64,000 nt of DNA from Adlercreutzia hattorii (GTDB taxonomy: Bacteria; Actinomycetota; Coriobacteriia; Coriobacteriales; Eggerthellaceae). The translations under genes were made by a program, and so were the position numbers. The stretch lies in contig NZ_AP022829.1 in assembly GCF_011405655.1 (NCBI RefSeq), positions 1,845,001-1,909,000 of the forward strand. Direction: 5' to 3'. This document shows, piece after piece, positions 1-64,000 of the stretch. Within the stretch, counting starts at the first letter, position 1. Every line of letters begins with the position of its first letter. Under the pieces are notes generated by a model. That model saw only the letters and a list, made by a program, of their open reading frames with translations, did no database searches and was not told the DNA's origin.

Positions 1-220
1 CATCTTCGCCATGGGCTTCCAGAAACGCCTCGACGCAGGGCCACCGCACCACCTCGACATCGTCCCAGTAGTCGCACCCGGCGCGCTTCAGGTTCCTCTC
101 CGTCAGCCGAAACCCCATCGGCTCCACCAAGTGCAGCCGCGCCCCCACGCACGCGCACGTGCGAGCGATGTTCCCCGTATTCTGAGGAATCTCCGGTTCC
201 ACAAGAACGATGTTCAGCAT
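1..220 (-). CDS. trmL: tRNA (cytidine/uridine-34-2'-O)-methyltransferase TrmL, 5' part only
   Basis: The minus strand from 220 to the window edge reads a SPOUT-type methyltransferase N-terminus starting [20 protein letters not shown], the first beta strand and the conserved PQNTGNIAR element of TrmL. The family 2'-O-methylates the wobble base of certain leucine tRNAs using S-adenosylmethionine. About 73 residues are visible; the C-terminal knot that binds the cofactor lies outside the window. The ATG overlaps the TAA of the upstream ABC-F gene by one base (TAATG), so the two are probably translationally coupled. The family call rests on the N-terminal motif and on continuous reading to the edge. 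Confidence 0.85.
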   Translation of the reverse strand, partial: MLNIVLVEPEIPQNTGNIARTCACVGARLHLVEPMGFRLTERNLKRAGCDYWDDVEVVRWPCVEAFLEAHGED

Positions 221-2412
221 TACGCCTGCTCCTGCTGACGGGCCATTTCGGCTTCCAGCTCCTCGGTGAGGGTGAACCACTCCTCCTCGGCGGCGGCCAG
301 GCGCTGTTTCAGTTTGGCATGCTCGGCGATGGCGTCGGAGGAGGCATCCTCGTTCACGTAGAAGTCGGGGTCGGCCATCATGGCAAGCAGCTCCTCCATG
401 CGGGCGTTGTCTCGCTCCATCTGCTCGTCCAGCTGGGCGATGCGCTTACGGTGGTTCTTCAGGGCGGCATAGGCGCGGTTGCGGGCCTCGGCCTCGCGGC
501 GCTTCTGCTCCTTGGTCTTCGGCGCGCTGCCTTTGGGCGCGGTGAGCTGCACATCACCGCCCTTGGGGGCCGTCGTGACCCCGGAGCCCTTCACAGCTGA
601 GGAGGGCTGACCAAGGTCAGCCCCTACGGAACCATCCCGAGCAGCCGCCGAGCTCGAGCCTTGGCGGTCGCGACGGCGGTTCACGGTGATCTTCGTGGGG
701 GCCGCCGCACCAGCGCGGCGCTTCTCGGGGGCCGCGCCGCTCCCCTTCCCGTGGATGCCCGCATCGGCCAGGGCCTCGTCCACCACCGAGCGGTCGGCGT
801 CCACGTCGCCATCGAGCTGGCCCGACTTGTACAGGTAGTAGTCGTAGTCGCCCTCGTAGTTGGTGATCTGGCCGTCCTTCACCTCCACGATGCGGTTGGC
901 CACCCCGCGGATGAGATGCCGGTCGTGGGTGATGAACAGGATGGTGCCGTCGAAGTGCTGCAGGGCCTGCTCCAGCACGTCGGCGCTGGAGATGTCCAAG
1001 TGGTTGGTGGGCTCGTCCAAACACAGCAGGGGCTTCGGCGCCACGAGCATTTTCGCCAGGGCGAGACGCCCCTTCTCGCCGCCGGAGAGCACCGACACCT
1101 TCTTGTCCACGGCGTCCCCCGTGAACAGAAACGCGCCCAGCAGGCTGCGCACCTGGGAGATGGACCAGCCGGGCGCGGCATGATCCAGCTCCTCGAAGAC
1201 GGTGTTGCCCGCGTGCAGCTCTTCCAGCTGGTGCTGGGCGTAGTAGGTGAGATCGACGTTCACGCCATAGTCGATGGTGCCCGCATCGGGCTTTTCCACG
1301 CCGGCGATCATCTTCAAAAGCGTCGACTTGCCCGCGCCGTTGGGGCCCACGAGCGCCACCTTGTCGCCGCGGTACATCGTGAAGTCGATGCCGTCGTACA
1401 CCGTGTGGTCGCCGTAGCGCTTCACGAGACCGCGCGCCCGCACCACCTCATCTCCCGTGCGCGGCGGCTGCACGAAGTTGAAGTGCACCGTCTTCTTCTC
1501 CTCGGGGATGACCGGCAGCGTCTCCTTGATCTTCTCGATGCGCCGCTCGCGTTCCTGGGCCTGCTTGGCCTTGGTGGCCTTGTAGCGGAAGCGGTCGACG
1601 AAGGCCTGCAGATGCGCGATCTCCTCCAGCGACTTCGCTCGCTCGGCCTTGATGCGCTCCAAGCGCTCCTCGCGTGCCACCAGGTACTTCGAGTAGTTGC
1701 CCTTGTACAGGTTCACTTCCCCGTTGTCGATTTCCGCCACGCGGTCGACCATGTTGTCCATGAAGGCGCGGTCGTGAGAGACCACGATGACGGTGCCGGC
1801 GTAGCCGCGCAGGAAGCCCTCGAGCCACTTCACCGATTCCAGATCGAGATGGTTCGTCGGCTCGTCGAGCAGCAGCACCTCGGGGTTGCGGATGAGCAGT
1901 TTCGCAAGCGCGATGCGCATCTGCCAACCGCCGGAGAACTCGGTGGTGGAACGGGTCATGTCGCGCTCGGTGAAGCCGAGGCCGAACAGCACGCTTCGCA
2001 CTTTCGACTCCAGCGAGTAGCCGCCGAGCATCTCGTAGGCGTCCCGCGCCCGGCCCACGGCCGCCAGCTGAGCTTCGGTGGGGTTCGCGCCCAGCTCCGC
2101 CTCCAGCTTGTGCAGGCGCTGCTCCGCTTCAAGAACCTCGGTCTGGGACGAGATGACCTCTTCGAAGACGGGCAGGTCCCCCATCTCGATGGCCTCCTGC
2201 TCCAGATAGCCCACGCGCGCCCCCTTGGCGAAGAGCACGCGCCCCTCGTCCGGATCGTCCTCGCCGGAGATAATGTTGAGCAGCGTCGTCTTGCCCGCGC
2301 CGTTAGGGCCCACGAGCGCCAGCCGGTCGTACTCTTCCAAGCGGAACGTCACGTCGTGGAACAGCGTGCGGCCGCCGTAGGATTTCGAAAGATGTTCAGT
2401 TTGCAGGATCAT
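220..2412 (-). CDS. ABC-F family ATPase (ribosome-associated, EttA/Uup/YdiF type)
   Basis: This is a soluble duplicated ABC protein without membrane segments, typical of ABC-F factors that act on the ribosome rather than as transporters. Two Walker A motifs (GPNGAGKTT and GPNGAGKST), two signature motifs (FSGGWQMR and LSGGEKGR) and two [11 protein letters not shown]-type Walker B motifs are visible, with a charged inter-domain linker between the ATPase halves. After the second domain come a low-complexity Ala/Gly/Lys stretch and a coiled-coil C-terminal domain. I start at the ATG at 2412 ([14 protein letters not shown]), because ABC-F homology begins there and a GGGAAA element precedes it; an in-frame upstream start would add 25 unrelated residues. 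That gives about 730 residues, long for the family because of the linker. Housekeeping versus antibiotic-protection role cannot be told from sequence. Confidence 0.9.
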
Positions 2413-2568
2413 AAGCGTTTCCCGAATCAGTCGTCGAAGGGCGAGTCCGAGCCGCCCCGCTTTTGCCAACTGCATAGTGTAGCGCATCCGCGCAACGATG
2501 CGCCCCGCTATGCCTTTCGGTACTTCTGAAAACGGCTGTTGGGCTTATCGGGAATCGCCCGTACCCCC

Positions 2569-3072
2569 TCACGCCTCAACCAATTCGAAGGCCTTCCGAT
2601 AGACGGTCTCCGCCTCCCAGCCCCTGGACTCCACTTCTTCCAAGGTGAGCCACGCGAAGGACTCGTGCTCGTGGCTCAGGCGCACGTCGCCGGAGCGCCA
2701 GCGGCAAACGAAGTCGACGCCGAGAATCCGTCGCCCCGGGGCGCGCATCGTCCAGGCATTGAAGGGCTCGCCGACCTCGATTTCCAGCCCGGTCTCCTCG
2801 CGCACCTCGCGCACCAGCGCCTCCTGCCAGCTCTCGCCCGCTTCCACACATCCCCCCGGAAGATCCTCCTCGAGATCGGGCGCGATGCTGAGACGGCGCG
2901 CCGCATCGGGCTTGAACAGGAACAGCATGCGGCCGTCCTTGAAGACGCACCCTTTCACCGCAACGCGCTCCCTCGGCTTCGACGCCGCGGCCCCGTCGGG
3001 GCCATCGGTTTCATGTTGGAGATGCGCCACGGCTGCCTCCTCAAGTAGGTTCTTCCAAGACCCCCCTACCAT
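2569..3072 (-). CDS. Nudix hydrolase
   Basis: A complete Nudix box is visible: GGCVEAGESW followed by REVREETGL, matching GX5EX7REUXEEXGU. The family hydrolyses nucleoside diphosphates linked to another moiety, using a divalent metal held by the REXXEE glutamates. The substrate cannot be predicted. The C-terminal part is the usual alpha/beta Nudix fold. I prefer the ATG at 3072 (MVGGSWKN), 167 residues, because GAGGAG lies about nine bases upstream. The longer reading from a GTG at 3117 has a poor ribosome site and would begin inside a palindromic repeat arm. It follows the same strand as the ABC-F gene, separated by about 150 bases. Confidence 0.85.
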   Translation of the reverse strand: MVGGSWKNLLEEAAVAHLQHETDGPDGAAASKPRERVAVKGCVFKDGRMLFLFKPDAARRLSIAPDLEEDLPGGCVEAGESWQEALVREVREETGLEIEVGEPFNAWTMRAPGRRILGVDFVCRWRSGDVRLSHEHESFAWLTLEEVESRGWEAETVYRKAFELVEA

Positions 3073-3110
3073 AGCAGAGAGCTCCTCAATTCGTGCGCTC
3101 AGACTCCTTC

Positions 3111-3276
3111 GGTTCACGAAGTGCTGCTTTTCTGCACGAGATCTCGAGTTATAAGCGTCTAGAAGAGACAGAATTAACGAATAGCGATATCCCCAGCATC
3201 TAATGAAGCAGTTTCCGAGAGAACAGACGCTTACAACTCGAGATTTGCTGCATTTTGCCGGCGGTTCGCCGACCGG
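3111..3276. repeat. REPIN-like inverted-repeat element, copy 1
   Basis: Two ~50-base arms in inverted orientation flank ~64 unrelated bases. The left arm (3111-3160) ends ATCTCGAGTTATAAGCGTCT. The right arm (3225-3276) begins AGACGCTTACAACTCGAGAT and runs out through TGCATTTTGCC and GGTTCGCCGACC. The arms match each other in their inner ~20 bases with one or two differences, and more loosely outside. The same arm sequence recurs at 28312-28512 and 62542-62760, so this is a dispersed family and not a gene-specific terminator. Confidence 0.85.
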
Positions 3277-3318
3277 AGCCGCCTACAGCTCGTCGACCGA
3301 AGCCGTCTACAGCTCCCC
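3271..3318. repeat. 24-base tandem duplication
   Basis: Two adjacent 24-base copies, 3271-3294 and 3295-3318, share GACCG-AGCCG-CTACAGCTC with a few substitutions. The first copy begins at the outer end of the palindromic element arm. Confidence 0.75.
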
Positions 3319-3410
3319 GATCTTATCGACTGCGAAAAACGCCATCCATAGAAAGCTAACATCGCGATCGGAATACGAGGCGACGAGGAACGAAGCCAGA
3401 AGACGGTCGC

Positions 3411-3480
3411 AAGGAGCGTCGCCCGGGCCAAGAATCAAACCCGACAAGGAGCGTCGCCCGGGCAGAGAATCAAACCCGAG
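3411..3480. repeat. 35-base tandem duplication at the 3' end of the channel gene
   Basis: Copies 3411-3445 and 3446-3480 both contain AAGGAGCGTCGCCCGGGC and AGAATCAAACCCGA, differing at only a few bases. The second copy includes the stop codon and last codons of the ClC gene, so the first copy looks like a duplicated gene end placed downstream of the stop. Confidence 0.85.
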
Positions 3481-4744
3481 AGAACGCCTTCGGAACCGGA
3501 ACGGCGGCGCCCAAGCACGCAGCGGCAAGGACGAAGACAACGGCTTTCGCGGGAAAGCACAGGATGAGCAGCAAGGCCACCATCAGCGGCTGGCGCATAG
3601 CTGCGCCCAGAAGGGCCGCCGTGCTGACAGAGAGCGCGAAGACCGGGTCGATGCCAAAGAGCCCGGCGGCGGCATAGCCGATGGCGATCCCCGAGAAGAT
3701 GAGCGGGAAAAAGTGACCGCCACGCCAACCGAGTCCGAGGCACACCTGGCTGGCCAGCACCTTGAGAAACCCCGTCGCGAGCAAGACCCCAGCACCGAGG
3801 GCCGTCCACTGCTGCGCCAGCATCTCGGTCTGGGCCTCGCCGGCGAACAGGGTAAAGGGGAGGAAGATCCCGAGAGCTCCCAGTATCGCGCCGGCAACGA
3901 CCGCCTTCACTACGACGCGATCGCCGAGCCGCGCGGACAGCTTGCCCACGGCCCAGCCGAAGCCATGAAAGAGCCAGCCGGCGCAGGCGCCGAGCGCGAC
4001 GACGGGAAGTGCCCAGGCGAGTTCGGATGTCCCCACTGCCATGGCGGAGAAGTGCGGCAGCCCCGAACCGCCGCCAGCCGCCTCGTTGAGCAGCATGAAC
4101 GCCCCCAGCGCCCCGGCCACGGAGAGCAGGTACACCGCCGTTTTGACCGGTTTGGAAACCTGGGGCGCGGAAACCACGGTCGCAGCGGACGCGCCGCCCC
4201 CATGCCGACGCCCGTCGGTATCGTCCGCATAGCCGAACAGCGGCGCCGCCAGGCCGAACAGCGGGGCCGAGAAGATCGCCGACAAAATGGCCGCCGTGCC
4301 CGCGTTCGCCAGCTCGCGCATCTCGGCGCCCATGAACTTGAGTCGGTCCCCCACCCAGCTGCAAAGCCCCGCCACCACGCCGGTAAGGCCGGCCTCGGGC
4401 CCGATGCTGCCGCCAAACAAAAGCGGCAGAAGCGCGCCAACGAACATAGCGCCCAGATGCCGATACTCATAGCGCCCGGTTTTCTTCACCTCGGCGAGCA
4501 CCGTGTTCATATCATCGGGGTACGGCCCCACGTTCTTTTGAAACAATCCAATGGCAACGCCGCCCACAACGCAGAAGGCAAGCGGGTACACGACAGCGGG
4601 CATCCCTATCGCCGCCAGCCACGCCGGCGCCTTCACCCACAAAAGATCGAGGCCCGCGTTCATGAGAAAGAAGAACGCCCAGCAAAACGCCCCGGCGCAA
4701 GCTCCGAGCATCACGGTCACCACAGCAAACGCAATCCGTTTCAC
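3470..4744 (-). CDS. ClC-family voltage-gated chloride channel/transporter
   Basis: This is a polytopic membrane protein of about 424 residues with features of ClC channels and H+/Cl- exchangers. GGSIGPEAG in the first half resembles the ClC G(K/R)EGP anion-filter motif, and GGHFFPLIFSG in the second half resembles the GxFxP motif. At least ten hydrophobic segments are visible. The start is the GTG at 4744 (VKRIAFAVVTVMLG), preceded by GGAAAGGAAG at proper spacing; longer frames would run through the tRNA-Val gene. The SIGP variant departs from the canonical GREGP, so ion selectivity and channel versus exchanger mode are uncertain. No regulatory CBS domains follow. Confidence 0.85.
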   Translation of the reverse strand: MKRIAFAVVTVMLGACAGAFCWAFFFLMNAGLDLLWVKAPAWLAAIGMPAVVYPLAFCVVGGVAIGLFQKNVGPYPDDMNTVLAEVKKTGRYEYRHLGAMFVGALLPLLFGGSIGPEAGLTGVVAGLCSWVGDRLKFMGAEMRELANAGTAAILSAIFSAPLFGLAAPLFGYADDTDGRRHGGGASAATVVSAPQVSKPVKTAVYLLSVAGALGAFMLLNEAAGGGSGLPHFSAMAVGTSELAWALPVVALGACAGWLFHGFGWAVGKLSARLGDRVVVKAVVAGAILGALGIFLPFTLFAGEAQTEMLAQQWTALGAGVLLATGFLKVLASQVCLGLGWRGGHFFPLIFSGIAIGYAAAGLFGIDPVFALSVSTAALLGAAMRQPLMVALLLILCFPAKAVVFVLAAACLGAAVPVPKAFSRV

Positions 4745-4788
4745 GACGGCTTCCTTTCCTGGGCGAAAAGCTCTTTGGATACGAAAAA

Positions 4789-4812
4789 GGCCCCTCCGAG
4801 GAGGGGCCTGCT
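4789..4812 (-). terminator. Intrinsic terminator of tRNA-Val
   Basis: Read on the minus strand, AGGCCCCTCCTCGGAGGGGCCT forms a strong hairpin followed by TTTTT, just after the tRNA-Val gene and ahead of the channel gene. So the channel gene probably depends on readthrough or its own promoter. Confidence 0.9.
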
Positions 4813-4817
4813 GTTTA

Positions 4818-4892
4818 TGGTGGTCGCTACAGGATTTGAACCTGTGACCCCCGCCGTGTGAAGGCGATGCTCTCCCGCTGAGCCAAGCGACC
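4818..4892 (-). tRNA. tRNA-Val (CAC)
   Basis: The cloverleaf has acceptor GGTCGCT pairing with AGCGACC, discriminator A and an encoded CCA. The anticodon loop is TTCACAC, anticodon CAC, reading the valine codon GUG. The T arm has GGTTCAAATCC. Confidence 0.95.
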
Positions 4893-4928
4893 GATAGGTT
4901 TCGCAACTCACTGGGTGACTTGCGACGG

Positions 4929-4957
4929 CTGTATATACTACACGGATTCCGCGGCGC
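4929..4957 (-). promoter_or_regulatory. Candidate promoter of tRNA-Val
   Basis: On the minus strand TTGCGC and TAGTAT are separated by 17 bases, about 40 bases ahead of the mature tRNA end. The -35 is only a partial match, so this is a prediction by spacing and position. Confidence 0.45.
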
Positions 4958-5086
4958 GCGCAAGGGGGAATCTTGTATACTATCCCAACATATTCACAAT
5001 TCCACCGTTTGGCGGCTCTTCCCGCGCTTTCAGTGCCGAAGCCGCCCACCCTGAAACGGCGCACGAGAAAGAGAGGATCCGCCCCC

Positions 5087-6145
5087 ATGGCAAGCGATTT
5101 GACGAGCGACACCTTCCTCGCCTCCAAGAAGATCAGCGACGAGATCAAGGCCGATCTGGCCGTACACCCGGAGAAATACACCATGCTCACGGGCGACCGC
5201 CCCACGGGGCGTCTGCACATGGGCCACTACTTCGGCACTATCCGCGAGCGCGTCGCTTTGCAGAACGCCGGCGTCACCACTCGCATCATCATCGCTGACT
5301 ACCAGGTCATCACCGACCGCGACACCACGGCCAACATCGCCGACAACGTGCACAACATGGTCATCGATTATCTGGCCTGCGGCATCGATCCGGAGAAGAC
5401 CATCATCTTCACGCACTCCGCCGTGCCGGCCTTAAACCAGCTCATGCTCCCCTTCCTGTCGCTCGTCACCGAATCAGAGCTCATGCGCAACCCCACGGTG
5501 AAGGCCGAGCAGGAGGCCTCGGGCCACGCGCTCACGGGCCTGCTCCTCAGCTACCCGGTGCACCAGGCCTGCGACATCCTGTTCTGCAAGGGCAACGTCG
5601 TGCCCGTGGGGAAAGACCAGCTGCCCCACATCGAGCAGACCCGCCAGATCGCCCGCCGCTTCAACGAGCGCTACGGGCGGGTGTTCCCGGAGCCCCACGG
5701 ACTTCTCACCGACGCCGTGGAAATCCCCGGCCTCGACGGGCGCAAGATGTCGAAGAGCTACGGCAACGCCATCGCCCTTTCGGCCACGGAGGAGGAGACC
5801 GCCAAGCTCATCAAGAAGTCGCAGACCGACTCCGAGCGCATGATCACCTTCGATAAGGAGAACCGTCCCGGCGTCTCGGCCCTGCTGACCACGGCGGCGC
5901 TGACCACCGGCCGCACCGAAGAGGACATCGCAGCGGAAATCGGTAACGACGGCGCCGGCGCGCTCAAGCGCTACGTGACCGAGTCGGTGAACGCATACCT
6001 GGCGCCCATCCGCGAGCGCCGCCGCGAGCTGGAAGGGCAGCCGGAGATGGTGCGCGAGATCCTGCACGAGGGCAACCGCCGCGCCAACGAGATCGCCAAC
6101 GCCACCTTGGACGAGGTGCGCGAGGCCATGGGCATGGTGTACTAG
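5087..6145 (+). CDS. trpS: Tryptophanyl-tRNA synthetase
   Basis: Class I aminoacyl-tRNA synthetase charging tRNA-Trp with ATP and tryptophan in the cytoplasm. The HIGH signature appears as GRLHMGHYFG near residue 40 and the KMSKS signature as GRKMSKSYGN near residue 220. At 352 residues it has typical TrpS length. The start at the ATG at 5087 (MASDLTSD) is chosen for the GAGAGG site upstream and because homology begins shortly after; the in-frame upstream ATG would add 38 unrelated residues. The gene stands alone, between divergent tRNA-Val and a convergent antiporter gene, and ends at a strong terminator. I saw no T-box leader in the ~190 bases upstream. Confidence 0.97.
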   Translation: MASDLTSDTFLASKKISDEIKADLAVHPEKYTMLTGDRPTGRLHMGHYFGTIRERVALQNAGVTTRIIIADYQVITDRDTTANIADNVHNMVIDYLACGIDPEKTIIFTHSAVPALNQLMLPFLSLVTESELMRNPTVKAEQEASGHALTGLLLSYPVHQACDILFCKGNVVPVGKDQLPHIEQTRQIARRFNERYGRVFPEPHGLLTDAVEIPGLDGRKMSKSYGNAIALSATEEETAKLIKKSQTDSERMITFDKENRPGVSALLTTAALTTGRTEEDIAAEIGNDGAGALKRYVTESVNAYLAPIRERRRELEGQPEMVREILHEGNRRANEIANATLDEVREAMGMVY

Positions 6146-6180
6146 CCGCCGCGGGCAAGCCTCATCGACGCCGCGCGACC

Positions 6181-6215
6181 ACGGCGCCCCCTCACCAGAG
6201 GGGGCGCCGTTTTCT
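6181..6215 (+). terminator. Intrinsic terminator after trpS
   Basis: ACGGCGCCCC and GGGGCGCCGT form a ten-pair stem with a loop of about ten bases, then TTTCT. It sits between the convergent trpS and antiporter genes and could act in both directions. Confidence 0.88.
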
Positions 6216-8262
6216 ATACCGTGTCCTCCAGGTCCATCTGCATGAGCTGGACGCTCTCGCGCATGCGCTGGGCATGGGCGCGGGAGAGCCGGTCGTCCTC
6301 GTAGGCGCTCTGGATCTGCTCCAGCTCGAAGGTATAGGCCTTGCGCTTGATGTCCTCGGTGCGGTCGCCGGCCTTGATGACCGAGGTCACCGTGGGCCGC
6401 GCATCGTGCAGCGCCGCCACCGAGCGCTGGTACTCCACGAGCACCGCCGCCGCGTCCTCGGTGGGCACCTGGCTGGAAGCGACGGCCGCTTCCAAATGCT
6501 CCACGGCATAGGTGCGCGTGGCCGTCTGCAGCCAGCGCATCTCCTCGGTCTGCTCAGCCAGCTCCGTGTTGCCCGGCAGCTCGCGCAGCACCGCGCGCAC
6601 GCCGCGGTGCCACAGTGCCCGGAAGCGGCCGTTCCAGCGCTTCAACGTGCCGTGCCCCTTGCCATGCTGCAGAAGCTGCATGGCCTGCTCGAGACGCCCC
6701 ATGTAGCGGTAGGCCACCACGCCGGAGACGACGCCGCGCTCCATCAGCTCCATGGCGCGCTCGTACTCCCACATAAGGGCCTGAACGCGCAGCTCCACGT
6801 TCATCTCGCTCTCGATGCCGTTGTTGGCCTTGATGCGCGCGAGGCGGTCGTTGTAGGAGCGAATGACCGCCTGGGTCTCCGCGCGGTTCTCCCGCGTCTG
6901 CTGGGCCGTCAGCATCTCGATGACCTCGCGCATGATATCCATGGTGGTGGCGGCGTCCTGGTCGATGCGGCGCAGCTCCTCCTCCCCCTTGTCGCGCGCC
7001 GGCGCCAGAAGCGGCACGACGAACGTGGCCAGAAGCAGCGTGCACACGATGACGCCGCAGGCGAGGAAGATCAGCAGCTCGCGCTGGGGGAAGGGCACGT
7101 TGGGCGGCCCGTAGACGGCATAGGTGGGAATGGAGAACATGATGGAGAGCGTGATGGTGCCCTTGGCCCCGCAAAACGTCGTGATGAGCGCGCTGCGCAA
7201 ATCGCCTTTCCCGAACCGGCGCTTCTCGTCGCGACGCACATGGTAGAGATCCATGGCGAGCACCCACAGAAATCGCGTGGCCAGAAGCACGAAGGTGAGC
7301 CCGAAGACGAGCAGGATGAGCGTGGAGTTCGTGATGCGCACGTTCTCCCACGTATCCTGCATGGCCAAAGGAAGCTGGGTCCCCAGAAGCACGAACACGA
7401 TGCCGTTCAGAGCATAGGTGAGCACGTGCCACACGCTGCCCGAGACGATGTTCATGCGCGAGACCGAAGGCCCGATGACCCCCTTGGGGGACGTGACGTT
7501 GATGAGCCCGGCCACCACCACGGCGATGACGCCGGAGACGTGGCACACGTTGGCCACCAGGTAGATGAGGAAGGGAATGAGCACTTCGAAGAGCACGTGG
7601 AAGTTCGTGTTCTCCACACCGATGGAGCGGGCGCGCTTGACGACCCAGTTGCCGAGCAGGCCCAGGAGAACGCCGAGGATAAGGCCGCCGACGAACTCAA
7701 CAAGGAAATCGACGCTGGCATCGATCAGCGAGAAGGCGCCCGTGACCACGGCGGCGATGGCGAACTGGAAGGACACGATGCCCGAGGCGTCGTTCAGAAG
7801 CAGCTCGCCCTTCAACATGGAGGCCTGACGCTTCGGGATGTCCACCTGCTTCGAGAGCGACGAGACCGCCACGGCGTCCGTGGGGCCGAGGGCCGCGCCC
7901 AGGGCGAAGGCCGCCGCCAGCGGAATGGAGGGCACGAACGCGTTCAGCAGGAAGCCGATGACGAGCGTCGTGGCCACCACCAGGCCTATGGCTAAGGAGA
8001 GCACGGGCTTGCGCTCGCGCCAGAGCGCCTGCTTATCGGCATGCTTCGCCTCGTCGTAGAGCAGAGGAGCGATGAACATGACCAGGAACAGCTCCGGATC
8101 GAGCGTCACTTCCACATCGCCGCCGGCAACGACGGCGATGAGCAGCCCGATGGCGATTTGGATGAGCGGCAGGGAGACGCGGGGGATGATCTGGTCGATA
8201 AGCGAGGACGCCAGCACGGCGGCAAGCAGAAGCAGGCCGAGGGTCAGGGCTTCCACGAGCAT
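6214..8262 (-). CDS. CPA1-family Na+/H+ antiporter (NhaP/NHE type)
   Basis: A 682-residue membrane protein with an N-terminal domain of 12 or so hydrophobic segments and a cytosolic helical C-terminal domain of roughly 250 residues. The motif GPTDAVAVSSL is the ion-binding segment of CPA1 exchangers, with the key aspartate in TDAV. LLNDASGIVSFQFA, a further conserved CPA1 element, supplies the second acidic site (ND). The family exchanges cytoplasmic Na+ (or K+) for protons in pH and salt homeostasis. The long charged C-terminal tail, rich in R, E and Q, is probably regulatory. The gene is convergent with trpS and starts three bases past the stop of the NYN gene, so it is likely the distal member of that operon. 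Confidence 0.92.
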   Translation of the reverse strand: MLVEALTLGLLLLAAVLASSLIDQIIPRVSLPLIQIAIGLLIAVVAGGDVEVTLDPELFLVMFIAPLLYDEAKHADKQALWRERKPVLSLAIGLVVATTLVIGFLLNAFVPSIPLAAAFALGAALGPTDAVAVSSLSKQVDIPKRQASMLKGELLLNDASGIVSFQFAIAAVVTGAFSLIDASVDFLVEFVGGLILGVLLGLLGNWVVKRARSIGVENTNFHVLFEVLIPFLIYLVANVCHVSGVIAVVVAGLINVTSPKGVIGPSVSRMNIVSGSVWHVLTYALNGIVFVLLGTQLPLAMQDTWENVRITNSTLILLVFGLTFVLLATRFLWVLAMDLYHVRRDEKRRFGKGDLRSALITTFCGAKGTITLSIMFSIPTYAVYGPPNVPFPQRELLIFLACGVIVCTLLLATFVVPLLAPARDKGEEELRRIDQDAATTMDIMREVIEMLTAQQTRENRAETQAVIRSYNDRLARIKANNGIESEMNVELRVQALMWEYERAMELMERGVVSGVVAYRYMGRLEQAMQLLQHGKGHGTLKRWNGRFRALWHRGVRAVLRELPGNTELAEQTEEMRWLQTATRTYAVEHLEAAVASSQVPTEDAAAVLVEYQRSVAALHDARPTVTSVIKAGDRTEDIKRKAYTFELEQIQSAYEDDRLSRAHAQRMRESVQLMQMDLEDTV

Positions 8263-8265
8263 CCC

Positions 8266-9951
8266 CTATTTCGCGAGGCGGACGCGGAAATTGCGGCCGC
8301 TCTTCTCCAGATCGTAATCTCCCACCGAGGCCATGTACTGGCGCATCTGGGAATAGCCGAGGTCGCGCACCTTGAAGTCCTTGAACTTGGCGCGCACCGC
8401 ATCGGTGATAGTGGAGAGCATGATGCCCTCGGCGCCGGCATCGGCCACCAACTCGCGGATGTAGCCGGCCGGGGTGTCGCCCGCGGGCTTCTTCTTGCGC
8501 GGCGCGGTTTTCTTGGGAGCGGCCTTCTTCGGGGCAGTCTTCTTGGCCGTGTTCCTCTTCTCGGCGGGCTTCTCGGCAGTCTCGGCGGCCTCCTTCTTCG
8601 GGGCCACCTTCTTGGCGGCGGGGTTTTCCTCTGCCTTCGGCTTGGCCGTCTTGCGGCGCCGCGTCGGCTTTTGCGCCTCCGCGGGCTTATCCGTCTCCGT
8701 CGGCTTATCCGTCTCCGTCGACTCTTCCGACTTGCTTGCCTTCGCCACCTCGGCGGGATCGGCCTTCTTCACCTGGCGGGTCTTGCGCTCTGCGCGCGCG
8801 CGGCGGCCGGGCCGCACGTCCTTCGGAGCCTCCTGGGGCTCGGGCCGCACCTCCGGCACGGCTTCCACGGCCACTTCGACGGCCTCGGAGACCGGTGCTT
8901 CCACAACTGCTTCTGCGGAAGCGGCTTGCTGCTCCGCCTCGCCCTCGGGCAGCGCGGCGGCAGCCTGACGGCCCTCCGCCAAGCGCCCGACGGTCTTCGT
9001 CGCCACTCGACGCGTGCCGCGATGGCTGCGGGAACGGCGGCTGGTCTTCTCGGGCTTCTCCGCCTCGGGCTTCTCCGCCTCAGCCGAGGACGCCTCAGTC
9101 GCGGCCGCCTCCCCTTCGGACTCGGACGCGACGCCGGCAGCCTCTTCTGCTCCAGTCGCCTTCGCAGCCTTCTCGACCTTCTCGGCTTTCCCTGCGCGCT
9201 CGGGCTTCTCCGCCTTCTCGGGGCGCTCCTCGCCCTCGGCGAGCTCCACGGTGACCGAGCTGTGATCCTTGGTGATGCGCACCCGCGTGAACTCCTCGAG
9301 CAGCTTCGAGAGCAGGTTCGTGCCGTAGCTGCGCACATCGAAGTCGGGATAGCGCTTCTGCAGGCGGCTGCCGATCTCGCCCAGGCCGGTGGCCTTGCCG
9401 TTGTTCTGGTTGTCGGTGATGATGTCCACCACGGCCTGCTCCACGGAGTCCTTCGGCACCGCGTTGCTGCCGCCGCCCTTCTCGTTGCGCTTGTTCTGCA
9501 CGAGCAGCTCGAGCGTGGTGAACACGTCGCAGGCGCGGCGGAAGGGCGTGGGGGTCTTCTTCTCCCCCATGCCGATGACCATGCGCCCGCTCTCGCGCAG
9601 ACGGCTGGCCAGGCGCGTGAAGTCCGAGTCGCTGGACACGAGGCAGAAGCCGTCGACGTTGTCGGTGTAGAGGATGTCCATGGCGTCGATGATCATGGCG
9701 GAATCCGTGGCGTTCTTGCCCTGGGTGTAGCCGAACTGCTGGATGGGCGTGATGGAGTTTTCCAACAGCGCGTCCTTCCATTTCGCGTGCAGGGTGAGCG
9801 TCCAGTCGCCGTAGATGCGCTTGATAGTGACGGTGCCATACTTCGACAGCTCGTTCAAGATCGGCTTCAAGTAGCGCGCCGACACGTTGTCCGCGTCGAT
9901 GAGCAGCGCGAAGCGGCGGTCGGACGACTCAGTGGTTGTCTTTGATTCCAT
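8266..9951 (-). CDS. NYN-domain ribonuclease-like protein with two OST-HTH (LOTUS) domains
   Basis: The N-terminal ~150 residues form a NYN/DUF88 (LabA-like, PIN-fold) domain. FALLIDADNVS carries the first catalytic aspartates, and NATDSAMIIDAMD and VSSDSDFTRL carry the others expected of a metal-dependent RNase. A winged OST-HTH/LOTUS domain follows at about residues 155-245 (VEQAVVDIITDN to VRITKD). Then come roughly 270 residues of Ala/Glu/Lys/Pro repeats, including EKPEKxEK and KKTAPKKA runs. A second OST-HTH domain closes the protein (YIRELVADAG to VRLAK). The pattern suggests an RNA-binding nuclease. I start at the ATG at 9951 (MESKTTTE), with AAGCAAGGAA upstream; a GTG at 10026 is possible but less likely. 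The RNA target is unknown. Confidence 0.85.
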   Translation of the reverse strand: MESKTTTESSDRRFALLIDADNVSARYLKPILNELSKYGTVTIKRIYGDWTLTLHAKWKDALLENSITPIQQFGYTQGKNATDSAMIIDAMDILYTDNVDGFCLVSSDSDFTRLASRLRESGRMVIGMGEKKTPTPFRRACDVFTTLELLVQNKRNEKGGGSNAVPKDSVEQAVVDIITDNQNNGKATGLGEIGSRLQKRYPDFDVRSYGTNLLSKLLEEFTRVRITKDHSSVTVELAEGEERPEKAEKPERAGKAEKVEKAAKATGAEEAAGVASESEGEAAATEASSAEAEKPEAEKPEKTSRRSRSHRGTRRVATKTVGRLAEGRQAAAALPEGEAEQQAASAEAVVEAPVSEAVEVAVEAVPEVRPEPQEAPKDVRPGRRARAERKTRQVKKADPAEVAKASKSEESTETDKPTETDKPAEAQKPTRRRKTAKPKAEENPAAKKVAPKKEAAETAEKPAEKRNTAKKTAPKKAAPKKTAPRKKKPAGDTPAGYIRELVADAGAEGIMLSTITDAVRAKFKDFKVRDLGYSQMRQYMASVGDYDLEKSGRNFRVRLAK

Positions 9952-10116
9952 GGGAGGTAAATTCCTTGCTTGAGATAAGGGGCCTTTGTCACTCAGTATG
10001 GCACACTTCGGCCTAAAATGCTGCACCTATCTTGGACTCAGGTCAAGCCGTAACGTTGAGAAGCGCCTTTCCTCCCGAGAATACAGGAAGTCGTGGGATA
10101 GGGGCAGCCGAGGCAA

Positions 10117-10146
10117 CAAAAAAGCCAGCGACGATAAGCCGCTGGC
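10117..10146 (-). terminator. Intrinsic terminator of tRNA-Lys
   Basis: On the minus strand GCCAGCG and CGCTGGC pair around a nine-base loop, followed by TTTTTT, about ten bases past the tRNA-Lys 3' end. Confidence 0.88.
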
Positions 10147-10158
10147 CTAGCATTTCGG

Positions 10159-10234
10159 TGGTGCACCATGAAGGACTCGAACCTTCGACCTTGGGATTAA
10201 GAGTCCCCTGCTCTACCAACTAAGCTAATGGTGC
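10159..10234 (-). tRNA. tRNA-Lys (CTT)
   Basis: Acceptor GCACCAT pairs with ATGGTGC, with discriminator A and an encoded CCA. The anticodon loop CTCTTAA gives anticodon CTT. It lies downstream of tRNA-His on the same strand, so the two are probably one transcript. Confidence 0.95.
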
Positions 10235-10312
10235 ACTTGGTTCCTGCGCAAAGCGCTTGAATATTCTAGGCGAAGCTTTTCAGAATTGCAAGCCCTAAAT
10301 TTTCAAGCGCGC

Positions 10313-10390
10313 TGGGGTGGATGATGGGACTCGAACCCACGATCTCCAGAGCCACAATCTGGCGCCTTAGCCAACTAGGCCACACCCACC
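10313..10390 (-). tRNA. tRNA-His (GTG)
   Basis: Acceptor GTGGGTG pairs with CATCCAC, discriminator C is as expected for histidine, and CCA is encoded. The anticodon loop TTGTGGC gives GTG. A G at the -1 position is present in the DNA, as tRNA-His needs. Confidence 0.95.
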
Positions 10391-10583
10391 ATTTCGCGCA
10401 AGGCAGAATTATAGGCAACAGAGAGCCTGGGTGCAAGAGTTATTTTTCCTATGCCGCTCCCCGCGCCATGGGCGCCGCTCCCGTCGCCGCTGCCGGCACC
10501 ACTCCCGTCGCCCGTTGATTCGTCTCGCCACCGTCCGACCGTTTCCGAGCACCCCGGCGCCGACGAGCACGCAGCGGCGCGCT

Positions 10584-11297
10584 TTAGCAGGCCGCCAAGT
10601 CCTTCACCACTTCCCCGCCGAGAATGAGGCCGGCTACGGAGGGGACGAAGGCAACCGAGCCGGGTGCCGGACGCGTACCGTCCTTCACAGCCATGTCGTC
10701 ATCCGCGGGAACGAGCGGCGGCTCAGTGGAGTAGACCACCTTCAACGACGGAATGCCTCGCCGCCGCAGCTCGCGACGCATGACGCGGGCAAGCGGATCG
10801 ACCGAGGTCTCGTAGATGTCCGCCACCCGAAACGCCGTCGGATCGAGTTTGTTGCCCGCGCCCATGGACGACACAATGGGCACACCTGCCGCAAAGGCGG
10901 CTTCCACCAGGGCGATCTTCGCGCTCACCGTGTCCACCGCGTCAATCACATAATCGAAGGCCGCGAAATCGAACTGGTCAGCCGTCTCGGGAAGGAAGAA
11001 GCACTGGCGAGGACGCACGATGCACGACGGATTGATAGAGGCCACGCGCTCGGCCGCCACCTGCGTCTTTGGACGCCCGATAGCGCCCATCGTGGCGATA
11101 ATCTGCCGGTTGAGGTTCGTGGGATCCACCGTGTCGGAGTCGACGAGATCGAGCGCCCCCACCCCGCTGCGAGCCAGCGCCTCCACCGCATAGCCGCCCA
11201 CTCCGCCAATGCCGAACACGGCCACCCGAGCCGCCGCCAAGCGGTCGAGACCATCTCGCCCCAGCAGCAGCCGCGTCCGCGCGAAAAGGTCATTCAC
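10584..11297 (-). CDS. tcdA: tRNA threonylcarbamoyladenosine dehydratase (TcdA/CsdL)
   Basis: An E1/ThiF-like adenylating enzyme of 237 residues that cyclises t6A37 to ct6A in ANN-decoding tRNAs. The nucleotide-binding loop VFGIGGVGGYAVEAL is at about residues 27-41. The element RQIIATMGAIGRPKTQVAAER and the aspartate motif DYVIDAVDTVSAK are characteristic of TcdA. It is slightly shorter than E. coli TcdA. It lies alone on the minus strand, divergent from the nuclease gene across a long palindrome. Confidence 0.9.
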   Translation of the reverse strand: MNDLFARTRLLLGRDGLDRLAAARVAVFGIGGVGGYAVEALARSGVGALDLVDSDTVDPTNLNRQIIATMGAIGRPKTQVAAERVASINPSCIVRPRQCFFLPETADQFDFAAFDYVIDAVDTVSAKIALVEAAFAAGVPIVSSMGAGNKLDPTAFRVADIYETSVDPLARVMRRELRRRGIPSLKVVYSTEPPLVPADDDMAVKDGTRPAPGSVAFVPSVAGLILGGEVVKDLAAC

Positions 11298-11369
11298 GAG
11301 AGCACTCCCATCTTCCCTAAAGAGCGTCGAGTGTCGGGCACGGGCGCTCTTGCAAAAAGTTTCGCAAAA

Positions 11370-11512
11370 ATGGTCACAAAATCGACTTTTGAACTCTTCG
11401 TGAACCGCAAACCCGTCATTTTCAGCACTGAAACGCGGAAAAGAGGCGTTAAACTAGCAAAATAGGGTTCAGAATCGAAGATATAGAGTTCAAAACTCGA
11501 TTTTGTGACCAT
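11370..11512. repeat. ~143-base imperfect palindrome between tcdA and the nuclease gene
   Basis: The left arm, 11370-11399, begins ATGGTCACAAAATCGACTTT. The right arm, 11483-11512, is its inverse (TCGATTTTGTGACCAT) with about three mismatches in 30. Shorter complementary segments inside (CTTCG/CGAAG, TGAACC/GGTTCA) extend the symmetry. The sequence differs from the CTCGAGTT family but has the same build: ~30-base inverted arms around ~80 bases in an intergenic region. Confidence 0.85.
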
Positions 11513-11566
11513 ATTATCGCAGTTTTTTGTCGGGAAGGCGCTTGCGGCCCCGATTAGGAGAAGACG

Positions 11567-12700
11567 ATGTCCCAACGATCCTCGCAGCACAAAAATTTGA
11601 CCCCCGCCATCGGTATCGCTCTAGCATTCTTGCTCTCGATGAGCTCTTTGGCCGGATGCAGTGCCTCGATGGCAGCTGATGAGGCGCCGACCGATAAGTC
11701 GACCCCGGAGCTCGCGAGCACGGGGGCGCCCGACGACTCGCAAGAGCCACAGGCCACTCCCGCAGAGGACGCAAACCAGCAGAATGCTGAAGCTGCTAGC
11801 GAAAACCGATCCGCAACCGACGATGGCGTCCTCTCCTACCGCGACATCCCCGCCTTCGATGGCAATCCCTACGTCTACGTGAACGACGGCGAGCCGGTGT
11901 TCACCGACGAGCAGCGCGCGGCCGAACCCGGGTATGAGCATTACGACGAGCTGGACGAGTTAGGCCGCTGCACCGCCGCCTTCGCCGTCGTGGGCCCCGA
12001 GACCCAGCCCACGGAGAAGCGCGGTTCCATCGGCGAGGTGCGCCCCTCCGGATGGCAGATGGCCAAGTACGATTTCGTGGAGGGCAAGTACCTGTTCAAT
12101 CGCTGCCACCTGCTGGGCTACCAGCTCACCGGCGAGAACGCCAACCCGCAAAACCTCATCACCGGCACGCGCTACCTGAACATCCAGGGCATGCTGCCCT
12201 TCGAGAACGCCGTGGCCGACTATGTGGACGCCACGGGCAACCACGTGCTCATGGCCGTGACGCCCATCTTCGAGGGAAGCGAGCTGGTGGCCCGCGGCGT
12301 GCACATGATGGCGGAGTCCGTGGAAGATGGCGGCGAGGGCGTGGCCTTCAACGTCTTCTGCTACAACGTGCAGCCGGGAGTGGTCATCGACTACGGCACA
12401 GGCGCATCGATGCTCGAGGAGGATGCCACTCCCCTCCCCGACGTGTCGGGAGCCGAAAGCGCACCCGATGCCGCAAGCGAAGGCGCAGGTGCCAGGGAGG
12501 CGTCCGAGAAGGGCGCGACGGGCTCCGACGAGGGCAAGGGCGTCGCCGAGTACGTGCTGAACACGAACTCGAGGAAGTTCCACCTGCCGAGCTGCTCGTC
12601 GGTCGGCCAGATGAGCCCCAAGAACCGCGAGGACGTCGAGGACACCCGCGAGAACCTCATCGCCAACGGCTACGACCCCTGCAAGCGCTGCAACCCGTAA
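11567..12700 (+). CDS. Secreted lipoprotein nuclease, DNA/RNA non-specific endonuclease family
   Basis: The N-terminus has a hydrophobic segment ending in SSLAGC, a lipobox whose cysteine is near residue 27, so the protein is probably anchored on the outer face of the membrane. A linker rich in Ala, Pro and Glu follows. The catalytic region contains FNRCHLLGYQLTGENANPQN, matching the nuclease family around its histidine and metal-binding asparagine. A second low-complexity linker leads to a C-terminal module with FHLPSCSSV and YDPCKRCN, a cysteine-rich motif seen at the end of other secreted actinobacterial and firmicute nucleases. The start follows GGAGAAG. Likely role: degrading extracellular DNA. 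Confidence 0.85.
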   Translation: MSQRSSQHKNLTPAIGIALAFLLSMSSLAGCSASMAADEAPTDKSTPELASTGAPDDSQEPQATPAEDANQQNAEAASENRSATDDGVLSYRDIPAFDGNPYVYVNDGEPVFTDEQRAAEPGYEHYDELDELGRCTAAFAVVGPETQPTEKRGSIGEVRPSGWQMAKYDFVEGKYLFNRCHLLGYQLTGENANPQNLITGTRYLNIQGMLPFENAVADYVDATGNHVLMAVTPIFEGSELVARGVHMMAESVEDGGEGVAFNVFCYNVQPGVVIDYGTGASMLEEDATPLPDVSGAESAPDAASEGAGAREASEKGATGSDEGKGVAEYVLNTNSRKFHLPSCSSVGQMSPKNREDVEDTRENLIANGYDPCKRCNP

Positions 12701-12702
12701 AA

Positions 12703-12733
12703 AAGACCCTCGCGCGATACGGCGAGGGTCTTT
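12703..12733 (+). terminator. Terminator after the nuclease gene
   Basis: AAAGACCCTCG and CGAGGGTCTTT form a long stem. Because it lies between the nuclease gene and convergent tRNA-Met, it can stop both transcripts. Confidence 0.85.
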
Positions 12734-12741
12734 CGAAATCT

Positions 12742-12816
12742 TGGTAGGGCCGCCCGGATTCGAACCGAGAACCAAGGGATTATGAGTCCCCTGCTCCACC
12801 GTTGAGCTACAGCCCC
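12742..12816 (-). tRNA. tRNA-Met (CAT), elongator type
   Basis: The anticodon loop is CTCATAA, giving CAT. Acceptor GGGGCTG pairs with CGGCCCT using G-U pairs, then A and encoded CCA. The paired first position and the absence of the three G-C anticodon-stem signature of initiators favour the elongator, though tRNA-Ile2 with a modified C34 cannot be fully excluded. Confidence 0.9.
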
Positions 12817-12861
12817 AGATGCGTTGGCTATTCTAGCGCAAGTCGGCCAGGCTCGCCAAAC

Positions 12862-14589
12862 CTACATTTTCACCGGTGCCGACACGCCCAAGAGGTTCAG
12901 GCTCAAGGCCAGCACGATGCGGGTGGCGTCGCACAGGGCCAAACGCGCCGTCTGCACGTCGGCGTCGTCGGTGAGCACGTGGCAGTTGGTGTAGAACTGG
13001 TGGAACAGCGACGCCAGATCCTGCGCGTAGTGGGTCAGACGGAACGGCGCGCGGTCGCGGGCCGCCAGGGCGATGAGGTTGCCAAAGTCGGCCATCTTGC
13101 GCATGAGCGCCAGCTCAGAGGGATGGGTGAGCGGCGTCAGGTCGCAATCCTCGGGGATGATCTTCTCGGCGAGCTCGCCCATGGTCATCTCCCCCGCCTC
13201 GACGGCGGCGGCATCGGCCTCATCGGCCGCCTTGCGCAGGATCGAGCAGATGCGCGCATGGGCGTACTGTACGTAGTGCACCGGATTGGAGGCGTCCTTC
13301 TTCTTCGCCACCTCGATGTCGAAGTCGATGGGCTGGTCGGCCGAGCGAGACAGCATGAGGTAGCGGGTGGCATCCACGCCCACCTCGTCGATGAGCTCCT
13401 CGAAGGTGACCATCTCGCCGGTGCGCTTGGACATGCGCACAGCCTTGCCATCGCGGAACAGGTTCACGAGCTGCCCCAGCTGCACCTCCAGCGCCCCAGG
13501 CCAGCCCCAGGCCTCGAGCATGCACTCGCAGCGCTTGATGTAGCCGTGGTGATCGGCGCCCCACAGATCGATCAGGTGGTCGAAGCCGCGCATCATCTTG
13601 TCGTAGTGGTAGGCCACGTCGCTCATGAAATAGGTGGCCTCGCCGTCGCCCTTGATGAGCACGCGGTCCTTGTCGTCGCCCAAATCCGTCGAGCGGAACC
13701 ACAGCGCGCCGTCCTTCTCGTAGAGGTAGCCCTTCTCGCGCATGGCGTCCAGCGAGCGGGACACGGCGCTCTCGCCGTTCTCGTCCTCCACGTACAGCGA
13801 GCGCTCGGAGAACCACTTGTCGAAGGTGGTGCCGAAGTTGGCTAGCACCTCGCGCTGGTTCTTAAGCGTCATGTCGTAGGCCATCTCGCGGAAGGCCTCC
13901 ACGCGCTCCTCGTCGGAGACGGAAAGCCACTTGTCGCCGTCGCGGTCGATGATGTCCTGGGCGATGTCCTTCACATAGGCGCCGCCGTAGCAGGCCTCGG
14001 GCATCTCCACGTCGCGGCCGAGCAGCTGCTGGTAGCGCACGTTCACGGAGTTGCCGAACACGTCCATCTGGTTGCCGTGGTCGTTGATGTAGTACTCCTC
14101 GTACACATCATAGCCGCCGTGGCGCATGACGCGCGCCATGGCATCGCCGAGCGACGCCCAGCGGCCATGGCCCACGTGGAAGGGGCCAGTGGGGTTGGCG
14201 GACACGTACTCGAGGTTCACGTAGCGCTCGCCCTCGGGGATGGTACCGCGACCGAAATTGTCGCCCTCCTCGCGCACCTCGCGTACCACACCCTGCAGCA
14301 CCGCATCCGACAGGCGGATGTTAATGAAGCCCGGGCCGGCTATCTCCACGGAGGCGATCATGTCGTTTTCGGGAATGTGATCCACGATGATCTGGGCGAT
14401 CTCGCGGGGGTTCTTGTGAGCCAGCTTGGACACGCGCAGGGCCACCGTGCTCGCCCAATCGCCGTTGGCCTCGTCGCGGGGTCGCTCGAGGGCCGCCTCG
14501 GGTGCCTCCTCCAGCTGCAACGAGCCGTCGGCACGGGCCGCGTCGATCGCGGCGTCGATGATCGCTTCGAGGGATTCGCGAATTTCCAT
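12862..14589 (-). CDS. argS: Arginyl-tRNA synthetase
   Basis: Class I synthetase of 575 residues charging tRNA-Arg. The N-terminal Add1-like domain (MEIRESLEAIID onward) precedes the HIGH motif, seen as TGPFHVGHGRW near residue 135. The KMSKS-equivalent is VRMSKRTGE near residue 385. The C-terminal anticodon-binding domain closes with ARIVLALSLNLLGVSAP, as in ArgS. The ATG at 14589 follows AGAGGAAG. The gene lies downstream of the arginine deiminase operon but is separated from it by a strong terminator, so it is probably transcribed on its own. Confidence 0.97.
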   Translation of the reverse strand: MEIRESLEAIIDAAIDAARADGSLQLEEAPEAALERPRDEANGDWASTVALRVSKLAHKNPREIAQIIVDHIPENDMIASVEIAGPGFINIRLSDAVLQGVVREVREEGDNFGRGTIPEGERYVNLEYVSANPTGPFHVGHGRWASLGDAMARVMRHGGYDVYEEYYINDHGNQMDVFGNSVNVRYQQLLGRDVEMPEACYGGAYVKDIAQDIIDRDGDKWLSVSDEERVEAFREMAYDMTLKNQREVLANFGTTFDKWFSERSLYVEDENGESAVSRSLDAMREKGYLYEKDGALWFRSTDLGDDKDRVLIKGDGEATYFMSDVAYHYDKMMRGFDHLIDLWGADHHGYIKRCECMLEAWGWPGALEVQLGQLVNLFRDGKAVRMSKRTGEMVTFEELIDEVGVDATRYLMLSRSADQPIDFDIEVAKKKDASNPVHYVQYAHARICSILRKAADEADAAAVEAGEMTMGELAEKIIPEDCDLTPLTHPSELALMRKMADFGNLIALAARDRAPFRLTHYAQDLASLFHQFYTNCHVLTDDADVQTARLALCDATRIVLALSLNLLGVSAPVKM

Positions 14590-14700
14590 TGATCTAACTT
14601 CCTCTTCTGTACGTCTTCAGTACGTCGGCGTTACCACGCGCGCGGGCTGTGCCGTACCCAATCGCGCCTATAAGCGGCCATAATAGCATGAATGGCCCGA

Positions 14701-14739
14701 GAAAAACAGGAGCGCCCGAGCACTGTGCCCGGGCGCTCC
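14701..14739 (-). terminator. Terminator of the arcA-arcB-arcD operon
   Basis: On the minus strand GGAGCGCCCGGGCAC and GTGCTCGGGCGCTCC form a very stable hairpin followed by TGTTTTTC. It ends the transcript ahead of argS. Confidence 0.9.
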
Positions 14740-14801
14740 CGCTAACGGTTCCGCAGGTCAGAACTGCGCAACCGCACAAAACCAGTCGCTCGCCTTGGAT
14801 G

Positions 14802-16406
14802 CTACGACAGGATCACCATGGCCGCCGTGAGGATCACGATGCAGACCACGCCGAGAGCCACGAACAGCTTGGCGCCGAATTTGAGCCACGTGGAGTACTC
14901 CACCTTGGCAAGGGCCAAACCGCCCATGATGGCGCCGGAGGTCGGCGTGAACAGGTTAACAAGACCGTTGCCGGCGGAGTAGATCATGACCATGGTCTCG
15001 ACCGAGAAGTTCAGCTGGTGGGCCAGGCCGCCCAGAATCGGGATGGAGACCGTCGCCATGCCGGAGGAGGACGGGATCAGGAAGGACAGGACGATGTAGA
15101 GCAGGAACGACAGCGGAGCGAAGATGATCGCCGACATGCCCGTCAGCGCCGCGGCGGCGTTGTTCAGGATCCACATGTCAAGGCCCGTCTTGGCCATGAG
15201 CACGGTGATGGAGCGGGCCAGCGCGATGATGAGCACGACCGACATCATGTCGGCGGCGCCGTTAATGAACGCCTTCACGAAGCGGCTCTCGGACACGCCG
15301 CCGATGACGCCGATGATGAGCGCCATGAGCAGGAACCACGTGGAGGCCTCGTCGAAGTACCAGCTACCCAGCGGCACGCCGGTCAGGAAGGAAGACCAGG
15401 CCGGGGTGACCTCCTCCTCGGATACCGAGGTGGCCTCAACGGGCTCGGCGATGGTGGTCGTAGTGGCGCCGTCGTTGGCGTCGTCGATGAAGGTCGCGAT
15501 CTCATCGCCGGTCATCGTGGTCGTCACTTCCTGGGTGGTGGCGCCGGCGTCGAAGATGGTGACGCCGAGGTCGGCCCAGGGAATGAACGAGACGATCATG
15601 ATGACGAAGGTGAGCGCGAATACGATGAGCGACCACTTCTGGCGGCCGGACATCTTGGGCGTCGCAGCGGCATCGTCATCGGCGGCCTCGGTCTCGGACT
15701 CCTTCAGCCCCCACTCGTCCATCATCGCCTGCTGCTCCTGCAACGACAGGAAGGTGGAACCCTTGTCGGCCTTCACCTTCTTGGCGTAGCGCATCACGAA
15801 GACGATGGCGATGGCCAGCGACACGAGCCAGATGATCACGCCGAGAGCGATGATGATGCCCTGGTTCACGGACACGCCGATGCCGTTCAGGGCATCGACG
15901 GCCACGCCGACGGCGAACGGGTTCACGGTGGAGCCCATAACACCGACGCCGGCGCCGAGCAGCACCACGGCCGCGCCGGTCAGGCTGTCGAAGCCTGCGG
16001 CCACCATGGTGGCGGCGAGCAGCAGGTAGAAGGGCACGGTTTCCTCGCACATGCCGTAGGTGGTGCCGCCGATGGAGAAGATCGCCATCAGGATCGGAAT
16101 GAGCACGAGCTCGTTGCCCTTGAGCTTGTGCACCAGCGCCGCGATGCCGGCATCAAGCGCGCCGGTCTCGGTGACGATGCCGAGGAAGCCGCCCAAGATC
16201 ATGACGAACAGGCACACGCCGATGGCGTCCTGGAAACCAAACACGGGCGCAGTGAGCACCTGGGAAAGCGTCGCACCCTGGACGCCTTCGACGCCGCAGG
16301 CGGACATGATAACAGTGACAATCGCCAGAACCACCAAGATGATGAGCAAGATGGTGAACGAGGACAGAGGCGCCCTCTTCTTCTTGCCTTTCTCTGCAGC
16401 TGCCAT
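14802..16406 (-). CDS. arcD: YfcC-family transporter, probable arginine/ornithine exchanger
   Basis: A polytopic protein of 534 residues in the YfcC/C4-dicarboxylate-carrier-like superfamily, with about 12 hydrophobic segments. Conserved stretches include GTTYGMCEETVPFY in the first half and LIPSSSGMATVSIPI in the second. A hydrophilic loop of about 100 residues in the middle is unusually long. In streptococcal arginine deiminase operons the ArcD exchanger belongs to this family, and here the gene directly follows arcA and arcB. The substrate is inferred from that context. The start ATG at 16406 follows AAGGAGGGAT. Confidence 0.82.
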   Translation of the reverse strand: MAAAEKGKKKRAPLSSFTILLIILVVLAIVTVIMSACGVEGVQGATLSQVLTAPVFGFQDAIGVCLFVMILGGFLGIVTETGALDAGIAALVHKLKGNELVLIPILMAIFSIGGTTYGMCEETVPFYLLLAATMVAAGFDSLTGAAVVLLGAGVGVMGSTVNPFAVGVAVDALNGIGVSVNQGIIIALGVIIWLVSLAIAIVFVMRYAKKVKADKGSTFLSLQEQQAMMDEWGLKESETEAADDDAAATPKMSGRQKWSLIVFALTFVIMIVSFIPWADLGVTIFDAGATTQEVTTTMTGDEIATFIDDANDGATTTTIAEPVEATSVSEEEVTPAWSSFLTGVPLGSWYFDEASTWFLLMALIIGVIGGVSESRFVKAFINGAADMMSVVLIIALARSITVLMAKTGLDMWILNNAAAALTGMSAIIFAPLSFLLYIVLSFLIPSSSGMATVSIPILGGLAHQLNFSVETMVMIYSAGNGLVNLFTPTSGAIMGGLALAKVEYSTWLKFGAKLFVALGVVCIVILTAAMVILS

Positions 16407-16435
16407 GGTTATCCCTCCTTAATCGAATGACTGAC

Positions 16436-16484
16436 AAAAACACCGGGGCCGTGCGGCTTTCCCTCCCGATTCCGCACGGCCCCG
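16436..16484 (-). terminator. Hairpin with T-run between arcB and arcD
   Basis: On the minus strand GGGGCCGTGCGG pairs with CCGCACGGCCCC, followed by GGTGTTTTTG. Placed inside the operon, it could lower arcD expression relative to arcA and arcB. Confidence 0.8.
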
Positions 16485-16525
16485 AGGTATCGAACTATGC
16501 GCCAGCTACCGTAGCGATGAGCAAG

Positions 16526-17521
16526 CTACTGCAGGGTGGCGTACATGACGGCCTTGATGGTGTGCATGCGGTTCTCGGCCTCGTCGAAGACCTTGGACTG
16601 CTTGGACTCGAACACCGCGTCCTCCACTTCCATCTCGGTGACGCCGAAGCGCTTGGCGATGTCCTCGCCAGTGGTGGTGTTGGTGTCGTGGAAGGCCGGC
16701 AGGCAGTGCAGGAATATGGCCGTGGGCTTGGCCATGGCCATGATCTCGGTGGTCACGCGGTAGGGCTCGAGCTGCTTGATGCGCTGCGCCCACACCTCGT
16801 CGGGCTCGCCCATGGACACCCACACGTCGGTGTAGATGACGTCGGCGTCGGTGGCGGCTTCCTTCACGTCCTCGGTGCACTTCACGGTGCAGCCGTTCTC
16901 AGCGGCGATCTGCTCGCAGGTCTTGATGAGCTCCTCGTCCATCCAGCAGTCCTTCGGGCCGCAGCCGACGAAGTTCATGCCGAGCTTGGCGCACATCACC
17001 ATGAGCGAGCGGCCCATGTTGTTCTTCAGATCGCCGAAGAAGACGAACTTCAGACCCTTGATGTCGTAGTTGAAGTTCTCCTGCACGGTCAGCGCGTCGG
17101 CGAGCATCTGGGTGGGGTGCCACATATCGGTCAGGCCGTTCCACACCGGAACGCCGGCCTTGTCGGCAAGCTCCTCCACGTCGGACTGGGCGAAGCCGCG
17201 GAACTCGATGCCGTCGTAGAAGCGGCCGAGCACGCGGGCGGTGTCCTCGATGGACTCCTTCTTGCCCATCTGGGAAGAACCGGGATCAAGGTAGGTCACG
17301 CCCATGCCGAGGTCCATGGCGCCCACCTCGAAGGCGCAGCGGGTGCGCGTGGAGGTCTTCTGGAACAAGAGAACGATGTTCTTGCCCTCGAGGTAGCGGT
17401 GCGGGGTGCCGGTGCGCTTCAAGTCCTTGAAGTTCTTGGAGAGCTTCAGCAGGTACTCGATCTGCTCGGTGGAGAAATCGAGCAGGCGGAGGTAGGACTG
17501 GCCGGAAAGATTCACAGGCAT
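16526..17521 (-). CDS. arcB: Ornithine carbamoyltransferase (catabolic)
   Basis: 331 residues. Carbamoyl-phosphate binding is shown by KTSTRTRCAFE near residue 53, and ornithine binding by FLHCLPAFHD near residue 265. In the arginine deiminase route this enzyme phosphorolyses citrulline to ornithine and carbamoyl phosphate. The start is the ATG at 17521 (MPVNLSGQ), preceded by GAAAGGA; the upstream in-frame ATG would lie in that ribosome site. It lies between arcA and arcD on the same strand. Catabolic rather than biosynthetic use is inferred from this neighbourhood. Confidence 0.95.
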   Translation of the reverse strand: MPVNLSGQSYLRLLDFSTEQIEYLLKLSKNFKDLKRTGTPHRYLEGKNIVLLFQKTSTRTRCAFEVGAMDLGMGVTYLDPGSSQMGKKESIEDTARVLGRFYDGIEFRGFAQSDVEELADKAGVPVWNGLTDMWHPTQMLADALTVQENFNYDIKGLKFVFFGDLKNNMGRSLMVMCAKLGMNFVGCGPKDCWMDEELIKTCEQIAAENGCTVKCTEDVKEAATDADVIYTDVWVSMGEPDEVWAQRIKQLEPYRVTTEIMAMAKPTAIFLHCLPAFHDTNTTTGEDIAKRFGVTEMEVEDAVFESKQSKVFDEAENRMHTIKAVMYATLQ

Positions 17522-17647
17522 GTTGTTTCCTTTCATAGGTTGGCGGCAGACCGCACGGCCGACCGCCGGGGAAAGGGGCGTCCGGCCGCTAAGACCGACC
17601 GCCCCCGATTAACGAAACGCGATTACGCCGCTTGGGCGCGATGCGGG

Positions 17648-18871
17648 CTACAGAGCCTCGCGCCAGGCCGGCATGGACATGCAGCGCGGGCCGCCACGGC
17701 CGCGGCTAAGCTCCGCGGACGGCATGACCAGACAGTTGATGCCGTTCTTGTACAGCACGTCGTTGGTGACGTTGTTGCGCTGGTACACCACCACGGTGCC
17801 GGGGCGCACGCACAGGGTGTTGGAGCCGTCGTTCCACTGCTCGCGCTCGGCCGCGATGCGGTCGCCGCCGCCGCAGGGAATGAGCGTGACCTTCTCGCCG
17901 ACGTACTCGGACAGCACGCCGGAAAGCTCCTCGTTGCGCTCGCGGATCTTGGTGCCGCCCTTGCCGTCCGGGGTGATCTCGAAGACGGTCAAAGGTCCCA
18001 TGATGCCGGGATGGATGGTGAACTTGTCGCGATCGATCTGGGTGAACACCGTGTCGAGGTGCATGAAGGCACGGGACACCGGGATGTTGAAGGCCAGGAT
18101 GGTGTCGATCGGGCTCGTCTCGTCGTTGAAGATGTTGCGAGCGATGGCGTCGATGGCGTCGGGCTCGGTGCGCTGGGAGATGCCGATGGCCAGCACGTGC
18201 TCGTTGATGTTCAGGATGTCGCCGCCCTCGATGTGGAAGGTCATGTCGCGATGGTAGTACTCGGGCGTGCCCACGAAGTCCGGATGGTACTTGAAGATGT
18301 AGTCGCCGTAGATGGTCTCGCGGTTGCGCGTCTGGCTGTACATGCGGTTGATGGACACGCCGTTGCCGATCATCGCGAACGGGTCGCGGGTGAAGTACAG
18401 GTTCGGCATCGGGGCGCAGACCAGTTTCGAGCGATCAGAGACCATATCGACCAGAAGATGGGTGTTCTCCTGGGGCAGCTCCTGCAGGTTGATGCCGGCC
18501 ATGGTCTTCATGACCATGTCCTTGGTGCCCGCGTAGTTGGAGTTGATGTAGTCCTTGATGATCTCCTTGTAGGTGTCGGTGCGGATGCCGGCCTCGAAGA
18601 TCCACTGGTCGAGGAACTTCTCGCGAAGCTCCGGATGGGCGTCCAGCACCTCGGCCATGAGGTCCTCCAGGTACACTACCTCGACACCCTCGTCGCGAAG
18701 GATCTTCGCGAAGGCGTCGTGCTCCTCCTGGGCCACCGGCAAAAACGGGATGTCGTCGAACAGCAGCTCTTCCAAGGTGTTCGGGGTGAGGTTCAGCAAC
18801 TCGTCGCCGGGGCGGTGAAGAATGACCTTCTTGAGGTTGCCGATCTCGCTTTTGACGTTTACTCCTTGCAT
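17648..18871 (-). CDS. arcA: Arginine deiminase
   Basis: 407 residues, the usual length. It hydrolyses arginine to citrulline and ammonia in the first step of the ADI pathway. The N-terminus (SEIGNLKKVILHRPGDEL) and FTRDPFAMIGNGVSIN are ADI signatures, and the catalytic cysteine lies near the C-terminus in GRGGPRCMSMP. The guanidino-binding histidine and aspartates lie in the middle region (FHIEGGDILN). The ATG at 18871 follows GGATAGGAGAG. It is the first gene of the arc operon, with a ~300-base upstream region holding a perfect palindrome. Confidence 0.97.
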   Translation of the reverse strand: MQGVNVKSEIGNLKKVILHRPGDELLNLTPNTLEELLFDDIPFLPVAQEEHDAFAKILRDEGVEVVYLEDLMAEVLDAHPELREKFLDQWIFEAGIRTDTYKEIIKDYINSNYAGTKDMVMKTMAGINLQELPQENTHLLVDMVSDRSKLVCAPMPNLYFTRDPFAMIGNGVSINRMYSQTRNRETIYGDYIFKYHPDFVGTPEYYHRDMTFHIEGGDILNINEHVLAIGISQRTEPDAIDAIARNIFNDETSPIDTILAFNIPVSRAFMHLDTVFTQIDRDKFTIHPGIMGPLTVFEITPDGKGGTKIRERNEELSGVLSEYVGEKVTLIPCGGGDRIAAEREQWNDGSNTLCVRPGTVVVYQRNNVTNDVLYKNGINCLVMPSAELSRGRGGPRCMSMPAWREAL

Positions 18872-18998
18872 AGAAGCTCTCCTATCCTAGATCGGATACA
18901 GATAGAAACGCGCCAGCCACACAAGACTTCTCGCGGCTTCGAGAGCTTCGCTTCCCCAAGTCGTATCAAGGCCCGTTGTGTTTGACATCGCCTACTGT

Positions 18999-19013
18999 CC
19001 CACAACTTGTGGG
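18999..19013. promoter_or_regulatory. Perfect palindrome CCCACAACTTGTGGG, candidate operator for the arc operon
   Basis: A 15-base site with 7-base perfect arms, about 130 bases ahead of the arcA start. The symmetry and place suggest a dimeric regulator site. It does not match the ArgR ARG box or the FNR consensus as I know them, so the regulator is unknown. Confidence 0.4.
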
Positions 19014-19130
19014 TCGCTCCAAGTGCCCGGGGCTTTGGTTGTCTCAGCGCAAACGAGACGTTCCCTATTTGTCACTTCCAATTCGGCCAACTGCTCTTTA
19101 TTTTCGGTGAGCTTTTTGGTAAGGGAGAGA

Positions 19131-19166
19131 CGAGCCCTGTCAAACGCGATTGCTCGACAGGGCTCG
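19131..19166 (-). terminator. Hairpin after tRNA-Pro, possible terminator
   Basis: CGAGCCCTGTC and GACAGGGCTCG form an 11-pair perfect stem with a 14-base loop, just past tRNA-Pro on the minus strand. There is no long T-run, so termination is inferred from position. Confidence 0.55.
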
Positions 19167-19179
19167 CAGCTTAGATTCA

Positions 19180-19256
19180 TGGTCGGGACGACAGGATTCG
19201 AACCTGCGACATCCTGCTCCCAAAGCAGGCGCGCTACCAGACTGCGCCACGTCCCG
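19180..19256 (-). tRNA. tRNA-Pro (TGG)
   Basis: Acceptor CGGGACG pairs with CGTCCCG, then A and encoded CCA. The anticodon loop TTTGGGA gives TGG. The T arm is GGTTCGAATCC. Confidence 0.95.
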
Positions 19257-19384
19257 AAAATAGCTTGAAAAGTATAGCAGAACCCTCGTTGCCGAGCAAA
19301 AGCGCAGGATTTTTGCGGAAACAAAATCATTACCATATGAGTCTTCTTTTGCCTGCCCCCTCGCGTATCTGCATAATAGCGCTT

Positions 19385-20608
19385 ATGGAGAAAACACCGA
19401 CATACCGGCTGAAGCGGCTTTGGCTTTTGCTGCCCGGCGCGGCAGCACTGTTGCTGACGTGGGCGGCGAGTGCGAATCCGTCGCTCACCGAGACGTGGTT
19501 CTCGCGGGGCATCTACCCGTGGTTGTCATCGGCGTGGGGGTTTCTGCCGTCGCTGGCGCCGTTCTCGGTGGCGCAGTGGATCGTGGTGGCGGCACTCGCG
19601 TTCTGCGTCGGATGGCTCGTCTTCTACCTCGTGGCCTTCGTACGTGGACGCGGTCGGCGACGGTTCGTGGCGTGGCGCGCGGTCGCCACAATGCTCGCCG
19701 TGCTATCGGTGGCCTACTGCATCTTCGCCCTCATGTGCGGGCTGAACTATTACCGCCACACCTTCGCCGAGGACGCCGGATTCGAGCTGAGGGAATCTTC
19801 CACCGCCGAGCTGACAGTGCTCTGCGAGAACCTGGCCGCTAACATGAACGAGACGCGTGCCGAGGTAACTGCGGCAGCCGGCGCGACCAAGGAATCGGAG
19901 CCGAATGGCGGCGACGCGACGACGGGCGCCGAAGGCACCGCCCGAACCGACGCCGATGCGGCTGCGATTCCCAATGAGTACGCCGAATCCCGCGGCGGCT
20001 TCTGGACCTACTCCCACGAGACCGTCGCGAACATGGAGGCCCTGGCCGAGCGCTATCCGGCACTCGCCCGTCCGCTGTACTCCCCTCCCAAGCCCGTGCT
20101 CTTCTCGGAGCTGATGAGCTACGCCGACATCGCCGGCATGTACTTCCCCTTCACCGTGGAGTCGAACATCAACACCGACGGGCCGTTCTTCACCATCCCC
20201 GCCACCATGGGACACGAGATGGCCCACCAGTGCGGATTCATGCGCGAGGACGAGGCGAACTTCATCGGATACCTCGCCTGCAAGGACGCAAGTGACCCGC
20301 TGACACGCTACAGCGGCTACTCGCTCGCCTACGACTACGCGCTCTCGGCGCTCGTCAAGGCGGATCGCGACGCGGCCGTGACCGTGAACGACGGGCTGTC
20401 AGAAGAGGTGAAAGCGGATCGTCGCGCGCGCTCGGAATACCTGCGACAGTTCGAAGGTCCTGTAGCCGAAATGTCGAACGCCGCCAACAACGCCTACCTG
20501 AAAGCGAACCAGCAGCAAGATGGCACTAGAAGCTACGGCCGCATGGTTGATCTGCTGCTGGCCGAGGCGCGGCAAGAGGCCGAACAAGCGCAAGATCCTT
20601 CGGCGTAG
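19385..20608 (+). CDS. DUF3810-like membrane protein with zinc-protease motif
   Basis: About 407 residues. Three hydrophobic segments lie in the first 130 residues (LLLPGAAALLLTW, IVVAALAFCVGWLVFY, AVLSVAYCIFALM), followed by a large domain probably outside the cytoplasm. This contains GHEMAHQCGFMREDEANFIG, an HExxH motif with a downstream ExxF as in zinc metallopeptidases, and this layout is typical of DUF3810 proteins. An Ala/Glu/Gly-rich insertion sits at about residues 160-195. The ATG at 19385 (MEKTPTYR) is chosen because the upstream extension overlaps tRNA-Pro flanking DNA. Peptidase activity is plausible but unproven; the substrate is unknown. Confidence 0.78.
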   Translation: MEKTPTYRLKRLWLLLPGAAALLLTWAASANPSLTETWFSRGIYPWLSSAWGFLPSLAPFSVAQWIVVAALAFCVGWLVFYLVAFVRGRGRRRFVAWRAVATMLAVLSVAYCIFALMCGLNYYRHTFAEDAGFELRESSTAELTVLCENLAANMNETRAEVTAAAGATKESEPNGGDATTGAEGTARTDADAAAIPNEYAESRGGFWTYSHETVANMEALAERYPALARPLYSPPKPVLFSELMSYADIAGMYFPFTVESNINTDGPFFTIPATMGHEMAHQCGFMREDEANFIGYLACKDASDPLTRYSGYSLAYDYALSALVKADRDAAVTVNDGLSEEVKADRRARSEYLRQFEGPVAEMSNAANNAYLKANQQQDGTRSYGRMVDLLLAEARQEAEQAQDPSA

Positions 20609-20740
20609 CGCCCGCGTCGCAATACTCCGACTGCGGCGCCCGGCGACTGCGACACTCCGGCAGTCGCGTCACCCCGGCGGCGCGACGAGCAGCGACCCGG
20701 CAAAAACGCGAGCCTCCGGGCGCAGGAGCGCACAGGGCCT

Positions 20741-20784
20741 GAAAAAGCGAGGGCTCCCGGACATTGGAACATGCCCGGGAGCCC
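20741..20784 (-). terminator. Terminator of the molybdoenzyme operon
   Basis: On the minus strand GGGCTCCCGGG pairs with CCGGGAGCCC, followed by TCGCTTTTTC. It lies just past the stop of the distal sulfite-oxidase-fold gene. Confidence 0.85.
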
Positions 20785-20815
20785 TAAGCGCTGGGGAGGG
20801 TTGCAGAGACTGCGT

Positions 20816-21895
20816 TTACCGCATCGTGAAATCGAGCGAGGCCGACAGCGGCGACACAACCCCGTCAGCCGTTCGCGCACGGGCGATCATATGGTAGTCG
20901 CCCGGCTGATCGAAACTGGTCGTAAAGCTCCAGTTGACCCACTTGTCTGCCGTGGCGCCGTCGGTCGGGCAGCTCGTCCAGGTATCTCCGTCATCGAACG
21001 AGAACTCAATCGCGGCAATAGGGCTACCCAGATCGTCAGCAACGCCCTCGAAGCTCACCTGATCACCGACGGAGAACGTGCTCTCCTCCGCCTTGTTGGC
21101 TATCTCGATCTTGTTACGGTAGGTGGGCTCCACCCCCTGCACCTCGGGCTCTACCGCCTCGCGCGTCAGCGAAATGTCCACGATATTGCGCGTGAAATAG
21201 TGGGCGACCGTCTCGGGCATCCACAGCTGAAGGGACGAATCGGCCGTCGATTTCAGCTCCTGGCCGTTCACCTGGTACACGAGCAGCGCATTCTTCTCCA
21301 AAGCGTAGCGCAGCGGCAGCGGCTGACCGAAGCCGTCGGCGCCGTAGGCCGTTACCGTATTGACGCCCTCTTCCAAATCGGCCATCTCCACGACGCTTGC
21401 CAGCGGCACGCCAACCACGTAGGCTTGCCCAAACGGCGAGCCCGTCATGCAGGAGCAGCCCATGAGAACGCCCTGCTCGTCATCAAGCTCGGAGACATCC
21501 ACCGAGAACGTCTTCTGGATATCGCCCGATACGTTCACGAAGAAATTCGCCTGGCCTTCGCCCGCATCAACGAGCTCCTGGGCCGGCTTCGAGCACATGG
21601 AGAGAATAGCCGTACCGAACACGTTGAACAGCTCGTCGTTCGGCGTCGTCCCTTTCTGATTGAACTCGAACGCTCCCTGAACGTTGGCAATGCGCGTGTA
21701 GCTGTCGTCCAGCAGGTTGGCCAGCTCGGCCGAGATGGTGTAGGCGCCCTCTTGATGCACAACGCCTGTCGGCGACAAGGGCTCGTCGGCCTGTGCCGGA
21801 GCAGGCTTAATGCCGTTCGAAAAACCGGCCACCGCCCCCGACGCCAGCAGCAGCGCGCCCATAGCGCTCGAGGCTATTTTCTGAGATCTCTTCAT
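20816..21895 (-). CDS. Exported molybdopterin (sulfite-oxidase fold) protein
   Basis: 359 residues with an N-terminal signal sequence ending about APAQADE. The central part follows the sulfite oxidase fold: FVNVSGDIQ, a cysteine in VLMGCSCM at the position of the molybdenum ligand, VVGVPLASVV, GADGFGQPLPL and LLVYQVNGQEL. The C-terminal part is an Ig-like Moco dimerisation domain (IAAIEFSFDDGDTWTSC to DFTMR). The start at the ATG at 21895 follows GAAGGGGAA. No twin-arginine motif is seen in MKRSQKIASSAMG, which is unusual for an exported molybdoenzyme. It lies 16 bases past the triheme fusion gene and probably partners it. The substrate is unknown. Confidence 0.82.
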   Translation of the reverse strand: MKRSQKIASSAMGALLLASGAVAGFSNGIKPAPAQADEPLSPTGVVHQEGAYTISAELANLLDDSYTRIANVQGAFEFNQKGTTPNDELFNVFGTAILSMCSKPAQELVDAGEGQANFFVNVSGDIQKTFSVDVSELDDEQGVLMGCSCMTGSPFGQAYVVGVPLASVVEMADLEEGVNTVTAYGADGFGQPLPLRYALEKNALLVYQVNGQELKSTADSSLQLWMPETVAHYFTRNIVDISLTREAVEPEVQGVEPTYRNKIEIANKAEESTFSVGDQVSFEGVADDLGSPIAAIEFSFDDGDTWTSCPTDGATADKWVNWSFTTSFDQPGDYHMIARARTADGVVSPLSASLDFTMR

Positions 21896-21911
21896 CGCGA
21901 TCGTTCCCCTT

Positions 21912-23735
21912 CTAGTTCTGGCCGCCTGCCGCCGCAGCGCGCGGGGGCACGAGGCTCGTCGTCTCCAGCACAACCGTGTCCTCCTTGGAGGGGAGCACGT
22001 CCTTGGCATTCACGAGCACCGTATGGGTCTGCTTGCTCTCGCTGCCTTCTGCCGTCGTTGCGCGCACAGTCAGCCGATAGGCACCCTGCTCGGGCGGCGT
22101 CCACTGCAGATGCCACCACACCACGCGATTCGGGTCGGTGTCGGCCAGATCGAAGGCCGTCCACGTCTCCCCTCCGTCGAAGGAGAACTCCATCTGGGAA
22201 ATGTGCTCGTTGTAAGCGTCCACGTAGCCATGGAAGTCGAAGGGCTTGCCCGACTCAATCACAAGGCCTTCCGGCACATCGAGAATCGTCGCGTTCGGTC
22301 GGTTCACAATGACGCCGTTCTCATCGAACCAGCCGTTGGGGCTTCCGTCGTAATTCTCGGCGCAGTACTTCGAGTCGCCGAAATCGGGCGGGCAATCGTC
22401 GGCCACGGTGTAGGCGTTGATCTGCTTGGAGAACACCTGGGCGTCCACGCCCTCAACCCAGTTTGTGCACGGATATCCCTGCTTGGCGCCCAAAGGCTCG
22501 CCGTTGATCTTGTAGACGAGAAGCGCCTCGTTGGCATTCAGCTTATCAAGGGAGAACGAGCGCCTCGAAGAACCATCGGCGCGCATAGCGCGCACGCCGT
22601 TGGCTCCGTCGGTGATACCGCCGGCCTTCTCAACAAGCCAGCTGACGGGAATGCCCGTGATCTTGACGTTCGAGATGCCGCCACCGCCGACCATATTCCA
22701 GCTGCAGACGATCTTCGAAGTCTTCTCGACGACCACGCCAGCCTTCTCGGCCTCGTCAACCAGCTCCTTCAGGGTAGCGGTATAAGGGGCCTTGACCAGA
22801 CCGTCGATGGTGATCTCCCAATTGTCGAACAGGCTCTGGGGCAGATTGGTTCCCAGCACACCGGCACCGTGGCGCATCTGGTCGTAGTAGGCGTGCATCC
22901 ACTCGAACGAGAAAGCGTTGTCCTGGGTCGTCTCCTGCTCGAAGCTGAAGTCGACGTCGCCCAGATCCTCGCTTGCGATATTGTTCACGCCCCACAGATG
23001 ATCGTACTTCACCAGGTCCCACATCTCCATGCCCTGGCCGTTGTCCGTGGCATTGTGGCAGCTGTTGCAGTTCCCGCCGTACTCCTCCGCGAACTGCACC
23101 TTATGGCGCGCACCGAAGTGGACGGCGTGCATAAGGGTGCCGAATTCCATGTTCTTCTCCATGTAGCCCGGCGCCCAGTGGTGGCAGTTGATGCACTCCT
23201 GCACCGTGAGGTTGCTCTTAATGTCGTCGTTCCAAACCTGAGTGTGCTCGAACGCCATGTTCTTGAGCACCGAGCCCAAGTCAGCATGGCAGGAACCACA
23301 GCCCCGATTGTCGGAGTCGAGCCAGTAGGTGTTGTAGGAATTCGTATTCGCCTGCGTCTGCCACGCGCCGGAAGCCAGACCGTACTCGGTGGGCGTCCGC
23401 TGCACCATGCGGCCGTCGGGCAGCGTGCGGACCTCGGGCGAATACTCCTCGGCGACCATATCCCAGCGATCGTAGAGCTGGTCGATGTAGTCCTTGCCGA
23501 GGAAGGCGTCCTCCCCGATGTCCCCGTGGGTCGTTCCCTCCGCGCCAGCGATGACCGCGAGCTCGTCTTCGGTGTATTCGCGATCCTTTCCGCTCTGTGA
23601 CTCCTCGCCAGACGCTTCGGCTCCCGCATCCGCCGTGGCATCGGGCGTCGGCGCCTGGGGCGCGCACCCGGCGACCGCGCCGAGCCCGAACACCAGACAG
23701 ATCGTCAAGACCGCCAGCATTCTCTTTGCTGCCAT
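21912..23735 (-). CDS. Triheme cytochrome c fused to a sulfite-oxidase-fold molybdopterin domain, lipoprotein
   Basis: 607 residues. The N-terminus MAAKRMLAVLTICLVFGLG leads to lipobox VAGC (Cys24). Three heme c sites follow: CGSCH (146-150), CINCH (181-185) and CNSCH (223-227). From about residue 303 (ITIDGLVKAPYTATLKEL) it continues as a sulfite-oxidase-type domain with a candidate Mo-ligand cysteine at 344 (KIVCSWNM), ITGIPVSWLVEKAGG and LLVYKINGEPLG. An Ig-like dimerisation domain (QMEFSFDGGETWTAFD) follows. So it is an outer-face redox enzyme with its own electron wire. The ATG at 23735 follows AAGGAGAG. First gene of a two-gene operon, divergent from a membrane LuxR regulator. Substrate unknown. 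Confidence 0.85.
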   Translation of the reverse strand: MAAKRMLAVLTICLVFGLGAVAGCAPQAPTPDATADAGAEASGEESQSGKDREYTEDELAVIAGAEGTTHGDIGEDAFLGKDYIDQLYDRWDMVAEEYSPEVRTLPDGRMVQRTPTEYGLASGAWQTQANTNSYNTYWLDSDNRGCGSCHADLGSVLKNMAFEHTQVWNDDIKSNLTVQECINCHHWAPGYMEKNMEFGTLMHAVHFGARHKVQFAEEYGGNCNSCHNATDNGQGMEMWDLVKYDHLWGVNNIASEDLGDVDFSFEQETTQDNAFSFEWMHAYYDQMRHGAGVLGTNLPQSLFDNWEITIDGLVKAPYTATLKELVDEAEKAGVVVEKTSKIVCSWNMVGGGGISNVKITGIPVSWLVEKAGGITDGANGVRAMRADGSSRRSFSLDKLNANEALLVYKINGEPLGAKQGYPCTNWVEGVDAQVFSKQINAYTVADDCPPDFGDSKYCAENYDGSPNGWFDENGVIVNRPNATILDVPEGLVIESGKPFDFHGYVDAYNEHISQMEFSFDGGETWTAFDLADTDPNRVVWWHLQWTPPEQGAYRLTVRATTAEGSESKQTHTVLVNAKDVLPSKEDTVVLETTSLVPPRAAAAGGQN

Positions 23736-24080
23736 TGTCTCTCCTTTCCTTCCCTTTCCTCTCTTTAAACCCATCCCGACACAGATGGGCACGCCGCCGG
23801 ATCCTTCCGGCAACCGGCGACATCCTATCGAGAAGGAGGCGAAACCGCATCGGCCCAATGGTCGATTTGGCGTCAATCAGGCCCTTTTCCAAAAATCAGC
23901 CCCTATGGCCGATGGACAAAAAACTCTTTTCTGAGCTGGTGATTCTTTGATCTTTGATCAAATGCGATCTTATCTTCGCCTTTTTCAGAAGACTCGCCGA
24001 GGAAATTTTGGCTACAATGAGAGCGCATTTGCCGAGCCCATCGGGGAAGGGCCGTATTCGTTCAAATAGAAGGAGGGGAA
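23736..24080. other. Divergent control region between the molybdoenzyme operon and the LuxR-type gene
   Basis: No gene. It contains GATC-rich symmetry at 23947-23962 and a TACAAT hexamer at 24013-24018 suitable as a -10 box for the plus-strand regulator. Both ribosome sites (AAGGAGAG minus, AGAAGGAGG plus) lie at its ends. Confidence 0.6.
23947..23962. promoter_or_regulatory. Candidate operator TTGATCTTTGATCAAA
   Basis: It reads as a TTGAT half, five bases, then ATCAA, close to the FNR/CRP consensus (TTGAT-N4-ATCAA) but with one extra spacer base. It also contains the perfect ten-base palindrome TTTGATCAAA. A Crp/Fnr or LuxR-type regulator could bind; which one is unknown. Confidence 0.35.
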
Positions 24081-25628
24081 ATGGCCGAGAGCCCACGCCG
24101 GCGCATTCTCGCGCACGTCAGGCTAGCCGACATCTGTTGCGTCATCGGACTGGCGCTGAACTTCATGTGGTGCTCCCTCGAAGGCCACGCCCTGCGGTTC
24201 GCCGAGACAGCCGCGCAGTTCCAGTTCCCCCTTAACCCTCGCGGATTCTGGCTCATGGGCTTCTGTCTGCTCGCCCTGCTCTATCTCGCAGTCCCCCATT
24301 GGCTGAAGCGCTGGGAAAACACCTTGAAGGGCATCGTCCCGCTCTGCGGAGCCGCCGGAACGCTCGCCTTCGCCACGGCGCCCCTGCAGTCGGCCGTTCC
24401 GCCATTGGCCCTCGGCCTCGCCGGCCTCGCCGTCTCCGGACTCGGCTACTTCTGGTTCGCCTCGCGCTGCTTCACCCTCATGGCCCGTGCTCGCTCGATC
24501 ATGGCCATTGCCTGGGCCATCGTCGCCGCCGTGCTTTTGAAGACCTTCCTTTTGCCCGTTGCAACCGATCTGCAGGATTCCGAGGCCCAGGTAGTCTTCG
24601 CCTGCGCCATTCCCATCTTGAGCTCGTTGCTTCTTTGGATCGCCCAGCTTTCCCTTGGCGTCACCGCAGTATTCAGTCTCGCACGCCCCATGCGCGCGGG
24701 AAGGCTCTCCCTTCCGGCCCAGCGCAACTTCATACTGCTGCTCATTCTCAGCGCCTTCCTTCTTGCCACCGTGCGTCGACTCAGCTTCTGGGGAACATGG
24801 GGCGAGACCTCAACGTTTTCCATTGCGCCCTTATGGGGCCTTCCGGAGCTGGCCATAATGGCGGCATGCCTCGCCGCTTTCGTGTGGGGTGCCTTTGCGC
24901 GCACCGCTTCCCTTCCCGTGGCCTTCCGGTTCCAGCCCGCCATCGTGGTAGTGGTCACGGGCCTGTTCATTGCGGCTATGGCCCAACCCGCCCAGAACGT
25001 GCTTGTGAGCACAGCCGTGGCCATCATCATCCACGTCGATGAGGCCTGCGCCTACCTCCTTTTCTGGACCGTCGTCGCGCTCTCGCTCGACACGCTCGAC
25101 ATACCCCCGTTCCGCGTGCTCGGCATCGGCGGCCTTATTTACGCGGGAAGCTCCCTTATCTGGGTGGCCGCCGGAAGTCATATCGCCGACATGGGCGGCG
25201 CCTTGGTGACCTTGGCCGCCTACGTCGGCATTATGGCCCTCATGTGGTACACCTACCGCGAGACCAAGATCAGCACCGACGAAAGCGGTCGCCACGAAGA
25301 CGGATACTCGCCGCAGGTACCGAATACCGACAGAGGCAGGGAGGAGCTCGAAGATCCCGGCAGCATCACCGACTCCATCGCCGAACGATGCGAGGTGCTC
25401 TCGGAGCGCTACCATCTGACGCATCGGGAGAAAGAGGTGCTTTCCCTGCTCGCTCAAGGACGCACGCGCGCTTACATTCAGGAAGAGCTGGTGCTCTCCG
25501 TCAGCACCGTAAAGACCCACATTTCCCATATCTACGCGAAGCTCGGCGTCCACGATCGTCAGGGAGTAATGGACCTGGTGCTGAAGAAGGAATCGGACGA
25601 TTCGGAGACGTCGCCCCGCGCGCTTTAG
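24081..25628 (+). CDS. LuxR-type regulator with a polytopic membrane domain
   Basis: 515 residues. The first ~390 contain about 12 hydrophobic segments, resembling a carrier-like membrane domain. The last ~65 are a LuxR/GerE helix-turn-helix: LTHREKEVLSLLAQGRT, VLSVSTVKTHISHIYAKLGV. Membrane-bound LuxR regulators of this layout are a prominent family in Eggerthellaceae and often sit beside the redox enzymes they may control. Divergence from the triheme molybdoenzyme operon supports that here. The membrane domain probably senses a ligand, but this is inference. The ATG at 24081 follows AGAAGGAGGGGAA, a strong site. Confidence 0.88.
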   Translation: MAESPRRRILAHVRLADICCVIGLALNFMWCSLEGHALRFAETAAQFQFPLNPRGFWLMGFCLLALLYLAVPHWLKRWENTLKGIVPLCGAAGTLAFATAPLQSAVPPLALGLAGLAVSGLGYFWFASRCFTLMARARSIMAIAWAIVAAVLLKTFLLPVATDLQDSEAQVVFACAIPILSSLLLWIAQLSLGVTAVFSLARPMRAGRLSLPAQRNFILLLILSAFLLATVRRLSFWGTWGETSTFSIAPLWGLPELAIMAACLAAFVWGAFARTASLPVAFRFQPAIVVVVTGLFIAAMAQPAQNVLVSTAVAIIIHVDEACAYLLFWTVVALSLDTLDIPPFRVLGIGGLIYAGSSLIWVAAGSHIADMGGALVTLAAYVGIMALMWYTYRETKISTDESGRHEDGYSPQVPNTDRGREELEDPGSITDSIAERCEVLSERYHLTHREKEVLSLLAQGRTRAYIQEELVLSVSTVKTHISHIYAKLGVHDRQGVMDLVLKKESDDSETSPRAL

Positions 25629-25637
25629 GACTCCTTT

Positions 25638-27236
25638 TTACTCTCCCCTCAAACGGGCGCGGAAAAGGCCGTATTCCAGGGAATCGACGAGCGCGTTCCA
25701 GGAGGCCTCGATGACGTTTTCCGAGACGCCCACGGTGCCCCAGGTATCAACGCCGTCGGTGGCGGTGATGGTCACCCGCGTGATGGCATCGGTGCCTTGG
25801 GACTCGTCGAGCAGGCGCACCTTGTAGTCCGTAAGCTCCATGGCCGCCACCTGCGGGTACGACTCCAGGATGGCCATGCGCAGCGCGGCGTCGAGCGCGC
25901 CCACGGGGCCGGCGCTCTCGCCCGTGGCCACGAAGCGCCCCTCCCCCACGTGAATCTTCACCGTGGCCTCGGACAGCGCGTCTTTGGCCAGGGCTCCCGT
26001 GTCCTCGCGGTCGTCCACGATGACGCGGAAGCTCTCCAGGGTGAAGGCGGGCGCGTACAGCCCCAGATGGCGCATGAGCAGAAGCCCCAACGAGCCATCG
26101 GCCACCTCGTAGGTGAACCCGGCCGCCTCCCGCGCCTTGATGTCGTCGAGCACGGCCTGCACGTCCACACCGGCCGCCGCCAGGTCGAACCCGAGGTTTT
26201 TCGCCTTCGCGAGCAGCGAGGCCTTCCCCGCCAGCTCGCTCACCACCGTGCGGCTCGCGTTGCCCACCGCCGCCGGGCTCACGTGCTCGTAGGCGGCGGG
26301 AAACCGCGCAATGGCGCTCGCGTGCAGGCCACCCTTGTGGGCGAAGGCCGAAGAGCCGGTGTAGGGATGGTGCGCCGGCACCGACACGTTGCAGAGCTCG
26401 GCCACGTACTGGGCCACGGACGTGAGCTGGGTGAGGCTGTGGCCTCCCACACAGCGCGCGTCCATTTTCAGCTCCAGATCGGCAATGACCGTGAGCAGAT
26501 CGGTGTTGCCTACGCGCTCGCCGATGCCGTTCACCGTGCCCTGCACGCTCGTGGCGCCGGCGCGCACGGCCGCGAGCGTGTTGGCCACCGCGCAGCCGGA
26601 GTCGTTGTGACAGTGGATGCCGAAGGCCTGGTTCGGGAAGGCGGCGACTGTGGCCGCGACGATCTGCTCCACTTCGAAGGGCAGCGCGCCTCCGTTGGTC
26701 TCGCAGAGGTCCACCGAGTCGGCCCCCGCATCAACCGCCGCCCCCACGCAGGCCAGGGCGTAGTCGCGGTTCGCCTTGAAGCCGTCGAAGTAGTGCTCGG
26801 CATCGAACACTACATGCCGGCCAGCCGCCTTCAGATGCGCCACCGACTCGCCGATCATGCGCAGGTTCTCCTCGAGCGTCGTCTGCAACGCGCGCTCCAC
26901 CTGAGCGTCCCACGTCTTCCCCACGATAGTGACCACAGGCGCCCCGCACGCGATGAGGTCGGCCAGCCCGGGGTCGTCGGCCGCCGCCGCGCCCTTCTTG
27001 CAGGTGGAACCGAAGGCCGCGATTTGGGCGTGCTTCAAGTCCATGGCCGCCACCTCGCGGAAGAACGCCACGTCCTTGGGGTTCGACGCAGGGAAGCCGC
27101 CCTCGATGTAGTCGATGCCGAACTCGTCAAGGCGCCGCACGATGGCGAGCTTGTCGGCCAGCGAGAGCGTGATGCCCTCGCATTGCTCCCCATCGCGCAG
27201 GGTGGAGTCGTAGGTGTAGATGCGCGTTGCGGTCAT
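25638..27236 (-). CDS. cimA: Citramalate synthase (CimA type)
   Basis: 532 residues in the isopropylmalate/homocitrate synthase superfamily. The N-terminal HMGL-like barrel starts [16 protein letters not shown], where RDGxQ is the active-site signature; [16 protein letters not shown] is a metal-binding element. A C-terminal LeuA-type regulatory domain follows. The wording [17 protein letters not shown] fits the TIGR00977 citramalate synthase subgroup rather than LeuA. It would condense pyruvate and acetyl-CoA to (R)-citramalate, giving 2-oxobutyrate for isoleucine. The ATG at 27236 follows GGGGAGG; in-frame upstream starts would overlap the GNAT gene. About 65 bases separate it from that gene, so they may be co-transcribed. 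Confidence 0.9.
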
Positions 27237-27301
27237 AGGTGCCTCCCCGGATCTCTGGTCGGATGCCATTATAGCGTTGGGGACGCCCTCCGCATCCGTC
27301 G

Positions 27302-27817
27302 CTATTCCAAGACCTTCTCGAAGGCGATGCGCGGGGCGCCGGCCTCGGGGCCTTCCGTCAGCGTGATGCCGCCGCATGGGATGAAGCCGAACTTCTCCAC
27401 CGCCCGGCGCATGGGAGCGTTGTCGGCATGGGTGTCGATGCGCACGGAAACCATGCCGTCGGCAGCCGCCTTTTCGCAGGCAAAGGCGAAGAGCTTTCCA
27501 ATGATGCCGCGACCCCGACAGACCGGATCCACGGCGCAGCGGTGCACCGTGGCGTAGGGGCCGTCGGTCAGCCACTCCCCTTCCAGGGTCTCATAGGCGG
27601 CCTCGGGCTCGTCGGCGTAGCAGAACACGGCCACCACGCGTCCCTCGTCCAGGGCAACATAGGCGCCTCCGGCTGCCACATCGGCCTCCCAGGTGCTCCG
27701 GTCGGGATAACCGCATTGCCACTGATTGATGCCCATAGCGGCCATGTTGGCCCGGGCCTGCTCGGTGATAGCGACCACGGCATCCACGTGCCCTGGTTGC
27801 GCAACAACGATGTCCAT
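27302..27817 (-). CDS. GNAT-family N-acetyltransferase
   Basis: 171 residues with the GNAT fold: GGAYVALDEGRVVAVFCY (beta strands), then the acetyl-CoA loop VDPVCRGRGIIGKLFAFA, and NAPMRRAVEKFGFIPCG near the C-terminus. The acetyl acceptor cannot be predicted. The ATG at 27817 follows AGAGGTG. It precedes cimA on the same strand. Confidence 0.88.
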   Translation of the reverse strand: MDIVVAQPGHVDAVVAITEQARANMAAMGINQWQCGYPDRSTWEADVAAGGAYVALDEGRVVAVFCYADEPEAAYETLEGEWLTDGPYATVHRCAVDPVCRGRGIIGKLFAFACEKAAADGMVSVRIDTHADNAPMRRAVEKFGFIPCGGITLTEGPEAGAPRIAFEKVLE

Positions 27818-28024
27818 GAGCACCTCTTCTCTCGTTTTTGACAACTCCCATGATTTTCTGCCCATTGTATCGCCTCTCTTCCCTAGCTCGCGTAACGGTT
27901 TGGGCAAGGAGGGGGTCGGGGCGCTTGGAGCGGAGGCGCCGCGACGTACAATCGCCGCGGGAAGCGCGTCCGAAATCGGCGAGAGTCGGACGGACTGCTG
28001 AGGTACGCCCGACAGGAGGTCGCT

Positions 28025-28294
28025 ATGAAGCTCGTTCCCGTGAAGCAGGCCCAAGCCAAGTTCTTCAACGCCCCGGCTGACAAGGGGCTGAAGTCGCTCA
28101 CTCTGGCGACGTTCAAGAAGGACCGCTCCCTCATCCTCGAGCGCGATGGAGAGGGCTGGTTCCTCGTCGAGGACGGCTTCGAGAAGAGCCGCTCTCCCCT
28201 GCCGCCGGGCGCTGCCGGCAAGCGCCTGCTGAGGGAGGCCTTCAAGCGCGAGTTCCCCCGCAGCGCCAACGCCTATTTGGCAGAGGTTCGCTAA
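28025..28294 (+). CDS. Small protein of unknown function
   Basis: 89 residues, beginning MKLVPVKQAQAKFFNAPADK. It is basic, without hydrophobic segments or cysteines, and I do not recognise a family. Coding is supported by a strong ribosome site (ACAGGAGG, six bases before ATG) and by the fact that no better frame exists on either strand. It lies alone between the divergent GNAT gene and a REPIN-like element that starts 18 bases past its stop codon. Confidence 0.7.
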   Translation: MKLVPVKQAQAKFFNAPADKGLKSLTLATFKKDRSLILERDGEGWFLVEDGFEKSRSPLPPGAAGKRLLREAFKREFPRSANAYLAEVR

Positions 28295-28311
28295 CGCTGG
28301 CGCCCCGCTCA

Positions 28312-28512
28312 GTCGCCGAAGCACCCCGAAAATGCACGAAATCTCGAGTTATAAGCGTCCAATCCCGCCGATGAAGACCCGCGTTCCGAAAAGCTATCGA
28401 GAAATGCCTGGTCAGCGAATTGGAGCCGATTTGCATGCCTTCAGTTCCGAGTCATTCGCACCCTCGGGACGCTTACAACTCGCGATCTCGTGCATTTTCA
28501 GGCAGTTCGTCG
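28312..28512. repeat. REPIN-like inverted-repeat element, copy 2
   Basis: The left arm (28312-28360) contains GAAAATGCACGAAAT then CTCGAGTTATAAGCGTCC. The right arm (28467-28512) is the inverse, with GGACGCTTACAACTCGCGAT and CTCGTGCATTTTCAGGC. About 106 bases between them are unrelated to the other copies. The arms match copy 1 and copy 3 better than the interiors do. Confidence 0.88.
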
Positions 28513-28697
28513 CTCCCAAGTTCCAAACCTCCGGATATCGACACCGGTTCGCGACACCCGATCCTCCAAAGGCAGTCGCGCGGATCCGATACCAGCTCCA
28601 GAAAAGGCCGCCCTTCGGTGTTGCCGTACGATTGCCGTGCGTGGACCGCTTAATGGATTATTCATCGGATTTGAGACGAAAGCCTTGAGGATTGGGG

Positions 28698-28703
28698 TAT
28701 AAT
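28698..28703 (+). promoter_or_regulatory. -10 box of tRNA-Gly
   Basis: A perfect TATAAT lies 14 bases before the tRNA-Gly gene. No good -35 is found at 16-18 bases; TTGAGA lies 21 bases upstream. Confidence 0.55.
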
Positions 28704-28716
28704 CCCCTCTGCCTCT

Positions 28717-28790
28717 GCGGGTGTAGTTCAATGGTAGAACTCCAGCCTTCCAAGCTGATAACGCGGGTTCGATTCCCGTCACCCGCTCCA
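28717..28790 (+). tRNA. tRNA-Gly (TCC)
   Basis: Acceptor GCGGGTG pairs with CACCCGC, then U and encoded CCA. The anticodon loop CTTCCAA gives TCC. Confidence 0.95.
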
Positions 28791-28800
28791 GAAATGCCAC

Positions 28801-28834
28801 GGCCCCGTCACTGCGACGGGGCCGTTTTCTTTTC

Positions 28835-28835
<1 letters not shown>
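28801..28835 (+). terminator. Terminator of tRNA-Gly
   Basis: GGCCCCGTC and GACGGGGCC pair around ACTGC, followed by GTTTTCTTTTCT. It lies between the convergent tRNA-Gly and tRNA-Arg genes. Confidence 0.92.
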
Positions 28836-28910
<75 letters not shown>

Positions 28911-29217
28911 TTAACGTTCGCCGGGGTCGCCCGGTCGCAAGCCATTATAGCGCATCTTTCCATGCGGTAGGACACGGGGCCGATCCCAGGTCTGCAGCCT
29001 TCGGAAGCGGTGCGACTTAAAGGGCCCCAGAGAGCCAAGAGGGTCCTCCATGACGGCCGCACCGCGGGGAATCTCCTTCAGACACTCCCATACGAGCTTG
29101 CTGGAAGGCGCAGGCAATGCGGGGCACAGGCTCAAGAACACACGCCCCGCATTGTCCGTCGTCTCGACAGGCCGCGTCAAACAGCGACTTGCCACACTAT
29201 TCTTTCCATTCGAAACA
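28911..29217. other. Gene-free stretch with a perfect hairpin
   Basis: CAATGCGGGGC (29115-29125) and GCCCCGCATTG (29144-29154) form an 11-pair stem about 65 bases past the cytochrome gene's stop. It has no T-run, so it may be a terminator or a stabilising 3' structure. I see no gene. Confidence 0.6.
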
Positions 29218-30390
29218 CTACGCCAGCAATGCCGTCCCTTCCTCGGCAAACGCAATAGCATCCTCGAAGCAATCGACATTGTTTGGATTACCCATGTTGT
29301 GGATACCGCTTCCCCAATCCGATCCGTAGTTCAAATAGAATGTGGCTTTGTTAAGCAGCACCGTCGCCTGCTCTACCTTCGATGCGTCGACGGAGTTCCC
29401 GGCACGCTCAATAGCCGATGCAAGCTCGTCCACCGCAGCTTGGGCCGGCGCCCTCCTCGTCTCGTAGTCTGCCTTCACTTCCTCGACAGCCGCTTTGCGC
29501 TGCTCGACGGTCGAGTCAGTATGGCAGCCAAGGCAATTCTCATACAGCTCCTCGTTGCAGTCGGGCCCCTTGAAGATATGCACGCTGTACATCGTGCCGT
29601 CATCGCTTTGGGCCTTGGGCATATGGCAGTCCACACACGTGGCGCCGGCCTTCTCCATGATACTGCCAACAAAGCTGTTGAATTCCATCTCTTCCGCGGG
29701 AACGATGGGGTTCTCGTTGCCCGAGGCCTCATAATGCTCCCAATAAGCATCCGCATCGAGACCGAATTGAAGCATCGACCACGAAGACGGATCGGGATTG
29801 TCCATGATAGTGCCCCAATCCGGCAGGGCATGGCATTGGGCGCAGACAAGATTCTTCTCGTCCGTTTCGATCCCCCCGCGCTTTGCGGCGTCAATGACCC
29901 ACGTGTTCGCCGGCGTCAATTCACCTGGGTTGTTGCCATGGCACGAATAGCACGTCACGCCGACTGTGACCTGGCGCCGGAAATCAGTGAAATCCATCGC
30001 AAACAGCCCGTCTCCATGTTCTTTCACCAAAGATGAGAATTCGCTCGTGTGACAGCGCATGCATCCCGTCTCTGGCGTCATATTGGAGAAATGCGTCGCG
30101 CTAAAAAACGTGTTCACCTTGCCGTGGGCATCGGGCTGTCGGTCATCGTAGGTCTCGTAGCCGGCATCTATGTAGCTCGCATACTGATTCGGATACTGAT
30201 CTTTCCACGCATGAGGACTCAAGATGGCCGTCCCGGCATCGGTTTCCGACGCCATGGGAGCATCGCCTGTCGTCGACAATTCGCTCTGCTGGACAGCGCA
30301 GGCGCCTAGGCACAGGCAGCAGGCGAAGGCGACGCATGCTGCCAACAGAAAAACTTTACGTTCCCTCTTTCCAGATAAGACTCGTCTCAT
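29218..30390 (-). CDS. Exported pentaheme cytochrome c, NrfA-like (c552 nitrite reductase family)
   Basis: 390 residues. The signal ends in lipobox LGAC (Cys31), so it is probably a membrane-anchored outer-face lipoprotein. Five heme c sites are visible: CMRCH (110-114), CYSCH (147-151), CAQCH (183-187), CVDCH (252-256) and CLGCH (286-290). The spacing and the wording LVCAQCHALPDW and CVDCHMPKA resemble ammonia-forming nitrite reductase NrfA, but there is no CXXCK site and no NrfH gene beside it. Nitrite reduction is therefore only one possibility; another small substrate may be reduced. The ATG at 30390 follows AAGGAG. Divergent from a heme-sensor two-component system. Confidence 0.82.
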   Translation of the reverse strand: MRRVLSGKRERKVFLLAACVAFACCLCLGACAVQQSELSTTGDAPMASETDAGTAILSPHAWKDQYPNQYASYIDAGYETYDDRQPDAHGKVNTFFSATHFSNMTPETGCMRCHTSEFSSLVKEHGDGLFAMDFTDFRRQVTVGVTCYSCHGNNPGELTPANTWVIDAAKRGGIETDEKNLVCAQCHALPDWGTIMDNPDPSSWSMLQFGLDADAYWEHYEASGNENPIVPAEEMEFNSFVGSIMEKAGATCVDCHMPKAQSDDGTMYSVHIFKGPDCNEELYENCLGCHTDSTVEQRKAAVEEVKADYETRRAPAQAAVDELASAIERAGNSVDASKVEQATVLLNKATFYLNYGSDWGSGIHNMGNPNNVDCFEDAIAFAEEGTALLA

Positions 30391-30610
30391 AACAGCTCCT
30401 TCTCTCCTTCGGTCGCGGTCGTTGCGCTGAAGGGCCCAGCCTTCCCCTCGCCACCATTGTAGGTGCCGATTTCGCCCCCGCAATCGCGATTCGCTTGCGT
30501 TTTGCTTGCATTTGCCAATCGCGGCAGCAGACGAACCTCGTCCTCTATAATCGAAATCAAACGCCGGCGCACCCAGCGCCTGATACGCTCGAGACCGAAA
30601 GGGACAGCTC

Positions 30611-32071
30611 ATGCCCTCGAAGACCAGGGAAAGCGCAGTGAGGCTCCGATCCAGATTCACCTATTTGGTTGCCGCCGTCGTTGTCGCAGCATCGACCATC
30701 TATGTGGCTTGGAGCATCGTCGTCCAAGATGCGGCCGCAGATCAGGCAGCACTCCTTGAGGCCCGCACCATTGATTTGCAGATGCAGGCCGCATGGCGCT
30801 ACATAGGCGGCATCCAAGACGAGATCAACTACGACGCCGATGGAAGCTACAACTTCAAGGGAATCTACTGCGCCACAGCGGCAAAGAGAATAGCGAAAGA
30901 TTTCACCGACAGCTCATCTGACTATGCCATTCGCTACGTTCGCAACAACCCGCGCAACCCCGAAGATGAACCCGATGCGTTCGAGACTGAAGCGCTCCAG
31001 GCATTCCGCAATAGCGGGACCACAGAGTATTACGGAAAAGACGTTGTAAACGGACAGCCCGTTTTCAGATACGTGTCTCTGCTGACCGTTGAAAAAAGCT
31101 GCCTTTCCTGCCACGGCGAACCAGCTGGATCGCGTGACGAGACGGGATCTTACCGCGAAGGCTTCAAAGAGGGCGGGATAGCCGGGGCCGCTAGCATCGT
31201 CGTTCCGCTGTCGGCTCATAGGGAGGAGGCGCTCGCGAAATCGGTGCTCACCATCGCCTTTTTCAGCATCATGCTGGCCGTCACTATCGTGTTGGTAAGG
31301 TGGGCTCTGAAAAAATGGGTCATCGACCCTGCCGACGAAACGAACGCTCGCCTCGAAGAAGACAATGCGGCCAAAACGGATTTTCTCACCCTCGTCAGCC
31401 ACGAACTGAAAACGCCGCTCTCCTCGATCATCGCCTTTGCAGACATTTGGCAAAGCTCCGAAAAGGAGCGCCCGCCCGACGAACAGTATCTGGTAGAAGA
31501 GGTCAGGGACAACAGCAAGGTGCTTCTCGGCATGGTCAACAACATCATCGATATGGCTCGCGTGGAATCGGGAAAGTACAAAACCTCAGCCGAGGAAGTC
31601 GATATCGTCGACATCATGAATGCGGTCAAAGCCACCGCCGATCCACTCGCTATAAAGAAGGGCATATCTCTTTGGTTCGAGGCAATGCCAGGCATTCCCA
31701 TCGTCCTCACTGACTGGGAGGCAGTTCGTAAGATACTGACCAATTTGGTTGGAAACGCCCTGAAGTTCACTGATGCAGGAGGATCGGTGACCGTTTCTGC
31801 GAAAACCGATGCTGCCGGCACGCTGACCGTCGAGGTTTCCGATACGGGATGCGGGATTGCCCAAGAAGACCTGGCGCTTATTTTCGATCGATTCGGTCAA
31901 GCGTCATCAACCCACCCCGAGGGTGAGCAGGGCAGCGGATTGGGCTTGTCGCTCTCGCGGCAGCTGGCCGCCATGATAGGGGCGACACTCGAAGTGACGA
32001 GTCAGCCGGGAGAGGGAAGTACGTTTTCCCTCCGATTTCCAGTCAGCGCGAACGCGCCGCACAAGGACTGA
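30611..32071 (+). CDS. Heme-binding sensor histidine kinase (Tll0287/DUF3365-like sensor)
   Basis: 486 residues. TM1 is at about 17-38 and TM2 at about 210-230, enclosing an extracytoplasmic domain of about 170 residues. This ends with CLSCHGEP (Cys164-His168), the single heme c site typical of DUF3365/Tll0287-like sensors. The kinase core has FLTLVSHELKTPLSSI (phospho-acceptor His264), the N box NLVGNALKFTDAGG, and G boxes VSDTGCGIAQ and GSGLGLSLSRQL. So heme redox state or a ligand outside the cell is probably passed to the neighbouring response regulator 29 bases downstream. The start follows GAAAGGGAC. Divergent from the pentaheme cytochrome, its likely target. Confidence 0.9.
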   Translation: MPSKTRESAVRLRSRFTYLVAAVVVAASTIYVAWSIVVQDAAADQAALLEARTIDLQMQAAWRYIGGIQDEINYDADGSYNFKGIYCATAAKRIAKDFTDSSSDYAIRYVRNNPRNPEDEPDAFETEALQAFRNSGTTEYYGKDVVNGQPVFRYVSLLTVEKSCLSCHGEPAGSRDETGSYREGFKEGGIAGAASIVVPLSAHREEALAKSVLTIAFFSIMLAVTIVLVRWALKKWVIDPADETNARLEEDNAAKTDFLTLVSHELKTPLSSIIAFADIWQSSEKERPPDEQYLVEEVRDNSKVLLGMVNNIIDMARVESGKYKTSAEEVDIVDIMNAVKATADPLAIKKGISLWFEAMPGIPIVLTDWEAVRKILTNLVGNALKFTDAGGSVTVSAKTDAAGTLTVEVSDTGCGIAQEDLALIFDRFGQASSTHPEGEQGSGLGLSLSRQLAAMIGATLEVTSQPGEGSTFSLRFPVSANAPHKD

Positions 32072-32100
32072 GACCGGCGAGAAGAAACAAGGAGAGAGAT

Positions 32101-32784
32101 ATGCAGAGAGTATTGATCGTGGATGACGACAAGAGCCTCAGATCGGCATTGTCAATCATGCTCGGCAATGCCGGCTACGCCACCTCTGAGGCAAAAGACG
32201 GCATCGAAGCTCTGAAATCCTTTGATGACCAGCACCCAGATCTTGTCATCATGGACATCATGCTGCCGCGCCTCAACGGCATCGAGGCATGCTCGGTCAT
32301 CAGAAAGATGTCCCCCGAGGTACCTCTCCTGTTTCTCTCAGCCAAAAACACCATCTCAGATAAAGCGGCCGGATTTCATAGCGGCGGCGACGACTACTTG
32401 ACGAAGCCCTTCAGCCAAAAGGAGCTGCTCTTGCGTGTCGAGGCCCTCTTGAGAAGAGCGTCCCGCACGACCCGATTGTCACAGACCCCCATCGAGATCG
32501 GGAAGCTGTCTATCGACCCCCATCGTCGCGAAGTGAAGATGGAAGGCAGCCCCGTTTCCCTCACGCCGAAGGAGATCGACATCGTCTTTCTTCTCGCATG
32601 CAATGCAGGCCGCGTCTACACACGCGAGGAAATAATCGCAGAGGTTTGGGGGGCCGAATATGTGGGGACGTCGATCAGCATCCCCACATACATTCGCCAT
32701 ATTCGAGAAAAAATCGAAGAAAACCCTGCGGAACCGAAACACATCCAAACAGTGGGACGGCTCGGTTATCGCCTGGGAGATTGA
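32101..32784 (+). CDS. OmpR-type response regulator
   Basis: 227 residues. The receiver domain starts QRVLIVDDDKSLRSAL, with phospho-acceptor Asp52 in VIMDIMLP and the conserved lysine in FLSAKNT. The C-terminal winged helix has SLTPKEIDIVFLLACNAGRV, ending VGRLGYRL, as in OmpR/PhoB. It forms an operon with the heme-sensor kinase (start follows AAGGAGAGAG, 29 bases after its stop). DNA targets are unknown; the cytochrome divergent from the kinase is the first candidate. Confidence 0.93.
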   Translation: MQRVLIVDDDKSLRSALSIMLGNAGYATSEAKDGIEALKSFDDQHPDLVIMDIMLPRLNGIEACSVIRKMSPEVPLLFLSAKNTISDKAAGFHSGGDDYLTKPFSQKELLLRVEALLRRASRTTRLSQTPIEIGKLSIDPHRREVKMEGSPVSLTPKEIDIVFLLACNAGRVYTREEIIAEVWGAEYVGTSISIPTYIRHIREKIEENPAEPKHIQTVGRLGYRLGD

Positions 32785-32834
32785 CACGGCAACAGGATCT
32801 CGCGCCGGGCTCTCCGACTTGCTCTCCGCTCGTC

Positions 32835-33752
32835 CTATCCCCACGTCTCGCGCATGTAGGACCAGCGCTCGTCGCGGGCGCGCTCGATGAGGGCGAGGTC
32901 GGCTGCGTCATCGGCGGAGAAGCGGCCCTGGCGGCGCAGGTAGGGCTCGATGGGCTTGAACGACTTGGGGTCGCGGTTCAGGCGGAACGCGCCGCCGGGC
33001 GTCCCCGTAAGCGCCGGCCCCTCGTACTCGGCGAGGTACCACAGGCCCGCATCCACGATCTCACGCGCCACGTCCACCATATCGGCCGAAGGGAAGCCCC
33101 AGCCCACGGGACAGGGCGCCATCACGTGGATGAAACGGGTGCCCTTGATATCGCGCGCCCGCTCCACCTTCTTGATGAAGTCGTTCAGATACCCCACCGA
33201 GGCCGTGGCCGCATAGGGGATGCGATGGGCCGCCACGATGTCGAACAGGCTCTTCTTCTGCGTGAGGCAGCCGTGCTCGCGCTTGCCCGCCGGTGTGGTG
33301 GTCGTGGAGGCGCCGAAGGGGGTGAGGCTCGACTTCTGGATGCCCGTGTTCATGTAGGCCTCGTTGTCGTAGCAGATGTAGAGCACGTCGTCGTTGCGGT
33401 CGATGGCGCCGGAGAGCGCCTGCAGGCCGATGTCCGCCGTGCCGCCGTCGCCGGCGAAACCCACCACGGTGACGTCCTCGGGCGCCGCCCCCTGGGCGCG
33501 CAGGCCCGCCTCGATGCCCGAGAGCACCGCCGCCGTGGCCGCAAAGGGCGTGATCATCGCGTTGTTGCCGAAGGCCAGCTGCGGGAAGTTGAAGCCGGTG
33601 GCGCTCATGCAGCCGGCGGGCAGCGCCGCCACCGCATGGGGGCCGAGCACCTTGAGCGCCTGGCGCACGGCCAGGGCGCCTCCGCAGCCGGGGCACGCCT
33701 TGTGCCCATAGAAGAACTCCTCGTCGGTAATGGTGCGCGCGTTCACCGTCAT
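32835..33752 (-). CDS. porB: 2-oxoacid:ferredoxin oxidoreductase, beta subunit
   Basis: 305 residues. CPGCGGALAVRQAL near residue 20 supplies cysteines of the iron-sulfur site. GDGGTADIGLQALSGA followed by YICYDNEAYMNTG is the thiamine diphosphate-Mg2+ motif. In the four-subunit enzyme this chain binds the cofactor for oxidative decarboxylation of a 2-oxoacid to acyl-CoA, passing electrons to ferredoxin. The start codon overlaps the porA stop (ATGA). The neighbouring phenylacetate-CoA ligase-like gene hints at aryl- or branched-chain 2-oxoacids, but pyruvate is equally possible. Confidence 0.92.
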   Translation of the reverse strand: MTVNARTITDEEFFYGHKACPGCGGALAVRQALKVLGPHAVAALPAGCMSATGFNFPQLAFGNNAMITPFAATAAVLSGIEAGLRAQGAAPEDVTVVGFAGDGGTADIGLQALSGAIDRNDDVLYICYDNEAYMNTGIQKSSLTPFGASTTTTPAGKREHGCLTQKKSLFDIVAAHRIPYAATASVGYLNDFIKKVERARDIKGTRFIHVMAPCPVGWGFPSADMVDVAREIVDAGLWYLAEYEGPALTGTPGGAFRLNRDPKSFKPIEPYLRRQGRFSADDAADLALIERARDERWSYMRETWG

Positions 33753-34939
33753 CGCTGCTCCTCCTCTCCCTCTTCGATGCCGAGGAAGACGACCTCACCC
33801 GAGGCGCCCTCCCCCGCTGCCAGCGCTTCCAGGCGCGCGAAGGCGTCGCGCATGGCCTCGCGGCTGATGTCGTCGCCGCCGAGGCCGCCGATGAAGTTCG
33901 CGCTCGGTCGCGCAACGCCCGCACGGGCGAGCGATGCCAGCACATTCGCGTACACGGTGCCGGTGCCGCCGAAGGAGATGTCCTGCTCCAGCACGCCCAC
34001 GGCCGCCGCGTCGACCAACGCCCGAGCAAGAGCGGCATCGGGCATCGGCCGCAGGTAGCGGATGCGCAGCACGCCGGCCCGCTTGCCCGCCGCTCGCAGC
34101 TCGTCGGCCACATCGCGGGCAAGGCCGGCCGCCGAGCCCAGCGTGACGAGCACGAAATCGGCGTCCTCGCAAAGGTAGGCGTCCACCATGCCGGGATACG
34201 CCCGACCGAACACCTCGGCGAAGCGCGCCTCCACCTCTTCCACCACCGCCCCGACGGCCAGCATGTCGCGATGGTGCCAGTACTGGTAGTAGCGATTGAA
34301 GTCAGGTCCTGCCGAGTAGCCAATGTTCACGGGGTTCTCGAAATCGAACTTGTTGGCCGTGCGGTAGGGAGGCAGGAAGGCGTCGGCCTCATCAGCCGTG
34401 GGCACCTCCACCGACTCGTAGGTGTGGGTGAGCGCGAAGCCGTCCACGTTCACCATCACCGGCAGGCTCACCCGGGGATCCTCCGCCACGGCATAGGCCA
34501 TGAGCGCCAGATCGAGCGCCTCCTGGTTGTTCTCGGCATACACCTGGATCCAGCCATGATCGAGCAGCGACAGCGAGTCGCGCTGGTCGCCGTAGATGTT
34601 CCAAGGCAACGCAAGGGCCCGGTTCGCGTTCATCATCACAATGGGAAACCGGCCGCCCGAGGCGTAGGTGAGGCACTCGGCCATGTAGAGCAGCCCCTGG
34701 GATGAGGTGGCCGTGAACGTGCGCGCACCCGTGGCCGCGGCGCCGATGGCGGCGGCGAGCGCCGTGTGCTCGCTTTCCACGTGCAGGTACTCGGCGGAAA
34801 GACTCCCCTCCTCCACCATGGAGGCGAGCGCCTCCACGACCGTGGTCTGGGGCGTGATGGGATAGGCGGAGATCACCTGGGGCCGGGCGAGCCGCACCCC
34901 CTCGGCGAAGGCCTCGTTGCCGGAAAGGAACTTCCTCAT
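33749..34939 (-). CDS. porA: 2-oxoacid:ferredoxin oxidoreductase, alpha subunit
   Basis: 396 residues. The N-terminal pyrimidine-binding domain starts LSGNEAFAEGVRLARPQVIS, with AYPITPQTTVVE and EYLHVESEHTALAAAIGA, all typical of PorA. The C-terminal transketolase-like domain has GVLRIRYLRPMPDAAL. The ATG overlaps the porD stop (ATGA), so translation is coupled along porC-porD-porA-porB. Substrate choice is set mainly by this chain and cannot be read reliably. Confidence 0.93.
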   Translation of the reverse strand: MRKFLSGNEAFAEGVRLARPQVISAYPITPQTTVVEALASMVEEGSLSAEYLHVESEHTALAAAIGAAATGARTFTATSSQGLLYMAECLTYASGGRFPIVMMNANRALALPWNIYGDQRDSLSLLDHGWIQVYAENNQEALDLALMAYAVAEDPRVSLPVMVNVDGFALTHTYESVEVPTADEADAFLPPYRTANKFDFENPVNIGYSAGPDFNRYYQYWHHRDMLAVGAVVEEVEARFAEVFGRAYPGMVDAYLCEDADFVLVTLGSAAGLARDVADELRAAGKRAGVLRIRYLRPMPDAALARALVDAAAVGVLEQDISFGGTGTVYANVLASLARAGVARPSANFIGGLGGDDISREAMRDAFARLEALAAGEGASGEVVFLGIEEGEEEQR

Positions 34940-35481
34940 GCTAAGCCTCCCTTCCCAGTGGGGGTTTCGGGAATCTCGATTCGCTCAGACAGTCCTCGCT
35001 TTGGGGAACAGGACATTGAGTCCTGTTCCCGTCGCTGCGGAACTCGCTCGGTCGAGACACCCGAAACCCCGGCAACGCCACTCGAGGGCGAGGTCTCATC
35101 CAGAGTCTCGGCCGTCTCAGCCGCCCCTTCGTTCTCGCCGGCGTGCTCGTCCACCATGGCGATGCAGGGCACGGGGCATACCTTCGCGCACACGCCGCAG
35201 CCCTTGCAGAAATCGTAGTCGACGACGACGGCCACGCACGTTCCCTCGTCGTCGCGCACCTTCGCGATGGTGCCGTCGGGACAGTACATATAGCAGTTGA
35301 GGCACAGCGTGCACTGCTCGGCATCGATAACAGGCCGTACACTGCGCCACCCGGCATTCACCGAGGTGAGGTGCCCCGCCTCAAAACAGGTGGAGCGAGC
35401 GAACTGGCTCGGACGCGCGGCGAGCCCTTCGCGCAACGTGGGCGTGAAGGGGCGGCGGCTCTGACTAGCAATCGCGGACAT
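34936..35481 (-). CDS. porD: 2-oxoacid:ferredoxin oxidoreductase, delta (ferredoxin) subunit with an added tail
   Basis: 181 residues. Two [4Fe-4S] sites are visible, CTLCLNCYMYCP (near 57-68) and CKGCGVCAKVCP (near 92-103), which carry electrons from the catalytic chains to ferredoxin. After about residue 120 comes a Glu/Ser/Thr-rich stretch, and residues ~138-181 are encoded by a 110-base palindrome. PorD chains usually end soon after the second cluster, so this tail looks acquired. The frame still reaches the ATGA overlap with porA. The start overlaps the porC 3' end by 17 bases. Confidence 0.88.
   Translation of the reverse strand: MSAIASQSRRPFTPTLREGLAARPSQFARSTCFEAGHLTSVNAGWRSVRPVIDAEQCTLCLNCYMYCPDGTIAKVRDDEGTCVAVVVDYDFCKGCGVCAKVCPVPCIAMVDEHAGENEGAAETAETLDETSPSSGVAGVSGVSTERVPQRREQDSMSCSPKRGLSERIEIPETPTGKGGLA
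34961..35070. repeat. ~110-base palindrome inside the 3' end of porD
   Basis: The outer arms GGGGTTTCGGG (34961-34971) and CCCGAAACCCC (35060-35070) are perfect. The inner arms GGGAACAGGAC (35004-35014) and GTCCTGTTCCC (35020-35030) are perfect with a five-base loop. Between them the two sides share further short blocks such as TCTCGA. The whole could fold as one long stem-loop in DNA or mRNA. Confidence 0.88.
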
Positions 35482-36136
35482 CGAAATCCCTCCCCTCTCC
35501 CTCGACGAGCATCTCGGCCGCCAGCGAGAACATGGCGTCCTTCTCGGAAAGCACGGCGGTCACCTCCGTCGCCGCCTGCTCGGCGGCCACCAGGTCGCGC
35601 GTGGCGGCGATCTCGCGGGAGGCCACCTCGGCGAAGGCGACATCCACGATGCGTAAGTTCTTCGCGTGCAGCTTCTCGGGCATGGTGGCACAGATGCCGG
35701 CATGGATGTCCTCGATGGTCACGGCCGCCGTGAGCGCGGGAATGGCCCCGAGAAACACCGTGTTGGGAATGGGGCGGCCGAGCACGGCAGCGGAAATGCC
35801 ATCGGCGTCGATTCCCAGAATGCGCGGGTCGTCAAGGGCCCGCTTCGTGTTCAGCAGCATGAGGCCGCCGGGGGCGAGCTCGTCCTCCCAGCCGTCTTCC
35901 ACGAGCGTCTCGTCCAAATAGATGACGAACGCGGCCCGATGCACGGCGCTGCGGTCGCCGATGGGAGCGGTGTCGATCTTCGTGAACGCCCGCATGGGGG
36001 CGCCACGCCGCTCGGGGCCGAAGGTGGGGAACGCCAGCGCGTAGGCCCCGGCCGACAGCGCCGCAGCCGCCCCCAGGCACCGGGCCGCCGTAAAGGCCCC
36101 CTGCCCACCCCGGGCATGCCAAATGAATTCCAACAT
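35465..36136 (-). CDS. porC: 2-oxoacid:ferredoxin oxidoreductase, gamma subunit
   Basis: 223 residues. The N-terminus EFIWHARGGQGAFTAARCLG and FGPERRGAPMRAF are the signature of the gamma chain (GGQG and PERRG), which contacts coenzyme A. First gene of porCDAB, with AAGGAACC before the ATG. A terminator separates it from the upstream regulator-like gene, so the operon probably has its own promoter in the ~90 bases between. Confidence 0.92.
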   Translation of the reverse strand: MLEFIWHARGGQGAFTAARCLGAAAALSAGAYALAFPTFGPERRGAPMRAFTKIDTAPIGDRSAVHRAAFVIYLDETLVEDGWEDELAPGGLMLLNTKRALDDPRILGIDADGISAAVLGRPIPNTVFLGAIPALTAAVTIEDIHAGICATMPEKLHAKNLRIVDVAFAEVASREIAATRDLVAAEQAATEVTAVLSEKDAMFSLAAEMLVEGEGRDFDVRDC

Positions 36137-36151
36137 AGTGGTTCCTTACGT

Positions 36152-36185
36152 GAAAAGAAAGGGACGGGTCTCTCGCCCGTCCCTT
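36152..36185 (-). terminator. Terminator between the regulator-like gene and porC
   Basis: On the minus strand AAGGGACGGG pairs with CCCGTCCCTT, followed by TCTTTT. It ends the paaK and LysR-like transcript. Confidence 0.88.
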
Positions 36186-36226
36186 CATTATACCTGTCGT
36201 TGCCTCACTGGCAGCATCGCTCTTCC

Positions 36227-36883
36227 CTATCGGTTCGCGTACAAGTCCAAGCTGCGTGCGAGATGGCTTACGAAGCGCTCGCCCATGACGGACAGCTCAC
36301 GGTTGTCGGCGGTCACATAGCCCAGATGCAGCTTGATGTCGGTCTCCAGCGGGATGGTGGTGAGCGCGCTGCCGTCGGTGATGCCCACGAGAATGCCGCT
36401 CGTCACCGTGTAGCCGTTGATGGCCATGATGAGCTCGGTAAGCGACGCGCGGTCGGTGCAGGCCACCTTCTTGGCGCGCGGCACCTCCGACAGGGCCTCC
36501 TCGAAAAACGCGACGGGGGCATCGGGACCCTGGTCGAAGTACACATAGGGGAAATCAGCCAGCTGCTCGAGGCTCAAGCTCTTCGCGTTCACGAAGGGAT
36601 GGCTTGCCGGAAGGGCTACCAAGGGCGCGGAGACGGCCAGCTCGTGGAAGGCCAGTCCGGCCTCGGCCAGAGCGGAGTTCAGCGCGTCCTCGGTCGTCGA
36701 GGTTTGCATGATGACGCCCAGCTCGGCAGCACCCGAGGCCACATCGTCGATGACGCCCTGGGTCGTGCGATCCAGAAGCGCATAGGAATAGGCGTCGCCG
36801 CCGGCCGCCAAGATGGTGTGGGCGAAGGACTGCACGTCGAACAGGTAGTGCTGTCCCGAAATGGCGAAATCGTAAGAGGTCAT
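36227..36883 (-). CDS. LysR-type effector-binding domain protein lacking a DNA-binding domain
   Basis: 218 residues from MTSYDFAISG. The layout matches the two-lobed LysR substrate-binding domain: GAAELGVIMQ, LVALPASHPFVN, LEQLADFPYVYFDQG, VTSGILVGITDGSALTTIPL. LysR regulators normally begin with a ~60-residue winged helix and are ~300 residues long; here the protein starts at the effector domain, and no HTH is found upstream in any frame before the paaK stop. The ATG at 36883 follows AAGGGAACC. It may act as a ligand-binding partner or antagonist of a full-length regulator. It lies between paaK and porC. Confidence 0.75.
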   Translation of the reverse strand: MTSYDFAISGQHYLFDVQSFAHTILAAGGDAYSYALLDRTTQGVIDDVASGAAELGVIMQTSTTEDALNSALAEAGLAFHELAVSAPLVALPASHPFVNAKSLSLEQLADFPYVYFDQGPDAPVAFFEEALSEVPRAKKVACTDRASLTELIMAINGYTVTSGILVGITDGSALTTIPLETDIKLHLGYVTADNRELSVMGERFVSHLARSLDLYANR

Positions 36884-36979
36884 ACAGGTTCCCTTCTTCG
36901 ATGGGATCTCTTCGAGTGACATGATACCCGATAGCCGGGCGAAGCGCCTCGCCCGGCTTTCGGATCGAAAATTCGCTGC

Positions 36980-38323
36980 CTACTTCGCGCTGCTGCGCTC
37001 GTCGATGAAGCGGCTGGCCTTGTGCTCGGAAGACGTGCCCAGCTTGCCGGCGTCGTAGACGATGACGCGCGCCGGCTTCACACCTGTGTGCGCCTTCAAC
37101 GCCGCCGTCACGCGGGAGGCTACGGCATCGAAGGGCTCGTCGGAGCCCTGGGCGCGCTCGACCGACACCTCGTAGCGGGTGGAGAAGTTCTCGTCGTACA
37201 CGCGGATGAGGTACTCGCCGGTGAGCCCCTTCTCGCCGCGCACCACGAACTCCACGTCGGAGGGGAACACGTTCACCGCACCCACGATGAACATCTCGTC
37301 CTTGCGGCCGGTGATGTGGATGCGACCCAAAGTGCGGCCGCACTCGCACTTCTCGGTGGAGAAGTAGCCGATGTCACCGGTGCGGAAGCGGATCATGGGG
37401 CGAGCCTTCTTCATGAGCGTGGTGTACACAAGCTCGCCCACCTCACCGGGGGCCAGCACCTCGCCTGTGGCCGGGTCCACCGTCTCCACGAGGATCTGGT
37501 CCTCCACGATGTGCAGGCCGTCGTGCGCCTCGCAGGCCGCCGCGCACGCACCGTAGATGTCGGACAGGCCGAAAAAGTCGACCACCTTCGCGTCCCACAG
37601 GTTCTCGATGGCCTCGCGCGTGCTCTTGATGGAGCCGCCCGGCTCGCCGGCCACGATGATCGTGTGGATAGAGAAGTCGGTGCGCGGATCGAGGCCCTTC
37701 TCCTTGATCTTCTCGCCCAAAGTCCAGGCGTATGACGGTGACGTCCAGATGACCGTGGGCTGGTACTGCTGCAGCACGAAGATGAGGCGGTCGCTCGGCA
37801 CCGCGCCCACCCAGATGGCGAGCGCGCCCAGGCGCTGGGCGCCGATGACGTCGGGGCCGCCCACGTACAGGGCGAAGTTCAAACCGTGCACGTAGCGGTC
37901 GGTCGGGCGCATGCCGGCCTGCCAGAACAGGCGCGCCTCGGTGTCCTGCCACAAATCGAAGTCCTCTTGGGTGAACGGGCTTACCGTGGGAACGCCCGTG
38001 GAGCCAGACGAGGTGGCCATGAAGATGACGTCCTCCTCGGGCACCGAGCACATCTCGCCGAAAAACGTTCCCACATGCTGGGTCTCGCGCTCGGTTTTCT
38101 TATCGATGAAAGGGAACTTCTCCAGGTCCTTCAGGGTTTTGATGTCGGAGGGCGCCACACCGGCCTCGTCGAAAGAGCGCTTGTAGTACACCGTGTTGTC
38201 GTAGGCGTACTGGACCATCTCCTGCAAACGCTCGAGCTGCATCTGCTCCAGCTCGGGACGCGGCATGCACTCGATCTCGGGATCGTAGTACTTCTGGTCG
38301 TAGGGAATGTTCTTCTTCGCCAT
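36980..38323 (-). CDS. paaK: Phenylacetate-CoA ligase-like AMP-forming ligase
   Basis: 447 residues of the PaaK branch of the ANL superfamily. SSGSTGVPTVSPFT (P-loop), VDFFGLSDIYGA (adenine-binding region) and RFRTGDIGYFSTEKCECG are visible; the last is typical of PaaK, with two cysteines. It would join an arylacetate to CoA with ATP, or run in reverse beside a ferredoxin oxidoreductase producing aryl-CoA. The ATG at 38323 follows AAGGAG with five bases spacing; the GTG directly upstream is too close. First gene of the paaK to porB block. The aryl substrate is inferred, not shown. Confidence 0.85.
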   Translation of the reverse strand: MAKKNIPYDQKYYDPEIECMPRPELEQMQLERLQEMVQYAYDNTVYYKRSFDEAGVAPSDIKTLKDLEKFPFIDKKTERETQHVGTFFGEMCSVPEEDVIFMATSSGSTGVPTVSPFTQEDFDLWQDTEARLFWQAGMRPTDRYVHGLNFALYVGGPDVIGAQRLGALAIWVGAVPSDRLIFVLQQYQPTVIWTSPSYAWTLGEKIKEKGLDPRTDFSIHTIIVAGEPGGSIKSTREAIENLWDAKVVDFFGLSDIYGACAAACEAHDGLHIVEDQILVETVDPATGEVLAPGEVGELVYTTLMKKARPMIRFRTGDIGYFSTEKCECGRTLGRIHITGRKDEMFIVGAVNVFPSDVEFVVRGEKGLTGEYLIRVYDENFSTRYEVSVERAQGSDEPFDAVASRVTAALKAHTGVKPARVIVYDAGKLGTSSEHKASRFIDERSSAK

Positions 38324-38422
38324 CACTGCTCCTTGCTCGCAGGTATCGGGGGTTGTTTCGGTAAGCCAGTATGAAACCAGAACCCCACTCCCGAAGCAAG
38401 CCGAATCGGCATACGGAAAGCG

Positions 38423-38459
38423 TAAAGCCCGCCATCGCCGATTTCGATGACGGGCTTTA
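38423..38459. terminator. Hairpin between paaK and the LuxR-type gene
   Basis: TAAAGCCCG pairs with CGGGCTTTA, with CATCG/CGATG inside. There is no T-run on either strand, so it is only a possible terminator of the upstream minus-strand gene. Confidence 0.5.
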
Positions 38460-38582
38460 CCTGGGGAAATACTATTTAATAGAAGGATTTAAGCTCCTAA
38501 CGGCCACCAAGCCGCTACACATCCCTTTGTTTCGCAAAATCAATGAAATATCACTAGAAAGCTCTGCGTAATTCGATAGTCC

Positions 38583-39377
38583 TCATGTTATATCGCTATC
38601 GCTCTTTGAATTATCATTATTTTTCAGAGCTCGGTTGAACGCTGCAAAAAACTGCATTCCATTCGATACATGCATCTTGCGATAAATGCTAGCGACATGA
38701 TGCTTGAGAGTGTTCTTGCTAATACTTAGGCTATCGGCAATTTTCGCGCGAGACATACCTTTAACTAAAAGACTGCACACTTCCCACTCGCGTTGGGAAA
38801 GAAAGTAAGTTGCAATTATGCTATCGACATTGCAGTCCATCATAAAGCGATTCACACCATTGGGATAGGCGAGCCTGAAACGATTGCAGAGATGCTCATT
38901 GACCTCATTCAGTATGCGCATCTCCTCATCGGAAAAATTTCCCTGCTCTTTTGCGCGCATTAAGGAAATCGTCCCAAAAAGTATACCGTCTGTGGCAATG
39001 CACGCAGTCGCTGTATAAAAAATGCCCATGCGGCTTTCCCATTCCTGATGAATGCGCGATTGCTCAATTACTTCCGGAGGCACTAAATCCGTTGATCGAA
39101 CCGTTGCTGGTATCCCCTGATTATAAAACCACGAAAGATAGTCAATGGTGTGATAGTAATCCGCGTAAAGAGCCGTGGTTTCTTCGTCAGTGTCCATACT
39201 TTGACAATTGAAAGCCGCCTTGAATCGATCGGATTGATCGTTAAGGGCTGTATACGAATGATCAAAAGGAATAATTTCGCGTAAGCCCTCGCAGCAGCTA
39301 ATCAGCAAATCTTCCACAGGAGTAGTATATATTCCGATGATTATTTCATTTTGCTTCCTTCGAACGTCATCATCCAT
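38583..39377 (-). CDS. LuxR-type transcriptional regulator, likely for the agmatine cluster
   Basis: 264 residues. An N-terminal GAF-like region (EDLLISCCEGLREIIPFDHS, GILFGTISLMRAKEQGNFS) is followed by a LuxR helix-turn-helix with LSQREWEVCSLLVKGMSR and SLSISKNTLKHHVASIYRKM. The gene is clearly AT-richer than its neighbours, suggesting horizontal origin or relaxed codon use. It is distal to arcC on the same strand, and LuxR-type AguR regulates agmatine operons in some Gram-positive bacteria, so this role is plausible. The ATG at 39377 is preferred over a GTG at 39386. Confidence 0.82.
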   Translation of the reverse strand: MDDDVRRKQNEIIIGIYTTPVEDLLISCCEGLREIIPFDHSYTALNDQSDRFKAAFNCQSMDTDEETTALYADYYHTIDYLSWFYNQGIPATVRSTDLVPPEVIEQSRIHQEWESRMGIFYTATACIATDGILFGTISLMRAKEQGNFSDEEMRILNEVNEHLCNRFRLAYPNGVNRFMMDCNVDSIIATYFLSQREWEVCSLLVKGMSRAKIADSLSISKNTLKHHVASIYRKMHVSNGMQFFAAFNRALKNNDNSKSDSDIT

Positions 39378-39555
39378 GTGCAACACCTCATTTGCGATTC
39401 GCTAACTCTCTTGTATTAATTGCATTCTCCTGTGTTCGTCGGTCTTTGCAGAGAAAACACCCTTGCGAACTCTCTGCAATCGCTATGGGCACCGTGCGCC
39501 TTTTGCCACGATAATGCGGTGATGAAAAGGGCTTATATCCTCCATTTACAATACC

Positions 39556-39589
39556 GCAAAGGCTCCATCAAACTTAATGAAGCCTTTGC
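39556..39589. terminator. Hairpin downstream of arcC
   Basis: GCAAAGGCT and AGCCTTTGC form a nine-pair stem with a 16-base loop, about 60 bases past the arcC stop. There is no strong T-run, so terminator function is likely by position only. Confidence 0.5.
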
Positions 39590-39646
39590 CTGCAGTAAGA
39601 AAACGCGATGCCAACATGGACTACTTTCACATCACCCAAGCTTTGA

Positions 39647-40600
39647 CTAGGCGACGATGACGGTACCCGTCTCGCCGCGAAGGCCGGCGGCCGCGCACTC
39701 CAGCGAGGTGATGAGGGCCTTGCCCTCGGGGTACTTCTCGACGTAGTCGATGCAGGCCTCCACCTTGGGCAGCATCGAGCCGGGGGCGAACTGGCCCTGG
39801 GCGATGTACTCGCGGGCCTGGGACACGGTCATCTCGGAGATCTGCTCCTGCTCCGGCGTGTTGAAGTTGACGCACACCTTCTCCACGGCGGTGAGGATCA
39901 CGAGCATGTCGGCGTTAAGCTCCGAGGCCATCAGCGCGCTCGAGCGGTCCTTGTCGATGACCGCGGGCGTGCCCACGTAGCCGCCCTTAGTCTCGAAGAC
40001 CGGCACCCCGCCGCCGCCGGTGGACACGACCACGTAGCCGTCCTCCACCAAATCGCGCACGGCGTCGAACTCGACGATGCGCCTGGGGATCGGGGAGGCG
40101 ACCACCTGGCGCCAGCCGCGGCCGGCGTCCTCCTTCACGGTGATGTTCATGGCCTCGGCCTTGGCCTTGGCGGTCTCCTCGTCCATGAACGCGCCCACGG
40201 GCTTGGTGGGGTTCTGGAACGCGGGGTCGTCGGCGTCGACGACGGTCTGGGTCACGATGCAGGCGGTGGAGCGGGGAATCTCCCGGGCCTTCACGTCGTT
40301 CAGGATGGCCTGGGACAGCTGGTAGCCGATGTAGCCCTGGCTCATGGCGCCGGCCTCGGGGAAGGGCATGTCCGGGGTCTTGTCGTCGTTGGCAGCCGCG
40401 TAGGCGAACGCGTTGTTGATCATGCCGACCTGGGGGCCGTTGCCGTGGGACACGACGACGTTGGTGCCCTCCTCGATCATGTCGACGATGTGCTTGGCGG
40501 TGTTCTGCACGAGCTCGAGCTGCTCCTGCGGGGTGTTGCCGAGGGCGTTGCCGCCCAGGGCGATGACGACGGTCTTGCCGGGCCCTTTCTGGTAAGGCAT
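39647..40600 (-). CDS. arcC: Carbamate kinase
   Basis: 317 residues of the amino acid kinase family. VVIALGGNALGNTPQEQ is the N-terminal phosphate loop, with VVVSHGNGPQVGMINNAF, VSTGGGGVPV and FAPGSMLPKVEACIDYVE, all carbamate kinase signatures. It converts carbamoyl phosphate and ADP to ATP, ammonia and CO2, the energy-yielding last step of both the arginine and agmatine deiminase routes. The ATG follows AGGAGGAAC. It lies downstream of the NCS1 permease, separated by a hairpin with a T-run. Confidence 0.95.
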   Translation of the reverse strand: MPYQKGPGKTVVIALGGNALGNTPQEQLELVQNTAKHIVDMIEEGTNVVVSHGNGPQVGMINNAFAYAAANDDKTPDMPFPEAGAMSQGYIGYQLSQAILNDVKAREIPRSTACIVTQTVVDADDPAFQNPTKPVGAFMDEETAKAKAEAMNITVKEDAGRGWRQVVASPIPRRIVEFDAVRDLVEDGYVVVSTGGGGVPVFETKGGYVGTPAVIDKDRSSALMASELNADMLVILTAVEKVCVNFNTPEQEQISEMTVSQAREYIAQGQFAPGSMLPKVEACIDYVEKYPEGKALITSLECAAAGLRGETGTVIVA

Positions 40601-40612
40601 GGATGTTCCTCC

Positions 40613-40667
40613 TGTATCAAAAATGATGGGACCCGTATCGCATTGTCAATACACACAAGGTCCCATC
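40613..40667 (-). terminator. Hairpin with T-run between the permease gene and arcC
   Basis: On the minus strand GATGGGACC pairs with GGTCCCATC around ~25 bases, then ATTTTTG. It would reduce readthrough into arcC or mark a separate arcC promoter. Confidence 0.7.
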
Positions 40668-40729
40668 GCGTCGTTAATCGTTTTTCTTCTGCACTATTCG
40701 TGCGATAACCATATGTTTCGCTCCGTCAA

Positions 40730-42175
40730 TCATAGGTTATTTTCACCGACGGACTCAGTGCTTACTTTTTCAGCAGACTCAGAAAAGCCGCCGATTCCCC
40801 TCTTCACCAGCAATAGCTTTCCGAGCACGTAGTATAGCACAGCAACGAAAACGCATACTATGGCCGTTGCTCCGCAATACACGAAAGCTGGCTGAGGCAC
40901 GCACAAGAACGGATCGAAGATAAGCAGGTATAGCACAATCGCAGCAGCGAATACTCCAATGGCAACCCAGTTAAAGCCTCCCCAGAAATAGTACTTGGAG
41001 CTCTTGCTGTTATTGTACGCATCACGAAGCGAAATGTGCTTTTTCCTAAATGCATAGTAGTCCACAAGCTGCATCATGGCGATAGGAGCACAGCTCATGC
41101 TAGAAATTCCCAGAATGATATAGAAGCTGTCATAGAGCGGCTCTGCCCAAATCATTCCGATAAATGCGATAAGGGTAATCAGGCCAGTGACCTTGCCCCA
41201 AGAAAGCTTCAGGAAGCTCCTTACCTGCTTTACGCCGATACCCAAGTTATACAACATGACGGAGCAGGCCGTAATGTCAGCGGCAATTACCAAAACCAAA
41301 GCCGCGGTGCCGAGCGCCAACCCACCCATGGGAATCATCCAAGCAGTCGGATCAGAGCTGTTCACAAGCAGCGACGCCGCCACACCCATCACGGTACCCA
41401 AAGTTGCAGCAAAAACAAGGCCAATGATATTCGGCCAATACGCCGCTCTCGTTGTCTTGCACAGCTTCGCCAAGCCTCCCATGTTCGGCCACCAAGAAAA
41501 ACCGGCGCCCATGCTCAATTCGAAAGCAATGAGAAAGTTCAGCCATTCGCTATCAAGCGGCGCAAGAGGCTCCGCGGATAGAACCGTGTCCCAACCGTAA
41601 TTCATGGACACCACCGCGAACAAGAAGATCAGGATGATGACGAAAACCGGCGCAACGAAGATGTTGAGCTTCTTCAGGAGCTCCGGGCCCTTCCAAGCAA
41701 CTAGCCAGCAAACCGCACCGGCAAGCACTGAAACAATGAACATCGGGATACCTGTAGTGATATCTATCCCGGTAAATCCCAGCACAATATTGCCGACGGC
41801 TTTCGCCACCATCATGCAGAGAATAATAAGCCAAGCGATGACGAAAATCGACATCAAGATTAGAAATACCTTTGTCCCCCTTCCGCCAAGCACACCTCTG
41901 ACAGACGTATAGGCATCGACGCCATACTTGCCAGAAATTACCTGCGTCGCAAGGGACATAAGCAACACTGCAATGATATTGCCCGCAATCGAGGCGACCA
42001 GTGCTGTCTGAACGCCCACGTAAAGCGCTAAAGTTCCTCCCGTGATGAAGCACCATGCCGCGCACGCAAAACCAGTGATAACCACTGTATAGTCTTTGAA
42101 ATCGTAGATACGCTCGCTTTTCAAGACCGGCATGGACTCGCTTTGTGCCTCACTATTGATATCTGCCTCAGCCAT
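40730..42175 (-). CDS. NCS1-family permease in the agmatine cluster
   Basis: 481 residues with about 12 hydrophobic segments. The fold matches nucleobase:cation symporter-1 (CodB-like) carriers: FKDYTVVITGFACAAWCFIT, GVDAYTSVRGVLGGRGTK, SMGAGFSWWPNMGGLAK and MMQLVDYYAFRKK. NCS1 carriers known so far move purines, pyrimidines, hydantoins, thiamine and similar compounds. Here it lies between agmatine deiminase and carbamate kinase, where known operons carry an APC-type agmatine/putrescine exchanger, so transport of agmatine or putrescine is inferred. The ATG follows AAAGGAGG. A 73-residue one-TM protein is encoded 12 bases upstream. Confidence 0.85.
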   Translation of the reverse strand: MAEADINSEAQSESMPVLKSERIYDFKDYTVVITGFACAAWCFITGGTLALYVGVQTALVASIAGNIIAVLLMSLATQVISGKYGVDAYTSVRGVLGGRGTKVFLILMSIFVIAWLIILCMMVAKAVGNIVLGFTGIDITTGIPMFIVSVLAGAVCWLVAWKGPELLKKLNIFVAPVFVIILIFLFAVVSMNYGWDTVLSAEPLAPLDSEWLNFLIAFELSMGAGFSWWPNMGGLAKLCKTTRAAYWPNIIGLVFAATLGTVMGVAASLLVNSSDPTAWMIPMGGLALGTAALVLVIAADITACSVMLYNLGIGVKQVRSFLKLSWGKVTGLITLIAFIGMIWAEPLYDSFYIILGISSMSCAPIAMMQLVDYYAFRKKHISLRDAYNNSKSSKYYFWGGFNWVAIGVFAAAIVLYLLIFDPFLCVPQPAFVYCGATAIVCVFVAVLYYVLGKLLLVKRGIGGFSESAEKVSTESVGENNL

Positions 42176-42187
42176 AATGCACCTCCT

Positions 42188-42409
42188 TTAAGCGTACGTA
42201 ATCGCATACCAGATCACAGGCAACACACCGAGCACGATGAACATTGCGGCAATCAAGATATGATCGACTTTGTTTAATCCCGGAATAAGCTCTCCCGCGG
42301 CTTCCTGCTTTTCGATAATCGCGATTCGCTCAAAAAGATCTCCTTCATGCTCTGCATCAAAATTCGTTTTTCCGCTGAGCTCAGCAGTGATTTGCTGTAA
42401 ATCATCCAT
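42188..42409 (-). CDS. Small single-TM protein, likely accessory to the NCS1 permease
   Basis: 73 residues. The first ~48 are hydrophilic and acidic (MDDLQQITAELSGK, LFERIAIIEKQEA), then one hydrophobic segment (HILIAAMFIVLGVLPVIWYA). It has a good ribosome site (GGGAG, six bases before ATG) and is followed within 12 bases by the permease gene. Small one-TM accessory chains of this form accompany some carriers, so a partner role is inferred; I do not recognise a named family. Confidence 0.75.
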   Translation of the reverse strand: MDDLQQITAELSGKTNFDAEHEGDLFERIAIIEKQEAAGELIPGLNKVDHILIAAMFIVLGVLPVIWYAITYA

Positions 42410-42658
42410 AGACTACTCCCTTTTTGATTGGTGGAGTTGAAGTTGCGTAAAGCAATCGGAGGTATCGTTTAATTACGCATTGTCGACTTTCCAAACAGGT
42501 ACTTTCCCTGCGCATCTCGCAGCTCGAAGAGGGGCGCGAAGCACGAACCTCGCCATCCCCGCGCCCTTCGTTCTCGCAGCTTCACTCGACCCAACTTATC
42601 GTCGATACGGCGAATGGACCCTGAAATCAGATGCAATATGGAAAACGCGTTTTACGCC

Positions 42659-43855
42659 CTAGGCGCAAGGCTCCTGCTGAGTGATGCAGTGGATGTTTCC
42701 ACCGCCGTAAACCACCTGTCGGGAATCCACGCCTACACATTTGAAAACATCCTTGCCCCACACTTCGTCATAGATACTCTGAAGCGTCTCAACGGCAAGC
42801 GCATCGTTCTTGTCTCCGTACTGCGGAACAATGCAGGCGTTGTTCGTGACGAGATAGTTCATATACGAGGCAATCTGCGGCTCATCCTGGGCCGTACGCG
42901 GATTGACGAGGTCAATCGAAGCAGCCTCTTCCTCAGACATATAGCACGGCTTTTCCGGCATCGGGAGCTTGTAGACCTTCAGCTTACGACCCTTCGCGTC
43001 TACCGCATTTGAAAGCGTCTCATAAATCTCATGGCACTGACGATAGAAGGGATAGTCCGGATCGTCGGTCCAAATGCATGCCACGACACCAGGAGCAATA
43101 AACGTAGCGCAGTCGTCGATATGGCCGTTGGTCACCTCAGGGTCAATACCTTCCTTGACCCAAATAACTTTCTCAACACCGAGGTATTTCTCGAGCTCTT
43201 GGGTCATATACTCACGCAGCTCCTCGCTGAAGGCCGCATACTTGCGAGCGTATTGCGGCCAATCGCCTGCATCCGGCTCATCGGCGACAAGCACCGAGGC
43301 AGTACGACCAGCAGACAGGAGACAGGAATCGGTGACGATCAGGGTTCCCTCACCGTCAACGGTAATGGAGCCACCTTCGAGAATCACATGATCAGGGCGA
43401 TACGTGCGAACGCCAGAGTAGTCGGCCATTTTCCCAGCAATCTGAGAGTCCTTCTCCCACGGGAAATACAGGCCGTCAACCAAGCCACCATAGGCGTTGA
43501 AATGCCAATCCGTAGCCGCCTTATTGCCCTTGCCATCAATGAGAAAAGTTGCACCCGTATCACGGAACCAAGCATCATTGATGCTCATTTCGAGAACAGT
43601 TACGCGCTCGTTGTCTGCAAATACCGCCTTGCAGTTGGCATAATCATCCTCGTTGCAGCACATCACCACCGGAGTGAACTCGGAAATCGCATTCGCAATT
43701 CCCGCATAGGTACGCTGAGCAGGTACGGCACCAAAGGCAAAAGTATCGGGACGATTGGGCCAGCCCATCCAGACTCGCTCCTGAGGAGCGAATTCAGCCG
43801 GCATATAGAAGCCATCTGCTTGAGGAGTAGATTCGGATTCAGTAATCTGACGCAT
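42659..43855 (-). CDS. aguA: Agmatine deiminase
   Basis: 398 residues in the PAD/AguA family. MPAEFAPQERVWMGWPNRPD at the N-terminus, SINDAWFRDTGATFLI and ILEGGSITVDGEGT are agmatine deiminase signatures, and the catalytic cysteine is in GGGNIHCITQQEP at the C-terminus. It hydrolyses agmatine to N-carbamoylputrescine and ammonia. The ATG at 43855 (MRQITESE) follows GGAGG with seven bases spacing; the upstream in-frame start is less likely. It sits between putrescine carbamoyltransferase and the small TM protein. Confidence 0.95.
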   Translation of the reverse strand: MRQITESESTPQADGFYMPAEFAPQERVWMGWPNRPDTFAFGAVPAQRTYAGIANAISEFTPVVMCCNEDDYANCKAVFADNERVTVLEMSINDAWFRDTGATFLIDGKGNKAATDWHFNAYGGLVDGLYFPWEKDSQIAGKMADYSGVRTYRPDHVILEGGSITVDGEGTLIVTDSCLLSAGRTASVLVADEPDAGDWPQYARKYAAFSEELREYMTQELEKYLGVEKVIWVKEGIDPEVTNGHIDDCATFIAPGVVACIWTDDPDYPFYRQCHEIYETLSNAVDAKGRKLKVYKLPMPEKPCYMSEEEAASIDLVNPRTAQDEPQIASYMNYLVTNNACIVPQYGDKNDALAVETLQSIYDEVWGKDVFKCVGVDSRQVVYGGGNIHCITQQEPCA

Positions 43856-43921
43856 TACAATACCTCCAGCTCGACTGAACAAAAGTGGGTAGAATCAAAA
43901 CGATTCTGCGCAGAAAGCGAA

Positions 43922-43958
43922 GCGTCCGTCGCGAGCTTTCACGCAAAGCGACGGACGC
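43922..43958 (-). terminator. Hairpin between the carbamoyltransferase gene and aguA
   Basis: GCGTCCGTCGC pairs with GCGACGGACGC, an 11-pair perfect stem, followed on the minus strand by TTCGCTTTC. It may partly terminate or protect the upstream message. Confidence 0.65.
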
Positions 43959-43969
43959 AATCGATCCTC

Positions 43970-45061
43970 TTAGAAATCGTAGTTGCGAATACGCGGGGTA
44001 AGGAGGTCCTCAACTTTACCGCGGTAGTAGTCCTTCAAGTACTCGCTGGTGTTGCGGCGAAGCGGCCACAGAATGTACACCAGAATGCCGCGCTGGGCAT
44101 AAAGACGATTTTCGCCCAGAGGAAGCAGCGCGGACTGCGGACCATCCCAAACCTCATCGGTCAACTCCCAATTGCGGTTGCCGGGCAGGTAATGCAGCAC
44201 CCAGGCGCTCTTAGGAGCATGTGCCATCAGATCAGCATTGATCTGGTACTTCGGATAGAAGACCTTGAAGGCCTCTTCCTCACTCACGCCGTAGTTGTGG
44301 TAGTTAACCACGCCAGTGTAGAAGAAGTCGGTCTCTCCAGCGTACTCCAGCGGATCCTCAGTGCAGATGATCTCTCCATTACCATCTTCAGCAGCCTGAG
44401 CGCGGCACTTGGCAAGCAGCTCGTCGCTCGGCCAGAACTTCTTGGGCGCTGCGCAAATAACGCGAATGCCCAAACGAGGGAACAAGGACAGATGGTCCAT
44501 GAACACGCAGTCGAACCCGTCGGCGCCATCACCCAGCCACATAAAGGTGAGGTCGGAAAGCTTCTTGCCCGCCGGCTTGCGCTCGATCATCGTGATGAGG
44601 TCAGCGATAACCTGCGTGGGATGATGCTGCTCCTGGCTGCCGAAGCCATCCTCCTGGAACAAGGCGCAGCTCATACCGCTGATTACCGGTACGGTGGAGT
44701 TTGCAACAACCTCATCGATGACGCGCTGGCTGAGGCTGCGGATCATGATGGCATCAGCCATGCTAGAAATGATGGCAGCCGTCTCAGCGATATCCTCTTG
44801 GCCAGAACCGGCATGCAAAGAGCTGCCATCCAGGAACATGGCATGGCCGCCAAGTTGGGTCATGGCTGTTTCGAAGCTCACACGCGTACGGGTAGACTGC
44901 TGGTCGAACATCATTGCAAGGACAACGTCCTTGAGCAGAGGAAGACGAACACCCTTTTCTTCCATCTCCTTGAGCAGCAAGCACGTATCAAGCAGTTCGT
45001 TGATCTGCTCTACGCTCCAATCGCTCAAACGATTCATGTCCATGTAGTGCTCATGCTTCAT
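43970..45061 (-). CDS. ptcA: Putrescine carbamoyltransferase
   Basis: 363 residues of the carbamoyltransferase family. FDQQSTRTRVSFE is the carbamoyl-phosphate site. The second-substrate region reads LHYLPGNRNWE instead of the HCLP of ornithine enzymes. The extended C-terminal helix (YILWPLRRNTSEYLKDYYRG) is characteristic of putrescine carbamoyltransferases. It would phosphorolyse N-carbamoylputrescine to putrescine and carbamoyl phosphate. The ATG at 45061 (MKHEHYMD) follows AAGGAG; longer starts lack homology. First gene of the agmatine cluster. Confidence 0.88.
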   Translation of the reverse strand: MKHEHYMDMNRLSDWSVEQINELLDTCLLLKEMEEKGVRLPLLKDVVLAMMFDQQSTRTRVSFETAMTQLGGHAMFLDGSSLHAGSGQEDIAETAAIISSMADAIMIRSLSQRVIDEVVANSTVPVISGMSCALFQEDGFGSQEQHHPTQVIADLITMIERKPAGKKLSDLTFMWLGDGADGFDCVFMDHLSLFPRLGIRVICAAPKKFWPSDELLAKCRAQAAEDGNGEIICTEDPLEYAGETDFFYTGVVNYHNYGVSEEEAFKVFYPKYQINADLMAHAPKSAWVLHYLPGNRNWELTDEVWDGPQSALLPLGENRLYAQRGILVYILWPLRRNTSEYLKDYYRGKVEDLLTPRIRNYDF

Positions 45062-45534
45062 AACCGTTGCTCCTTCTTTCTCGTCGTTCGCCACTTGGCG
45101 AACACTCATAGTTCGAACCCCTTCTCCTGGGATTCTGCGGTTCAAACTCTACAAAGAAGCAAGGCTGACCCTCAATTACCCCCTCATATAAATGTTCGCA
45201 ATGGCCCTTGCAGACCATACCTCTTGATACATAAAGGCCATTATGTGGTAATCAGCTTGGTTATCTGAAAAAGGTCGAATATCTTGTTTATGCATATACA
45301 GCGTTTAGCTAAATAGGACGCAGCTGCGGGACGGGCATTCGCACGCAGGCGCGAAAGCAAACGGAACAGCCCAATGGACTGTTCCGCCATACTCGAACAA
45401 TGCAGGGTGCGGTTGCGGGCAGGTCTTCGCGCGCAGGTTGCGCAGCAAACGGAACAGTCCAGTGGACTGTTCCGCCGAGCGAGCCATTGCTTGAGCACGG
45501 AGGGTTGTTCCGCAATCGCCTCCGGCGGAATACG
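45062..45534. other. Control region of the agmatine cluster plus repeats
   Basis: Without a convincing gene. The part near ptcA (to ~45300) is AT-rich and should hold its promoter, which I could not fix. From ~45325 the stretch is filled by two units of a palindromic repeat. Open frames here are short and have no ribosome sites. Confidence 0.65.
45325..45476. repeat. Two tandem units with the GGAACAG...CTGTTCC palindrome
   Basis: Units at ~45325-45388 and ~45414-45476 each contain GCGGG...CGCAGG...GCAAACGG. Each ends in a 25-base palindrome, at 45362-45386 and at 45450-45474, spaced 88 bases apart. The second palindrome is perfect apart from its centre, CGGAACAGTCC and GGACTGTTCCG. A partial third core, GTTCCGC, lies near 45507. 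The GGAACAG/CTGTTCC arms also form the core of the porD palindrome. Confidence 0.85.
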
Positions 45535-45846
45535 TTACGCCCCCATCGTCCCTTGAGCTGCAATAACAGCCTGGGACATCTGATACGACAGCGCCACCAC
45601 GCCTATGAGCACGATGGTCACGACGATCTTCACCGTCACGTGCCAGGTGCAGGCGCCCCTCCACATGAGCACGAGGCCCACGGGCCACAGCACCACGAGG
45701 AAGAAGATGATCCAGAAGGTCTGGTCGTACCACTTCTTCTCATCGCCCGTTGTCACGATGCTGTTGGCGGCATCGCGCGTGCGGCCCTGACCGCGATGCG
45801 TCCAGTCGCCGTAGCTGTTGCCGTTCTCGTCTTTGAAGATGCCCAT
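45535..45846 (-). CDS. Small two-TM membrane protein of unknown function
   Basis: 103 residues from MGIFKDENGNSYGDWTHRGQ. A hydrophilic N-terminal third is followed by two hydrophobic segments (TFWIIFFLVVLWPVGLVLMW and TVKIVVTIVLIGVVALSY). The ATG at 45846 follows GGAG and begins eight bases past the gatB stop, so it is probably co-transcribed with gatCAB. I do not recognise the family. Confidence 0.75.
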   Translation of the reverse strand: MGIFKDENGNSYGDWTHRGQGRTRDAANSIVTTGDEKKWYDQTFWIIFFLVVLWPVGLVLMWRGACTWHVTVKIVVTIVLIGVVALSYQMSQAVIAAQGTMGA

Positions 45847-45854
45847 GGTTGCTC

Positions 45855-47438
45855 CTATTCGGCGAGCTTCTTCGCCAGAAGCTCGTTGATGATCTTGGGG
45901 TTGCCCTGGCCACGCATGGCCTTCATGCACTGGCCGACGAAAAAGCCGATAACCTTGGTGTTGCCGTCACGGTAGCGGGCCACCTCATCGGGGTTGGCGG
46001 CGATGACCTCGTCCACCACGGCCTCGATGGCGCCGGTGTCCGACACCTGCTTCATGCCGCGGGCCTCCACGATGGCCTCGGGATCCTTGTCCTCGTCCAT
46101 GATGGCCGCGAACACCTCCTTGGCCTGCTTCGAGGAGATAGTGTCATCCGCAAGCATCTTCACAAGCGAAAGCGCCCGGGCCGCCGTCAGCGGCGTGTCG
46201 GCGAGCAGCGTGCCCTCGTGGGCGTTCAGCCACGCGGCCACGTCGTTGATGATGAGGTTCGCGAGCGGTTTGGCGAACTTGCTGCCGTCCGCCTCGGCTT
46301 TCGCGAGCGCCATGCACTCGTCGAAGAAGTCGGCCGTGGCGCGGTGGTCCACCAAATGCCGCGCATCGTAGGAGGTGAGCCCGAAATCGGCGGCGAAGCG
46401 CGCGGCCTTCTGGTCGGGCAGCTCCGGCAGCTTGGCGCGCACGCCCTCGATGAACTCGTCGGACAAGTCGTAGGGCGCCAAGTCCGGCTCGGGGAACAGG
46501 CGGTAGTCGTCGGCCGTCTCCTTCACGCGCATGACGATGGTGCGCTTAGCAGAGGGATCCCAATGGCGCGTCTCCTGGTAGATGACGCCGCCCTCCTCGA
46601 GCACCTCGGCCTGGCGGCAGATCTCGTAGGCCAGCCCGTCGTGCAGGTTCTTGAAGGAGTTCATGTTCTTCAGCTCGGTCTTGGTGCCGAAGGCCTCGGT
46701 GCCGCGGCGGCGCAGCGACACGTTGCCGTCGCAGCGCAGGGAACCTTCCTCCATGGAGCAGTCGGATATGCCCAGAGCCAGGTAAATCTGGCGCAGCTTC
46801 TGCATGAACAGGCGCGCCTCCTCCGGCGTGCGCAGATCCGGCTCGGTCACCAGCTCGATGAGCGGCGTGCCGGCGCGGTTGTAGTCCACGAGCGACTGGG
46901 TGGCCCCGGCGATGCGGCCCTCACCGCCGCCGAGGTGCACCATCTTGCCGGCGTCCTCCTCCATGTGGATGCGGGTGATGCCCACGTGGGCCACGTAGCC
47001 GTCCTCGGTGCGGGTGATGTTGCCGTCGCTCTCGCCGGGGGCGAGCGCGTCCAGGCGGTAGCGCTCGGTCGCGCCCCGGCCGTCCACGTCCAGGTCGAGG
47101 TGGCCCCGCATGCAGAACGCGATGGGGCCCTGGGTGGTCTGGAAGTTCTTGGCCATGTCGGGGTACATGTAGTTCTTACGGTAGAACATCGAGTGCTTCT
47201 CGATGTCGCAGTTGGTGGCAAGACCGGCCAGCACGATGGACTCGATGGCCGCGCGGTTGGGCACGGGAAGCGCCCCGGGCAACCCCAGGCACACCGGGCA
47301 GGTGTGGGTGTTGGGGGCCGCGCCGAACTCCAACTTGCAGCCGCAGAACATCTTGGTTTCCAGCGTGGTCAGCTCCGCGTGGATCTCCAGACCGATGACG
47401 GCCTCCCAGGTCTCGAATACCTCTTCGAGGGTCTTCAT
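45855..47438 (-). CDS. gatB: Aspartyl/glutamyl-tRNA amidotransferase subunit B
   Basis: 527 residues. The N-terminus WEAVIGLEIHAELTT and MFCGCKLEFG, with NTHTCPVCLGLPGALP carrying zinc-binding cysteines, are GatB signatures. The C-terminal YqeY-like domain (FFVGQCMKAMRGQGNPKIIN) binds tRNA. With GatA and GatC it converts misacylated Glu-tRNA-Gln (and Asp-tRNA-Asn) to the amide form. It starts directly after the gatA stop. Confidence 0.96.
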   Translation of the reverse strand: MKTLEEVFETWEAVIGLEIHAELTTLETKMFCGCKLEFGAAPNTHTCPVCLGLPGALPVPNRAAIESIVLAGLATNCDIEKHSMFYRKNYMYPDMAKNFQTTQGPIAFCMRGHLDLDVDGRGATERYRLDALAPGESDGNITRTEDGYVAHVGITRIHMEEDAGKMVHLGGGEGRIAGATQSLVDYNRAGTPLIELVTEPDLRTPEEARLFMQKLRQIYLALGISDCSMEEGSLRCDGNVSLRRRGTEAFGTKTELKNMNSFKNLHDGLAYEICRQAEVLEEGGVIYQETRHWDPSAKRTIVMRVKETADDYRLFPEPDLAPYDLSDEFIEGVRAKLPELPDQKAARFAADFGLTSYDARHLVDHRATADFFDECMALAKAEADGSKFAKPLANLIINDVAAWLNAHEGTLLADTPLTAARALSLVKMLADDTISSKQAKEVFAAIMDEDKDPEAIVEARGMKQVSDTGAIEAVVDEVIAANPDEVARYRDGNTKVIGFFVGQCMKAMRGQGNPKIINELLAKKLAE

Positions 47439-48932
47439 TTACGCACCCACCTTTCCGTCGGCAAAATCGGGGGCGACCGGAGCCGGACCGTAGACCGCCT
47501 CCAAAGCAGCGGCCGCGCGGAACATGTTCGCGTCCCTAAATGGGGGGGCGATCAGCTGCACGCCCACGGGAAGCCCCGTGTCGGCGCCGAGGCCCACGGG
47601 AAAGGACAGGCCGCCGTTGCCGGCGATGTTGATGGAGATGGTGAACATGTCGCCCAGATACATCTCAGTGGGGTCGCCGATCTCGCCCAGCTTGTAGGCC
47701 GTGCGCGGCGCCACCGGCGCGAGGATGACGTCCACCTTCTCGTAAGCCGCCGCATAGTCGCCCGTGATGAGGGTACGCACCTGCTGAGCCGGGTAGTAGT
47801 AGGTGTCGTAAACGCCGGAAGAGAGGAGATAGCTGCCAAGCAGGATGCGGCGCTTGGCCTCGGCGCCGAAGCCGGCGGCGCGGCTGGCCTCGTACTGGCC
47901 GCCCAAGTCCTTGTGGCCCGGATCGCAGTAGCCGTAGCGCACCGAATCGAAGCGGGCCAGGTTGCTGAAGGCCTCGCAGGGGCCGAGCACGTAGTAGGCG
48001 CTCATGGCCGCCTGGGCGTGGGGCAGCTCCACTTCCACCAGCTGGGCACCCATCTTCTCCAAGGCCGAGGCGGCTTCCTCCACCTTCGCCTTTACCTCGG
48101 GGGCGAGGCCGGCCGCTTCCATGAAGGCCGGCACGATGCCAATTTTCATGCCGCGGACGCCTTGCGCGAGGTTGGCTGCGAAGTCCACGTCGCACGGCTG
48201 GCTCGTGCAGTCCAGCTCATCGCGGCCCGAGATTGCGTTCAGCGCGAGCGCCGCGTCCTCGACCGAGCGGGCGAAAGGACCCACCTGGTCCAGTGAGCTG
48301 CCGAAGGCCACCACACCGTAGCGCGACACCACGCCGTAGGTGGGCTTAACGGCCACGAGCCCGCAGAACGAGCCGGGCTGGCGGATGGAGCCGCCGGTGT
48401 CCGACCCGAGCGCCACGGGCGCAAACCCCGCTGCCACAGCCGCGGCGCTTCCTCCCGAGGAGCCGCCCGGCACCCGTTCTAAATCCCACGGATTGCGCGT
48501 GGGGCCGAAGGCGGAGGTCTCGGTGGAGCCGCCGAAGGCAAACTCGTCCATGTTCAGCTTGCCGATGGGAATGGCGCCGGCGCGCAGGGTGTTCTCCACG
48601 CAGGTGGCCGTGTAGGGCGACACGTAGTCGCGCAGCATGTTCGAAGCGCAGGTGGTGTGGGTGCCCGTGAGGTTCAGGTTGTCCTTGTAGCCCACCGGAA
48701 CGCCGGCAAGCGGCCCCATCTCGGCGAGGCGCCCCTCGGCGATGGCTTTATCGATGCGGGCCGCGGTGTCAATCGCCAGAGCCTCGGTGGTTTCCAGAAA
48801 CGCATGCACCGTCTCATCGGCGGCGGCGATGCGCGCAAAGGTGGCCTTGGCCACTTCCGAGGCCGAGAACTCCTTGGCGGCAAGACCCGCCTGAAGCTCG
48901 CGAATGCCCATTTCTCCGAAAGCACGCGCCAT
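47439..48932 (-). CDS. gatA: Glutamyl-tRNA(Gln) amidotransferase subunit A
   Basis: 497 residues of the amidase-signature family. YKDNLNLTGTHTTCAS holds the catalytic lysine, and GGSSGGSAAAVAAGF and GSDTGGSIRQPGSFCG hold the Ser-cisSer-Lys triad. It releases ammonia from glutamine or asparagine for GatB. Start overlaps the gatC stop by one base. Confidence 0.97.
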   Translation of the reverse strand: MARAFGEMGIRELQAGLAAKEFSASEVAKATFARIAAADETVHAFLETTEALAIDTAARIDKAIAEGRLAEMGPLAGVPVGYKDNLNLTGTHTTCASNMLRDYVSPYTATCVENTLRAGAIPIGKLNMDEFAFGGSTETSAFGPTRNPWDLERVPGGSSGGSAAAVAAGFAPVALGSDTGGSIRQPGSFCGLVAVKPTYGVVSRYGVVAFGSSLDQVGPFARSVEDAALALNAISGRDELDCTSQPCDVDFAANLAQGVRGMKIGIVPAFMEAAGLAPEVKAKVEEAASALEKMGAQLVEVELPHAQAAMSAYYVLGPCEAFSNLARFDSVRYGYCDPGHKDLGGQYEASRAAGFGAEAKRRILLGSYLLSSGVYDTYYYPAQQVRTLITGDYAAAYEKVDVILAPVAPRTAYKLGEIGDPTEMYLGDMFTISINIAGNGGLSFPVGLGADTGLPVGVQLIAPPFRDANMFRAAAALEAVYGPAPVAPDFADGKVGA

Positions 48933-49243
48933 TAGCGGTCACCCCCCTCTCCCAAAATGGACGGGATGAGGAAGCTGCCGTCAGCTTGCTTCGGGGCATT
49001 CTCAAGCGCCACTTCCTGGGTGAAGCTTCCGCGAATCTTGTCCTCGCGCATCACGTTGGAGAGGTCGCCGATGGGATGGAACGTGGGCTCCACGCCGTCG
49101 AGCTCGAACTCGGTGATGGGCTTCAAGCTGTCGATGATGGCGTTCAGGTCGGCCGTCATGGTGACGACCTCCTCGGCCGTAAGACCGATGCGGGCGTACT
49201 CGGCGATGCCCCGCACGTCGGTCTCAGAAAGATGCTGCGTCAT
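48932..49243 (-). CDS. gatC: Glutamyl-tRNA(Gln) amidotransferase subunit C
   Basis: 103 residues, typical for GatC. It starts with TDVRGIAEYARIGLTAEEV, has DGVEPTFHPIGDLSNVMRED in the middle and ends with GSFLIPSILGEGGD. It wraps around GatA to hold the complex together. First gene of gatCAB, with AGGAGCGCG before the ATG. Confidence 0.95.
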   Translation of the reverse strand: MTQHLSETDVRGIAEYARIGLTAEEVVTMTADLNAIIDSLKPITEFELDGVEPTFHPIGDLSNVMREDKIRGSFTQEVALENAPKQADGSFLIPSILGEGGDR

Positions 49244-49387
49244 GAATCGCGCTCCTTCTCCGGGAACGGCCGCGCCGTTGCGCCCGGCACTCCCGGTTCG
49301 TTAAGTCAACCGCTCCATGATAGCAAAAGCCGCGCCGCCCACGCTCCCCGTGCCCACCGAGCGCGAAGATTTAACAGAGCGGGCGAC

Positions 49388-50107
49388 TCACAGTCCGCGC
49401 ATTCGGGCGGCCTCCTTCAGGGACGCTTCCGTGATCGACTCGCCTTGGGGCACGTAAACGGCCAGGCAGGGAAAGCTCGGCTTGGCGGACATGAGCGCGC
49501 CCGGAGCCAAGCCGAAGCGCTCCTCCAAGCTGGCAAGCACATGGCGCACGTTGGCCTTGGTCATACCGGCACGGCGCAAAGGCGACACCACCCCCGCCTC
49601 GGCCAGCGCCTTGAAACCGGGGCGCCGTTCGGGATCGTCGGTAGCGTTGGTGCCGTCCACGATGACCGTGAACCCATCGGCCGCCGCCGTCCGACGCACT
49701 TCGTCGAAGATGAAGCGCTTGCAGAGGTAGCAGCGGTCGGCGGGGTTCGCGCAGATGTCGGCCTGGGCGAGCACGTCCGCTTCCACCACCGTGAGGGGCA
49801 CTTCCAGCGCCGCCGCCACAGTTCGGGCGTCATCAAGCTCGAAGTCGGGTTGGAAGGCGGTCTTCACCAGGTAGGCATGCACCTCGCACCCCGCCAGCTT
49901 TGCCGCGGCCAGAAGCAGCGCCGAGTCGCAGCCGCCCGAGAAGGCCACGGCCAACTTGGGCTCGCGCAGAAGGTACATCTCCAAAGGCTCGCCGAACAGG
50001 TGCTGACCGGGCCCCACATCCTCAGTGTCCTCGGCGACAACGCTTTCGAAATCCACCGCCGCTTCCGTGCTCTTTTCCTCGATCTCTGCGATTTTCGTTA
50101 CTTCCAT
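49388..50107 (-). CDS. LarE-like PP-loop sulfur transferase, C-terminally short
   Basis: 239 residues. AVAFSGGCDSALLLAAA is the PP-loop; NPADRCYLCKRFIFDEV and DGTNATDDPERRPGFKAL are LarE motifs. The sacrificial-type cysteine position of LarE is expected near CLA in SFPCLAVYVPQGESIT, which is present. The protein stops about 15 residues after that, whereas LarE proteins usually run on for ~50 more. Whether it still works as a sulfur transferase for the lactate racemase nickel cofactor is uncertain; no larA, larB or larC lies in the window. The ATG at 50107 has AAGG upstream. Confidence 0.8.
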   Translation of the reverse strand: MEVTKIAEIEEKSTEAAVDFESVVAEDTEDVGPGQHLFGEPLEMYLLREPKLAVAFSGGCDSALLLAAAKLAGCEVHAYLVKTAFQPDFELDDARTVAAALEVPLTVVEADVLAQADICANPADRCYLCKRFIFDEVRRTAAADGFTVIVDGTNATDDPERRPGFKALAEAGVVSPLRRAGMTKANVRHVLASLEERFGLAPGALMSAKPSFPCLAVYVPQGESITEASLKEAARMRGL

Positions 50108-50201
50108 ACTCGCCTTCTGTACTACATCGGGCGACGCGCCGACGCCGCGCACCGCCCGATTCTCTTTCCTCTATGCCCTGCCCCTCAAGGAGCAGCCATC
50201 C

Positions 50202-51329
50202 TTAGCGCAGCGTGATGCCCTCGGGCAGTTCCACGTTGCGCCAGTCCTCGTCATCGCCTTCGCGGTCGCCCTCGTCCTCGGCGACGACCACCGGCGCGGG
50301 GCGCTCGGGCTCCGGGGTGCCGAAGGCCTCGCGGAAGGCATCGGCGTGCATGCGCGGCACGGCGAACACCACGTTCGGCACGGCGCCGGGGTGTTCCGCG
50401 ATCCAGTTCTGGATGAGCTCGATCACCTGCTCGACGGGGTAGCCGTTGCGACCGCAGCCGAAGGCGCCCACGATGAGCGTCTCGGTGCCGTTGGCGGCGG
50501 CGATGCGGAAGATGGCCTCGATGCGGTCGGCGAGCGCCTTGTCGCACTCGCGTTCGGAACGGTGGTTCTCCAGGGCGAAGGCACGGACGGGTTCGGCGAT
50601 GACCAGCACGTCGGCGCGGCGCACATCGCCCCCGCGGGAGAACAGCACCTCGGGCACGTACAGAGCCCGGTCGGTGAACAGCGAGCCTCGGCGGTAGTCA
50701 CGGTTCTTGTCGTAGAAGTCGCGCTTGTGGGCTACAAGGATCGGGTACAGGTTGCTCTCGGAGCACAGGATCTGCTCCGGGCCAAAGGCTCCGTCCTCAT
50801 AGGCGCCGCCGGGGCGGGTGAAGGCGCCGGGATCCACGATCATCGTCTTGCCCGTGGCGTCGCGGTAGAGCGCCTCGGGAGCGAAGGAGGTCACGACCTT
50901 GACGGTCGTCTCCGTGGCGGTCGGTGCAGCGCCCGCAGCTCCATCGGGATCCGCCGCCCCCTCGGCTTCCGCAGCCTCGGCGGCTTCCTCGGCAATCTCG
51001 GCGGCCTCGCGGGCTTCCTCATTGCCCGCTTGGGCGCCATCGGCATCCGCCTCGGCCATTTCCGCCGCGCGTCTCGCCGCCTCGGCGGCCACTGCGGCCG
51101 CCTCGGCGCCCCACAGTAGCGCGCGGCCCTCCCCTTCCTCGTAGATGCGCGCGTTCTCGATGGCCTCGTCCGTCTCGCGCCCGAAGGCGGCCTTCATGAG
51201 GCCCGTATGCCGCGCCGCCTCGCGCCGCCGCTCCTCCCGCTGCTCGTCCCGATTCGGACGACGCATATCGCGACCGCCGCGCCCTCGTTCGCGACCGCCA
51301 CGCCCATCGTGCTCGTTGAACTCCGCCAT
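50202..51329 (-). CDS. TIGR02452/microbial PARG-like macrodomain protein with altered active site
   Basis: 375 residues. The N-terminal ~130 residues are charged and Ala/Glu-rich (RGGRERGRGGRD, AAEIAEEAAEAAEAE). The C-terminal ~230 form a macrodomain of the PARG-like TIGR02452 type: MIVDPGAFTRPGGAYEDGAF, LCSESNLYPIL, TDRALYVPEVLF and LIVGAFGCGRNGYPV. In active bacterial PARG the signature has QEE after GGG; here the aligned residues read PEQ, so the second glutamate is lost. The protein may bind ADP-ribose without cleaving it. The ATG at 51329 follows AAGGAGAG. It ends four bases from the MFS gene stop region and follows it on the same strand. Confidence 0.78.
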   Translation of the reverse strand: MAEFNEHDGRGGRERGRGGRDMRRPNRDEQREERRREAARHTGLMKAAFGRETDEAIENARIYEEGEGRALLWGAEAAAVAAEAARRAAEMAEADADGAQAGNEEAREAAEIAEEAAEAAEAEGAADPDGAAGAAPTATETTVKVVTSFAPEALYRDATGKTMIVDPGAFTRPGGAYEDGAFGPEQILCSESNLYPILVAHKRDFYDKNRDYRRGSLFTDRALYVPEVLFSRGGDVRRADVLVIAEPVRAFALENHRSERECDKALADRIEAIFRIAAANGTETLIVGAFGCGRNGYPVEQVIELIQNWIAEHPGAVPNVVFAVPRMHADAFREAFGTPEPERPAPVVVAEDEGDREGDDEDWRNVELPEGITLR

Positions 51330-51395
51330 ACCGCTCTCCTTCCATTCAAATGATCCGCTCGCCATGATAATGCAATTCCGCGTCTCGCGCATCTT

Positions 51396-52601
51396 TTAGC
51401 GGCGCTGGACTCTCCCCCGCAGGCTCCATCCCAGAGCGATGGCCAGCGTGCCCAGGGCGGGCACGATCATGACGAGCCACATGAGCCCGTAGCCGCCCGT
51501 GATGCCGCCGGCCGCAGGCGCCAGAGCCTCGGCCACCGCGCCCCCGGCCACCGGCCCCACAAGCATTCCCAAATCGAGGCCCGTGAACATGGTGTTGCTG
51601 GCCGCCCCGCGCCGGTCGATGCCCACCGAGGCGAGCCCCATGGACTGAAGAAGCGGCGCGCAGCAGCCGAACCCCGCCGAGCCGATGACGGCGGCGAGCA
51701 GAAAGCCGGGCAAGCCCTGCGCGTAGAAGAGCGCTACATAGGAGGCAGCGAAGCAGATCGTCCCGAAGACGAGCACCCGGGGCGTTCCCACCCTGTCGGC
51801 AAGGCCGCCCAAAGCCGGCCGCGTCACCACCAGGCACAGCGCGTACACCACGAAGAACAGCCCCATGTCCGCCACGCCGCGCCCATAGCCGTAGAGCACC
51901 ACGTAGGAGCCCATGCACGAGAACGAAACGGCGATGAGCATGAGGGCGGCCGCCTTGCCCACGGCCTCGCGGGCGAACATGCGGGAGAGTTTCAGCTGAT
52001 AGGGCAGGCGCTCGCGATAGGGCTCGCGGATGGCGAGGATGCCGCCCATGGCCACCACCAGAAGCGCTGCCGCCAAAAAGTACGCCGCCGAGAAGCCGAC
52101 GGCACCCACCAGGTACAGGCCCGTCGCCGGCCCGATGACCTGGGCGAAGGACTGCGCCAGCGCGTAGATGCTGATGCCGCTGGCGAACTTCGCCGCCGGC
52201 AGGTACTCGGACACAAGCGACATCGCCAGAGGCCCGCTGCACCCGATGCCCACGCCGTGGAAGAGCCGAATGGCGATGAGCACGCCCAGCGAATCGACGA
52301 ACCCGTAGGCGAAAAAAGACAGGCAGATGATACCCTGAGCGATAAGCAGGAGCCGCTTGCGCGAGAAGCTGTCGAAGGCGGGGCCGGCGAAGGGCCGCAC
52401 GAGCAGCGCCGACAACGTGAACGAGCTCACGACGACGCCCACCATCGAGGCCGTCGCCCCCAGCGAGTCGGCGAACACCGGCAACGTGGCATTGGCCATG
52501 AACGCCGCCATGGACTGGAAGAAGTTCACCGCCATCAGAATGACAAAGGGCGCACTCCAAACGGAGTCGCGCCCTTTCCGTTGTTCGGTATCAGCCTGCA
52601 T
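51396..52601 (-). CDS. Major facilitator superfamily transporter
   Basis: 401 residues with 12 predicted hydrophobic segments and the MFS loop motif FDSFSRKRLLL between segments 2 and 3; a related loop, GLADRVGTPRVL, appears in the second half. The substrate is unknown, though the layout resembles drug/proton antiporters. It starts 20 bases past the ychF stop and probably belongs to that transcript. The ATG at 52601 has GGAAAAG upstream. Confidence 0.9.
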   Translation of the reverse strand: MQADTEQRKGRDSVWSAPFVILMAVNFFQSMAAFMANATLPVFADSLGATASMVGVVVSSFTLSALLVRPFAGPAFDSFSRKRLLLIAQGIICLSFFAYGFVDSLGVLIAIRLFHGVGIGCSGPLAMSLVSEYLPAAKFASGISIYALAQSFAQVIGPATGLYLVGAVGFSAAYFLAAALLVVAMGGILAIREPYRERLPYQLKLSRMFAREAVGKAAALMLIAVSFSCMGSYVVLYGYGRGVADMGLFFVVYALCLVVTRPALGGLADRVGTPRVLVFGTICFAASYVALFYAQGLPGFLLAAVIGSAGFGCCAPLLQSMGLASVGIDRRGAASNTMFTGLDLGMLVGPVAGGAVAEALAPAAGGITGGYGLMWLVMIVPALGTLAIALGWSLRGRVQRR

Positions 52602-52621
52602 CTTTTCCAGAATGCGACGTA

Positions 52622-53695
52622 TTACACGTTGAACTTGAAGTGCATGACGTCGCCGTCTTGGACGACGTAGTCCTTGCCCTCTTGACGCAACTTCCCCGCG
52701 TCGCGGCAGCCCTTCTCGCCACCCAAGGCCACGTAGTCCTCGAAGGAGGCCGTCTCGGCCTTGATGAAGCCGCGCTCGAAGTCGCTGTGGATGACGCCGG
52801 CGGCCTGGGGAGCCTTCGCGCCCACGGGGATGGTCCAGGCGCGGGTCTCGGTCTCGCCGCTCGTGAAGTAGCTCTGCAGGCCGAGCAGGTGGTAGGCCTC
52901 GCGGATGAGCCGCGCCAGACCGCTGTCGGTGAGCCCCAGCGCTTCCATGTACTCCTTGGCCTCGTCCGGATCCATCTCGGCCAGCTCGGCGATGTCGGCC
53001 TCCACCTTCGCGGAAATCGGCACCGGAGTGCAGCCGTCGATCTCGGGCAGCTCGGCGTCCACGGCGTCCTCGTCCACGTTCGCGATGTAGAGCATCGGCT
53101 TCATAGTGAGCAGGTGCAGCTCGTAGATGGCCGCGACCTCGTCCTCGGTCAGCCCCAGGGTGCGGGCGCGGTGGCCCTCGTTCAGCCCCGCGAGTACCTT
53201 CTTCGCCGTCTCCAGCTTCGCGATACCGGCCTTGTCGCGCTTGGCCTCTTTCTCAAGCCGCGGAATGGCCTTCTCCACCGTGGCAATGTCGGCCAAGATG
53301 AGCTCGGTCTTGATGGTGTCCACATCGGAGGGCGGGTCCACCTTGCCGGCCACGTGGGTCACGTCTGGGTCGCCGAAGAAGCGCACCACCTCCGCGATAG
53401 CGTCGGTCTCGCGGATGTTCGCGAGGAACTGGTTGCCGAGGCCCTCCCCCTGGCTCGCTCCGGCCACCAAACCCGCGATGTCGACGAACTCGACCGTGGC
53501 GGGCACGATCTTCGCCGGATGGTCGATCTCGGCCAGCGCCTGCAGGCGGTCGTCGGGCACCGGCACGATGCCCACGTTGGGCTCGATGGTGGCGAACGGG
53601 TAATTGGCGGCCAGACCGCCCTTGTTGGTCATCGCCGTGAACAGCGTGGACTTGCCGACATTCGGCAGCCCCACGATACCGATTGAGAGAGCCAT
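52622..53695 (-). CDS. ychF: Ribosome-associated ATPase YchF (Obg family)
   Basis: 357 residues, typical length. The P-loop GLPNVGKSTLF is at the N-terminus, switch and G3 motif FVDIAGLVAGASQGEGLGNQ follow, and the NVDED element replaces NKxD as in YchF, which prefers ATP. A C-terminal TGS domain has TRAWTIPVGAKAPQAAG and DFERGFIKAETASF. It binds the ribosome in stress-related translation control. Confidence 0.96.
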   Translation of the reverse strand: MALSIGIVGLPNVGKSTLFTAMTNKGGLAANYPFATIEPNVGIVPVPDDRLQALAEIDHPAKIVPATVEFVDIAGLVAGASQGEGLGNQFLANIRETDAIAEVVRFFGDPDVTHVAGKVDPPSDVDTIKTELILADIATVEKAIPRLEKEAKRDKAGIAKLETAKKVLAGLNEGHRARTLGLTEDEVAAIYELHLLTMKPMLYIANVDEDAVDAELPEIDGCTPVPISAKVEADIAELAEMDPDEAKEYMEALGLTDSGLARLIREAYHLLGLQSYFTSGETETRAWTIPVGAKAPQAAGVIHSDFERGFIKAETASFEDYVALGGEKGCRDAGKLRQEGKDYVVQDGDVMHFKFNV

Positions 53696-53742
53696 GAAAA
53701 TCCTTCGATCTAACTAATGTTTCAGTAGTTGACTATCCTACC

Positions 53743-53778
53743 GCAAAACAACGAAGAGCGCCCACAAGGACGCCCTTC
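53743..53778 (-). terminator. Terminator of the SNF transporter gene
   Basis: On the minus strand GAAGGGCGTCC pairs with GGGCGCTCTTC, with a TTGT loop, followed by GTTGTTTTG. It separates this gene from ychF. Confidence 0.85.
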
Positions 53779-53807
53779 GCCATGGAAATCTCGTTGACCA
53801 GCGCGGT

Positions 53808-55190
53808 TTACATGGAAAAGAAGCCGAACTGGGCTGCCACGTAGGCCACCAGGATGATGATCACGAGCACCGGGGCGATGTACTTGATCATGATCGTCCA
53901 AGCGCCGGCGGCGGAGAACTTGCTGGAGATGCGCACCTCGTCGATGATGGTCTTGGGCTTCACGATCCAGCCGACGAACACGCAGGTAAGCAGCGCCACG
54001 ATGGGCATGAGCACCGAGTTGGAGATGAAGTCGGCGAAATCGAGGATCGAGGAACCGGCCCCGAGCGGCTCGATGAACGACAGCCCGTTGTAGCCCGCAT
54101 TGATGATAGCTCCGGCGATGACCACGAACGCGATGACGATGCCGAGGGCCTTGGCGCGCGTGCACTGAAGGCCGTCGTGCACAATGGAGACGAGCGTCTC
54201 CACCAGCGAGATGGCGCTCGTCAGCGCGGCGAACAGCACCAGCAGGAAGAACAAAAAGCCGATGATGGTGGCCATGCCGCCCATGTCGACGAACACTGTC
54301 GGCAGCGTCACGAACATGAGCGAGGGACCCGCCTTGGCGGCCACCGCGTCGCCGGAGCCCATGGCCACGAAGGCCGCAGACACGATGAGCAGGCCGGCGA
54401 TGAAGGAGACGCCCAAATCGAAGCCGCCGATACGCACGACCGATGAGGTGAGGCTATCCTGCTTGCGCATGTAGGAGCCGTAGGTGATCATGATGCCCAT
54501 GGCCAGCGACAGGCTGTAGAACATCTGCCCCAACGCGCCGATCACGAGCTCCGGCGAGAACTTGCTGAAGTCCGGCGTGAGGTAGTACAGCGCGCCCTCC
54601 ACGGCACCCGGCATGGTGAGCGTGTAAATGGCGATGGCGACGGCCATAATGATGAGCGCGGGCATCATGAACAGGTTCGCCTTCTCGATGCCGCCCTTCA
54701 CGCCCAGGCCCACGATGACGAACACGATGGCCATGAACACGAGCATCCAGATGTAGCTCTCGGCGTTGGAGGTGATGAAGCCGGTGAAGAAGTCGCCGCC
54801 ATCAGCGAGGGCGGCCGGGCCGTTCACCAGGTAGGCCGCCGTGTACTTTGTCACCCAGCCGCCGATGATGCAGTAGTAGGGCGTGATGATGAAGGGCACG
54901 GCCGAAGCCAGGATGCCGATGAAGGCGTACTTCTTGCCGAAGGCCTTGAAGGCGCCGATAGCGGACTGGCCCGTCTTGCGGCCAAGCGCCGTCTCCAACA
55001 ACAGGAGCGACACGCCGAAGGTGAACACCAGCACCACGTAGGTGAGCAGGAAGGTGCCCCCGCCGTACTTCGCCGCCAGATAGGGGAAGCGCCACATGTT
55101 CCCCAGGCCCACCGCCGAGGCGGCCGCGGCCAAAATAAACGCCCACTTCCCCGACCAGGAAGCGCGCTGCTTCTTAATCTCTCCTGCCAT
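53808..55190 (-). CDS. Neurotransmitter:sodium symporter (SNF) family transporter
   Basis: 460 residues with about 11-12 hydrophobic segments. WSGKWAFILAAAASAVGLGNMWRFPYL carries the NSS TM1 signature (positions 13-39) including the unwound Na+/substrate-binding GLGN-WRFP. MGIMITYGSYM in TM6 fits the family. Bacterial members (LeuT, MhsT type) take up amino acids with Na+. The ATG at 55190 (MAGEIKKQ) follows GAAAGGAAG. The amino acid carried is unknown. It stands alone between two terminators. Confidence 0.94.
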   Translation of the reverse strand: MAGEIKKQRASWSGKWAFILAAAASAVGLGNMWRFPYLAAKYGGGTFLLTYVVLVFTFGVSLLLLETALGRKTGQSAIGAFKAFGKKYAFIGILASAVPFIITPYYCIIGGWVTKYTAAYLVNGPAALADGGDFFTGFITSNAESYIWMLVFMAIVFVIVGLGVKGGIEKANLFMMPALIIMAVAIAIYTLTMPGAVEGALYYLTPDFSKFSPELVIGALGQMFYSLSLAMGIMITYGSYMRKQDSLTSSVVRIGGFDLGVSFIAGLLIVSAAFVAMGSGDAVAAKAGPSLMFVTLPTVFVDMGGMATIIGFLFFLLVLFAALTSAISLVETLVSIVHDGLQCTRAKALGIVIAFVVIAGAIINAGYNGLSFIEPLGAGSSILDFADFISNSVLMPIVALLTCVFVGWIVKPKTIIDEVRISSKFSAAGAWTIMIKYIAPVLVIIILVAYVAAQFGFFSM

Positions 55191-55243
55191 AGTCTTCCTT
55201 TCCCATTTCCAAGGCGCCCGCGCGCCCTCGCCTAGCTTTAAGG

Positions 55244-55281
55244 AACGGGCGGCTGCGTCGCGCACGGTGCAGCCGCCCGTT
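55244..55281 (-). terminator. Hairpin upstream of the SNF gene, terminator of the aldo/keto reductase
   Basis: AACGGGCGGCTGC pairs with GCAGCCGCCCGTT, a 13-pair perfect stem with a 12-base loop. It lies between the two minus-strand genes; the T-run is short (TTCC). Confidence 0.7.
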
Positions 55282-55374
55282 GAAACTGTGTGATTATAGC
55301 GTGAAATTGACCTGAACACCCCGTGTTTCCGAGAAACGGAGAGCGCGGGGCGCTGGGGACGAGGGTGCGGGGCG

Positions 55375-56496
55375 CTACTCGAACAGCTTCACCGCGCGCT
55401 CAAGCTGGCTCACGATTTCGATATGCTGGGGGCAGACGCTCTCGCAGGCGCCGCACTGGATACACGCGCTCGCCTTCCCGTCGCCGGTGTTCCAGTCGTA
55501 GTTCTCCTGGGCGCGGTAGGCGTCGCCCATCTGGTCGTAGATGTTGAGCGACTGCATGATGTTGTTGATGTGCACGCCCTCGGGGCAGCCCTTCACGCAG
55601 TAGCGGCAATCGGTGCACGGCACGCCCGGCAATGCGGCCAGGGTGTCGCGCGCCGCCTCGATCACCTCGTACTCGGCCGGCGTCAGCGGCACCCCATCGC
55701 GCATGATGGCGGCGTTCTCGGCCACCATTTCCGGCGTGTTCATGCCCGAGAGCACGGCGATCACGTTCGGCAGCGAGCCGGTGAAGCGAAGCGCCCAGGA
55801 GGCGAGCGGGGCGCCGGGCTCGGCCGCGCGCAGGATATCGGCCACCGAATCGGGCAGCTTCACCAGCGTGCCGCCCTTCACCGGCTCCATGATGACCACG
55901 GGAAGCCCGCGCTCCTGGCATACCTCATAGCATTTGCGCGACTGGATGATATCGCTCTCCCAGTCCACGTAGTTGATCTGCAGCTGCACGAAGTCCACCT
56001 CGGGGTGGGCGTCCAGCACGCGCTCAAGCTCCTCGGCGTTGTCGTGGATAGAGAAGCCGAACTTCTTGATCTTCCCCTCGGCCTTCTTCTCGGCGCAGAA
56101 CTCCCACAGGCCGTACTCGTCGAAGGGCGGCGTGAGGGTCTCGCCCAGGTTGTGTAGCAGGTAATAGTCGAAGTAGTCAATGCCGCACTCCTCAAGGGAG
56201 GTGTCGAACATGGCGCGGGCCTCGTCGGCGTCCTTCGCAAGCCACGCCGGCAGCTTCGTGGCGATGGTGAACGAGTCGCGCGGGTAGCGCTCCACAAGGG
56301 CCTTGCGAAGGGCCCACTCCGACTTGCAGCCGTGGTAGCCGCGGGCCGAGTCGAAATAGGTGAACCCGGCGTCCATGAAGATGTCCACCAGCTCGCAGCA
56401 TTTATCGATATCGATGGACGTCGGATCGTCCGCGTCCTTAAGCGGCAGCCGCATGAACCCGAACCCGAGCGGAGCCAACTTCCCTGCAGTCTCCAT
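55375..56496 (-). CDS. Iron-sulfur aldo/keto reductase
   Basis: 373 residues. The aldo/keto reductase barrel (residues ~1-280) has FTYFDSARGYHGCKSEWALR with the catalytic Asp and Tyr, TKLPAW with the lysine, and YYLLHNLG with the histidine. The C-terminal part has two [4Fe-4S] motifs, CTDCRYCVKGCPEGV and CIQCGACESVCPQHI. This fusion is common in anaerobes and suggests electron transfer between ferredoxin and a carbonyl or other substrate, which is unknown. The ATG at 56496 follows GGGGAG; longer in-frame readings run into truA. Confidence 0.92.
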   Translation of the reverse strand: METAGKLAPLGFGFMRLPLKDADDPTSIDIDKCCELVDIFMDAGFTYFDSARGYHGCKSEWALRKALVERYPRDSFTIATKLPAWLAKDADEARAMFDTSLEECGIDYFDYYLLHNLGETLTPPFDEYGLWEFCAEKKAEGKIKKFGFSIHDNAEELERVLDAHPEVDFVQLQINYVDWESDIIQSRKCYEVCQERGLPVVIMEPVKGGTLVKLPDSVADILRAAEPGAPLASWALRFTGSLPNVIAVLSGMNTPEMVAENAAIMRDGVPLTPAEYEVIEAARDTLAALPGVPCTDCRYCVKGCPEGVHINNIMQSLNIYDQMGDAYRAQENYDWNTGDGKASACIQCGACESVCPQHIEIVSQLERAVKLFE

Positions 56497-56555
56497 GGCA
56501 CTCCCCTTTTCTTGTGCGCACGCGCAAAAATTACCGATGAGCTTATCATAGCAGG

Positions 56556-57368
56556 TTAGTACCCTACTGACCAGAAGATGAGGCCGCAGGCGGGGGCGTT
56601 TTCGCCGGCGGCCTGGCGGTCGCGGGCGGCGAGGACCTCGGCGACCCAGTCGGGGTCGCGCTGGCCGCGGCCCACCATGACGAGCGTGCCGACAATGGTG
56701 CGCACCATGGAATGGAGGAAGGCGTTTCCCCGCACGGTGATGACGCGGTGCGGCTCGCCCAGAGTCTCCTCGGAGGCGATGGAAATCTCCTCCACGTTGC
56801 GGCAGGTCGGCTTGCCGACGGCCGAGGCGGCCATGCAGAAGCTCTTGAAGTCGTGCTCGCCGATGAGGTGCGCGGCGCCCCTCTCCATGGCAGCAATGTC
56901 CAAGTTCGGGCCCACGTACCAGGCGGTGCGATCGGTGAACACCGGCGGCGTATCTCCCGTAGCGAGGAAGTACTTGTACTCGCGCCACTGGGCATCGAAG
57001 CGGGCCGAGAAGCCCCGCGGCCGCTCCTCCACCGCGCGCACAGCAATGCCCTCGCAGGTGAGCGCGTTCAGCGAGCGCCGCAGGTTGTAAGGCGTGCGCC
57101 CGCGCAGCTCGCACTCGTCGATGTCGAAGGAGACCACCTGCCCGCGGGCGTGCACGCCGGCATCGGTGCGCCCGGCGCAGACCACGTCCACCGGCCGGCG
57201 GAACAAAAGGCCGAGTGCCTGCTCCAGCTCTCCCTGCACGGTGAGCTGCCCCGGCTGCTTCGCGAACCCCGCAAAGGGCGCCCCGTCATAGGCCACCGTC
57301 GCCGAGAACGTGAGCTCCCGCGCGCACTCTGCCGCCCGCTCTTCCAAACTCGGTCGCGAGATTTCCAT
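56556..57368 (-). CDS. truA: tRNA pseudouridine synthase A
   Basis: 270 residues. VCAGRTDAGVHARGQV contains the catalytic aspartate (GRTD), and AAERGAAHLIGEHDF with NAFLHSMVRTIVGTLVMVGRG are family motifs. It makes pseudouridine at positions 38-40 of the anticodon stem-loop. The ATG overlaps the dnaE stop by one base, so it is the second gene of a dnaE-truA transcript. Confidence 0.95.
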   Translation of the reverse strand: MEISRPSLEERAAECARELTFSATVAYDGAPFAGFAKQPGQLTVQGELEQALGLLFRRPVDVVCAGRTDAGVHARGQVVSFDIDECELRGRTPYNLRRSLNALTCEGIAVRAVEERPRGFSARFDAQWREYKYFLATGDTPPVFTDRTAWYVGPNLDIAAMERGAAHLIGEHDFKSFCMAASAVGKPTCRNVEEISIASEETLGEPHRVITVRGNAFLHSMVRTIVGTLVMVGRGQRDPDWVAEVLAARDRQAAGENAPACGLIFWSVGY

Positions 57369-60300
57369 TAGGCAATCATAGCCTCGGGGCCGAACAGGTC
57401 ACGGATCTCCGCCTTCAGCACCGTGGACTGGGCGTCCACCGACACCGGCAGCTCGGCGCGGAAGCGGCGCCCGTCGGCCTGCTGCACGAAGAGCACCACG
57501 CCGTCGCGACCCGGGTACGAGTTCAAGATGCGGCTCAGGTGCGCCGAGCGGTTCTGGTCGAAGGAGCGCGAGGGCACCCGCAGCTCCAAATGGCTCGGCC
57601 GCGCGTCCTCCTCGTTAAGCTCCAGCGCCTCCAGCTCGAAGGCCATGATCTGGTTGCCGCGGTCGCCGCTCTCGAACTTGCCCTTGATCTTCGCGATGAC
57701 GTCCTCCTGGATGACCTCGGCGAAGTCGTCGTACTTGAAGCAGATGCACTCGATGGAGCCGGTGGTGTCCTCCAAGGTGAACGTGGCCATCTTCGTGCCG
57801 CGCTTGGTGAGCTTCGTCGCCACATTCGAGATCATGCCCACGAACACGCCGTTCTTGATCTCCTTGGTCTGCTCGGAGAGCATGCCCATGTCGTAGCGGG
57901 ACATACGGCGCAGCGTGCCCTCGAAGGGAGCCAGCGGGTGCTCGCTCACGTAGATCTTCATGATCTCCTTCTCGTAGGCGAGCTTGGTGCGCTTGTCCCA
58001 CTCCACGCCGTCGGGGGCGGGCACGTCCTCCTGGAAGCCGGAGTCGGCGTCGTCGGCGAACATGTCGAACATGGATACCTGGCCGGCGTCGCGGTCCTTC
58101 TGGCGCTTGGCCGCGCCTTCCAGAAGCGGCGTCTCCTCCACGAAGTACATGAGCTGCTTGCGGGTATACCCGGTGGAGTCGAAAGCGCCGCCCTTGATGA
58201 GGGCCTCGAGCGTCTTGCGGTTGTAGCACTTCGCGTCGAGCCGGTTCACGAAGTCGTGCAGCGAGGTGAACGGGCCGTTCGCCTCGCGCTCGGCGATGAT
58301 CTCGTCGGCGACGTTCTTGCCCACGCCGCGCACGCCCACCAGACCGAAGCGGATGCCGCCCTCGACCGGGGTGAACTCGGCGCGGGAGGCGTTGATGTCC
58401 GGCGGCAGCACCGGCGTGCCGTTCTTGTTGCAACTGGCAATGTAGCGGATGAGACGGTCGGTGTTGCCCATGTAGCTGGTGAGCACGGCGGCCATGAAGT
58501 CGTTCGGGTAGTGCGCCTTCAGGTAGGCCGTGCGCATCACGAGGATGGCATAGGCGGCCGAATGCGACTTGTTGAAGGCGTACTTCGCGAATTTCTCGGC
58601 GTCGGCCCAGATCTGCTGGGCGATCGCGAGCGGGTAGCCGTTGGCCACGGCGCCCTCGTCCCAGTCGGCCTGCAGCTGGCGCATGATGTCGAGCTTCTTC
58701 TTGCCCATGGCCTTGCGCAGCTTGTCGGACTTGCCGGCGGAGAATCCGGACATGGCCATGGAGATCTGCATGATCTGCTCTTGGTAGACCATGGTGCCGT
58801 GGGTCTCTTCCAGAATGGGGCGCAGGCGGTCGTCGTAGTAGTGCACGGCGGCCGGGTTCTTCGCCGCCTTGATGTAGTCCTCCACCATGCCGGACTCCAG
58901 CGGGCCCGGGCGGTTCAGGGCGATGGAGGCGACGACATCGGAGAACTGCTTGGGGGGCAGGCGCTTGAACAGGCTCACGTACAGGGCGCCCTCCACCTGG
59001 AACAGGCCGTCCATGTTGCCGGACTGCATGAGACGGAAGGCCTTCTCGTCGTCGGTGGGAATCTCCTCCGGAACGATCTTCACGCCGGTGCGCTCCTCGA
59101 TATTGCGGCAGGCGATGGAAAGCACGTCCAAGGTGCGCAGGCCCAGGAAGTCCATCTTCAACAGGCCCAGATCCGGCGTGTAGTGGCCGTCGTACTGCGT
59201 GATGATACCGCCGCCCTTGGTGTCGCGCTTCATGGGCACGTGATCGCTCATGGGGTCGCGGCAGATGATGGTGGCGCAGGCGTGCACGCCCTCGCCGCGC
59301 ACATGGCCCTCGATGGACTTCGCGGCGTCGATGATGCGCTTGACGTCCTCTTCGGTGTCGTAGGCCTTCTTCAGGTCGGGGTTGGTCTCCAGCGCCTTGT
59401 CGATGGTGATGCCCAGCTCGTCGCCGATCATCTTGCAGATGCGGTCGCCCACGCCGTAGGGGTAGTCCAGCACGCGGGCCGAGTCGCGCACGGCGTTCTT
59501 GGCCTGCAGCGTGCCGAAGGTGATCACCTGGGAGACGTGGTCCTCGCCGTAGACGTCCTTGATGTGGTTGATGACCTCTTCGCGGCGGCCCTGCTCGAAG
59601 TCGACGTCGATATCGGGCATCTCCACGCGCTCGGGCGAGAGGAATCGCTCGAACATGAGGCCGTTGGGCATAGGGTCAAGGTCGGTGATGCCCATGGCGT
59701 AGGCCACGATGGCGCCGGCGGCCGAGCCGCGGCCCGGGCCCACGCCGATGCCCTGGCTGCGCGCCCATTCGATGTACTCCTGCACGATGAGGAAGTAGGC
59801 CGGGAAGCCCTGCTGGATGATGATGCCCATCTCGTAGTCGGCCTGCTTTTGCTCGCGCTCGGGCACCGGGGTGCCGTAGCGCTTTTCCAGGCCCTCCTGC
59901 ACGCGCTTGCGGAACCACGATTCCTCGGTCTCACCCTCGGGCAGGGGGAACTTCGGCAGGATGGGCTCGCGCTCTAACGTGACGTCGCACTTCGCCGCCA
60001 CTTCCACCGTGTTGTCGCAGGCCTCGGGGAAATCCTTCATGGCCTCGCGCATTTCCTCTTCGGTCTTCATATAGAACTGGTCGTTCTCGAACTTCATGCG
60101 GTTCGTCTGGTTGACCGTGGAACCGGTGCCGATGCACAGCATGATGTCCTGGGCCTCGGCGTCTTCCTTCAGCAGGTAGTGGAAGTCGTTGGTGGCAATG
60201 GTCTTTAAGCCCGCGGCCTTCGCCACGCGGGTGAGCTCGTGGTTCAGCTCGGTCTGGGTGAAGCCGGCGTCGGTGCGGATGCCCTGGTTCTGCAGCTCGA

Positions 60301-60826
60301 TGTAGAAGTCGCCTTCATCGAAGCAGCTGGCGAACTTACGGGCCCATTCCACGGCGTCGTCAAAGCGGCGCTCGTCGAGCAGCTTCGGGATGACGCCGGC
60401 GATGCAGGCCGACGAGCCGATGATGCCGCGGCCGTACTTCTGCAGCATGGAGAAGGTGGTGCGGGGCTTGTAGTAGAAGTTGTCCACGTGGGACTCGCTG
60501 ACGAGTTTCAGCAGGTTGTGGTAGCCCTCGTTGTTCTTCGCCAGAAGCAGCAAGTGGTACAGCTTCGGCTTCACGTCCTTGCGCAGGGACTCGTCGGGGG
60601 TGAAGTACACCTCGCAGCCAAAGATGGGCTTCACGCGCTTGCCCGTCTCCTTCTCGATGGCGTCGCAGGCATCCGACAGTTCCACCATGCCGGACATGAC
60701 GCCGTGGTCGGTGACGGCCACCGCCGGCATGTCCAGCTCGGCGGCGCGGCGCACCATGTCCTTGATATGGGTGAGCCCGTCGAGCAGCGAGTACTCGGTG
60801 TGATTGTGCAGATGGACAAATGCCAT
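57368..60826 (-). CDS. dnaE: DNA polymerase III alpha subunit (DnaE)
   Basis: 1152 residues. The N-terminal PHP domain starts FVHLHNHTEYSLLDG. The polymerase core carries the catalytic aspartates in MPDIDVDFEQGRREEVI near 405, plus GPGRGSAAGAIVAYAMGI. Helix-hairpin-helix (FGLVGVRGVGKNVADEI) and OB-fold domains (FVGMISNVATKLTKRGTK) follow. It is the replicative polymerase, of DnaE1 type by length and domain order, and is first gene of dnaE-truA. The start ATG begins the PHP domain directly. Confidence 0.97.
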   Translation of the reverse strand: MAFVHLHNHTEYSLLDGLTHIKDMVRRAAELDMPAVAVTDHGVMSGMVELSDACDAIEKETGKRVKPIFGCEVYFTPDESLRKDVKPKLYHLLLLAKNNEGYHNLLKLVSESHVDNFYYKPRTTFSMLQKYGRGIIGSSACIAGVIPKLLDERRFDDAVEWARKFASCFDEGDFYIELQNQGIRTDAGFTQTELNHELTRVAKAAGLKTIATNDFHYLLKEDAEAQDIMLCIGTGSTVNQTNRMKFENDQFYMKTEEEMREAMKDFPEACDNTVEVAAKCDVTLEREPILPKFPLPEGETEESWFRKRVQEGLEKRYGTPVPEREQKQADYEMGIIIQQGFPAYFLIVQEYIEWARSQGIGVGPGRGSAAGAIVAYAMGITDLDPMPNGLMFERFLSPERVEMPDIDVDFEQGRREEVINHIKDVYGEDHVSQVITFGTLQAKNAVRDSARVLDYPYGVGDRICKMIGDELGITIDKALETNPDLKKAYDTEEDVKRIIDAAKSIEGHVRGEGVHACATIICRDPMSDHVPMKRDTKGGGIITQYDGHYTPDLGLLKMDFLGLRTLDVLSIACRNIEERTGVKIVPEEIPTDDEKAFRLMQSGNMDGLFQVEGALYVSLFKRLPPKQFSDVVASIALNRPGPLESGMVEDYIKAAKNPAAVHYYDDRLRPILEETHGTMVYQEQIMQISMAMSGFSAGKSDKLRKAMGKKKLDIMRQLQADWDEGAVANGYPLAIAQQIWADAEKFAKYAFNKSHSAAYAILVMRTAYLKAHYPNDFMAAVLTSYMGNTDRLIRYIASCNKNGTPVLPPDINASRAEFTPVEGGIRFGLVGVRGVGKNVADEIIAEREANGPFTSLHDFVNRLDAKCYNRKTLEALIKGGAFDSTGYTRKQLMYFVEETPLLEGAAKRQKDRDAGQVSMFDMFADDADSGFQEDVPAPDGVEWDKRTKLAYEKEIMKIYVSEHPLAPFEGTLRRMSRYDMGMLSEQTKEIKNGVFVGMISNVATKLTKRGTKMATFTLEDTTGSIECICFKYDDFAEVIQEDVIAKIKGKFESGDRGNQIMAFELEALELNEEDARPSHLELRVPSRSFDQNRSAHLSRILNSYPGRDGVVLFVQQADGRRFRAELPVSVDAQSTVLKAEIRDLFGPEAMIA

Positions 60827-61389
60827 AGGGTGTCAGCCCCTTCGATAAGGTCGGCGGCGCACGGGTTTCAGTTGTGATGTGGTTATGCGCGCTGTGTCGT
60901 GTCATGCTTGGTCGAAAGCGCGCGGCAGACGCGAGCCCAGCTCGCCGCGCCGCTTCCCTTCCGACCGCTCTTCCGTTCCGTCATTTTCTCGGCTGCCATG
61001 ATACCAGCCCCTCGCCCCACGGTGTGCGAACAAACAGTGAGTTTTGCATGGAATGCCCCTCGCGCGGAGAGTGCGGAGGGCACGGGCGACCATCTAACCG
61101 CAGAAGCAACAGGCCATCCGCCCACGCGCAAACAAAGAATTGCAAACGGCCTCGAAACTGCCCCTCCCCCGATGAAGCTCCCATCATGAGAAAACATTAC
61201 AAGCCGTTCAGATCATTTACCCTTCCATAATTCTGCAAAAATTGCGTTTGTTAGCATCGGGGGGTTCTTGACTTTCTTCCAGACAACCTGCAACCATCGC
61301 ATATTCTGCACATGTCCATCAAAATACTCGATTTACGTTAGATTTAGGGGGACTCTTTCGCTCTGAGCGACCCTTCCGATCAGTTGGTC
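60827..61389. other. Gene-free stretch upstream of dnaE
   Basis: No convincing gene; short antisense frames here lack ribosome sites and family features. The part nearest dnaE should hold its promoter. From 61198 the composition turns AT-rich, and 61233-61423 is a diverged palindromic element. Confidence 0.6.
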
Positions 61390-61423
61390 TCATCCCAACG
61401 TGCTAACAATCGCAACTTTCGCC
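61233..61423. repeat. Diverged REPIN-like element at the end of the Fic remnant
   Basis: The left arm (61233-61260) reads CTGCAAAAATTGCG then TTTGTTAGCATCGG. The right arm (61394-61423) is its imperfect inverse (CGTGCTAACAAT, CGCAACTTTCGCC), about 18 of 22 inner bases matching. TGCA...AAAT...TTGTTAGC follows the same order as the arms of the 62542-62760 copy, though CTCGAG is replaced. So it is probably a diverged member of that family, with ~133 AT-rich bases inside. Confidence 0.6.
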
Positions 61424-61700
61424 AAAAAAAGCGGTAGTAATTGCGACGGACCAACTTGCAGCAAGTGCTCCCAGGTATTCAGGGTCTGGATGCGGCAGAA
61501 GTCGATGAAGGGGGCGAGTCCGCCTTCCTGGTGGAAGGCATCCAGAGCTCCGAAATAGGCCAGGCGATCGTCGGCGCTGATGATGCAGGGAGCGCTGTTC
61601 AGCTTCAGGAGGATGTAGTTCATAAGCAGCCCGGCGGTGTCGCGATTAATCTTGCGTCCCTGAAGGGGAATCGACGAAGAAGGTTATCGTCCTCCTCAAC
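61390..61700 (-). pseudogene. Remnant of a Fic-family gene
   Basis: The minus-strand frame before and after the in-frame ATG at 61623 reads GRKINRDTAGLLMNYILL, then APCIISADDRLAYFGALDAF. This resembles the C-terminal part of the Fic core, where GNKRTAxLLMNYxLL and a DRxxYxxALDAFH helix are expected. The N-terminal part is missing, an in-frame TAA lies shortly upstream, and the catalytic HxFx(D/E)GNxR element is degenerate. The last codons fall inside a palindromic arm. Fic enzymes AMPylate proteins; this copy cannot. Confidence 0.65.
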
Positions 61701-61703
61701 GAG

Positions 61704-62168
61704 TCAGAACTCGATCTTGCCGTAGTCGAGGCCGCGCTCGGTTTTCATGCGAGCGAAGAACTCGTCGCAATCGAGAACGGGGACGAGGCCTTGGGGGAAG
61801 TCGGGCTGATTTCGCGTGATGAGGGCGTCGGCCCTAAGTACCAGGACGATTTCGTAAAGGAGGTAGTCCTCTGGGTCGTGCCACGAGGCGGCAAGCATCA
61901 GGTCGACTTCCCTCTCGCTCGCTGCAAACACGTTGACGAAGGTGCGCAAGCCCCGCAGTTGCCCCATGACGACTTCCATCTCGCTCGTTCGTCCTCCGTT
62001 GGAAAGGATGTACACGAGGTCGGTCACCTGAGACGAGGAGATCCACAGCTCGAACTCCCCCACCCGACCGCCAATCATCAGCAGCCGAGCCTTCTCGTAG
62101 AACGGCTCGCGTTCATTCAGGTAGTCCACAACCACGTTGGTGTCGAGAAGTAGCTTGGCTTGGGCCAT
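61704..62168 (-). CDS. PIN-domain toxin (VapC-like)
   Basis: 154 residues. AKLLLDTNVVVDYLNEREPF holds the first PIN aspartates, the middle region has an acidic site, and YEIVLVLRADALITRNQPDF has the later aspartates and the TRN motif. PIN toxins are metal-dependent RNases that cut tRNA or rRNA. The ATG at 62168 lies one base past the antitoxin stop (TGACATG), so the two are coupled. Pairing with the upstream RelB-like gene makes a toxin-antitoxin module. RNA target unknown. Confidence 0.87.
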   Translation of the reverse strand: MAQAKLLLDTNVVVDYLNEREPFYEKARLLMIGGRVGEFELWISSSQVTDLVYILSNGGRTSEMEVVMGQLRGLRTFVNVFAASEREVDLMLAASWHDPEDYLLYEIVLVLRADALITRNQPDFPQGLVPVLDCDEFFARMKTERGLDYGKIEF

Positions 62169-62169
62169 G

Positions 62170-62466
62170 TCACACCAGCCTCTTGGCGGCGAGACGGTCA
62201 AGCTTGATCTCGGCCTTCGTCATATCGTCGAACCGTGTTGAGCGCTTGCGCGAGAGGCTGTCGACAAAGTGCGCCGCCGATGCCCACCGCTCGCCCGCAG
62301 ACGTATCGCCATCTTGCAAAAGGAAGTCGGCGCTCCCCTCCTCGATCAGCCGGTCGAACAAGAGGTTCACCGCCTGGGAGGCGTTCATTCCATCTCGCTT
62401 GAGCACACGAAGCCCCTGCTGCTTCTTCCGCTCCGGCATCCGCCCCGTCACCATCGCATCGGTCAC
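62170..62466 (-). CDS. RelB/DinJ-like antitoxin
   Basis: 98 residues from a GTG at 62466 (VTDAMVTGRMPERKK), preceded by GGAAAGGAGG at five bases. The segment LKRDGMNASQAVNLLFDRLI resembles the ribbon-helix-helix of RelB/DinJ antitoxins. The C-terminal half, with SRKRSTRFDDMTKAEIKLDR, is charged and probably covers the toxin. RelB-like antitoxins more often pair with RelE/YafQ toxins; here the partner is a PIN protein. Confidence 0.8.
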   Translation of the reverse strand: MTDAMVTGRMPERKKQQGLRVLKRDGMNASQAVNLLFDRLIEEGSADFLLQDGDTSAGERWASAAHFVDSLSRKRSTRFDDMTKAEIKLDRLAAKRLV

Positions 62467-62541
62467 AGTGACCTCCTTTCCGATGTACAACATTTTGAGT
62501 ACAACCTTTGAGAAAGTCAAGACTACTGTTTATCACTTGTT

Positions 62542-62760
62542 CGGTCGACGAACTACCCCGAAATCGCATGAAATCTCGAGTTGTTAGCGTCTCGGGGGTG
62601 CGGACGAATGGCGAGCTTGGAGGTATCTCTTAGGAGCAAGATCCTGACCTGGTGTTTTGCGAGAGAGCGTTTGGCGCGTATCTTCCCGATCTTCTCGTGC
62701 AGTGACCCTAGACGCTAACAACTCGAGATTTCATGCAAAAACGGGGGTGTTCGTTGACCG
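62542..62760. repeat. REPIN-like inverted-repeat element, copy 3
   Basis: The left arm (62542-62592) has GGTCGACGAACTACCCCG, then GCATGAAATCTCGAGTTG and TTAGCGTCT. The right arm (62710-62760) is its inverse with few mismatches: AGACGCTAACAACTCGAGAT, TTCATGC, CGGGGGTGTTCGTTGACC. The inner 27 bases of the arms are identical. About 117 bases between them are unlike the other copies. Confidence 0.9.
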
Positions 62761-62865
62761 CGAGGAGTAGCCGTTGAGAAAGCCTCAAAAATCGCCGCTG
62801 CTCTTTAGCAAGCGGCTCAGTTCCTCCTGAAACCTAAATAGGGGCGTTCCGAACGGAATGCTCCT

Positions 62866-62901
62866 TTAAACGACGAGAGGCGCCCGGGTGGGCGCCTCTC
62901 G
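62866..62901 (-). terminator. Terminator of the ATP synthase operon
   Basis: CGAGAGGCGCCC and GGGCGCCTCTCG form a 12-pair stem with a four-base loop. On the minus strand it follows atpC and is followed by TCGTTTAAA. Confidence 0.85.
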
Positions 62902-62962
62902 AAACAGGCTCAAAATTTGGGGCTGCGCGTGTCGCGGCTCCCTTTCTTGGCTCGGCTGGGCC

Positions 62963-63391
62963 TTACGCGGCCTGGCCTACGTGCGCAAGCTGGGCCTCGC
63001 ACCACTCGAGCTTCTTCTGCCAGGTCATAAGCGTGGCCTGATCCTGGGGATCGTTCTTCTGCTCCAGCTCGGCGATGGCACTCTTGCACTCGTCGGCCTC
63101 GGCGCGCACGGCCTCGGCGTCGATATCCTCGACGGCCGTACCGAAACGGGCCAGCACCGTCACCTTGTCGTCGAGCACGGAGGTGGCACCGCCCATCACG
63201 AGGAACTCGCGCTTCTCGTTATCGTCGATGGTCAGCGTCACCAGGCCGCCCTCGCGGTTCAGCGACACCGTCAGCTCGTGCCCGGGCAGCACGCCGAAGT
63301 AGCCGTCGGTGCCCGGGATGTTGGCGTAGGTGATCTCGCCCTGGAACAGGGCCTTGTCGGGAAGAGCCACGATGCAGCCCATGGAGGCCAT
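62963..63391 (-). CDS. atpC: F1Fo ATP synthase epsilon subunit
   Basis: 142 residues. The N-terminal beta domain has CIVALPDKALFQGEITYANI and TDGYFGVLPGHELTV, a hallmark of epsilon. The C-terminal helical hairpin begins AVEDIDAEAVRAEADECKS. It couples the rotor to F1 and can inhibit ATP hydrolysis. The ATG overlaps the atpD stop by one base. Last gene of the operon. Confidence 0.95.
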   Translation of the reverse strand: MASMGCIVALPDKALFQGEITYANIPGTDGYFGVLPGHELTVSLNREGGLVTLTIDDNEKREFLVMGGATSVLDDKVTVLARFGTAVEDIDAEAVRAEADECKSAIAELEQKNDPQDQATLMTWQKKLEWCEAQLAHVGQAA

Positions 63392-64000
63392 TAGTTACCT
63401 TCCTTCTGCATGGCGTCGTAGGCCTCGTAGACCTGCTCGATGGCGCCCTTGTTCACGAAGCACTGCTCCGGAATGTGGTCGCACTTGCCATCGAGAATCT
63501 CCTTGAAGGAGCGCACGGTATCCTCGACCTTCACGTACACGCCGGGCAGGCCCGTGAAGACCTCGGCCACATGGAACGGCTGGCCCAGGAACTTCTGCAC
63601 CTTACGGGCGCGGTTCACGGTCAGCTTCTGATCCTCGGACAGCTCGTCCATACCCAGAATGGCGATGATATCCTGCAGGTCCTTGTACTGCTGCAGGATC
63701 TGCTGCACGCCCATGGCCACGTCGTAGTGCTCCTGGCCCACGATCTCGGGATCCAGCGCGCGGGAGGTGGACTCCAGCGGATCCACGGCCGGGTAGATGC
63801 CCAGCTCGGCGATGGAGCGGGACAGAACGGTCTTGGCGTCCAAGTGGGTGAACGTGGTGGCCGGGGCCGGGTCGGTCAGGTCGTCGGCGGGCACGTACAC
63901 GGCCTGCACGGAGGTGATGGAGCCGGTCTGCGTGGAGCAGATGCGCTCCTGCAAATCGCCCATCTCGGTGGCCAGCGTCGGCTGGTAGCCCACAGCGGAG
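63391..64000 (-). CDS. atpD: F1Fo ATP synthase beta subunit, 3' part only
   Basis: About 203 C-terminal residues are in the window; the gene enters from beyond 64000. Visible motifs are [58 protein letters not shown] and [18 protein letters not shown], all typical of the catalytic beta chain. The Walker A motif is outside the window. The apparent ATG at 63993 is an internal methionine-like start and not the true one. Confidence 0.96.

Follow-up and report, generated by a model that had tools for sequence, protein, structure and literature searches.

The agmatine deiminase operon AguBDAC of lactic acid bacteria and Eggerthella combines a transcarbamylase, a deiminase and a carbamate kinase in a route that yields ATP. 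The guanidinobutyrase GbuA of Pseudomonas (3nio) releases urea, and no ATP is gained. Among carriers of the LeuT fold, MetPS, ActP-YjcH and PanF-YhdT have a small subunit, in each case a large carrier with an adjoining small transmembrane (TM) gene; these belong to the NSS and SSS families, not to NCS1. MetT, published in June 2026, is an NCS1 member that imports metformin, and the enzymes of its cluster are ureohydrolases (PMC13390362).

The window, a stretch of 64,000 nucleotides from Adlercreutzia hattorii, carries on its minus strand genes for a transcarbamylase, an agmatine-deiminase-like enzyme, a 73-residue one-TM protein, an NCS1 permease and a carbamate kinase, with a LuxR gene nearby (Table 1). 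The ORFs, their order and strand, and the 12-base gap between the stop of the small gene and the NCS1 ATG (42176-42187) are as the initial annotation had described them, and a profile search assigned the families AA_kinase, Transp_cyt_pur, PAD_porph and OTCace_N/OTCace. The set follows the same ATP-yielding logic as AguBDAC; unlike AguBDAC, it lacks the amine-binding residue and the signature of putrescine carbamoyltransferases (PTCs), and NCS1 plus the small protein replace the APC permease. The core gene set was found in 5 of 138 genomes of Eggerthellaceae. In two of these five clusters the stretch read showed no carbamate kinase, and in a third the gene fell in masked N; the window copy is 90% identical to the kinase of a cluster at 2.56 Mb in the same genome.

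Table 1. Features of the cluster, in window coordinates
Feature	Position	Strand	Basis
LuxR-type regulator	38583..39386	-	GAF match below cut-off
Carbamate kinase	39647..40600	-	TIGR00746 356.4 bits (cut-off 358.25); PRK12352 319.3 (266)
NCS1 permease, MetT-related small-protein-paired group	40730..42175	-	PF02133 66 bits (cut-off 23.5)
73-residue protein, proposed NCS1 partner	42188..42409	-	charged N-terminal segment, one C-terminal TM helix (hydropathy)
Agmatine-deiminase-like enzyme, 398 residues	42659..43855	-	TIGR03380 433.2 bits (cut-off 381.8); 2ewo/2jer
Val241 codon, site of the acidic residue binding agmatine's terminal amine (Asp220, M. truncatula AIH)	43133..43135	-	
Insertion of ~27 residues (187-213) relative to 2jer	43217..43297	-	sequence comparison
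Variant transcarbamylase, 363 residues	43970..45061	-	PF02729/PF00185; resembles 'putrescine carbamoyltransferase'
HYLP replacing HCLP, acceptor-binding motif	44183..44194	-	signature from PMC3282769
230-loop TGVVNYHNYG (DVWYGLY in canonical PTCs)	44288..44317	-	motif comparison

PTCs are recognized by STRT without a Lys two residues before it, by HCLP, by a 230-loop of the form (Y/W)(G/W)(V/L/I)X and by a C-terminal extension motif, (L/f/v/i)XX(F/Y/L/M/v)(L/i/m) (PMC3282769). The window enzyme has DQQSTRT, with no Lys at that position, and VEDLL at residues 350-354, a match to a weak motif. HYLP replaces HCLP, and the 230-loop reads TGV-VNYH.., in all five NCS1-linked transcarbamylases, none of which has DVWYGLY. 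The top PDB match of the window enzyme is a PTC (3txx), and it scores 269.6 bits on TIGR04384, the putrescine carbamoyltransferase model, below the cut-off of 500; the same genome's two other PTCs pass that model (527.5 and 531.4) and keep both DVWYGLY and HCLP. In a tree built by a quick method, with long-branch warnings and with L168 dropped by a motif filter, the 20 signature-bearing PTCs form one clade (99) and the five NCS1-linked enzymes fall outside it. The window enzyme keeps the PTC-like Gln two residues ahead of STRT, and no obvious new Lys or Arg for a carboxylate was seen in its sequence.

The deiminase retains its catalytic Cys, His and Asp (C390, H245, D247 and D99). At the amine-binding position, Val occupies five of five NCS1-linked deiminases and Glu 25 of 25 other best copies examined (34 genomes had a deiminase match, 30 of which yielded loci). 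The gate-loop Arg, R320 in the window, is conserved. Since the APC-linked paralog L029 has the insertion too, the latter is not specific to the cluster. One Glu-to-Val change need not abolish the use of agmatine by a deiminase.

In two further clusters of the same genome, a deiminase and a putrescine transcarbamylase that bears the signature occur together with an APC permease. An APC-type agmatine exchanger elsewhere, induced by agmatine, had been named by the initial annotation as an argument against its own proposal, and that argument now holds in part, as far as the genes are concerned. An APC permease shares a cluster with 22 of 24 full agmatine deiminase (AgDI) genes (19 loci read; two fragments in L142 and the deiminases of L168 and L172-L176 are not among the 24); at the window cluster NCS1 stands in its place. 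No NCS1 of the window type is present in G052, which we take to be E. lenta DSM 2243. The E. lenta operon that is not induced by agmatine (PMC10234575) is thus not the window cluster.

The window permease is the sole NCS1 in its genome. Its identity to the permeases on metformin-degrader plasmids is 35%, with 89% of the query covered; these are the best 3 of 41 NCS1 matches in a plasmid collection. In an NCS1 tree (quick method, long branches), 31 rows including the MetT copy L065 lie on one side of a branch (98). W43, W117 and W231, the Trp residues whose loss hits MetT hardest (PMC13390362), are kept in the window permease as W41, W115 and W228, if numbering is allowed to shift by one residue for W117 and W231 in the plasmid copy; at the position of F47 of MetT the window permease has Thr. 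The two permeases belong to the same NCS1 group, and guanidino enzymes adjoin both, but these are ureohydrolases beside MetT and a deiminase and transcarbamylase in the window. The group is sparse, with 5 of 396 genomes in the phylum sample and 2 of 391 in the class of G521, the second genome being G722.

In Thioclava, the gene directly behind the small gene-NCS1 pair is guanidinobutyrase-like (490 bits to 3nio), and no other neighbour of the pair has so clear a specificity assignment; there a GbuA-like enzyme accompanies the pair, where the window uses deiminase and transcarbamylase instead. The nearest NCS1 relatives outside Eggerthellaceae (51%), in two Clostridia, are likewise paired and adjoin agmatinase-family ureohydrolases scoring above the agmatinase cut-offs, an arrangement that would suit agmatine too; neither genome has an AgDI match. 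Further agmatinase-family genes occur near the pair in Ensifer, Gemmobacter and Roseateles; Clostridia and rhizobia have alcohol or aldehyde dehydrogenase genes in its vicinity, and choline kinase is another neighbour. A tie of this carrier group to guanidino compounds is supported, because MetT imports metformin and a guanidinobutyrase-like gene adjoins the pair in Thioclava. Exchange of agmatine for putrescine would, in the initial annotation, have meant a new substrate class for NCS1; since the publication of MetT (PMC13390362) such a class is no longer new in general.

The small protein matched no family above cut-off in the profile search. Homologues in four other genomes are 60-71% identical, with dN 0.17-0.26 against dS 1.2-3.2 in three pairs and dN 0.30, without a dS value, in the fourth. 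The ORF is coding, as its conservation in four genomes and a dN well under dS in three pairs show. By script, a small one-TM gene precedes NCS1 in 28 of the 31 group rows, which were picked for their resemblance to the window NCS1, near-copies among them, and in 0 of 30 other NCS1 loci; the three script misses are L023, where the gene is present, L075, with an annotated 99-residue ORF bearing a hydrophobic C-terminal stretch, and L065, where it is interrupted. The C-terminal TM layout is common across phyla, and sequences from different groups are weakly similar. For L070 (unannotated), L071, L072, L073, L074 and L106 the small ORFs are alike in layout, while profiles did not establish homology; those of L106 and L072 barely outscore decoys, with one profile only. 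A single-sequence pattern scan of genome contigs for the small protein returned nothing and missed two genomes that carry the gene, which were reached later via NCS1 alignment. Of the proposed two-component carrier, what stands is that the small protein accompanies this NCS1 group as a conserved partner; it may act on the carrier.

These observations are best explained, with somewhat better than even confidence, by a module that breaks down a guanidino compound different from agmatine, from which the cluster probably makes energy. We infer the steps and the compound as follows. The NCS1 permease with its one-TM partner would take up the guanidino compound; the deiminase-like enzyme would convert the guanidine to a ureido group and ammonia; the variant transcarbamylase, working in reverse, would pass the carbamoyl group to phosphate and free the amine; and carbamate kinase would turn carbamoyl phosphate into ATP. 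The first substrate candidate is 4-guanidinobutyrate, with GABA as product, because it matches agmatine in chain length and bears a carboxylate in place of the aminomethyl; with Glu and Asn gone, R320 in the gate loop of the deiminase would become available as a partner for this carboxylate.

Within this module a different substrate, with a neutral or hydrophobic tail (an N-alkylguanidine, an acylated agmatine or a guanidino alcohol), is somewhat unlikely: Val is hydrophobic rather than basic, and in Clostridia and rhizobia the pair has the dehydrogenase genes close by, but the clearest neighbour is guanidinobutyrase-like and family profiles assigned no dehydrogenase among the cluster genes. 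We consider it distinctly improbable that the cluster is a further agmatine route in which NCS1 and the small protein replace the APC exchanger and swap agmatine for putrescine. The deiminase does pass TIGR03380 with its catalytic residues in place, a MetT-like NCS1 can carry a guanidino cation, and in Clostridia and rhizobia agmatinase-family genes are found next to the pair or not far from it. However, the amine-binding Glu and the PTC signature are lost in five of five clusters; exchange of agmatine for putrescine finds no support, because the genome has its own two AgDI and APC clusters, Val replaces Glu, and the transcarbamylase is without the PTC loop, HCLP and a passing score.

Instead of encoding a carrier subunit, the small ORF might serve as a leader or for translational coupling, or its product might regulate how the carrier is turned over. 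It abuts NCS1, with an AGGAGG overlapping its stop codon ahead of the NCS1 gene, and its counterpart beside metT is broken by an in-frame stop in two of three metformin plasmids. Selection on the sequence of the protein, the TM layout kept across phyla together with the weak likeness of sequences from different groups, and the absence of such an ORF from the 30 other NCS1 loci argue against this, and we consider it unlikely.

A wider reading is tentative, and we put it forward as less probable than not: an NCS1 subfamily that carries guanidinium as well as quaternary-ammonium compounds (guanidino acids, biguanides, choline) would be a two-component carrier with its own one-TM subunit. In gut Eggerthellaceae it would supply a novel fermentation that generates ATP from a guanidino compound distinct from agmatine, by way of a transcarbamylase whose specificity would also be new. 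E. lenta belongs to the same family and sustains itself in part with ATP derived from arginine and agmatine (PMC10234575). With a third ATP route, on another guanidino compound, one substrate would be added, one of the family's duplicated 'agmatine' clusters would be explained, and automatic names such as putrescine carbamoyltransferase would be shown to mislead metabolic models. If the NCS1 group to which the metformin importer belongs has a conserved small subunit, this would also bear on transport assays with the large protein alone. The accessible part of the MetT report does not mention a small partner; it states that two MetT homologs, supplied as single genes in a metT mutant, supported no metformin use, and the authors leave differences in expression possible (PMC13390362). 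A search of the open-licence literature returned no relevant report of an NCS1 small subunit among the matches listed, no report linking agmatine with NCS1 and, for guanidinobutyrate with NCS1, one metformin hydrolase paper and no report.

Routes for creatine, metformin and allantoin/oxamate were rejected: no assigned cluster gene points to them, and Thr stands for F47 of MetT. A scan for promoters and terminators gave no excess over shuffles. The flanking CoA ligase and LysR-domain genes were excluded from the cluster, because neither has a match in the regions covered in the four further genomes. A LuxR-type gene lies close to the cluster in all five genomes, in varying orientation.

The gene cluster (see table) lies on a single 2.9-Mb contig. 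In agreement with the initial annotation, the 73-residue single-TM protein is encoded 12 bases upstream of the NCS1 start; its stop codon is overlapped by AGGAGG, resembling a ribosome site. The NCS1 gene is the only one detected in this genome. The small protein was matched in six of 138 family genomes, its own included (five at 60-100% identity, G046 weakly), and was absent from eight further genomes of the genus. The five genomes with a close small protein (own, G051, G088, G095 and G096) also encode the NCS1 permease at 82-100% identity and the transcarbamylase and deiminase each at 89-100%; these three genes adjoin each other, with a LuxR gene close by, in all five. Carbamate kinase is present in the clusters of the own genome and G096 but did not turn up in the sequence read from G051 and G088; its region is masked in G095. 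A PaaK-like CoA ligase gene of the window was not found beside the cluster in the sequence read from the four other genomes.

Features of the cluster and of related loci
Feature	Locus	Coordinates	Strand
Transcarbamylase, first in transcription order	window	43970-45061	minus
Agmatine-deiminase-like enzyme, second	window	42659-43855	minus
73-aa protein, one C-terminal hydrophobic helix, third	window	42188-42409	minus
NCS1 permease, fourth	window	40730-42175	minus
Carbamate kinase, fifth	window	39647-40600	minus
LuxR-type regulator, after carbamate kinase	window	38583-39386	
PaaK-like CoA ligase	window	36980-38326	
2-oxoacid:ferredoxin oxidoreductase-like subunits (by eye)	window	32835-36136	
Mixed cluster, own genome at 2.56 Mb	L029	1775-10309	
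Distant PAD_porph protein and divergent transcarbamylase, own genome at 0.95 Mb	L030	6658-9135	
Odd transcarbamylase locus	L168	7194-8255	
Odd transcarbamylase locus	L169	6807-8051	
Odd transcarbamylase locus	L170	7286-8431	
Odd transcarbamylase locus	L171	6898-7983	
Odd transcarbamylase loci	L172, L173		
Odd transcarbamylase locus	L146	9967-12239	
Distant pair near fused HTH/nucleotidyltransferase/choline kinase gene	L027 (G046)	7055-9045	
Distant pairs near the same fusion	L091-L094		
Small one-TM ORF ahead of metT	L100	2765-2956	
Small one-TM ORF ahead of metT	L065, L101		

When the window NCS1 was compared with 72,556 plasmid records, the best 3 of 41 matches were plasmids of metformin degraders, with 35.2% identity over 89% of the query. 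MetT, encoded in a cluster of this type and as described in the available part of its report, is an NCS1 metformin importer (Km 15.9 μM, inhibited by CCCP) in which W43, W117 and W231 matter most (PMC13390362). The corresponding three residues of the window NCS1 are also Trp, if an offset of one residue in the plasmid copy is accepted, and the F47 counterpart is Thr. The initial annotation's new substrate class for NCS1 is no longer new in general, since carriage of a guanidino compound has been known since MetT.

Two Clostridia carry the pair of small gene and NCS1 (51% identical to the window's), flanked by genes for an agmatinase-family ureohydrolase, a MerR regulator and an iron alcohol dehydrogenase. 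Neither has a deiminase match. An agmatinase-family gene is also near the pair in Ensifer, Gemmobacter and Roseateles. In Thioclava the order is small gene, NCS1, ureohydrolase, aldehyde dehydrogenase; the bit score of the ureohydrolase is 490 with guanidinobutyrase 3nio, compared with 300 for guanidinopropionase and 188 for the best-scoring agmatinase. The enzyme also retains an RPYN stretch, which we take to be the site of Arg72 of the Pseudomonas guanidinobutyrase GbuA. That arginine is proposed, in the excerpt available, to meet the carboxylate of the substrate (PMC9772407).

In five Eggerthellaceae, more distant pairs lie close to a gene that fuses choline kinase with a cytidylyltransferase; Pfam identified this fusion in one genome, and 52-64% identity to it did so in the remaining four. 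Beside the choline kinase gene of lic loci, LicB occupies the corresponding place, and the distant pair is likely a choline or amino-alcohol importer. A second Eggerthellaceae subgroup of pairs (L095-L099) gave no match to the fusion. No guanidino- or choline-type enzyme is annotated around the pair in Arthrobacter, Burkholderia, Bacillus badius, Rhizobium and Caballeronia; where neighbourhoods are readable, their common denominator is guanidino or quaternary-ammonium compounds.

A script seeking ORFs of 45-110 aa that have a hydrophobic C-terminal stretch and lie immediately before NCS1 detected one in the window and in 27 of 30 fetched rows of its NCS1 group. The three rows it missed are accounted for: L023 does carry the small gene, L075 has an annotated 99-aa ORF whose C-terminal part is hydrophobic, and in L065 the ORF is interrupted. 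A like search (45-130 aa) found none at 30 loci in the family that encode other NCS1 permeases. A branch separates the 31 group rows, which were picked by likeness to the window NCS1, from the 30 controls (support 98, in a quick tree with long-branch warnings). On an actinobacterial contig outside the family, a 61-aa ORF abuts a 34% identical NCS1. The window small-protein profile reached G046 (E = 2.9e-6). That of the distant Eggerthellaceae reached both the small protein of the metformin plasmids (1.5e-4) and that of the window (3.4e-4); a rhizobial one reached one Eggerthellaceae member (1.3e-3). The best shuffled decoys stood at 0.085 to 0.38. The ORF beside metT, unmentioned in the accessible text of the MetT paper (PMC13390362), is intact in KHPS2, whereas pMET-2 and KHPS1 both have an in-frame stop within it. 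Growth on metformin is documented for P. mendocina MET (PMC9800807, available part), so the small protein may be dispensable for MetT.

The window transcarbamylase retains STRT, with Gln two residues ahead. Of the putrescine transcarbamylase signature (STRT, HCLP and a 230-loop; PMC3282769, in the portion available), all five window-type enzymes have HYLP instead of HCLP and lack the 230-loop motif. Twenty signature-bearing enzymes form one clade, from which the five are excluded; they are placed with further odd transcarbamylases from the family (clade support 99, in a quick tree with long-branch warnings). For these reasons the label putrescine carbamoyltransferase, used in the initial annotation, is unsafe.

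In the Medicago deiminase, going by the excerpt available, Asp220 binds the terminal amine of agmatine, and gate-loop Arg301 holds Asp220 and also contacts Asn35 (PMC6447857). Directly before TNGH, 2ewo and 2jer carry Glu, and 1vkp carries Asp; at this position all five NCS1-linked deiminases have Val and all 25 best copies from other family genomes have Glu (of the 34 genomes that matched, 30 yielded a locus). The Arg301 counterpart, R320, is invariant across the alignment. Thr at the Asn35 place and a long insertion are not specific to the cluster, because the APC-linked paralog of L029 has both. That paralog's cluster is mixed, with a canonical putrescine transcarbamylase and APC permease; its deiminase (72% identical to the window's) has the insertion yet Glu at the specificity position, and its carbamate kinase is 90% identical. 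Judged by these residues, the window enzymes appear to have lost agmatine recognition.

The genome has four PAD_porph loci. Two of the others lie in clusters of deiminase, APC permease and a transcarbamylase with DVWYGLY and HCLP that scores above the TIGR04384 cut-off, so the genome is already equipped with an ordinary agmatine route; the proposed agmatine/putrescine exchange by the NCS1 permease is not supported. At L030, a distant PAD_porph protein adjoins a divergent transcarbamylase that is 26% identical to that of the window; genes close by probably encode transporters (by eye). Across the 19 loci covered, made up of 17 fetched stretches and the own genome's two clusters, an APC permease accompanies 22 of the 24 full deiminase genes in their cluster, the exceptions being the second pair of L146 and the lone gene of L148; the two genes adjoin save in L138, where the transcarbamylase intervenes. 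All three deiminase clusters read in G052, presumably E. lenta DSM 2243, have APC permeases, and window-type NCS1 is absent from this genome.

We suggest that a compound would enter via NCS1 plus its small partner and be deiminated to a ureido compound, from which transcarbamylase and carbamate kinase would yield ATP. The deiminase-transcarbamylase-kinase logic is already known; no account of a conserved small protein paired with this NCS1 group, or of an agmatine-type operon whose enzymes are altered in specificity residues in this way, turned up in the open-licence literature searched. 4-Guanidinobutyrate is a tentative first candidate, on account of its chain length, the freed Arg and the guanidinobutyrase-like neighbour in Thioclava. 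An N-alkyl, acyl or hydroxy guanidino compound is also possible, as is agmatine after all.

Several odd Eggerthellaceae transcarbamylases carry HFLP, HPLP, HYLP or HELP. Some adjoin distant deiminases or other transporters, and L171 has an arginine-deiminase-like gene (by eye); they possibly represent further unnamed routes for ureido compounds.
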